The notes under the pieces were generated by a model. That model did not search any database and had not been told where the DNA came from. It saw only the letters and a program-made list of their open reading frames with translations. Source: a virus. From it: a stretch of 24,113 nt of DNA. Numbering within the stretch: position 1 is the first letter of the stretch; every line of letters begins with the position of its first letter. The position numbers were made by a program, and so were the translations under genes. Shown in pieces: positions 1 through 24,113 of this stretch. The DNA lies in IMG/VR virus record IMGVR_UViG_3300046028_003045, positions 1 through 24,113 of that record. The stretch is one strand, 5' to 3'.

Positions 1-430
1 GAATATGACCATCAATATTATCGACTGTAAACTCGAATGCATTACTAACATAGGCAGGATTATAATACCCAAACTGCTGCAAGGATGCTACTAATAGTTT
101 CCGAGCAATGTGTGCCGACCCATTGAAACTGCAAACAAAATTTTTATAATCAATTTCCGGATGCATAGTATAACCATGCAGCTGATTAAAAAAATTACCT
201 TTAAGGTATAGATCTAAATTAAACTTAATATCTAACTCTGGATAGTGTGCATTGACTTGGTCATTGGCAATATATTCGGTTTGAATTACATTAGCACCTT
301 GTTCAACCAATTGAGCCAGGACATCACAATTCATCATAGGATCAAACCCGCCAAGGTGGTCAGTAACAGTCACTGGATGGCCGGGATCAAGCACAAATGT
401 ATTGTAGTTCTGAGGGGTTATTAAATTCAA
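1..430 (-). CDS. Glycosyltransferase-like phage protein, N-terminal part (3' end beyond window)
   Basis: An open frame of 143 codons runs without a stop off the left edge. It starts with TTG at 428-430, overlapping the TGA of the SGNH gene (TTGA). No ATG is available before codon 32, so the TTG start is likely but unproven. The protein begins MNLITPQNYNTFVLDPGHP. Near residues 100-135 it has a block of the type 'NFVCSFNGSAHIARKLL...YVSNAFEF'. The same block, with SYYGGT and R..L.L, appears in the 366-residue protein at 20892-21992, so I infer the two are distant homologues. Phage proteins with this central block usually end in a TEK-type motif related to fucosyl/glycosyltransferases; that end would lie outside the window. 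It sits downstream of gp32 and the SGNH gene, probably co-transcribed. The exact function is unknown. Confidence 0.6.
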   Translation of the reverse strand, partial: MNLITPQNYNTFVLDPGHPVTVTDHLGGFDPMMNCDVLAQLVEQGANVIQTEYIANDQVNAHYPELDIKFNLDLYLKGNFFNQLHGYTMHPEIDYKNFVCSFNGSAHIARKLLVASLQQFGYYNPAYVSNAFEFTVDNIDGHI

Positions 431-1041
431 GGTAAGATACAGTTACGTATTGCGGCGAGAACTCGAGCATGTGCTATTTCGTTTCCCCGAGACGACAAAT
501 GATTAAGCAGGCCGGGATGTTGATCTCGTATATCACAAAAATCCATGCAATCTACAGTTTTCTCAATTTTAAAATCAAATTGAAAGTTATCAATTACAAT
601 CTTCTTTGCATCAACAACAGAGTCTTCTACTGTTTTACGCAATAGCTTGTAGATTGTTTCGTGGTATTCAATATCAAAGTGATGCTTGAAGTATGCATTC
701 GCTGATTGAATTCCTGGAGTTAACCAGTTTCTTACTCGACTAGCGTGAAAAGCAACATCTCCACTAATCAGATCAGATTGATCATGTAGTGGATCGCCAC
801 AGTGAATTGGATGCTTACGTGTAACAACCCGGTACGGGCTAGTATGAGCGATTAAGACCAAATCAAATTGGCAGGTATCAACAGATAAAACTTGTTGATA
901 GATCTTATATTCGCTTACACCAGCCTGTGCTAAGTTGGTAACATCAAAATCTTTTGCAAGCAGATTTGGCCAGCCAACACTATTTTTATGTTTAACTGAC
1001 CAATCTGCTGCAAAACTATCACCAACTACTAATACCTTCAT
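427..1041 (-). CDS. SGNH/GDSL-type hydrolase-like protein
   Basis: This 204-residue protein opens with MKVLVVGDSFAADW, the GDS block I of SGNH hydrolases, whose Ser is the nucleophile in the family. Near the C-terminus, D-x-HPGLLNHLS..GN fits block V, which supplies the catalytic Asp/His. No signal peptide or membrane segment is seen. The family hydrolyses esters or acyl groups on sugars and lipids; the substrate here cannot be told. The gene starts 6 bases after the gp32 stop, has no Shine-Dalgarno sequence and probably depends on translational reinitiation. Its stop overlaps the start of the glycosyltransferase-like gene, so a role in modifying virion or cell-surface glycans is an inference from context. 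The fold assignment is fairly secure; the activity is not. Confidence 0.7.
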   Translation of the reverse strand: MKVLVVGDSFAADWSVKHKNSVGWPNLLAKDFDVTNLAQAGVSEYKIYQQVLSVDTCQFDLVLIAHTSPYRVVTRKHPIHCGDPLHDQSDLISGDVAFHASRVRNWLTPGIQSANAYFKHHFDIEYHETIYKLLRKTVEDSVVDAKKIVIDNFQFDFKIEKTVDCMDFCDIRDQHPGLLNHLSSRGNEIAHARVLAAIRNCILP

Positions 1042-1047
1042 TAGGCA

Positions 1048-2055
1048 TTATTTTTGCCGTGCTCGGATCATTGCAAGAATGTCTTGAGCACTTTGCCCAC
1101 CTGCAGCAGGTGCAGGCTTAGAGACAGGCGCAGAGAACGATTGCTCGGCTGCTGCTACATCATCTTCCCAGGGAGAAGGGTCAGGTGCTGCAACAGGTGC
1201 TGTAGGACGGCTGGTAGGTGCTGCGGACTCAGTTGCAGCAGCCGGTTGTGCAGAACCTTGAGGAGCATTCATACCAGCAGGACGGAAGTACTGTCCCCAA
1301 CGAGCAAGATCGTATGGCTTGCCATCTACACTTGCTTCGAACATTTCCTTCATGACCTTGAGATCAACATCACTGGGCTTCTTGGGCAAGAACTCAGACA
1401 AGTCAAACAAGCCATGCTTCTCGATTGCGTCCATCTCTGCTTGCGTAAGTGCAGACTCTTTACGTGCCCACTTGCTGGTGCTGTAGTCAGCATAGCCGCC
1501 CTTGCCAGTCTTGGCAATGCGGTAGTCCAGACCGCGCATAGTGTCAGTGGGCAATTCTTCCAGTTCAGGATCCATCAGTGCGGATTTGATACCAGTAAAG
1601 ATTTGTGGTCCGATAATGAAACGGCGAATCGGATTCTCGGGAGTCTTGTCATCAAAGATGGGATTTTCACGAACAAAGCCCTGGAACAAGTAACTACGCT
1701 TCTTCCAGTACTTACGACCCATATCTTCGAGACTCTTGTCCTTGAACCAAGTACGGACTTCGGCCAAGATTGGACACGAGTCACCATACATTTCAACGCA
1801 AGGGACTTGGACCATGACTTGCTTATTGTCTGTTTCACCTTTGACGCCGTTAAAGGGCAGTTTGATCATTGCACGTTCAACCCAGAAGAATGTGTTCTTG
1901 GGGTTACCATCAGCGAGGAATCGAACGTTTGCCGATTGTCCCTCATCCATGTTCCAGTGTGCGTAAATTGCGTTGTCACCGCCTCCTTGAGATTGCCCGC
2001 CTTTGTTTTGTTCAGCGGATTGAAGACGTGCGCGGATGTCAGCTAGAGATGCCAT
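1048..2055 (-). CDS. 32: Single-stranded DNA-binding protein gp32
   Basis: This 335-residue protein is the T4 gp32 homologue that coats ssDNA in replication, recombination and repair. The N-terminus (MASLADIRARLQ, then a Gly/Gln-rich stretch) is the short basic region used for cooperativity. The core carries WNMDEGQSANVRFLADG, then VPCVEMYGDSCPI, where two Cys mark the zinc-subdomain area with fewer visible ligands than the His-Cys3 set of T4. KYWKKRSYLFQGFV and GPQIFTGIKSALMD follow, typical of marine T4-like gp32. The C-terminus (from about 260) is Pro/Ala-rich with an acidic WEDD segment, as expected for the protein-interaction tail. T4 gp32 has 301 residues. A Shine-Dalgarno AAAGGA lies upstream of the ATG, behind a structured leader of about 80 bases (see separate entries). 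Confidence 0.95.
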   Translation of the reverse strand: MASLADIRARLQSAEQNKGGQSQGGGDNAIYAHWNMDEGQSANVRFLADGNPKNTFFWVERAMIKLPFNGVKGETDNKQVMVQVPCVEMYGDSCPILAEVRTWFKDKSLEDMGRKYWKKRSYLFQGFVRENPIFDDKTPENPIRRFIIGPQIFTGIKSALMDPELEELPTDTMRGLDYRIAKTGKGGYADYSTSKWARKESALTQAEMDAIEKHGLFDLSEFLPKKPSDVDLKVMKEMFEASVDGKPYDLARWGQYFRPAGMNAPQGSAQPAAATESAAPTSRPTAPVAAPDPSPWEDDVAAAEQSFSAPVSKPAPAAGGQSAQDILAMIRARQK

Positions 2056-2072
2056 AATATTTTCCTTTCATG

Positions 2073-2109
2073 TGCCTATATTAGCTTTAAGTTGCCTAGT
2101 AAATGCCTA
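2073..2109 (-). repeat. Three TAGGCA direct repeats in the gp32 leader
   Basis: The hexamer TAGGCA, in mRNA sense, occurs three times in 37 bases: 2109-2104, 2098-2093 and 2078-2073, within the leader between the 5' hairpin and the Shine-Dalgarno sequence. Spacing is irregular (11 and 20 bases between starts). They could be protein- or RNA-binding sites in the leader; that is inference only. Confidence 0.5.
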
Positions 2110-2112
2110 AGT

Positions 2113-2136
2113 GCATGTACTGAGTACAGTATATGC
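2113..2136 (-). promoter_or_regulatory. 5' leader hairpin of gp32 mRNA
   Basis: In mRNA sense GCATATACTG-TACT-CAGTACATGC folds as two helices (GCAT/ATGC and TACTG/CAGTA) around one A-C mismatch with a 4-base loop. It begins exactly where the late promoter ACTAAATA (2149-2142) would place +1 (2136). T4 gene 32 is translationally autoregulated through a folded element in its leader upstream of the ribosome-binding site. The position here, about 57-80 bases before the ATG, suggests the same role, but I do not see the second helix of a pseudoknot. Confidence 0.55.
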
Positions 2137-2156
2137 GATTTTATTTAGTATTACAA
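2128..2156 (-). promoter_or_regulatory. Possible sigma70 promoter overlapping the gp32 late promoter
   Basis: TTGTAA (2156-2151) and TATACT (2133-2128) are separated by 17 bases and match 4/6 and 5/6 of the sigma70 consensus. Early synthesis of gp32 would need such a promoter. It would start inside the leader hairpin, so only late-promoter mRNA would carry the whole hairpin. Moderate support. Confidence 0.4.
2142..2149 (-). promoter_or_regulatory. T4-type late promoter octamer for gp32
   Basis: ACTAAATA on the minus strand matches the TAAATA core of T4-like late promoters (T4 consensus TATAAATA). It lies 86 bases before the gp32 ATG, between gp32 and the upstream gene. With T4 geometry (octamer at -13 to -6), +1 falls on 2136. 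Confidence 0.6.
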
Positions 2157-2186
2157 GACTGAAAGGAACTTTTATTACTCTAAATC

Positions 2187-3593
2187 TTAATGTTTGAGCA
2201 ACTCCATTAGGCGGGTGAATTCCGAATTAACTTCCCGACTTTCGCTGCTCATATTGCTGGGTTGGGTCATCATGACCCCATCAGTATCCAGGTCTTCGCC
2301 CATGGCGTCCTCGGGCGGAGTGTCGGCTGCCTTGGGATCAATTGGTTGGTCAGGATTCTGCTCATCGCCACCGGGTACATCAACTCCTAGTTCGGTCAAT
2401 CGATTCATGACTTCCGGATTTTCCCAAGCATTGGCGTTGGGATTTTGGGCAGCAATGTCGGACAGAATGTCAAACAACTCGTCATCACCAACTAGATTGT
2501 ACAGTTGTTCTGTTGCATTAGTTGCGTCAGGGCCAACAACAAGTGGCTCGCTCATCAGTTTTTTAAGCTGCTGCTGGGTATCCGGGGCGTCAGGCAAGGC
2601 CCAGGTTCCTTCAGTGATGCCAGCAGCCCAACTTTCAAACTCGTCTGCTTCTCGCATTGCAGGCTCAGCAGGTGTTTGCAGGCGTGCTAGAATCGGTAGT
2701 GCTTCTTCGATACGCTGATCCACAGACTGTTCGATAAACATATTACGGATTGATTCAACAGCAAGCTCACGATCAGAAATAGCAGCAGGGTCAAAGCTGT
2801 CCCTAGATTCGTAGTAGCCGCGCTGGCTGATCATTTGCTTGGCCTTGGTCTTGAGTGCACCATAGTGCCGTATTGCAGTCTCGACCAACTCAGCTGCAGG
2901 GCCATCAAACTCGCGGCCACGAGCAGCACGGATAAATCTACCCAAGGTAGCAAGCTCGGTTACCAGGCTATTGATGTGCTGACCAAAAGCGTCATGCGGA
3001 TTGCCGCCTTCGGCACAGTGTCGTGCCATGGCCTTGCCAGCAGACAAGTTGCGGTGAGGTAATCTGTATCGGCTTCCGTCTTCAGTTTCAACATACAGGC
3101 TGTCGATATTGTGATGGCGGGCGTCAGTTTCGCCCAAGGGACGACTGTGCTTGATAACCAATCTAGTTTGTTTAGGTTGGTCGCTGTAGCTAAACGAGCG
3201 ATTGCCGTAGTAGCCCTCAAACAGGCCTTCCTTGATTGCAGCCATGCCTTGCATGGTGTACTTTAATCGATTGATGTTTTGGATACTAAAGCCAGAAAAG
3301 TTGTTACGTATAGCAAACGGTTTCAGTTGTTGAATAAAATCAAACCACTGCTTCTTGTCATCACCTTCCATGGTCTTACCGATATTGTCAGAGGCAAACA
3401 GCTGAAGATCGTTCTCTGGGCCAATAAGAATTACCACGGTACCGTAATTCTTATTGGGAGTTTTGAAATCAAAGCTGAACATCTTTGCATTTTCAATGTC
3501 GCCGGTAGACTTGCCTGCAGCATCTAGTGCCTCGGGCTCAAAGTCGTGCGTTATCAGCAAATCATAAAGTGTTTGTGAAGAAGAATTTTGCAT
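2187..3593 (-). CDS. Conserved T4-like phage protein of unknown function (468 aa)
   Basis: I recognise the type as conserved among aquatic T4-like phages but know no function. The N-terminal two thirds look folded: KMFSFDFKTPNKNYGTVVIL near 40-55, then YTMQGMAAIKEGLFEGYYG near 112-130, SDQPKQTRLVIKH, and a helical segment with FIRAARGREFDG and AVESIRNMFIEQSVDQRIEEALP. The last 150 residues are acidic, rich in Pro, Asn and Asp, and probably flexible. No signal peptide, membrane segment or catalytic motif is apparent. It lies between the terminase C-part and gp32. The start is striking: CATAAATA sits 5 bases before the ATG with no Shine-Dalgarno, suggesting a leaderless late mRNA. Confidence 0.75.
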   Translation of the reverse strand: MQNSSSQTLYDLLITHDFEPEALDAAGKSTGDIENAKMFSFDFKTPNKNYGTVVILIGPENDLQLFASDNIGKTMEGDDKKQWFDFIQQLKPFAIRNNFSGFSIQNINRLKYTMQGMAAIKEGLFEGYYGNRSFSYSDQPKQTRLVIKHSRPLGETDARHHNIDSLYVETEDGSRYRLPHRNLSAGKAMARHCAEGGNPHDAFGQHINSLVTELATLGRFIRAARGREFDGPAAELVETAIRHYGALKTKAKQMISQRGYYESRDSFDPAAISDRELAVESIRNMFIEQSVDQRIEEALPILARLQTPAEPAMREADEFESWAAGITEGTWALPDAPDTQQQLKKLMSEPLVVGPDATNATEQLYNLVGDDELFDILSDIAAQNPNANAWENPEVMNRLTELGVDVPGGDEQNPDQPIDPKAADTPPEDAMGEDLDTDGVMMTQPSNMSSESREVNSEFTRLMELLKH

Positions 3594-3607
3594 AATAATA
3601 TTTATGC
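3590..3607 (-). promoter_or_regulatory. Late promoter octamer and start-codon hairpin of the 468-aa gene
   Basis: CATAAATA (3606-3599), then 5 bases, then the ATG (3593). T4 late geometry puts +1 on the A of ATG. GCATAA and TTATGC form a 6-bp inverted repeat with a 6-base loop, the ATG lying in the 3' arm. Read-through mRNA could hide the AUG; mRNA started at +1 lacks the 5' arm. Confidence 0.5.
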
Positions 3608-3620
3608 CATACTATGCTTG

Positions 3621-4703
3621 TTAGAACGTAGCAATGAACGGCAACGGTTCAATAGAAACATCCTGGTGATCCCGCATTTGCTCGTCAAGATTTTGGTGGT
3701 AACTTTGCAGCACCTGCAACATGCGTACCGCTAGTATGGTGGACATTACAAGATCGTCGGTTTCCCCTATCTTGGCCTGATAACTAGTGCCCACAGCAAC
3801 AAAGTTCTTGAGCTCGGATATAAGAGACGGGCTGTTGATCTTCATTCTATCAGTCTCGACCAGATTCTTTAACTTAGCACAAGCAGCAAGCTTGGGCTTG
3901 TGTGTGGTGTTAAAGCCCTTGCGTGTTCTCCGGGATACGCTTTGTTGAGGATCACTTAGGAAGTAGCCCTTGATGTTTTCTTCTCCGTACTCAGCAATGC
4001 TGATCAGGGCTGCTTCGCCAATGGTGTTGTTCTCTACCGAGTAGTAAATTGTCTTGTCGTCTCGAACAATGTCGTATATGTACTGAATGATGTTGGTAAA
4101 GATTCGAATCTGAGTAGGAATGTCAGTACGATTATGTCTCCACTCGGCCACCTGTTCAGTAGTGTTAGCTTCAAACACTTGGATCGCAGCAGGGTCACCA
4201 CCTGTACCTAGACTTGGATCCAAGGACACGGTATAAATCCTATCCTTGACTGGCTGTTTGTACCATCGTACTTCTCCGGTCTTGAACAAGGGCTCGATGC
4301 CACGTAAGTCAATCAGTTTAGTAGGAGCAATAAGCGTCTCATCATTAATAATAAATTCGCAGTTCGATGATAACAACGAGTTTGTGTAGTATCTATGTCC
4401 GTCTTCAACTTCTATTAGATCGTAAACTGGTTCAATTCTTCCAGTGTCAATAATTGAAGTAACTGATAATTCTCCACTGATACTCAGTACAGTATCGCCT
4501 ATTTGTAAATCACTCACGGGAGTTCTAACTTGATTCCCTGTAAACAATTTGTGATTATTGGTACATTCGAGCCAATAGCCAGCATTAAAATCTAATCGGA
4601 ACACAGAACGATCGCCTACACGTCTAATTCCGGCAAAAGATTTATAACCGTTGGGTGTTAGTACTTTATATCCTCTGGTGTTTTCTTTATATATCATTGC
4701 CAT
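3621..4703 (-). CDS. 17: Terminase large subunit, C-terminal gene: split-intein C-part plus gp17 nuclease
   Basis: Residues 1-114 are an intein C-fragment: YKVLTPNGYKSFAGI (12-26), block B with T48-x-x-H51, LQIGDTVLSI (66-75), VYDLIEVEDGHRYYTN (93-108), ending SSN114. Residue C115 is the +1 nucleophile. Residues 115-360 are the C-extein: CEFIINDETLI, the universal gp17 continuation, then the RNase H-like packaging nuclease with D162 (SLDPSLGTGGD), E224 (SVENNTIGE) and D316/D317 (GETDDLVMS). Trans-splicing with the N-gene would give TerL of 275+246 = 521 residues, close to family size (T4: 610). The ATG has an AAGG Shine-Dalgarno about 8 bases upstream; Met3 is a possible coupled start. An in-frame TAA upstream rules out extension. 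The intein's penultimate residue is Ser, not the usual His. Confidence 0.92.
   Translation of the reverse strand: MAMIYKENTRGYKVLTPNGYKSFAGIRRVGDRSVFRLDFNAGYWLECTNNHKLFTGNQVRTPVSDLQIGDTVLSISGELSVTSIIDTGRIEPVYDLIEVEDGHRYYTNSLLSSNCEFIINDETLIAPTKLIDLRGIEPLFKTGEVRWYKQPVKDRIYTVSLDPSLGTGGDPAAIQVFEANTTEQVAEWRHNRTDIPTQIRIFTNIIQYIYDIVRDDKTIYYSVENNTIGEAALISIAEYGEENIKGYFLSDPQQSVSRRTRKGFNTTHKPKLAACAKLKNLVETDRMKINSPSLISELKNFVAVGTSYQAKIGETDDLVMSTILAVRMLQVLQSYHQNLDEQMRDHQDVSIEPLPFIATF
4362..4703 (-). mobile_element. Split intein, C-terminal fragment (114 residues)
   Basis: The fragment holds the splicing beta-strands following block A, block B (TNNH) and blocks F/G (VYDLIEVEDGHRYYTN...SSN, then Cys). It has no endonuclease domain. 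N-terminal residues MAMIYKENTRG precede the first conserved strand, much as in the AceL-TerL C-fragment, a 25+104-residue atypically split intein in the same protein. Asn114 (codon 4364-4362) would cyclise; Cys115 is the acceptor. Confidence 0.9.
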
Positions 4704-4768
4704 GTTAAAACCTTGTAAGTATTTTTATCTGTGAATAGCCAGACTTTGTAGTGGTATCCAGCAATCAT
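4694..4768 (-). CDS. 24-codon bridging ORF between the split-terminase genes
   Basis: The ATG (4768-4766) overlaps the TGA of the N-gene (ATGA). The TGA (4696-4694) overlaps the ATG of Met3 in the C-gene (ATGA again). The peptide starts MIAGYHYKVWLF and ends NTYKVLTWQ. Its NT.YKVLT resembles NTRGYKVLT at residues 8-16 of the C-gene, so it may be a decayed duplicate of the intein strand. It could serve mainly for translational coupling, or as nothing at all. Whether it is translated is unknown. Confidence 0.4.
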   Translation of the reverse strand: MIAGYHYKVWLFTDKNTYKVLTWQ

Positions 4769-5682
4769 TTGTCTATGACATCAAATAATTGTTCGATTGT
4801 CATGGATATAGTGACGCCGTTTAGTTGTAAATCAATCTCTGTATTACCGTGGCAGCAATCCATCTCTCGACGGAAGCGTTCTGTGCCCAAGGCAGCACGT
4901 TGCTGTTGTGCCCAGGTCTCGTCTCGATCCGGGTGTTCATTCCAAAAGCTACGGTAAGCCTTGAATCCATTCTGTCCAACTGTGGTAGGATTGCCGTATT
5001 CATCCTCACAACGGTTAGCACCTTTCCACAGCAGCGCAAACTGGTCTTCGTCTGAGTTGGGAGTGCTGGTAATAATTGCCTTACCACCTGTGGCTAATGT
5101 AGGGCTAATGGATGTCCAGAACTCCTTGGCGATAGTGGGGCGCACGAATGCAAATTCGTCCGCGTACAGCAGCGAAATACTCATACCCCGGCCGGTGTTT
5201 TCTGTAGTGGTTGCACTGACAATACGGCTACCGTTATCAAACTCCAGGCTGCCCTTGTTGTAACTGGTTACACCTGCACGGATATGATCAGGCACAGACT
5301 CGTATGCATATCTAATACGTTGCATAATTTCCTGGGCACCGGTGTACTTGTGTGCAGCAACCAGGATGGTAGAGTCCGGCACAAACATAGCATGCCATAA
5401 CAGGTAGCCAGCAGCACTGGTGGACTTGCCGGTCTGTCTTGGCATCATCGAGATAGAATATCTGTAGTTGTGATAGGTATCAATTAACCTGTGCTGATAT
5501 TCAAACGGATGATACAGCATACGTCCTTGCGTTGGATGCTGTATATAGAAAAAGTGATCTAAAAAGTAGATAGGTCCGCTTACCGGATCCGCACAGTTGA
5601 CAAATTCCTCAATGTGTGCTTGGGAGTAGGTAGACTTGGCGTGCGGACTTTTAATTAAGACGTTATCTAAATTTTTACTCAT
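4765..5682 (-). CDS. 17: Terminase large subunit, N-terminal gene: gp17 ATPase plus split-intein N-part
   Basis: Residues 1-275 are the packaging ATPase of gp17, the motor that drives DNA into the prohead. Visible are Walker A PRQTGKST (K86), Walker B LLYADEF (D175, E176) and the coupling motif ITSTPN (204-209). The extein ends FRREMD, exactly where gp17 proteins continue with CEF. Residues 276-305 are the intein N-fragment: C276 (Cys1), block A pattern C-x-x-G-N-T-E-I, then a strand and helix (ISMTIEQLFDVID) before TGA. The start overlaps the methyltransferase stop (ATGA), so translation is coupled. Frames differ between this gene and the C-gene, and a stop lies between, so no single frameshift rejoins them. 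Trans-splicing is required for a whole TerL; this is inferred from motif completeness. Confidence 0.93.
   Translation of the reverse strand: MSKNLDNVLIKSPHAKSTYSQAHIEEFVNCADPVSGPIYFLDHFFYIQHPTQGRMLYHPFEYQHRLIDTYHNYRYSISMMPRQTGKSTSAAGYLLWHAMFVPDSTILVAAHKYTGAQEIMQRIRYAYESVPDHIRAGVTSYNKGSLEFDNGSRIVSATTTENTGRGMSISLLYADEFAFVRPTIAKEFWTSISPTLATGGKAIITSTPNSDEDQFALLWKGANRCEDEYGNPTTVGQNGFKAYRSFWNEHPDRDETWAQQQRAALGTERFRREMDCCHGNTEIDLQLNGVTISMTIEQLFDVIDK
4768..4857 (-). mobile_element. Split intein, N-terminal fragment (about 30 residues)
   Basis: CCHGNTEIDLQLNG... starts at the codon 4857-4855. Taking the first Cys as residue 1 gives C-x-x-G-N-T, matching block A (compare C-x-x-G-D-T in AceL-TerL), and yields a spliced junction EMD-CEF with no extra residue. 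At 30 residues it is far shorter than the roughly 100-residue N-parts of canonical split inteins. Confidence 0.9.
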
Positions 5683-6329
5683 TTGATATCAACTGCCATT
5701 TTACGACGACACACAAAAATGTAATACTTCTCAGTGGCAGTGTCGGGTACCCGGTCATCAGAGAACGTTACCGGGAACTCATATTCATACCAGGTGGCTT
5801 CGAACCCGGTTCTCTGCAACAGGTTAGACCACATCTTCTTGTCCAGCACACTGTAGTGGTTACGGTTGCCTTCGTGATTGATCTCACAGTTTGGCTGCGG
5901 GACTTCAATATACAGCAGGCCATTGGGCTTTAGTGCTCGATTGTATTCCAACAGCGTAATGTACGGGAACGGACTGTGTTCAATGCTGTGCCGACAAAAA
6001 AGAAAATCCACAGACTCATCTCGTTCTTCGAGAAAGTTCATATCTGACAGCCGCACTGCATGACCATTGCGTTGGCACAGTTCAATATCTTCCCGACTCA
6101 GAGAAATGCCCAGTGTATTGGCGTAGCCACGATCCCGCATCTCAGTTAAAAAGTACCCAGGGCCGCAGCCCAGATCGATGATTCGCGCATCCAGGGGCAC
6201 GTGCTCTGGATCAATAAATCGTGTTAGTACGTCTTTTGTTATCTGTTGATGGAACGGACTTTCGCCCTCAGAGTACACCGAACTTAGCACATGGTCGTAG
6301 TAAAACTTTAGTTTGAGTTGCTTGTTCAT
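5679..6329 (-). CDS. SAM-dependent class I methyltransferase
   Basis: I place the start at the second Met (MNKQLKLKFYYDH), whose ATG overlaps the radical SAM stop (ATGA) and has AGGA 7 bases upstream. The longer frame to 6353 would add eight residues over the neighbouring gene. The 216-residue protein has motif I IIDLGCGPGYF (about 50-60), binding S-adenosylmethionine, then GISLSREDIELCQRNG (acidic loop region), FLFCRHSIEHSPFPY and LKPNGLLYIEVPQ, the usual Rossmann-fold order. The N-terminal FYYDHVLSSVYSEGESPFH resembles phage and SAM-glycan cluster methyltransferases. The substrate is unknown. It is sandwiched between the radical SAM gene and the terminase with start-stop overlaps on both sides, so all three are probably translated from one mRNA. 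Confidence 0.85.
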   Translation of the reverse strand: MNKQLKLKFYYDHVLSSVYSEGESPFHQQITKDVLTRFIDPEHVPLDARIIDLGCGPGYFLTEMRDRGYANTLGISLSREDIELCQRNGHAVRLSDMNFLEERDESVDFLFCRHSIEHSPFPYITLLEYNRALKPNGLLYIEVPQPNCEINHEGNRNHYSVLDKKMWSNLLQRTGFEATWYEYEFPVTFSDDRVPDTATEKYYIFVCRRKMAVDIK

Positions 6330-7462
6330 ATTAGGTCCTGTAACTCTGGCCAAAGATCACGGAATCGTCGAGGATCATCAGTCTTGTGATACTTATTCTC
6401 TACCGAGTCAATGTGTTGCCAGAACTGTTTGCTCATGGTAGTGAGAGGCGGAGTGTATATCCTGGCGCTCACTGCTGAGAAAAATGATTTTTCCGCTTCA
6501 TTAAGTTCAAACAGTGTGTGATATCGAGCTATCTCCAGCAGTGCTTGTTCTCGTACTGCTGCAGAGTGTAGGCCCGGGTCAAGATATTCGGGCTGATATA
6601 ATGTTTGCCACTGTATGGTCACTTGCTCTTGATCGGCCCAGGCACGTAGTTCACACAGTCTAGTACAGTTGTATATGTTATACACTGCATGTACTCCGCC
6701 CCAGTGGCCGTTTGTGTTCATAAACTGTCGCACACGACGCACGTTGTCTTGTGTTACTGACCACTTGCCGTGATAGCGCACGTATTCAAAGCGTTCACCG
6801 ATATTGTCAAAGCTCATGCTCCAACCCACTCGTGTTCGGCCTTGTAGTTTTTTAACTATTGCGTTGCGATCAAAGTCTATGTTCATGTTTGTGATCAGTG
6901 TCACAACACAATCATCCGGAATGACATCCAACAGGCGTTCGTTCTCGGGCAGCAGCAAGGGTTCTCCGCCCACCAAGGCAACTTCCCGTACACTGGATCG
7001 ATGTTGCTCAATGTACTCACACACTTGTTCGTAGTAAGGTCGGGCGCCGCTGCGGTATTCAAACTTCATCAATGCTGCCCACTTGCTGGAGCAGTAAGGG
7101 CCGCAGTAGTTGCAGGCCAGGTTGCAGGTAATGTTCCAGCGTACATCAATAATGCTGGGCCGATGGTCATCTATGGCGGCTGTGGCCACGTCAAAATCCA
7201 GATTGGTGTTGTTGTGCCAGTCACGTTCACTGGTGCCGTAGCGTTCGGCCTTGATGCAGTTGCTGCAATACTCAGGGTGTAGGACACCAGATTGTATGGT
7301 GCGTCTTATTTCGTGTAGCTTGGGGCTTTGTAGAATTTCGTCAATGGATGAAGAGCCAAGATTGCCCAGCATGTTGGGATCACCAGCACAACAAGTTTTA
7401 ACATCACCACGAAAATTGATGTGCAGGCCACGCCAAGGGGCTGCACAGTAACGTTTTTCCAT
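6326..7462 (-). CDS. Radical SAM protein with N-terminal twitch/SPASM-like Cys cluster
   Basis: This 378-residue enzyme has the radical SAM motif C113-x3-C117-x2-C120 (ITCNLACNYCGP), which holds the [4Fe-4S] cluster that cleaves SAM, followed by VALVGGEPLLL, the GGE loop for SAM. An N-terminal segment, CAAPWRGLHINFRGDVKTCC (C6, C24, C25) with later C66-x2-C69, is an auxiliary-cluster region like those of SPASM/twitch proteins, placed in front of the barrel. Such proteins recur in aquatic T4-like phages; no substrate is established that I know of. It has no Shine-Dalgarno; ATTAAATA sits exactly 5 bases before the ATG within a large inverted repeat. The stop overlaps the methyltransferase start, suggesting the two enzymes act on the same target. 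Confidence 0.87.
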   Translation of the reverse strand: MEKRYCAAPWRGLHINFRGDVKTCCAGDPNMLGNLGSSSIDEILQSPKLHEIRRTIQSGVLHPEYCSNCIKAERYGTSERDWHNNTNLDFDVATAAIDDHRPSIIDVRWNITCNLACNYCGPYCSSKWAALMKFEYRSGARPYYEQVCEYIEQHRSSVREVALVGGEPLLLPENERLLDVIPDDCVVTLITNMNIDFDRNAIVKKLQGRTRVGWSMSFDNIGERFEYVRYHGKWSVTQDNVRRVRQFMNTNGHWGGVHAVYNIYNCTRLCELRAWADQEQVTIQWQTLYQPEYLDPGLHSAAVREQALLEIARYHTLFELNEAEKSFFSAVSARIYTPPLTTMSKQFWQHIDSVENKYHKTDDPRRFRDLWPELQDLI

Positions 7463-7490
7463 GCATCTATTTAATGGATAGTTACTGTGC
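7443..7490 (-). promoter_or_regulatory. Late promoter inside a start-codon hairpin, radical SAM gene
   Basis: In mRNA sense GCACAGTAAC (7490-7481) pairs perfectly with GTTACTGTGC (7452-7443). Inside, TCCAT (7478-7474) pairs with ATGGA (7462-7458), which contains the start codon. The octamer ATTAAATA (7475-7468) lies in the loop side, 5 bases before the ATG, so +1 is predicted at 7462. Read-through mRNA buries the AUG; mRNA from this promoter lacks the 5' arms. Confidence 0.6.
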
Positions 7491-7501
7491 TATATTATTA
7501 T

Positions 7502-7514
7502 CCGCGCTACGCGG
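7502..7514. repeat. Short GC-rich palindrome between genes
   Basis: CCGCG-CTA-CGCGG is a 5-bp perfect hairpin with a 3-base loop, just after the stop of the 107-residue gene. It is GC-rich against an AT-rich background. There is no T-run on either side, so I do not call it a rho-independent terminator; it may protect or stall mRNA ends. Confidence 0.45.
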
Positions 7515-7519
7515 CCAAA

Positions 7520-7843
7520 TCAGTATTGTGCTATTACCGGCGACGACGTGTGAATACCGGCATTTTTACGTAGTTGATCCAGGGTTGTATCAGCACACTC
7601 GGTGTCTTCAACTGGATTGATTAGGCCAGCAGCTCGCTTTAGCAACTCGAACTCGACTTGTTGCGGTGGGATCATAACTGCATTATCAGTACCATAATCT
7701 GTATTATTGGGCACGTCTACAGCGATACCAGTGTTGACCGTGTTTAATTCTGCCGGATTTTGCGATTGGTCATCAGGCTGTCCCTGATCCATCTTCGCAT
7801 CCATTGCATCGGCCACTTGACGTAATATATCACTGATTTTCAT
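7520..7843 (-). CDS. Small conserved phage protein of unknown function (107 aa)
   Basis: Not recognised. It begins MKISDILRQVADAMDAKM, an amphipathic helix, followed by a Gln/Asn/Asp-rich linker (QGQPDDQSQNPAEL) and a central VMIPPQQVEFELLKRAAGL segment. There is no signal peptide, membrane segment or catalytic motif. The ATG overlaps the stop of the 124-residue gene (ATGA), so it is translationally coupled to it. It is the last gene of the block 11832-7520 before the radical SAM gene. The style of short N-terminal helix plus polar tail resembles other small proteins in this block, which suggests small virion or assembly factors, but nothing in the sequence proves it. Confidence 0.6.
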   Translation of the reverse strand: MKISDILRQVADAMDAKMDQGQPDDQSQNPAELNTVNTGIAVDVPNNTDYGTDNAVMIPPQQVEFELLKRAAGLINPVEDTECADTTLDQLRKNAGIHTSSPVIAQY

Positions 7844-8214
7844 CTTGGGTATCCCTTAAATGCCACCACTGGGCTTTTTATATTTGTACCAGGCAATTCT
7901 TCACTATCCATATCACCGTTATTTAAATCTTTATGCGCTAGGCCGGCAGCGGTATATGCTAAATTGAGCATGGCTTGTTCTTCTTTGGTGTAAGGGTGTG
8001 CAGTGTTGTGTTTACCTACCCAACTTTCACTATCCATTTCTATTGGGTTTATTCCATCACTACAAGCCACAGCCATCATTAAACGATTTAAATCATATAG
8101 TCTGTCATAACTGTCTATTTTCTTTGAAAAAATATTTAACCCACGAGTTGCTGCTTTCTCACGCTTGGAAATTTTAGCAGGCACCGCCTCAAAAAAGAAC
8201 TCACGGGCTCTCAT
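7840..8214 (-). CDS. Conserved T4-like phage protein of unknown function (124 aa)
   Basis: The sequence MRAREFFFEA..., with SKREKAATRGLNIFSKK, YDLNRLMMAVACSDG, SESWVGKHNTAHPYTKEEQAML and KSPVVAFKGYPR, is a pattern I know as widespread in aquatic T4-like phages. It is conserved end to end, so probably one small folded domain, but no function is known to me. The N-terminal MRAREF/FEA resembles the 'EFI-TEA' type beginnings of several structural-block genes of these phages. A weak AGGT Shine-Dalgarno lies about 8 bases before the ATG; the preceding gene ends 2 bases upstream. The stop overlaps the next gene. Confidence 0.7.
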   Translation of the reverse strand: MRAREFFFEAVPAKISKREKAATRGLNIFSKKIDSYDRLYDLNRLMMAVACSDGINPIEMDSESWVGKHNTAHPYTKEEQAMLNLAYTAAGLAHKDLNNGDMDSEELPGTNIKSPVVAFKGYPR

Positions 8215-8216
8215 TG

Positions 8217-8495
8217 TTAGACCTGTCTTACTGCGTAAGAACCAGATGTTGTGGTTCCAACTTCTTGCGCTGTAAATCCTGATCCCACAATTGTAATTTT
8301 GTTCCCCACTCCCACAAATACATCTTGTGATGCATTAGGCGGGACTAGAGTCGGTGCTGAAAACAAATTCCCAGTTGCTGTAGGGTATATCAGATCAATC
8401 TGATAAGTTACAGAAGTAGTCCCAGTGGCAATACGTGCCTTGTCAGTGTACCAGGCCTGGGCGCTTGCTGATGTATATACGTTGGCTTGTGCCAT
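8217..8495 (-). CDS. Small probable virion protein (92 aa)
   Basis: The sequence is MAQANVYTSASAQAWY..., then TSVTYQIDLIYPTATGNLF, LVPPNASQDVFVGVGNKITIVGSGFTAQEVG. Alternating hydrophobic and Ser/Thr/Gly residues suggest an all-beta fold, and the protein lacks any enzyme motif. Similar short proteins occur in aquatic T4-like phages, where I suspect a surface or decoration role; that is inference. It has a good Shine-Dalgarno (AAGGAA) 8-9 bases before the ATG and is followed 2 bases later by the 124-residue gene. No signal peptide or transmembrane helix is present. Confidence 0.65.
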   Translation of the reverse strand: MAQANVYTSASAQAWYTDKARIATGTTSVTYQIDLIYPTATGNLFSAPTLVPPNASQDVFVGVGNKITIVGSGFTAQEVGTTTSGSYAVRQV

Positions 8496-8513
8496 TTTTA
8501 ATTTTCCTTGTGT

Positions 8514-9149
8514 TTACCATGCACGACACGACCAATATCGTGCCTTCCATCTTGGCCCCGGAGTGTCGCAATTGTGACGTGCACGAAAGCTTTTTCGACG
8601 GGCGGGATTTGATTTTTTGATGCGCATGGTCTTGTCGCCAAAGTTAACCTTGACCACATTGCCTTTTGGGCCACGAACATAAACTTTACTCTTCTTGACA
8701 TCGCCCGGTTGGGGTTTGCCTAAAGAAACTTCGCGTCCTTGATATTCAGCTTCGTCCATGGGACCAATCGGCACAATCGGCTCAGCCTGTATCTGCTTGT
8801 TAACTAGACGCATTTCATCCTGGTCAATTTCATTAACAGATTGCTTACCTAATCCAGCCAATGCACGCAGTCGACTGACATCTGTGCGAGAATCTTCTTC
8901 TTCTGACTCTTTAGTATAGCCGGAGCCAACTGGGCCATAACGACGAATAGTTTCCAGTTGGTACCCGGCAGACTCAAGCAGTTGCATCATGTCTGCATCA
9001 CCGTTAAGTACAATGCCGTCCTCGACCACATCAACTATATAACTTTCAATCAGTTGATCAAAATCTAGTTCAATGTCAAAGCTGTCCCCAACGGCTGGTC
9101 CAGCTAGCCGTTGTTGACCTTCGGTAATGTACTCTTGCAACGATTTCAT
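8514..9149 (-). CDS. Conserved phage protein with basic Cys-containing C-terminal tail (211 aa)
   Basis: I start it at MKSLQEYITEGQ, whose ATG shares a base with the stop of the preceding gene (TAATG). A frame opening at 9179 would add ten unlikely residues. The N-terminal half (VGDSFDIELDFDQLIESYIVDVVEDGIVLNGDADMMQLL) looks like a small alpha/beta domain; an acidic linker follows. The C-terminal 50 residues are basic and highly characteristic: VYVRGPKGNVVKVNFGDKTMRIKKSNPARRK, then FRARHNCDTPGPRWKARYWSCRAW. I know this tail from other phage proteins, where it closes several unrelated sequences, so it may be a shared binding or targeting module, with H and two Cys as possible metal ligands. 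The role of the whole protein is unknown. Confidence 0.72.
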   Translation of the reverse strand: MKSLQEYITEGQQRLAGPAVGDSFDIELDFDQLIESYIVDVVEDGIVLNGDADMMQLLESAGYQLETIRRYGPVGSGYTKESEEEDSRTDVSRLRALAGLGKQSVNEIDQDEMRLVNKQIQAEPIVPIGPMDEAEYQGREVSLGKPQPGDVKKSKVYVRGPKGNVVKVNFGDKTMRIKKSNPARRKSFRARHNCDTPGPRWKARYWSCRAW

Positions 9150-11221
9150 TATGTATCTTGACGATTGTAAATGGTCCACAGGCGTTTCTCGATGCTTTCG
9201 CCAATATCTGCCGAACCAAGATTGACCTGGGGTGATTGTTTAACTCCCAATCGCTTCATTGCCAACGGGTTGTCTGCCATGTTGTTAGGATTCACTTGTA
9301 CTTTAGGACCGTTAAGTCCGCCGGCTAGCTTCATGACCATGGTATCTGTGTCAGCGTACATTGGGTCTGGACTGTTAGCGTGGTCATCTTCGTCAATATG
9401 ATCACAGCCGCAAGGTGATTGGCCGCAAGCACCGCATGCTTCTGCAGTGTCACCAGCCGGTGCTTGTGATTCCATGCCAGCCAGCTTGAGAATTTCCGCA
9501 AGGCGCATGGCATCATCATCGGTGGCAGTAACAGTCAAGCTCTTGGTTCCGTTACTGTTTGTAGAGAGATTCATGCTGATCTCTTCGTTTAGCATGGTCT
9601 TTAGCTTGCTGCTAAAACTCTCGGCTAATGCGCCCTCATACACACCCTTGCCAAATTGGACGCCGCCCTTGGTTTTCTTGCCACCTTCAGCAGGAGCAGT
9701 AGCTACAGAGCCAGCAGTTGTGGTCTCTTCAACTTCTTTCTTTAGACCTGCTTTCTTATCAGCAACTGCCTTCTTCATTGGCTCTTTCTTGTTGCCGTCT
9801 TTGTCCATGTCTAAAAAGTCTGGCTTCTTGCCGGGCTTGCCAATGTCCGCACCTGCTCTTGCTCGCTTGGCGCTGTAGTTACCGGCTTCTTTAACTGGCT
9901 CGTCACCGTCATCTTTTGATTTCATATAATCACGGGCAGTGTCAAGATAGTCCACAGCCTTGGTGATCTTGCTTTGAACCCACTCGGGCAAGTTTTCATC
10001 ACTGTCAAGAATACTGCGCAATTCGCTAGCAGCGTCGGCGGCAGTGGTAAGTTGATCCTGGGCCATTTCACCTTCGCGATCATACTCGCCGCGATTGGCT
10101 GGATCAAACTCGTCCTCACCTTCCGCCACACCTTTACCGGCACCGGCAGTGGTGTTAATGTTGCCGGCGTAGTTCGCGTATTTTTTATCTGCGCTTCTAG
10201 AAGAAAATGCTGTTTGTCCAGCGGCGTTAGTTGTCTTAGCACCAATTTGACCAGGGGTAGCAGATGATGCAGCTCCGCGTTGAGGAGCAACACGATTACC
10301 GTATCCGGTCGTCGTTTGATCTGCTCGGTTAGTTGCGCGAGATTGTTTAATATCTCCTGCTATTTGATCACGCTCGGGTTGTGTTTGCGGCGGACGAATT
10401 CCTTTATCCCCGTAATATAGACCACGAACAGCTTCATCCACTTCACCCTTGGCAGAGGCGCGCTCACGTGCCTTTTCTGCCTTTTCTTGATCGGCCATCT
10501 TGGTGTGCTTGACACCTGCCTTGCCTGGTAATCCGCTCTTGGGCTTGTTGCCCACAACAAAGCTTTGTAGCTTGCTGGCTTCATCACCAGAGAAGGGTTC
10601 ACGCTCTTTCTTAGGGCGTCCACGCCCACGATCAATCTTGGGTGCTGCTGGCTTCTTTTCGCCGCCTTCTTCATCGTCTTGGTCATACTTACGACCATAT
10701 CCGCCAGGGGCAGCGCGATGAATTCGACCACGAGGAGTTTCTTCAGCAGACTCGTCTACGCCGGCTTTTTCTTGACTAGTGTCGCCTGTTACTTTGTGTG
10801 TTTTTCCACCAACCATAAATGTGGGTTTACCGGCACGGATAGCATCCCGACGAGCTTTAACGAATTCGTTACCTTCATCCATTTCGTCTTCTTCTCGACG
10901 GCGTTTTTCGTTATCTTTTTTATCTTCTTTATCTTCTTCTGACTCATCGTCGCCGTCAGGATCTTTGTAATAACCTTCTTCAACTTCGGACTCGCGAATT
11001 CCGGTGCGGTCTTTAAGTTTTTTCAATCCTGCAGCACCAGTTGCGCTTTTGCTGCGTTCAGCTTCAAGATCTTTAAGGGTCAGCTTTTCTTCGCCGCTGT
11101 CCTTGCGTTTGTACGCAGGGATCCGGCTCTTGTCAACCGCAGCGGCGCGCTGCACAGCGGATTCATACAGTGGAGTACTACCAACTGAATTTAATTTTTT
11201 GAGAATATCGTACATGTCCAT
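9149..11221 (-). CDS. Large, charged, mostly disordered phage protein (690 aa)
   Basis: Function not recognised, though proteins of this style occur in related phages. The N-terminus MDMYDILKKLNSVGS is a short helix. Residues 30-210 are dominated by Lys, Arg, Glu and Asp, with a conserved EGNEFVKARRDAIRAGKPTFMVGGKTHKV element near 117-145 and an AT-hook-like RGRGRPKKER at 198-207. The middle is low-complexity Gly/Ala/Thr. Towards the end SFSSKLKTMLNEE...SLTVTATDDDAMRLAEILKLAGM looks folded, followed by a Cys cluster C-x2-C-x4-C-x-C-D-H (near 598-610) that could bind zinc. AAGGAA precedes the first ATG by 7 bases. Basic DNA-contacting segments within an acidic chain would suit a scaffold or internal head protein; that is speculation. 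Confidence 0.7.
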   Translation of the reverse strand: MDMYDILKKLNSVGSTPLYESAVQRAAAVDKSRIPAYKRKDSGEEKLTLKDLEAERSKSATGAAGLKKLKDRTGIRESEVEEGYYKDPDGDDESEEDKEDKKDNEKRRREEDEMDEGNEFVKARRDAIRAGKPTFMVGGKTHKVTGDTSQEKAGVDESAEETPRGRIHRAAPGGYGRKYDQDDEEGGEKKPAAPKIDRGRGRPKKEREPFSGDEASKLQSFVVGNKPKSGLPGKAGVKHTKMADQEKAEKARERASAKGEVDEAVRGLYYGDKGIRPPQTQPERDQIAGDIKQSRATNRADQTTTGYGNRVAPQRGAASSATPGQIGAKTTNAAGQTAFSSRSADKKYANYAGNINTTAGAGKGVAEGEDEFDPANRGEYDREGEMAQDQLTTAADAASELRSILDSDENLPEWVQSKITKAVDYLDTARDYMKSKDDGDEPVKEAGNYSAKRARAGADIGKPGKKPDFLDMDKDGNKKEPMKKAVADKKAGLKKEVEETTTAGSVATAPAEGGKKTKGGVQFGKGVYEGALAESFSSKLKTMLNEEISMNLSTNSNGTKSLTVTATDDDAMRLAEILKLAGMESQAPAGDTAEACGACGQSPCGCDHIDEDDHANSPDPMYADTDTMVMKLAGGLNGPKVQVNPNNMADNPLAMKRLGVKQSPQVNLGSADIGESIEKRLWTIYNRQDT

Positions 11222-11223
11222 GA

Positions 11224-11832
11224 TTAGTTTCCTTGTGGCTGTTTGCCGGTTGCTGGTTTTGCGGGGCGCTTGACATTTGACATGGGGCTCTGGATGCCCT
11301 GTGGCAAGTCATTTGTGGTTTTTGCTGGTGGGGTTTTACCGCCTGCTACGGTAAAACGGGCTTGGCTGGCCGAGTTCTTGACTACTTCTTTATCTTGCGC
11401 TGCTGCTGCATAGTCTTTCTTGATGCGCTTTTGTTCAGCATCAGTTGGCGGGTACTCGCTTGTAAGCAGATCCTTTTGATCCGCAATACCCAGCAGTTCC
11501 TTGTCCATGCCTTCTTGCCACTTGATAGTGTTCATGCCGACACGATCAGGGGATAAGCCCAGGAGCTCAACCACTTGTTCAATCTGTGGAGGAGTTGCAG
11601 GATACTTAAAGCTCACATCAATCATGTTGACTGCGTGGTTAGGGTAGCCCGGGAACCCTTGTGGCTGAGCCACAATAGGTGTAGTTTTAACTTCACCAAT
11701 GCTGGCAGGTTCAAACTTTTTCAGCTGGTCCTTGAATTGTTTTAAGAATTCAGGGGACACATCGCCTACAATCTTGATGCGGTAGTCAAAAGTCTTTTCA
11801 CTTTCCACTAGATATTGCGCAAATGTTTTCAT
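11224..11832 (-). CDS. Conserved phage protein, probable virion or assembly factor (202 aa)
   Basis: MKTFAQYLVESEKTFDYRIKIVGDVSPEFLKQFKDQLKKFEP starts a small alpha/beta domain; PIVAQPQGFPGYPNHAVNMIDVSFKYPATPPQIEQVVELLGL continues it to about residue 95. The remaining half is Lys/Ala/Pro-rich and probably flexible. I know the pattern from other aquatic T4-like phages without a function. It begins the block 11832-7520 and has its own signals: ACTAAATA 18 bases and AGGA about 8 bases before the ATG, the conventional late-gene arrangement. The preceding gene ends one base upstream. Confidence 0.7.
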   Translation of the reverse strand: MKTFAQYLVESEKTFDYRIKIVGDVSPEFLKQFKDQLKKFEPASIGEVKTTPIVAQPQGFPGYPNHAVNMIDVSFKYPATPPQIEQVVELLGLSPDRVGMNTIKWQEGMDKELLGIADQKDLLTSEYPPTDAEQKRIKKDYAAAAQDKEVVKNSASQARFTVAGGKTPPAKTTNDLPQGIQSPMSNVKRPAKPATGKQPQGN

Positions 11833-11833
11833 A

Positions 11834-12577
11834 TCAGAGTCCTATGGCTGTATTTAGTGTTTTACCAATATTATTATTTGGTTCAGGTTGATAGAGATTG
11901 GTTACGTAGTCGACAAATTCGCGCTCGGCCTTTTGGTGTAACTGGTACCACCGTGCATGAATCACCGCAGCTGACTCATAATTATCGTCAAACCCCAAGT
12001 AGTCAATCATGCTTGCGTAAAAATCCCGGTCTAGTACTTCGGTATATAAAGTGTCTGCATCTAAACATAAACAATTATTGAGTCTGGCGTATGTTTTAAG
12101 TTTGTGACTCATACTTTTAATAGACAATTGAAATCCATCAATTGTCATATTGTTTAAGCTAGAGTTAAATTTTAAATAACAGCGCAATGCAAGATCTGGG
12201 GATACAGTACAAAGTATACCTTTGTATGTACGTGTAATTTCAGACTGTGCAGTATAGTGATGCTCAAGTGGAATTACTGGATCTAGTAATTTTCGAATTT
12301 TCCACTCCGTATGTAGCCAGTTGTGCCAAGTACGGAAATTCCCATAAACATATTTAGAAATATAAATTAGTTTGTCATCAATAGTGTAATATGGCCAAAA
12401 ATGCTTGCTGTGGGTATATATTTTTGCTTGTATTTTAGCATCCAATGTTAACATCCATCGTATGTGATTTCCAAACCCACCTATGGGGGAACAAATCCAC
12501 CCAACTGTATCAGAATTTAAAAAATAGATGTTTAATTCATCAATTGGTGCTCTTCTGGCACTAACATCATCAGACAT
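11834..12577 (-). CDS. AT-rich conserved phage protein of unknown function (247 aa)
   Basis: The start MSDDVSARRAPIDELN is chosen because GGGGAAGAG lies just before this ATG; the frame open to 12625 would run 56 bases into gp16. The protein has a Gly-rich GWICSPIGGFGNHIRWMLTLD motif (near 26-46), FRTWHNWLHTEWKIRKLL, LKFNSSLNNM and AAVIHARWYQLHQKAEREFVDYV near the end. I recognise this combination from aquatic T4-like phages; the G-G-x-G-N motif recalls sugar- or sulfo-transferases, but no family can be assigned firmly. Its coding region is visibly more AT-rich than gp16 and the 202-residue gene beside it, suggesting a separate origin. It overlaps the gp16 stop by 8 bases. Confidence 0.65.
   Translation of the reverse strand: MSDDVSARRAPIDELNIYFLNSDTVGWICSPIGGFGNHIRWMLTLDAKIQAKIYTHSKHFWPYYTIDDKLIYISKYVYGNFRTWHNWLHTEWKIRKLLDPVIPLEHHYTAQSEITRTYKGILCTVSPDLALRCYLKFNSSLNNMTIDGFQLSIKSMSHKLKTYARLNNCLCLDADTLYTEVLDRDFYASMIDYLGFDDNYESAAVIHARWYQLHQKAEREFVDYVTNLYQPEPNNNIGKTLNTAIGL
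11851..11858 (-). promoter_or_regulatory. T4-type late promoter octamer, 202-aa gene
   Basis: ACTAAATA, 18 bases before the ATG, lies in the end of the preceding gene's coding region. Predicted +1 at about 11845 leaves a 13-base leader containing AGGA. This is the conventional arrangement, contrasting with the leaderless starts in the same window. Confidence 0.55.
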
Positions 12578-13073
12578 TACTCTTCCCCAGTATCTGACGC
12601 AGTAGTTCGTTGCGGTCAAGTACATGGCCTTGCCCAGTGGGGTGCTCTACAGAGTCCCCAGCTAGGTCTCGATCTAGCTTGACTTTTTTAAGTTGCAACT
12701 CAATCATCTTGAGCTTTTTATTAAGCTTGGCATTCTTTGCTGTGATAGCATGGCCTAGCATTTGACTTGCCACGTTGAAGATTTCTGAAGCATAGCGGCT
12801 GTCAACATTCATCCCTAGGTCCATTAGATTGTCAAAGCTTTCGGTGGCTTTTAACGCCAGGTCATCCATCTCTTGGTCACTGGACTCAAGCCCTCGCACT
12901 GCCGGCAAGGCTGCTTCAATCTTGTCCAGTGCATCTAATGTTTCGGGAAGAATGGTTAGCTGTGTTTGTATATCATCGGTGTGGGCGGGCACACCTGGTT
13001 CAATATCACTACTATCCTGGTCACGGGGTAGGTTGAACAACGCCTCAAGGTTTTTGTTGGTTGGAAGGGACAT
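12570..13073 (-). CDS. 16: Terminase small subunit gp16
   Basis: This 167-residue protein resembles T4 gp16 (164 residues), which forms rings that recognise concatemer DNA and regulate gp17. Diagnostic segments are ALDKIEAALPAVRGLESSDQEMDDLA (compare T4 'VDRIEAALPEV...DAELDSLA') and ESFDNLMDLGMNVDSRYASEIFNVASQML, then a coiled-coil-like NKKLKMIELQLKKVKLDRDL. It lies more than 5 kb before the gp17 gene pair instead of next to it as in T4. There is no Shine-Dalgarno; ATTAAATA ends 4 bases before the ATG, so a leaderless or near-leaderless late mRNA is possible. An endonuclease gene ends 7 bases upstream. Confidence 0.88.
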   Translation of the reverse strand: MSLPTNKNLEALFNLPRDQDSSDIEPGVPAHTDDIQTQLTILPETLDALDKIEAALPAVRGLESSDQEMDDLALKATESFDNLMDLGMNVDSRYASEIFNVASQMLGHAITAKNAKLNKKLKMIELQLKKVKLDRDLAGDSVEHPTGQGHVLDRNELLRQILGKSNV

Positions 13074-13077
13074 AGCA

Positions 13078-13085
13078 TATTTAAT
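13078..13085 (-). promoter_or_regulatory. Late promoter octamer directly before the gp16 start
   Basis: ATTAAATA, then TGCT, then ATG. The spacing is 4 bases, one less than the exact leaderless geometry seen at four other genes; +1 would fall on or within one base of the AUG. The octamer overlaps the last codons of the endonuclease gene. Confidence 0.45.
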
Positions 13086-13680
13086 GAGTTAATTTGCATG
13101 ATTCAAAGTCTTTGCGATGTTGCAGAGAATATTTGACCTTAGCCCATGAGATGTTTAATCGTTTAGAAATTTGTAGATTGTTTAGCCCAGCATCGTGCAA
13201 AGAAATAATCTGTAATGCAATGGTTAAATTTTTTTGTATGTAAGTATTCAGAGTAGATTGACGCTTTGAATTGGTCCAAGATTTACCTTTTCTTGCGTTT
13301 GCTGCTTTAAGACAATTATCTAATCTAGTTTGGATTGCTTTTTTAGTCCAAGTTTTAGATTTTTGATATTGTTTAATTTTTTCTTTAGTCGATGATAACA
13401 TTTTACCAGAGCCGCCATCCCCGGTTTCTGGTTTTAAATTAGCCCATGCATCATCAACAACAACATTCCATAAGTCACTGTAATACTGTCCCCAATATTT
13501 TACGTCGTTATTAGTTTGGCATTCTTTAAGAATTTCAGTGGTTACATCATTTCCGTGTTTTGATAGATGACGGCACCAGTATATGCCAGATCCTTTGTAC
13601 TTGTATGGATTTTGTATTGTTTTGCCCAGGTATTTTAACCCAGTTTTGTTATGTGTTTTCACATAGAGATAAGTAGGCAT
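13081..13680 (-). CDS. GIY-YIG-like homing endonuclease
   Basis: I start at MPTYLYVKTHNKTGLKYLGKT because AAGGAG lies 8 bases upstream; the longer frame would read through that Shine-Dalgarno sequence. In this 199-residue protein YLYVK...TGLKYLGKT takes the place of the GIY...YIG strands, with YKGSGIYWCRHLSKHG next, as in phage free-standing endonucleases of this variant. A Lys-rich linker follows (STKEKIKQYQKSKTW, ARKGKSWTNSKRQSTLN), and a C-terminal helix-turn-helix (LNNLQISKRLNISWAKVKYSLQ) for DNA binding. The gene is AT-rich against its neighbours and lies between gp4 and gp16, a typical site for a mobile endonuclease acting on an allele lacking it. Cleavage activity is inferred. Confidence 0.75.
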   Translation of the reverse strand: MPTYLYVKTHNKTGLKYLGKTIQNPYKYKGSGIYWCRHLSKHGNDVTTEILKECQTNNDVKYWGQYYSDLWNVVVDDAWANLKPETGDGGSGKMLSSTKEKIKQYQKSKTWTKKAIQTRLDNCLKAANARKGKSWTNSKRQSTLNTYIQKNLTIALQIISLHDAGLNNLQISKRLNISWAKVKYSLQHRKDFESCKLTH

Positions 13681-13740
13681 GCTGATTGCTCCTTCCAAGC
13701 ATTAGAGTAGTTGGATATTCCCGTATCGCGAACTACACCT

Positions 13741-14172
13741 TTATTTACCGCCGTTCCTGAACAAATCCGATTCGGTGATAACGCGAAACACCAGCCCATT
13801 TCGTGCGCACCACTTCTGAGCGGCAGCCCACTTGGCGTAGTTCACTGCCACAATAGCACGGTCACGGGAAGATTGTTTAGATTCAATTACACTTTGTTTT
13901 TTTGGTTTGATCTCGATTACTTCTGCGCACATCCGGTCATCACGGGTACGGTATGTGATAAGGAAATCTGGAATGTATATTGTCATCTTGCCCGACAGCG
14001 GGTTAAGATACGGAATACTGATTGATTCACTGGCCCATTGCAGGATATGATCGTTGTTGTCGCAAAAGGTCATAAAGCTGTGTTCCCAGCCTGATCGATA
14101 CCTGGGTTCACGCTTGCCTACATATTTTGCTCGATTGGTGACCTTGTACACCCCTTGCGCAAACTTGCTCAT
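13741..14172 (-). CDS. 4: Head completion protein gp4
   Basis: This 143-residue protein has the T4 gp4 pattern: QGVYKVTNRAKYVG, YRSGWEHSFMTFCDNNDHILQWASESISIPYLNPLSGKMTIYIPDF, VIEIKPKKQS, and KWAAAQKWCARNGLVFRVITESDL. D69 and E87-x-K89 form a PD-(D/E)xK nuclease-like site, with E30 before it, matching a TnsA/VSR-like fold. In T4 gp4 (also called gp50) acts on filled heads before tail joining; loss gives heads that cannot take tails. The ATG overlaps the preceding stop (ATGA), so it is coupled to the 125-residue gene, and the endonuclease gene follows after 60 bases. Confidence 0.88.
   Translation of the reverse strand: MSKFAQGVYKVTNRAKYVGKREPRYRSGWEHSFMTFCDNNDHILQWASESISIPYLNPLSGKMTIYIPDFLITYRTRDDRMCAEVIEIKPKKQSVIESKQSSRDRAIVAVNYAKWAAAQKWCARNGLVFRVITESDLFRNGGK
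13742..13749 (-). promoter_or_regulatory. Possible late promoter octamer at the gp4 stop
   Basis: GGTAAATA overlaps the last codons and stop of gp4. It is 61 bases before the endonuclease ATG and could drive that gene and gp16. Support is only the motif and position. Confidence 0.3.
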
Positions 14173-14546
14173 AGCAGTACGTTACGGGCGGCCCAGTAGT
14201 TCGGGGTAATGGCACTATTAAGTCCCAGTAATGTTGCTGGACTACGTATGCCATTAAGATAATACACCATGGTATTTGACAACTGAATTTCTGTCTGAGT
14301 GCCCGGCGACTGCCCGCCCACTTGAGCCAACAGCGACAATACCGGTACTTTGGTTTGTTCGGCAATTCTAAACAAGCTTACTGTAAAACTTCTAGCAATC
14401 TGTTTGTCTGTGCACACAGATTCAAAGTAGCTGTTGACCACGTCATACGTATTTGCATCAACATCTACCCCGAACTCATAAAAACTATCAAACACCCGTA
14501 CACTTAGGTCAATGTTTTGATTGGCTATATTGATTGAAGATTCCAT
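14169..14546 (-). CDS. Conserved aquatic T4-like phage protein (125 aa)
   Basis: MESSINIANQNIDLSVRVFDSFYEFGVDVDANTYDVVNSYFESVC is followed by ARSFTVSLFRIAEQTKVPVLSLLAQV and STMVYYLNGIRSPATLLGLN..ITPNYWAARNVLL (paraphrased at the gap). The pattern is known to me from related phages at this position next to gp4, but I know no function. It looks helical and globular, with no membrane or catalytic features. It lies between tail and head-completion genes and is translationally coupled to gp4 through an ATGA overlap, so a neck, tail-terminus or head-completion role is a reasonable guess. The upstream GGGGGT is a poor Shine-Dalgarno. Confidence 0.65.
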   Translation of the reverse strand: MESSINIANQNIDLSVRVFDSFYEFGVDVDANTYDVVNSYFESVCTDKQIARSFTVSLFRIAEQTKVPVLSLLAQVGGQSPGTQTEIQLSNTMVYYLNGIRSPATLLGLNSAITPNYWAARNVLL

Positions 14547-14549
14547 ACT

Positions 14550-15731
14550 TTAACCCCCGGGATTAAAGGCTGCAGGACCACCGGTGGCAGGACTTGCAGG
14601 ACCACCTGCGCCAGGCGCTGGCCTGGGGAAATTAAAAGTACTACGGGCTTGCCCAGGAAGTGTTTGTCGTAGCTGTCCAATTGCACCGCCTACAATTCCC
14701 CCGACATCAGATGCAACAATAGAAGCAAGATTTTTGCCTTTAAAGGTATTGTATAATGTGCCGGCGTTTTGTACCGCACCTAAAATATTACTTAGGCCTC
14801 CTCTGCCTTGTGTCACTGCTTGCAAATCTCCCATAATACCTATTCCTGTGTCCAATAGTCCACCCTGTCCAATGACACTGGCAATGCCGCCCGGTCTCGT
14901 CAATGGGCTTGATCGTTGATCATACGCATTAGGATCAGCAAATCCAACAACGTTGGTGTCCGGTCTAACTGATCCAATTGCGCCCGAGTAGTACTTAACA
15001 GTTTCGTACTGGATGGTCATTTTGTTTTCCATGACCCCGGCATCCTGAGAGTAATCGTACTGATCATGACTCCATTGGGATATTACTGGATTAATCAACA
15101 CATAGCGAACAAACTTGTGTTGGTTGAATCCGTAGATGCTAATGTCACGGAAAAAACTCGGCTTGCCGTTAGCCGAACCGGTACCATCGCTGTAGCTTTC
15201 GCCAACATAACCCCAATCGGATACTGCCCGAGTCTTGTCATAGATATCACGGCCATTGTACCTGAACCCCATTGGTTTGGTTTGCATCGGACCCGATGTC
15301 CCGGCAGTAGTGGCTATTCCATCATAGGGCTGAACTGGGTCTTTGTAGTAATAAGAATAATAGTTGTACCACAAGGTACGAATCAAATCGTTACCATCGT
15401 CATGGAATGCCACACTAATGGGATCGTAATTGATCTTTTTCTGTATTACTCGTTTACGATTGTATTGATTGAGAATCTCAGTGTCAATTGTAAACTTCGG
15501 TAAATCGATGTTTTTAACCAACAGGCCAATAGTGGAGTTTTCACCCGAGCTAAAGGCATTTCTTAACATAGGTATACCTACCGTTTCAAGGGTAAAGTAT
15601 ACGTGGAAAAGAAACTTGAGTCTAGGACTATTTGCATACCCGTTTGTTTGAAACGTTTTGCTGGCATGCGTATAGTCCCTGAGATAATCATTCCCAAAGA
15701 ATCCGTTGAGGAAGTCCTGACCAAAGGCCAT
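14550..15731 (-). CDS. Tail-associated structural protein (393 aa)
   Basis: MAFGQDFLNGFFGNDYLRDYTHASKTFQTNGYANSPRLKFLFHVYF begins a region resembling the tail-tube fold: 'SPRLKFLFHVYFTLE' parallels 'MPKLKYRFRVMFENFG' of gp19, 'LPKFTIDTEILNQYNRKRVIQKKINYDPISVAFHDD' parallels its strand-rich core, and 'NKMTIQYETVKYYSG' closes it. I infer a gp19-related domain of about 250 residues. The rest is low-complexity, Gly/Ala/Pro-rich, ending GGPASPATGGPAAFNPGG. The gene sits directly after gp19 (9-base gap) with no Shine-Dalgarno, so probably depends on gp19 translation. It could cap or extend the tail tube; its exact place in the tail is unknown. Confidence 0.7.
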   Translation of the reverse strand: MAFGQDFLNGFFGNDYLRDYTHASKTFQTNGYANSPRLKFLFHVYFTLETVGIPMLRNAFSSGENSTIGLLVKNIDLPKFTIDTEILNQYNRKRVIQKKINYDPISVAFHDDGNDLIRTLWYNYYSYYYKDPVQPYDGIATTAGTSGPMQTKPMGFRYNGRDIYDKTRAVSDWGYVGESYSDGTGSANGKPSFFRDISIYGFNQHKFVRYVLINPVISQWSHDQYDYSQDAGVMENKMTIQYETVKYYSGAIGSVRPDTNVVGFADPNAYDQRSSPLTRPGGIASVIGQGGLLDTGIGIMGDLQAVTQGRGGLSNILGAVQNAGTLYNTFKGKNLASIVASDVGGIVGGAIGQLRQTLPGQARSTFNFPRPAPGAGGPASPATGGPAAFNPGG

Positions 15732-15740
15732 AAGTGATTA

Positions 15741-16376
15741 TTACGTTGTAACGTTTGAAACACCAGTAACTACATCACCTGCTAGGCGACCGAGTGACGT
15801 ACCAACACCACTTTGCACCGGTGCCTGTACAGCATTATCAAAGCGGATGCTCATGCTGATTGTAACCACTTCACTGCTGGCGTAGTTTAGGTCATTGTAG
15901 TTGACGTTTTGTAAGTAGCAACCGTACAGTTCCCAAGTTTCCAGCACAACAGGTTGATTGACACCGTTGCCACCGTCGAGCATTTCAAGTTTAGTAACAA
16001 ACTTGTAGTCAATGCCCGAAGCAGCACTAGCTTGCTCCATGAAGTCCAGCTGTTTCTGCAACTGCTGACCCACCAGCTTGGTCACGTTACCCGAAGCATC
16101 ATCACGCAAGTTAACAGTGACCATTTCCCAGGTATGTTTACCAGCAAGATATAGCTTGCTGTTGTAAATGTCAATTGTGATTTCTTCAAACGACACCGAA
16201 GGACGAGTAAAGTCGATAACTTGTTTAGTAAGCTCGGTGCGCGGTGTAGCAACCCCGAAGTTTTCAAACATCACCCGGAAGCGATATTTTAACTTGGGCA
16301 TCAACAACCCTTGTGTTGATGCTGATTGGTCGCTTGCCAGCGGAACTGTCATTCTGGTAAGTGATGAAATAGCCAT
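15741..16376 (-). CDS. 19: Tail tube protein gp19
   Basis: This 211-residue protein matches marine T4-like gp19, whose hexameric rings stack into the inner tail tube (T4: 163 residues). Features: LLMPKLKYRFRVMFENFG, TKQVIDFTRPSVSFEEITIDIYNSKLYLAGKHTWEMVTVNLRDD, VTKLVGQQLQKQLDF, LETWELYGCYLQNVNYNDLNYASSEVVTISMSIRFDNA. The position just after the sheath gene agrees. AGGAGA stands about 9 bases before the ATG, and CATAAATA 21 bases before it, behind a terminator, so gp19 is made from its own late promoter at high level, as expected for an abundant protein. Confidence 0.9.
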   Translation of the reverse strand: MAISSLTRMTVPLASDQSASTQGLLMPKLKYRFRVMFENFGVATPRTELTKQVIDFTRPSVSFEEITIDIYNSKLYLAGKHTWEMVTVNLRDDASGNVTKLVGQQLQKQLDFMEQASAASGIDYKFVTKLEMLDGGNGVNQPVVLETWELYGCYLQNVNYNDLNYASSEVVTISMSIRFDNAVQAPVQSGVGTSLGRLAGDVVTGVSNVTT

Positions 16377-16397
16377 GTTATAAATCTCCTATAATAT

Positions 16398-16405
16398 TAT
16401 TTATG
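16398..16405 (-). promoter_or_regulatory. Late promoter octamer for gp19
   Basis: CATAAATA differs from the T4 late consensus TATAAATA at one base, the best match in the window. It is 21 bases before the ATG; predicted +1 (16392) leaves a short leader with AGGAGA. GCCAT (16407-16403) can pair with ATGGC at the start codon and AAAT with ATTT inside it, so read-through mRNA could be partly shut; weak support. Confidence 0.65.
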
Positions 16406-16417
16406 GCCAAACTGGCC

Positions 16418-16442
16418 AAAAAAAACGGGGCTCAAATGCCCC
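16418..16442 (-). terminator. Rho-independent terminator after gp18
   Basis: In mRNA sense GGGGC-ATTTGA-GCCCC is followed by G and eight T residues, a canonical terminator. It lies between the gp18 stop and the gp19 promoter, so it separates sheath from tube transcription. Confidence 0.88.
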
Positions 16443-16459
16443 ATTTTCGTGTATAGCGG

Positions 16460-16497
16460 CACCGCTAATAATGTTTTTTTAACATTATTAGCAGGTG
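16460..16497 (-). repeat. Long hairpin after gp18
   Basis: GCTAATAATGTT and AACATTATTAGC form a perfect 12-bp stem around a 5-base loop; CACC/GGTG adds 4 bp after a one-base bulge. It follows the gp18 stop by 8 bases and precedes the terminator. It lacks a T-run, so it probably stabilises the 3' end of gp18 mRNA rather than terminating. Confidence 0.7.
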
Positions 16498-16505
16498 TAT
16501 CGGGC

Positions 16506-19500
16506 TTAACCTCCAGCAGATATCTCGCCGGTGTTCTTGATTCGCAACGGAATATAGATGAATTCAATTGCCTTGACTGGCTCAATTGCAATATCAACAT
16601 ACAATTCATTGCGGTCGATACGAGCCGGTGTGTTGTTAGATTCATCGCACACAACCAGGTAATCGTAAATACCACGCTTGGCAACCAGGTCCACCATCAA
16701 GCTTTGAATAGCATTGCTGATTTCATTACGTGTGATTTGGTCATTTGGCTCAAACACAAACGTCTTACCAATCTCATTCAGTCGACCACGTACAAACGCT
16801 ACTAACCGTGCAACGTTGATACGGTCCAGAGCAGATGCCACAGCAGCTTCGGTCTTGTTACCATAATTGACAATACCAACACCCGGGATGAATGTGATTG
16901 GATTGATCTTGTTTTCGTACAGAATGTCACGAACACTTTGACCAGTTGCAATCGTTTGGAACTCGCCAGTCTGTGAGTTGATGTAACCAATCAGTCCAGC
17001 ATTGTCAATCAGACCACGACGCACTCCAGCCGGAGCCAACCACGGATATGCCACTTCGTCACTACGTACAATTGTACGCAGCATCATGTGACTTGGAGGT
17101 TGAACAACTGGTGATCCGCCCAGATCTGTAGTTTGGCAGCTTGGATAGAACACTCCCAAGTACGGATCGCTAGTTGTGATACCGTCTTCGCCACCGTTGC
17201 CCAGACCACTAGCATTAGTTGCCCAGGTAACAAGTTCATTACCCGATGGGCCAAGACGCAGCGGAGTATCACCAATAATGAATGCAGTATTGCTACGCTC
17301 ATTGTTGAGTGCAACCATGTTAATGATCAACTCTGGATACTGTGGGCAAGCAATCAAGTTAAATGCTGTCTGCTCTTCACGTAATACTTCTTGTGTGTCC
17401 AAACCACTCTTGAGTGCAGCAACTACAACATTACGCACAGCCTTGCGACCCATGTACGGGCTACCGTCATTCCGATTGCCGCTGATTGAAACCCAGGCAT
17501 TTGTTTCCAGTACGGCCCAGTATGTTGTGTTAGTCGGAACATTCCCGGTGCTTGCTAAGATACAAACATAAATCACACCGTTGTACAGCACTTTGTTATT
17601 AACTGCATAGCTGGTTGTGGATGTGTACTGGTCGACTGAGAAGTCGTTGGCATTAAAATAGTTGCTTTGGAAATTCTTGACGTTGAATCCGCTGCGACGT
17701 GTGTTAAACAGTAACATACCTTCAGGATAAATGCTTACCACTGGTGCATCTAAGTCAAGATAGTTGCTGGTTAGCAAACTCACAATAGTAGGATAGTTGT
17801 CGCCAACTGGATCAGTTGTGCCATTTGGTGCCCAACGTGCATCAGCGAAAAGTACACCATTGCTGGTAGTCTGATCGGTGTTGTCAATAGTCACCCAACG
17901 ATCTGCACCAGTCTGATTGTCCCAACGCTTGATAACTGGATATATTTCCAAGTTGCTGGTATCAATCCAAAGATCGCCATACACAATCGGAGTCTTATCA
18001 CTTTGCTCAGTTGGCTCAGTAGGACTAACAATTGGACCATCTGGGTCTGTCACTGTCAGATTGAAACCACGTGTGTCATTGTCAACTGTGCGATATCCGA
18101 CCCAGGCGCCATCATTCAGAATCATGATGTCAACTTGATTTGTAGCACTGTAATACCACTTACGACCATCAACTGGATCCACGCTAGGTGCTGCATCGCT
18201 AGCAGTGTAAACCAGGGCTGCAAAGTTTGAGAAGTACAATCCATCTCCATCTTTACTAGTCATCACGCCGTCAGCTGGTGCTGTAAATCCAGCATCTGCA
18301 ATTGGTGTGCCTGTTGTGTCAACCACCAAAATCACACCACCTTGACTATGCACAAAATTAATTGTGCCAGTGCTGCTGATCACAGCTGACACATATGGCA
18401 CGGCTGCAGCACTCACCGCAGCAGAGAAGTTTGCTGCGGTGCCAGTACCACCGATAGTGACTGTAACTGCGTTAGACAATGTTGCAGAACCAGCCGAGCT
18501 AGCCTGAAGTGTAAATGTCTCGCCAACAGTAAATGTTGGGTTAACGACTGTGCCCGACACAATTGTTTGGCCAGATGCATAAAATCTAAACGGCTCTATT
18601 GTAGCAGTTGGCATTTCAAGATTATTGACCAGCAGGGTAGTTGCATTTGATTCAGCCCAGAGAGTTTCAACTGGGATATTTGCGCCACCAGCTGATGGAT
18701 CAAGTCCATAAATCATTGCTTCTGGAGTAAGATATACCGGAGTGTCAACCACAAAGAAATCTCCAAGCACGTCGTCGTATCTCTTAATTACTATCTTGGT
18801 GCCTAAGTTAGGTTCATTCAACTGGATGAACACAGATCCAGTTGGGCGTGGAGTTGTATCAGTGCTTCTCCAACGCGGAACTTGATAGCTGTATCCCTGC
18901 AGCAGTATCGGTGCAGAGTAAGTATCAGCAACAATGCCAAGCTGAGTTAACAATGCAGGGGTACTGGCTGTACTAATCACAACAAGGCCACCGGTGCCGC
19001 TAGACGCGTCGGCAGTAGCATCAGCGTCTGCATAAATTTGCAAGCGGTTGCTTGAATCGGCCTCGGCAGTAACACCCGAAATAGCTGCCGAGTTGATTGC
19101 ACCGACCAAGGACGCTAGTGTATCGCCGCCCGGAACAGCAACTGATGTACCATTGATGATGATGACATCACCAGTGTTTAATACAGCGCCAGAGATTGAT
19201 TCGGTGCCTTGAATTGTGGGCCACGATGCTTGCCAAGTATCTCTACCAACAAGAATCCACTCGTTAGCTACAGTTTTGTAATAAATTGGATTCTGAGTAT
19301 TTGTGGTGTTAACTGCGTAATCACCAATACTACCAACGTCCGAGCTCGGAATAGGATTGCCCTGAGCTGTGTCAGTAATAACAATAGGTGTCTTGTTAGT
19401 GAATGCACCGGTAGTTTGGTTCCATTCGAAGATCCCCCATTGGGTCTGTAGTGTATCAAGCCAATAAGTTCCTGACGCAGGAGCACCAGTTGGGCGAACC

Positions 19501-19868
19501 AATGTTGCGGCCAGCTCAGTAAGATCAACGTTTGCACGTTGTACATAAGCACGATTGCTGATGCCCAAGACTGAGTGCGCGGCTAACTGGCCAGATTCAT
19601 TCAGCTCGTAGCCATTGATGGGAGTGCCGTCGGCAGTCTTGTAGAAGAACGGGTTGCCAAAAGTAGCAGCCAGGTCTCGTTGACTTGTGACTAAGTACAA
19701 TTTATTGGCATTAACTTCGAGTGTACCTGCTGCTACCCCAACGCCAGAGCCAGAGACTTTATCCTGGGCTGTGGCAATTAAGATGTAAGGAACCGAATTG
19801 GTCGGCCCTTGCAGATAGTTGCTCTCGTCAATAACGGTTACTTCTACGCCTGGTGATGTTAGTGCCAT
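16506..19868 (-). CDS. 18: Tail sheath protein gp18, enlarged
   Basis: This 1120-residue protein forms the contractile sheath. The N-terminal core MALTSPGVEVTVIDESNYLQ and the C-terminal core (about 800-1120: RKAVRNVVVAALKSG, TFIPGVGIVNYGNKT, RLVAFVRGRLNEIGKTFVFEPND, IEFIYIPLRI) are typical gp18. T4 gp18 has 659 residues; the extra length lies in inserted domains between about 130 and 800. Two of these (about 221-312 and 433-528) look like diverged copies of one module, with 'AINSAAISGVTAEADSSNRLQI' and 'VSAAAVPYVSAVISSTGTINF', resembling flagellin/hook IN-type repeats. Another (748-792: YAVNNKVLYNGVIYVC..STGNVPTNTTYWAVL) resembles chitin-binding-type carbohydrate modules. Inserts would face outward on the sheath. 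AGAAGGA precedes the ATG, with GGTAAATA 30 bases upstream. Confidence 0.93.
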   Translation of the reverse strand: MALTSPGVEVTVIDESNYLQGPTNSVPYILIATAQDKVSGSGVGVAAGTLEVNANKLYLVTSQRDLAATFGNPFFYKTADGTPINGYELNESGQLAAHSVLGISNRAYVQRANVDLTELAATLVRPTGAPASGTYWLDTLQTQWGIFEWNQTTGAFTNKTPIVITDTAQGNPIPSSDVGSIGDYAVNTTNTQNPIYYKTVANEWILVGRDTWQASWPTIQGTESISGAVLNTGDVIIINGTSVAVPGGDTLASLVGAINSAAISGVTAEADSSNRLQIYADADATADASSGTGGLVVISTASTPALLTQLGIVADTYSAPILLQGYSYQVPRWRSTDTTPRPTGSVFIQLNEPNLGTKIVIKRYDDVLGDFFVVDTPVYLTPEAMIYGLDPSAGGANIPVETLWAESNATTLLVNNLEMPTATIEPFRFYASGQTIVSGTVVNPTFTVGETFTLQASSAGSATLSNAVTVTIGGTGTAANFSAAVSAAAVPYVSAVISSTGTINFVHSQGGVILVVDTTGTPIADAGFTAPADGVMTSKDGDGLYFSNFAALVYTASDAAPSVDPVDGRKWYYSATNQVDIMILNDGAWVGYRTVDNDTRGFNLTVTDPDGPIVSPTEPTEQSDKTPIVYGDLWIDTSNLEIYPVIKRWDNQTGADRWVTIDNTDQTTSNGVLFADARWAPNGTTDPVGDNYPTIVSLLTSNYLDLDAPVVSIYPEGMLLFNTRRSGFNVKNFQSNYFNANDFSVDQYTSTTSYAVNNKVLYNGVIYVCILASTGNVPTNTTYWAVLETNAWVSISGNRNDGSPYMGRKAVRNVVVAALKSGLDTQEVLREEQTAFNLIACPQYPELIINMVALNNERSNTAFIIGDTPLRLGPSGNELVTWATNASGLGNGGEDGITTSDPYLGVFYPSCQTTDLGGSPVVQPPSHMMLRTIVRSDEVAYPWLAPAGVRRGLIDNAGLIGYINSQTGEFQTIATGQSVRDILYENKINPITFIPGVGIVNYGNKTEAAVASALDRINVARLVAFVRGRLNEIGKTFVFEPNDQITRNEISNAIQSLMVDLVAKRGIYDYLVVCDESNNTPARIDRNELYVDIAIEPVKAIEFIYIPLRIKNTGEISAGG

Positions 19869-19898
19869 ATAAATTATCCTTCTAAATGGTTATACGGA

Positions 19899-19906
19899 TA
19901 TTTACC
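19899..19906 (-). promoter_or_regulatory. Late promoter octamer for gp18
   Basis: GGTAAATA lies 30 bases before the gp18 ATG. It is part of a 10-base inverted repeat (19898-19907 with 19957-19966) whose other copy is the octamer of the plus-strand HNH gene. TATCC just after it can pair with the GGATA of the Shine-Dalgarno region; that arm precedes the predicted +1. Confidence 0.5.
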
Positions 19907-19957
19907 GGATAGTCGGAAATTCAACTGGTTACGGAAGCCTTAATCAAGGTCCGTTAC

Positions 19958-19965
19958 GGTAAATA
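19958..19965 (+). promoter_or_regulatory. Late promoter octamer for the plus-strand HNH gene, leaderless geometry
   Basis: GGTAAATA, then TCAAT, then ATG at 19971. Exactly 5 bases separate octamer and ATG and there is no Shine-Dalgarno. This is the only such site seen in use on the plus strand. Confidence 0.55.
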
Positions 19966-19970
19966 TCAAT

Positions 19971-20315
19971 ATGCGTCCACTATGTAAAGCCTGCAACAAA
20001 CATCTAGCAGCAATCAATGGGTACCATAATAGCAAAATCTATTACAGAAGCCGTTGCAGCCCTTGTATACGGCGAGGACGCCAACAAAAAGTGCCCAAGC
20101 CCAGATGGCAATCTGCAGGGTATAAGAAAAAACCCACATGCGATCGCTGTGGGTTTCGTGCTAGACATCATAGCCAGCTAATGGTATATCACACCGATGG
20201 TGATCTAAACAACTGCGAACTAATAAATCTTAAAACAGTGTGTCTCAATTGCATTGTTGAGATTACAAGACTAGAGCTTCCGTGGCGGGCAGGAGATCTT
20301 GAACTAGATCCTTGA
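19971..20315 (+). CDS. Small zinc-binding HNH-like protein (plus strand)
   Basis: This 114-residue protein starts MRPLCKACNKHLAAINGYH, with a first C-x2-C pair and a second at CSPC. The C-terminal half is CDRCGFRARHHSQLMVYHTDGDLNNCELINLKTVCLNC: two C-x2-C knuckles around YHTDGDLNN, the H-x-D-G...N pattern of HNH nucleases of the zinc-ribbon type. I know very similar small genes from cyanophages, in opposite orientation to neighbours. Function is undetermined; it may be a homing-type nuclease or a DNA-binding regulator. It is the only clear plus-strand gene, divergent from gp18, and its last 53 bases overlap the dNMP kinase gene tail to tail. The start lies 5 bases after a late octamer. Confidence 0.78.
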   Translation: MRPLCKACNKHLAAINGYHNSKIYYRSRCSPCIRRGRQQKVPKPRWQSAGYKKKPTCDRCGFRARHHSQLMVYHTDGDLNNCELINLKTVCLNCIVEITRLELPWRAGDLELDP

Positions 20316-20895
20316 CTCGATTGTGTAACATGTCAAGTGACTCATTGTTATCAATAATTCGGTCAAACTTGGTTCCAGCCCAACTGTATTCACTAGCATG
20401 CACAGCCGGATAAAGCTGTGGCATCATACCTGGATTAGTAACAGCCAACTCAGCCCAGACAGGTGCTACTCCTCTCTTAACACAAACAACAACACCACCT
20501 GCTGCTTGTATAGCAGCAACTTCATTCGGGAATCGACAATCACTGATCACCGTGTTGTCTTTGATCTTACGAAGTTTGTTTTCAACACTAGCAGTCCAGA
20601 TGTCTTGATGGAAGTGTCGACGAATTACTTCTGTTCCTAGATTCTGCATTGCCCATCGCGGGGTTAGATGCGGAATGCCAAGCCGGTCAGCCCACCAGGT
20701 ATCTACTTGCTCTCTCCATGCACGACTACTGCTGGTTCGGCCCTCGAGCATGATTCGGTCCCATCCAAACACCGCAGCAAGTGTGTCTTTAAGCGAAGCT
20801 GCAAAGCTGTCTTGCCCGAAGCCATGCGAACTTACTAGATAATCCGCAATGGTATCTTTCCCAGATCCGATTAATCCGCATATCCCAATGATCAC
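20263..20895 (-). CDS. 1: Deoxynucleoside monophosphate kinase (T4 gp1-like)
   Basis: This 210-residue protein has a P-loop GLIGSGKDT (7-15; K13) of the dNMP kinase type, then FAASLKDTLAAVFGWDRIMLEG, WAMQNLGTEVIRRHFHQDIWTASV (nucleotide-binding helix region) and TVISDCRFPNEVAAIQAAGG, all typical of phage dNMP kinases. T4 gp1 (241 residues) phosphorylates dTMP, dGMP and hydroxymethyl-dCMP to diphosphates for phage DNA synthesis; the range here is unknown. The start overlaps the stop of the glycosyltransferase-like gene (ATGA). The last 53 bases overlap the opposing HNH gene, so simultaneous transcription would collide or give antisense RNA. Confidence 0.9.
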   Translation of the reverse strand: MIIGICGLIGSGKDTIADYLVSSHGFGQDSFAASLKDTLAAVFGWDRIMLEGRTSSSRAWREQVDTWWADRLGIPHLTPRWAMQNLGTEVIRRHFHQDIWTASVENKLRKIKDNTVISDCRFPNEVAAIQAAGGVVVCVKRGVAPVWAELAVTNPGMMPQLYPAVHASEYSWAGTKFDRIIDNNESLDMLHNRVKDLVQDLLPATEALVL

Positions 20896-21992
20896 AACTG
20901 TTCCTTGTTTATAGTATAATCGTTAATGTATATGTGCACTAGCTTGGCGTTGGCATGAAATTTACCAATGTTGTCATTGTAGTACTGTTGCATGTCACCG
21001 ATAGACAGGTTAGCAATCAATTGTTTTACACTCCTGATCATGTGCTTTGTTCGATATGCAAATCTTGATTCTGTTTGGTAGCTGTAATCAAATATGTCAT
21101 GCGGGAACCAAAACCCCATCTGTTCTAACTCTCTTACTCCGTGCAGCGTCACTGGAATTACCACCATGTGATGTAAAAAAGCACGAAGAGTTTTTTCAGT
21201 CACACACGAATATCTATCATCTACCACAGTTTCTCTGACAACAGATGCAAAGCACGCAGTATCGGTTTGCCATTGAATTCCTTGATATCCAATGGGTTCA
21301 TTCTTGATCCCTGGGGCAGGCGCATTTTGTTGCACCAGAGTCCCGGAAGGAGATACATGACGGTCAAACAATTCATTAATTTGATCTATCTCGGCCTGAT
21401 CAAGATAGTAATTGATGTTCTCACTGTAGGCTGTTACTGTGTCCTTGGACTCGAACTTTCCTAAATAATCTATGCTCCCAACTTTGCTTAGTTCAAGTAG
21501 CGTTAGTACCAAATACTGACGTTCAGGGGTTGCATAAGTTCCGCCGTAGTAACTAAACACTTGTTCAATCTTTTTAGAATTTGCAAACCAGTCTCGTTTG
21601 GGTAATTCAGTAATATTATCAAACCAACGTTCACGAAATCGATCTGCGTGTGTAAACAATTTTTCCTGAATTGAGAAAGATTGTTGTCCCATGACTGAAC
21701 AATATTGTTTCCACCAACTTGCAATACCCAAGTGATGTGTAGTAACCAGTGTTATATTTGTAATATCAGCACAGCGCCTGCGTAGCCAGTGGTGAATTGC
21801 AATGAGAATTTCCGATGTAACAGCTTCATCGTACACTAGTCGCTGTGGGGTAGAGAAAGATTTTGTCCAATCATAATTGCCGAACATTTGATCTAGCTCA
21901 TGTTCAATATATAACAATTTTGGTTCGTGGGCTGGAGCCTGTGTGACCGCAGTTAATAGTATATGATCAATTACTCCAACTAGATCACTCAT
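20892..21992 (-). CDS. Glycosyltransferase-like phage protein (366 aa)
   Basis: The C-terminal third has YSCVTEKTLRAFLHHMVVIPVTLHGVRELEQMGFWFPHDIFDYSY, the 'TEKT...hP...G....L..lGF....' signature shared with fucosyltransferase-like (GT10-type) phage proteins, where the region binds the sugar nucleotide. The middle (SYYGGTYATPERQYLVLTLLELSKVG) corresponds to the block seen in the partial gene at 1-430. The family role is inferred: transfer of a sugar to an unknown acceptor, perhaps phage DNA, protein or host glycan. It starts one base after the exonuclease stop and its stop overlaps the dNMP kinase start, so the three form one operon. No membrane segment is seen. Confidence 0.65.
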   Translation of the reverse strand: MSDLVGVIDHILLTAVTQAPAHEPKLLYIEHELDQMFGNYDWTKSFSTPQRLVYDEAVTSEILIAIHHWLRRRCADITNITLVTTHHLGIASWWKQYCSVMGQQSFSIQEKLFTHADRFRERWFDNITELPKRDWFANSKKIEQVFSYYGGTYATPERQYLVLTLLELSKVGSIDYLGKFESKDTVTAYSENINYYLDQAEIDQINELFDRHVSPSGTLVQQNAPAPGIKNEPIGYQGIQWQTDTACFASVVRETVVDDRYSCVTEKTLRAFLHHMVVIPVTLHGVRELEQMGFWFPHDIFDYSYQTESRFAYRTKHMIRSVKQLIANLSIGDMQQYYNDNIGKFHANAKLVHIYINDYTINKEQL

Positions 21993-21993
21993 G

Positions 21994-22524
21994 TTAAAGC
22001 AGAGCCTTGACTTGTAAAAATTCCAGTGCGTCGTGCAGAAGATCTATCTGCCTGCGGCAGTCCTCTAACGCATGATGGCTAGCAGGGTACTTGTTTAAAG
22101 AGGGGCAAAGGCTGTACACAGTTCGTGAGTCTCGTACCGAATAGTACTTCCAGGGCATGTTGATCTTGTGGCTCTTGTAGGCGTGCTCCAAGATAGTAGC
22201 ATCAAAAGTCGGACCGAGCGCCCAAAAATGTTTGCTTTGCCAAATCAGCACTCCTAATTCTTCAAGAGCTTGTGCCAAGGGGATGCGGCCTTCTTCACCA
22301 AACGCTTCGTCCTTGGCAGCAGCAGGTTGAGTAGCCCACCAGTCAATAGTGCTTTGCTCGATATTTCGATCAGGCTGGCTATCAATGCTGATGCGAGCAT
22401 AGTACGATCTAAGCTGTTTGTGCGGGCGCCTAACCAACGGATCAAAGCACTGGGCCGCAATAGTTAAAATACAGGCGTCGGGGCCTGTGCCGCAAGTTTC
22501 AAGGTCTACCATACAATCTGCCAT
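21994..22524 (-). CDS. DnaQ-like 3'-5' exonuclease (DexA-type)
   Basis: This 176-residue protein has the DEDDh nuclease motifs: D7 and E9 (MVDLETCGTG), a middle motif GPTFDATILEHAY, and a C-terminal HHALEDCRRQ with the His and last Asp. It resembles the family of T4 DexA (exonuclease A, 227 residues) and related bacterial 3'-5' exoribonucleases; whether DNA or RNA is the substrate cannot be told. A consensus sigma70 promoter stands immediately before the first ATG, with the TATAAT only 5 bases away and no Shine-Dalgarno. Met5 is the alternative start (MVDLETCG). It heads an operon with the glycosyltransferase-like gene and dNMP kinase, consistent with early expression. Confidence 0.85.
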   Translation of the reverse strand: MADCMVDLETCGTGPDACILTIAAQCFDPLVRRPHKQLRSYYARISIDSQPDRNIEQSTIDWWATQPAAAKDEAFGEEGRIPLAQALEELGVLIWQSKHFWALGPTFDATILEHAYKSHKINMPWKYYSVRDSRTVYSLCPSLNKYPASHHALEDCRRQIDLLHDALEFLQVKALL

Positions 22525-22529
22525 GCTGC

Positions 22530-22558
22530 ATTATAGCAGTATCACATTTGATTGTCAA
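22530..22558 (-). promoter_or_regulatory. Perfect-consensus sigma70 promoter
   Basis: TTGACA (22558-22553), 17 bases, TATAAT (22535-22530): all 12 consensus positions match at optimal spacing. The -35 lies inside the end of the HNH endonuclease gene. It directs transcription into the exonuclease, glycosyltransferase-like and kinase genes. Predicted +1 is at or within a base or two of the exonuclease ATG (22524). Confidence 0.88.
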
Positions 22559-23345
22559 AGTCTTCGAACAATTGTTCCTTGGTTTTATCGCATCTCATAC
22601 CTTTTTGTGAGTTGTTCGATAAAGATATTACACGCAGATTTGACCAATGTCCGATTATATACGGTGGTATGTTGTCCCTAAATCCTTGTTGAATGCTGTA
22701 AATATGATCCAGGGCATTTTTACTACGGTTAAGTCTATTTGGATTTATTTTGTTAAACTGAGTTTTCCAGTTCTCTTCGGACACTTGCCAAACAGCATCG
22801 TAATATAATCTACGTAACGATCTCAAATGCTTAGGTGTAGCACCGTTACTAATTCTTTTATCTGAAACTTTTTTTCTTGCTTCATTAGTTTTACTACCGT
22901 TTTCAACACCGTATCGTTCTAGGCAAGTTTGTTTAGATTTTTCTCTGTCAGCTGATGTATATGTAGATTTATCTCTATACTTTCTACCATTAGCTACTGC
23001 TTTTAGATTGCTTAGCCGATTTTTTTCTCTAGCCGACTGCGAATAACAGTTAGCAAAATCACCTCTGTTTGCTTGAAACTTTCCCTTAGCAGAACGACTA
23101 GATGTGATCAGATATCTATTTTCCCACCATTTAACCGGGATTTGTGTAATCGGGCATAAAGGTATTGACCATACATCATTAAGTATGTGCCAAAATCGTT
23201 GTTTGGGTTTTGCAGATTCTGGAAGGAATTCAGTTGTCTTTATAATCCGTTCCCAGAGTTCAGGATGCGTTTTATAAAGATATCTTGTTGCCGATTTATT
23301 ATAAGAAGTGTCGTTGTTGATAATGGATAAGAGTATGGATTTCAT
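22542..23345 (-). CDS. HNH-type free-standing homing endonuclease
   Basis: I take the start MKSILLSIINNDTSYNKSATRYLY (267 residues) because it lies 5 bases after ACTAAATA and the longer frame would run back into the neck gene. The middle has LERYGVENGSKTNEARKKVSDKRISNG, the DNA-binding repeat type found in phage endonucleases. The nuclease core is ALDHIYSIQQGFRDNIPPYIIGHWSNLRVISLSNNSQKG: D-H, then H, then N..N, an HNH/His-Me finger. The gene is markedly AT-rich and sits between the neck gene and the exonuclease, splitting what look like late and early blocks. Its start codon is inside a perfect 11-bp hairpin containing the late promoter. Confidence 0.82.
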   Translation of the reverse strand: MKSILLSIINNDTSYNKSATRYLYKTHPELWERIIKTTEFLPESAKPKQRFWHILNDVWSIPLCPITQIPVKWWENRYLITSSRSAKGKFQANRGDFANCYSQSAREKNRLSNLKAVANGRKYRDKSTYTSADREKSKQTCLERYGVENGSKTNEARKKVSDKRISNGATPKHLRSLRRLYYDAVWQVSEENWKTQFNKINPNRLNRSKNALDHIYSIQQGFRDNIPPYIIGHWSNLRVISLSNNSQKGMRCDKTKEQLFEDFDNQM

Positions 23346-23358
23346 ACTCTTATTTAGT
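23327..23358 (-). promoter_or_regulatory. Late promoter and start-codon hairpin of the HNH endonuclease
   Basis: ATAAGAGTATG (23353-23343) pairs perfectly with CATACTCTTAT (23337-23327) around a 5-base loop. The ATG (23345-23343) closes the 5' arm, and ACTAAATA (23358-23351) overlaps its start. +1 is predicted on the ATG, so late mRNA would lack eight bases of the 5' arm. A second octamer-like GTTAAATA lies at 23385-23378. Confidence 0.65.
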
Positions 23359-23380
23359 CTTATCCTACTACAAACGTTAT

Positions 23381-24113
23381 TTAACCAATTACAAGTGTTA
23401 GAGGGGCACTGCCATCTACATACAGGTACAGATCTGCAATACATCTATCCATCATAGCTTGGCCTTCTGATTTCATAGCAGTGCCGTTTAAGGTGCCGCC
23501 GCCCTGTGGACCAGCAATTGTTCCGAACTTTTCACGAGCTTCGCCGATAATGTACTTGGCTGCACCCACCATGTGATCCCGTACCCACTGGCTGATCTGG
23601 AAGTCAGCTAACATTGTAATTTCGGGTTTGAGATTATAGGACCAAAGCAACACCACTTCGCCAGTGCCTTTGGGGTCGCGGATCAGTTGAAGTTTCTTGG
23701 TTACTGGATTCCATGTATAGTTGATATAGCCGCCAAACATTCGGGCTGCCAGTTCAACATACTGCTGATAGAAGTCGTAAGTGGCCAGGCCGCCTTGAGA
23801 GTTAAAGTTCATCAAGTACACATTGAGCGATGCTGCACCGAACGGGTCAAAGCTGTTGGTGCCGCCGCCGGTGCTGAGGCCAATTGTACGTCTAAAAATT
23901 TGCCGTACCTGAATAACTTCCTGCGGCAAGGTGTATTCATTAACGTCATTCAAGAGCTGCATAAAGCTATAGCTCTCTTCGTAGGCGTTTTGTGCCCGCT
24001 GTCGATACACACCTATTGTGCGTTGATATGCTGCTTCGTAGTGTGCAGGATCCAGCTCAATGTCAACAATCAGACTACCGAGCTGGAGTTGCACATATTC
24101 AATTAGCTGTTTT
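23381..24113 (-). CDS. 13: Neck protein, gp13-like (5' end beyond window)
   Basis: The frame is open to the right edge: upstream of the GTG at 24094 the codons KQLIEY continue, so this is a partial gene of at least 244 codons. The beginning KQLIEYVQLQLGSLIVDIEL resembles the N-termini of T4-like gp13. The end is characteristic of the marine neck proteins: VLLWSYNLKPEITML, WVRDHMVGAAKYIIGEAREKFGTIAGPQGGGTLNGTAMKSEG. In T4 gp13 (309 residues) and gp14 form the neck that joins head and tail. The HNH gene and then the exonuclease follow. The assignment to gp13 is by pattern; a related neck or connector protein is the alternative. Confidence 0.75.
   Translation of the reverse strand, partial: KQLIEYVQLQLGSLIVDIELDPAHYEAAYQRTIGVYRQRAQNAYEESYSFMQLLNDVNEYTLPQEVIQVRQIFRRTIGLSTGGGTNSFDPFGAASLNVYLMNFNSQGGLATYDFYQQYVELAARMFGGYINYTWNPVTKKLQLIRDPKGTGEVVLLWSYNLKPEITMLADFQISQWVRDHMVGAAKYIIGEAREKFGTIAGPQGGGTLNGTAMKSEGQAMMDRCIADLYLYVDGSAPLTLVIG

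What the first reader, a model, noticed from the sequence alone, without database searches (positions are those of the whole stretch)
3621..5682. Terminase large subunit made by an atypically split intein in two separate genes
The N-gene ends in a 30-residue intein N-part (C276, C-x-x-G-N-T-E-I). The C-gene starts with a 114-residue C-part containing T48-x-x-H51 and ending SSN before Cys115. Joining at D275 and C115 recreates the expected gp17 sequence EMD-CEF and a TerL of 521 residues with all ATPase and nuclease motifs. Nearly all natural split inteins break at the endonuclease site; this break falls right after block A, as in the AceL-TerL intein (25+104 residues) from a T4-like TerL. It appears to be a new member of that rare class. 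Such short N-parts are of wide interest for protein ligation.
Basis: partly seen in the sequence, partly recalled or inferred. Interest (0 to 1): 0.93.

Follow-up and report, generated by a model that had tools for sequence, protein, structure and literature searches.

The report
Phage motor gene split by intein
A virus's DNA-packaging motor protein is encoded as two separate genes whose products are most likely stitched together by a protein-splicing element, and the short gap between them still carries what looks like the tail end of a lost DNA-cutting gene that may explain how the split arose.

Summary
On the minus strand an N-gene (305 aa, ending in a 30-aa intein N-part) and a C-gene (360 aa, starting with a 114-aa intein C-part) together encode a 521-residue T4-type TerL. 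Three other contigs carry the identical split; relatives with a 76-77%-identical C-part break at the same residue. Near-identical TerLs (94.5-96.5% DNA identity) have an empty site that rejoins exactly as GAT|TGC. The C-part matches the solved consensus atypical intein Cat (6DSL, E 2.6e-13): a new member of the AceL/GOS/Cat-TerL class.

It is not rare: I found 67 distinct splits at this site in viral contigs. In 56 of 67 an endonuclease-like ORF lies in the break (35 HNH cluster, 20 DUF7487 cluster including truncated remnants, 1 GIY-YIG). The window's 61-nt gap matches the last ~24 codons of the DUF7487-type ORFs (E 2.6e-7 to 6e-5), and relatives show intermediate truncations. The split is best read as the scar of a lost endonuclease gene. 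Three contiguous relatives keep out-of-frame HNH tails (one weak), as if re-fused. Splicing is inferred, not shown; the penultimate His is Ser here and missing in 60 of 61 relatives.

The parts
4858..5682 (-). TerL N-extein (residues 1-275): Walker A RQTGKS, Walker B LLYADE, motif TSTPN
   Evidence: motif names recalled, read by eye
4768..4857 (-). Intein N-part, 30 aa, Cys1 (C276), block A; TGA stop at 4767-4765
   Evidence: top hit of a 58-sequence intN profile among 674 window frames, E 6e-4
4694..4768 (-). Relic of an endonuclease-like gene: 24 codons MIAGYHYKVWLFTDKNTYKVLTWQ plus stop; its ATG overlaps the N-gene TGA (ATGA) and its TGA overlaps the C-gene start by 10 nt
   Evidence: tblastn with the ORFs of L006/L005/L033: E 2.6e-7 / 4.4e-6 / 6e-5; 49 of 72 nt identical to L005; same 10-nt overlap in L005, L006, L164, L183
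4362..4703 (-). Intein C-part, 114 aa: TNNH block B, block F VYDLIEVEDGHRYY, C-terminal Ser-Ser-Asn
   Evidence: PDB CatC 2.6e-13; profile of 58 relatives E 3e-34; pN/pS 0.15 against L005
3621..4361 (-). TerL C-extein (246 aa plus stop), begins Cys+1 Glu+2; nuclease domain
   Evidence: Terminase_6C E 5.6e-8

Best explanation
Inferred mechanism: the two genes are translated separately. The 30-aa intN tail on the TerL ATPase half docks into the 114-aa intC head of the nuclease half and completes a HINT fold. Class-1 splicing (Cys1, TxxH, Asn, Cys+1) then removes both intein pieces and joins Asp275 to the Cys+1 of the C-gene, giving a normal 521-residue TerL. Shown by sequence: both halves, precise insertion, the four catalytic residues, homology to the family, an empty site in near-identical TerLs. 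Origin (shown by comparison, direction inferred): in relatives an endonuclease-like gene sits in this break with its stop codon overlapping the start of the C-gene. In the window that gene has been deleted down to its last ~24 codons, retained perhaps because they hold the C-gene's ribosome-binding region (AAGG 7 nt before the ATG, by eye) and the stop/start overlap.
For: Same split in 3 other contigs at 100% and in L005/L006/L164 at 76-77% intC identity. Empty site restored exactly in L008, L009, L011. intC pN/pS 0.151 against 0.207 and 0.251 in the exteins, synonymous sites saturated. N- and C-part distances correlate across 61 of the 67 splits (r 0.66; 0.63-0.65 after removing extein distance), more than intN with N-extein (0.21). 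Cys1, a TxxH string, Asn and Cys+1 each in 61 of 61 (+1 was anchored on extein queries that begin with Cys). CatC 2.6e-13. HINT fold of contiguous relative L018, pLDDT 95.8, VidaL Z 20.7. ORF series: L033 338 aa, L005/L164 131, L006 90, window 24 codons. L198 and L203 have the same intN with and without the ORF; 34 of its codons are left in L203.
Against: No splicing experiment. The penultimate residue is Ser, not His. The short intN is a weak match on its own (E 6e-4), the Cat match of the fused query starts only after it (the N-part alone was not searched in PDB), and its pN/pS is 0.45 over 30 codons. Three ORF-less splits (L177, L186, L074) show no relic, so loss is not shown in every case. 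That the DUF7487 ORFs are nucleases rests on a motif and a weak fold match; homing was not tested. The structure model is of L018 (44% identical intC), not of the window's halves.
Confidence: 0.9

Rival explanations
1. The intein is dead or unnecessary: the ATPase half and the nuclease half work as two separate chains ('gene in pieces', as reported for a phage ribonucleotide reductase).
For: The break falls between the ATPase and nuclease regions; no splicing is shown. PMC10448857 (passages) cites a HEG-split reductase that works as two peptides.
Against: intC is conserved more strongly than the exteins (pN/pS 0.151). The four catalytic residues are kept in 61 of 61 relatives. N- and C-parts co-vary.
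Confidence: 0.07
2. RNA-level splicing (an intron) joins the two genes, as found for the terL transcript of phage ICP1.
For: ICP1 terL is RNA-spliced (PMC10448857, passages).
Against: No Rfam match up to E 1 in 3600-5700; the gap RNA has no unusual structure (z 0.05); removing only the 61-nt gap would leave intein coding in place; the flanks carry protein-splicing motifs.
Confidence: 0.01
3. Sequencing or assembly error that broke one continuous intein gene.
For: The two frames differ, and contiguous relatives exist (8 of 87 distinct inserts).
Against: Identical in 3 other contigs and conserved in 3 diverged ones; the gap holds sequence like an endonuclease tail.
Confidence: 0.005
4. The 61-nt gap is ordinary spacer and its likeness to endonuclease tails is chance.
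For: Only ~24 codons; a 24-codon open frame by itself is not unusual.
Against: Best of all tblastn hits in the 24-kb window for each of three ORF queries, E 6e-5 to 2.6e-7. It lies at the place and with the 10-nt overlap of the ORF tails of L005/L006/L164/L183. It keeps residues invariant in 11 aligned full-length ORFs (G, Y, W, F, Y).
Confidence: 0.03

Closest known systems
Cat / AceL-TerL / GOS-TerL atypically split inteins (PDB 6DSL)
   Same: TerL host gene, short intN (25-37 aa reported), long intC (104 in Cat, 114 here), Glu+2, similar VLTP-G-xxxF-GI stretch
   Different: Penultimate residue Ser instead of His; about 53 bits to CatC; endonuclease-like relic in the gap. That AceL sits at the very same codon is recalled, not tested.
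VidaL intein (PDB 6VGV)
   Same: Top structural match of the family model, Z 20.7, 1.9 A over 139 residues; fused window intein E 1.8e-4
   Different: Low sequence identity to the model (16-20%); I did not check its host gene.
'Fractured genes' (split inteins with a free-standing homing endonuclease between the halves; Dassa 2009, not held, known here through citations and recall)
   Same: Endonuclease-like ORF between the halves in 56 of 67 distinct splits, remnants included
   Different: Here the break is after ~30 residues rather than at the usual endonuclease site; three ORF clusters occupy it; the window has lost the ORF.
Split PolB intein with HNH endonuclease in Pseudomonas phage MIJ3 (PMC6892783, passages)
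   Same: Split intein with an HNH ORF between the halves, in a phage whose TerL is among the closest cultured relatives
   Different: Different host gene; by match coordinates MIJ3's TerL is uninterrupted at this site.
Cultured phages: Vibrio EniLVp02, Providencia PSTRCR_127, Krischvirus Kaaroe/phiS/TB34
   Same: TerL in two overlapping or adjacent genes with short intN and long intC
   Different: Read by eye: EniLVp02 same site, no endonuclease; PSTRCR_127 one codon upstream, GIY-YIG-like ORF between; Krischvirus at Walker B, intN running in frame into a nuclease-like region.

Membership tests
Atypically split TerL intein (AceL/GOS/Cat class) | Break shortly after block A, intN about 15-40 aa and intC about 100+ aa | tested here: met
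   30 + 114 aa
Atypically split TerL intein (AceL/GOS/Cat class) | Sequence homology to the Cat consensus | tested here: met
   C-part: 6DSL CatC E 2.6e-13 over residues 4-115; N-part not tested against CatN
Atypically split TerL intein (AceL/GOS/Cat class) | Inserted in a T4-type terminase large subunit | tested here: met
   Terminase_6N / Terminase_6C; phrog_36964
Atypically split TerL intein (AceL/GOS/Cat class) | Same insertion codon as AceL-TerL | not tested
   AceL record not fetched; Glu+2 agrees with Cat as described in PMC11766414 (passages)
Atypically split TerL intein (AceL/GOS/Cat class) | Splices in trans | not testable with these tools
   needs expression or proteomics
Class 1 intein | Cys1, block B TxxH, terminal Asn, Cys+1 | tested here: met
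   all present in the window; each 61 of 61 relatives
Class 1 intein | Penultimate His (common, not obligatory) | tested here: not met
   Ser here; His in 1 of 61 relatives
Class 1 intein | HINT fold | tested here: inconclusive
   met for contiguous relative L018 (pLDDT 95.8; 90 of 988 chains Z>=8); the window halves themselves were not modelled
Fractured gene (split intein plus free-standing endonuclease) | Complete endonuclease ORF between the halves | tested here: not met
   only the last ~24 codons remain in the window; ORFs are present in 56 of 67 distinct splits, some truncated

The most novel reading that the evidence does not exclude
A large population of TerL genes, not described in the papers I could search, is fractured at an N-terminal intein site (~30 residues in) by endonuclease genes of at least three unrelated families. 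This site may be the pseudo-symmetric counterpart of the canonical endonuclease site (argued from position, not superposed), where Beyer et al. 2019 reasoned that insertions should clash with the exteins. On this reading the clash is avoided because the endonuclease stays a separate, overlapping gene and the intein becomes split. The atypical split class, AceL and Cat included, would then be the product of endonuclease invasion followed by loss (window), persistence, or re-fusion (L259, L266, L267).
Probability: 0.55. Interest if true: 0.75.

Novelty: new member of a known kind. Interest (0 to 1): 0.6.

Why it matters
It adds dozens of natural short-intN inteins (67 distinct splits at this TerL site; 49 clusters at 80% intC identity among the 61 compared) as candidates for protein ligation and labelling. 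It also gives a graded series (full endonuclease-like ORF, remnants, 24-codon relic, none, apparently re-fused) that makes the origin of atypically split inteins testable, and it points to cultured phages in which natural trans-splicing of an essential motor protein can be measured.

Tried and rejected
Rfam found nothing up to E 1 in 3600-5700; the gap RNA is not structured; promoter and terminator scans were near chance. The fold search of the L033 ORF model gave no match at E 0.001 or better; many leading rows are nucleases that I recall as PD-(D/E)XK enzymes, E 0.03 and up, so the nuclease class rests mainly on the YYPD...E-x-K motif; that model is uneven (mean pLDDT 81.7, pTM 0.42). phmmer of that protein against PDB gave no credible hit, and NCBIfam none. 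Genome-contig scan: 3 loci from 138 pattern matches, not followed. A canonical split was rejected: intN is 29-50 aa in 66 of 67 splits; the exception (92 aa, L244) is intN fused to an HNH tail.

Limits of the counts. Loci come from capped, pattern-seeded scans (searches kept the best 80). Identical site DNA was merged before counting (136 loci to 87 rows). One of the 12 rows without an N side (L059) looks like an empty site cut by the contig end. Mantel used 61 of 67 splits. ORF clusters were joined by blastp E 1e-4 and only one member of each was given to Pfam: L033 DUF7487 3e-35 (Pfam calls it unknown function), L019 HNH below its cut-off (19.4 against 21.4 bits), L210 GIY-YIG above it. L226 (671-nt gap, no assigned ORF) was left out of the relic search, which took 13 splits and 8 contiguous loci. 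The L171 match is weak (E 0.004), as is the tail match of contiguous L267 (E 0.003); part of the tail matches in L259, L266 and L267 lies in DNA that also codes the start of the C-part. The 128 and 204 'empty' loci were not merged for overlapping fetches. In one search the C-gene start nearest the ORF stop was chosen, which favours overlap (53 of 55; L166 and L197, whose ORFs end early, do not; L210 had no start in range). Papers: Dassa 2009, Stevens 2018 and Bachmann 2015 are not held and Thiel 2014 was seen only as a citation, so an endonuclease between atypical halves may already be described there.

Full report
What is there. On the minus strand of a 24,113-base IMG/VR virus record, the large terminase gene is in two pieces. 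The N-gene (5682..4765) ends with a 30-residue intein N-part and a TGA stop. After 61 nt the C-gene (4703..3621) starts with a 114-residue intein C-part. Removing both parts joins D275 to the Cys+1 and gives 521 residues. Pfam and PHROGs call the exteins terminase large subunit, T4 type in Pfam.

It is real. Three other contigs (L002, L003, L007) have the same DNA, L007 being cut inside the C-extein, and a diverged group (L005, L006, L164; C-part 76-77% identical) breaks at the same residue. L008, L009 and L011 (N-extein 94.5-95.4%, C-extein 96.5% nucleotide identity; L011 covers only part of the N-extein) have the uninterrupted sequence, identical for 30 nt on each side of the site. L004 (exteins 94-96% nucleotide identity) carries a different, contiguous intein at the same site (C-part 32% identical to the window's). 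L012 and L013 are empty here but hold an intein-like insert at residue 174. Inteins in this phage group seem to turn over fast.

It looks functional. Between the window and L005 the C-part has pN/pS 0.151, below both exteins (0.207, 0.251); synonymous sites are saturated, and the 30-codon N-part is at 0.451. Across 61 of the 67 distinct splits, N-part and C-part distances correlate (r 0.66; partial 0.63-0.65), against 0.21 for N-part with N-extein, as expected of two halves of one mobile element. Cys1, a TxxH string, Asn and Cys+1 occur in 61 of 61; a penultimate His in only 1 of 61 (the +1 position was anchored on extein queries that begin with Cys).

What it is. The C-part matches CatC, the solved consensus atypical intein (6DSL, E 2.6e-13), then VidaL (8e-4). 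The contiguous relative L018 is predicted as a HINT fold (pLDDT 95.8); VidaL is its best PDB match (Z 20.7; the next rows are tied with it) and the Cat structure is also found by Foldseek (rank 29, 30% identity). In that model helix 22-28 is followed by a loop and then strand 37-40; by eye the window's N-part ends just after the corresponding helix. PMC11766414 (passages) describes AceL-TerL (25-aa intN), GOS-TerL (37 aa) and Cat (designed from GOS- and Ace-TerL).

What was missed. In relatives the break is occupied. Of 87 distinct inserts at this site, 67 are split, 8 contiguous and 12 lack the N side. Of the 67, 35 have an ORF of an HNH-like cluster between the halves, 20 an ORF of a DUF7487 cluster with a YYPD...ExK motif (three clearly truncated: L005, L006, L164), 1 a GIY-YIG ORF, and 11 no assigned ORF. 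Cluster names rest on one Pfam-scanned member each; the HNH match was below its cut-off. L033 carries the DUF7487 ORF, yet its nearest inteins outside its own pair (L028, L027; 76-78%) carry HNH ORFs, so the ORF families seem to swap between related inteins.

The window's gap looks like a relic. One of its frames reads MIAGYHYKVWLFTDKNTYKVLTWQ, matching the C-terminal tail of the DUF7487 ORFs (E 2.6e-7 to 6e-5 in the whole window). L033 has 338 aa, L005/L164 131, L006 90, the window 24 codons. The relic's ATG overlaps the N-gene stop as ATGA and its stop overlaps the C-gene start by 10 nt, as in L005, L006, L164 and L183. L198 and L203 share the same N-part with and without the ORF; L203 keeps 34 codons of it. 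HNH tails remain in L143/L265, L258 and L244; L171 keeps what may be a 5' piece (E 0.004); L177, L186 and L074 show none. Three of eight contiguous inteins (L259, L266, and weakly L267, E 0.003) contain an HNH tail in another frame and look re-fused, though part of each match lies in DNA that also codes the start of the C-part. Of the other five, L004, L018, L021 and L044 gave no match and L196 only a weak one (E 0.004) to an unassigned ORF of L177.

Why it bears on an open question. [quoted passage not shown] The family here has endonuclease-like genes near that N-terminal position, but as separate ORFs. I did not superpose structures, so the N35 identity is argued from position only.

Cultured cases. 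Vibrio phage EniLVp02 has the same site with overlapping genes and no endonuclease; Providencia PSTRCR_127 has a GIY-YIG-like ORF between the halves, one codon upstream; Krischvirus phages carry an N-part running into a nuclease-like region at Walker B. These placements are my reading of the translations.

Limits. No splicing or homing was measured. The short N-part is weakly detectable alone (E 6e-4). Locus counts come from capped, pattern-seeded scans and are not abundance estimates.

Noticed in passing
L023, L027, L166, L170, L171, L180, L186, L203, L205, L250, L258: Both the residue-174 (Walker B) and residue-275 sites carry split inserts, so TerL seems to be encoded in three pieces and to need two trans-splicing events.
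   Followed up: partly
L259 1063-1518, L266 2221-2673, L267 3890-4330: Contiguous inteins that contain an HNH-endonuclease tail read in another frame (L267 weakly): apparent re-fusion after endonuclease loss.
   Followed up: partly
L244 2565-2843: intN fused in frame to the tail of an HNH endonuclease, 92 aa in all, overlapping the C-gene frame.
   Followed up: no
L281 1477-3668 (Agrobacterium phage Atu_ph07): TerL split inside the P-loop (GRQLGK / TTVAAA) by what reads as a short N-part beginning with Ser and a longer C-part ending SHN before Thr: a possible Ser1/Thr+1 atypically split intein.
   Followed up: no
L272, L276, L277 (Krischvirus Kaaroe, phiS, TB34): gp17 in two overlapping genes; the N-gene is 583 aa, intN continuing in frame into a nuclease-like region.
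   Followed up: partly
window 22542-23444 (-): 300-aa ORF with a sub-threshold DUF7487 match (E 1.5e-4, 22.2 bits, cut-off 27), possibly another endonuclease-like gene.
   Followed up: no
window 13081-13698 (-): 205-aa ORF that reads like a GIY-YIG homing endonuclease by eye; Pfam gave no GIY-YIG match.
   Followed up: no

Follow-up and report, generated by a model that had tools for sequence, protein, structure and literature searches.

The HNH gene and its surroundings

The window analysed here, a stretch of 24,113 nucleotides, is a 24-kb incomplete fragment from an uncultured jumbo-type myovirus (IMG/VR record G000) whose neck protein is related, by protein comparison, to those of phages Atu_ph07, PA5oct and XaC1; tail sheath, tail tube, terminase and ssDNA-binding genes are also encoded in it. 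On the minus strand an open reading frame of 267 codons (22542–23345), which has matches to phrog_5104 and phrog_3339 and 80 homologous loci, sits between an exonuclease gene (start at 22524) and the neck (head-tail adaptor Ad2) gene (23381–24113, minus strand, stop at 23381, open at the window end), the latter recognised by phrog_211 and its homologues. We take the 267-aa product to be probably a homing-endonuclease-like HNH protein from the PHROG matches of family members, 13 of 15 of which match phrog_3339 (homing endonuclease) and one endonuclease VII. Pfam and PDB sequence searches of the HNH protein returned a sub-threshold DUF7487 match and no solved relative, and an AF2 model searched with Foldseek gave weak Cas9-HNH matches, none of them significant. 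At the DNA level the gene was found in no cultured phage of the collection searched, and outside uncultured phages the protein-level matches were short ones in Campylobacter phages.

The start codon of the HNH gene lies in a hairpin whose 5′ arm, ATAAGAGTATG (23343–23353, minus strand), ends with the ATG itself (23345–23343) and is perfectly complementary over 11 bp to the 3′ arm, CATACTCTTAT (23327–23337), which codes for residues 3–6; a 5-nt loop, AAATC (23338–23342), separates the two. A T4-type late promoter motif, ACTAAATA (23351–23358, minus strand), overlaps the 5′ arm in the outermost 3 bases of that arm, and 5 nt separate its end from the ATG. The letters of the window place hairpin, late-promoter-like motif and AUG exactly as a preliminary description of this DNA had claimed, including the overlap of the motif with the outer end of the 5′ arm. 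No Shine-Dalgarno sequence was found at normal spacing before this AUG, the nearest GGA lying well over 10 nt upstream. The RNA of 23380–23297 folds with −18.2 kcal/mol (z = −3.8 versus dinucleotide shuffles). Further perfect inverted repeats of 12–14 bp with short spacers are present in the window, and a motif count found no enrichment of CTAAATA there (5 observed, 3.4 expected), so the window alone would not prove much; judged in it, the 11-bp hairpin is only moderately unusual, and it is the evidence from the HNH family that raises it far above chance.

That family was collected in steps. A first protein search gave 11 close relatives, all with identical layout, and a DNA pattern derived from them matched 73 IMG/VR stretches, almost all being starts of HNH family genes; the matches L105/L116/L123 and L161 belong to unrelated genes that lack the extended pairing. 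An alignment-based protein search, run against the bias of the pattern, gave 80 loci; these contain 51 distinct starts, and 22 of the starts lie outside the DNA pattern. The protein-search starts and the pattern loci make up 59 distinct HNH start regions, all directly behind a neck gene, and TAAATA about 5 nt before the AUG plus a hairpin over the AUG are found in nearly all family members. Every contig used is metagenomic, and the family is described as one of freshwater giant phages. At the empty sites L013–L017 the neck protein is 96–99% identical, and HNH gene and hairpin are both missing; comparison of these sequences shows the hairpin to be tied to the mobile gene.

The stretch from the neck stop to TAAATA contains a degenerate duplicate of the neck gene 3′ end (ACGTTTGTAGTAGGATAA, 23360–23377, minus strand), recognised by its similarity to the last 18 nt of the neck gene (23381–23398), the first copy. 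In relatives the GG of this second copy stands 8–13 nt before TAAATA, and its positions 1, 2, 4 and 8 show the conservation seen in the real neck end (GG and T having defined the anchor). It is hardly closer to its own neck end (0.62) than to those of others (0.59), and is therefore probably old, not re-created with every insertion; an insertion scar and a homing-site-like operator are both conceivable. A bypass of the T4 gene 60 type, considered for the GG(A/T)-TAA duplication, was rejected because landing at the second copy meets a stop at once.

An open reading frame of the window resembling a GIY-YIG endonuclease (MPTYLYVKTHNKTGLKYLGKT) occupies 13081–13698 (minus strand), and no hairpin like that of the HNH gene was noticed at its start. 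The terminase large subunit gene (3621–5682, minus strand) is split, with an intein-splicing match at 3621–4703 and an intein-like stretch that looks interrupted near 4703–4765; the relative G002 has, at 26681, an uninterrupted terminase frame that contains the intein.

Late promoters, predicted leaderless starts and read-through

In two large relatives, G001 (333 kb) and G002 (328 kb), TAAATA lies exactly 5 nt before the ATG of 22 and 19 genes, respectively, and the counts at other distances are at most 8 anywhere and at most 7 outside 4–6 nt. Among the genes so arranged are those for terminase, tail tube and a head protein as well as the neck gene, all with late functions, and several of the TAAATA promoters of G002 come directly after intrinsic terminators, so that no leader could fit in between. 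Of the 11 records, 7 encode a gp55-type late sigma (phrog_234), among them every record of 197 kb or more; it is absent from the incomplete 24-kb window, where the T4-type assignment is made through the relatives. In T4, late transcription begins about 6 nt downstream of TATAAATA. Motif position, spacing and the gp55-type sigma thus make ACTAAATA a predicted late promoter overlapping the 5′ arm, and the predicted 5′ end of its transcript is the A of the ATG (23345) or no more than one base away from it. From the spacing and the terminators just upstream, late mRNAs of these phages are predicted to be leaderless, and the combination of late promoter and leaderless start appears to be general in them, which indicates that, in a large group of uncultured phages, many late genes have their promoter fused to their start codon.

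Three more genes of the window have TAAATA 5 nt before the ATG and one has it at 4 nt. On the minus strand the motif stands 4–5 nt before the ATG of a virion structural gene (3599–3604) and of a radical SAM-like gene (7468–7473), and at 13078–13083 it precedes an open reading frame starting at 13073; on the plus strand it precedes, at 19960–19965, an open reading frame (MRPLCKxC...) that is conserved in relatives. The start of the exonuclease gene (22522–22535, minus strand) reads TGCTATAAT-GCAGC-ATG, an arrangement conserved in the empty-site relatives L013–L017; its sigma70-like −10 element also has 5-nt spacing, which suggests a leaderless exonuclease mRNA from a host-type promoter.

Translation without a Shine-Dalgarno sequence requires an unstructured start with an unfolded AUG (PMC3121790). 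Folded from +1, the HNH mRNA is unstructured (~0 kcal/mol), and in fold computations most of the hairpin persists in mRNA that starts at −4 or upstream, so that the mechanism depends on the exact transcript start. The earlier claim that a late mRNA beginning at the AUG would lose the 5′ arm is supported, as a prediction, by the TAAATA spacing and by this fold. Starts of the other TAAATA-N5-ATG genes fold with a mean of −3.3 kcal/mol versus −8.5 for HNH starts, a low level of structure that is consistent with a role of the HNH hairpin as an insulator (below). A 108-aa gene of unknown function in G002 (position 259215; L195:19215, plus strand) also has a 15-bp hairpin over TAAATA and AUG (−15.3 kcal/mol), so the endonuclease may not be the only gene with such a device.

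What mRNA enters the HNH gene from upstream bears directly on what the hairpin could do. The preliminary description had proposed the T4 logic in which early transcripts hide the start and late ones open it. In a switch like that of I-TevI and gene e, the AUG would be concealed on read-through mRNA of the early or middle period, and late mRNA alone would be translated. The anatomy does match that of I-TevI, mobE and gene e, and the neck gene belongs, in the window and in PA5oct, to a long row of genes on the same strand, which leaves early read-through possible. However, in 45 of 51 relatives TAAATA precedes the neck gene, which is surrounded by structural genes; given this late motif, read-through mRNA from the neck gene into the endonuclease is probably late too, at least partly. 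The start hairpin with its compensatory changes (below), the promoter motif at the 5′ arm and the predicted loss of that arm are supported; the early-hidden, late-open logic becomes doubtful, and we consider such a switch improbable, though the best of the alternatives. What the hairpin tells apart is more likely read-through mRNA of the neck gene and mRNA from the promoter of the HNH gene itself than early and late mRNA. Many relatives (L209, L214, L217, L228, L230 and L266) also have a stem-loop just after the late motif of the neck gene, with a GGAG Shine-Dalgarno sequence in or near the loop (e.g., TAAATACTGGGGCAAGGAGCCCCAGTATG in L217); each may be a 5′-terminal ribosome-binding hairpin.

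Pairing over the start codon across the family

The mean fold of the 59 start regions is −8.2 kcal/mol in the native sequences and −3.2 kcal/mol after synonymous recoding, and 42 of them fall within the best 5% of their synonymous recodings. When 5′ arms were swapped between arm classes the mean went from −8.3 (native) to −4.3 kcal/mol, native arms being better than swapped ones in 12 of 14 classes. In pair counts over the same 59 regions 80% of cells are paired, and 58 double-change cells keep pairing versus a shuffled mean of 19 (the shuffles ignore relatedness) and 4–13 for slid partners; the covariation score is 0.242 versus 0.102. Pair −4/+15 occurs as UA, AU, GC, GU, CG and UG and pair −5/+16 as AU, CG, GC and GU, and on a tree built from the endonuclease proteins minus their first 8 residues the pair type changes at least 15 and at least 19 times, respectively. 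Among independent pairs at −4/+15 about 4.4 of 5 point in the same direction and none in the opposite one, a number of pairs with which a sign test cannot reach 0.05. Compensatory changes in homologues, which the preliminary description had named as a way to check the hairpin, were thus found in the recoding, swap, pair-count and tree tests, and their position inside coding sequence gives the hairpin strong evolutionary support.

The 22 starts that fall outside the DNA pattern are the most telling members. The core AGTATGAAAnnYATACT is largely conserved in the family, and the arms stay complementary even where amino acids 3–6 differ. In L277–L280, where the codons now read MKTTL, a 10-bp stem persists in a shifted register, and in L284 the stem measures 9 bp and the AUG sits in the loop. 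The arms of L259 and L281 are AATATG/CATATT, GCAAT pairs with ATTGT in L274, and a U-G pair is kept at an Ile to Met change in L219 and L287. The exceptions are L218, which has an ATT start and no stem, L270 and L272, which have a weak upstream fold only, and L228; four sequences (L223/L248 and L243/L256) have one stem mismatch. RNAalifold gave no consensus structure for all 59 sequences because of the register-shifted members, and for the 46 sequences in the main register it recovers the hairpin at −8.1 kcal/mol. By these computations a conserved RNA hairpin covers the translation start.

Could the inverted repeat instead be a DNA operator, bound over the late promoter by a dimer of the endonuclease or of another repressor, with the RNA hairpin incidental? 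The repeat overlaps the promoter, I-TevI binds an operator, a mimic of its homing site, at its own late promoter (PMC2988022), and a symmetric DNA site would likewise give paired changes. In the five large arm classes, however, the half-site sequence varies while complementarity is kept, and register and loop shift in L277–L280 and L284. In addition, G-U cells outnumber A-C cells by 29 to 13, an excess that favours RNA over DNA and that synonymous C/T choice in codon 3 inflates. We judge an operator of this kind to be rather unlikely.

Less likely still is that the hairpin forms the 3′ end of the neck mRNA, as a terminator or an RNase processing element, and overlaps the start codon only secondarily. 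It lies 28 nt downstream of the neck stop in the window, and a processing cut could also yield a leaderless mRNA; but no U-tract was found after it on the coding strand of the window, empty neck loci lack it, its pairing is kept with endonuclease codons, and its distance to the ATG is fixed while that from neck stop to ATG varies between 33 and 60 nt. Finally, a functionless chance repeat spread by shared descent of a short start sequence, which similar-sized inverted repeats elsewhere in the window and the conserved core might suggest, is very improbable given the covariation and the pairing conserved despite amino-acid changes, and in its bare form, as chance only, it was rejected on the recoding and swap tests.

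A proposed insulator and its known counterparts

We propose, with a probability of roughly two in three, that the hairpin is a cis-acting RNA switch or insulator of a mobile HNH gene that lies behind a late neck gene. An mRNA running through from the neck gene would have both arms, and its AUG would be paired and untranslated. Another mRNA would come from the late promoter, the −10 motif of which also forms the outer part of the 5′ arm; to judge from the promoter spacing, this mRNA would begin at the AUG or no more than one base away and, lacking the 5′ arm, would be unstructured and translated as a leaderless message. In this way the hairpin would shield an endonuclease that is potentially harmful against late transcription from the neighbouring gene, so that its level is set by its own promoter alone; more speculatively, the endonuclease might repress itself through the adjoining copy of the neck end. 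Against insulation, an internal AUG without a Shine-Dalgarno sequence might be poorly used on read-through mRNA even if it were free of the hairpin. A more specific form of the proposal, to which we give slightly less than even odds, is that the device senses the 5′ end, such that in phages with leaderless late mRNAs the endonuclease is translated only if its AUG is the very 5′ end of the mRNA, upstream and promoter bases otherwise pairing with the gene's own codons. If a homing-site copy also served as operator, an insulator that senses the 5′ end would make the gene blind to late transcription around it. The hairpin suggests a selfish gene that brings along its own protection against read-through expression.

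The anatomy bears out the resemblance to I-TevI and gene e that had been noted at the outset. I-TevI, I-TevII, I-TevIII, segB and Aeh1 mobE have a late promoter in the 5′ arm of a start-covering hairpin and a late mRNA without that arm; in these T4-like homing endonucleases the hairpin conceals a Shine-Dalgarno sequence some 8 nt upstream of the AUG, and the silenced mRNA is early or middle (PMC2988022). The HNH gene shares the start-covering hairpin, a predicted late promoter that overlaps its 5′ arm and a late mRNA predicted to lack the arm; it differs in that it has no normally spaced Shine-Dalgarno sequence, the AUG itself is paired, the mRNA is predicted to be leaderless and the gene upstream is itself probably late. 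In T4 genes e and soc, a lysis and a capsid gene, long transcripts hide the start and late-promoter transcripts free it, and the late mRNA keeps a leader with a ribosome-binding site (PMC3014915), whereas the HNH hairpin is tied to a mobile gene and its mRNA is predicted to be leaderless. As with the I-TevI operator, a sequence resembling the presumed target adjoins the late promoter, although the putative HNH operator is deduced solely from the degenerate duplicate of the neck end. The cultured jumbo phage CBB has the published late motif ATAAATA (PMC5259590); the TAAATA core is common to this motif, to the T4-type TATAAATA and to the present phages, whose relatives encode a gp55-type sigma, but here the motif lies about 5 nt before many start codons, implying leaderless late mRNAs. 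The HNH hairpin would thus extend the classic T4 device to leaderless mRNAs.
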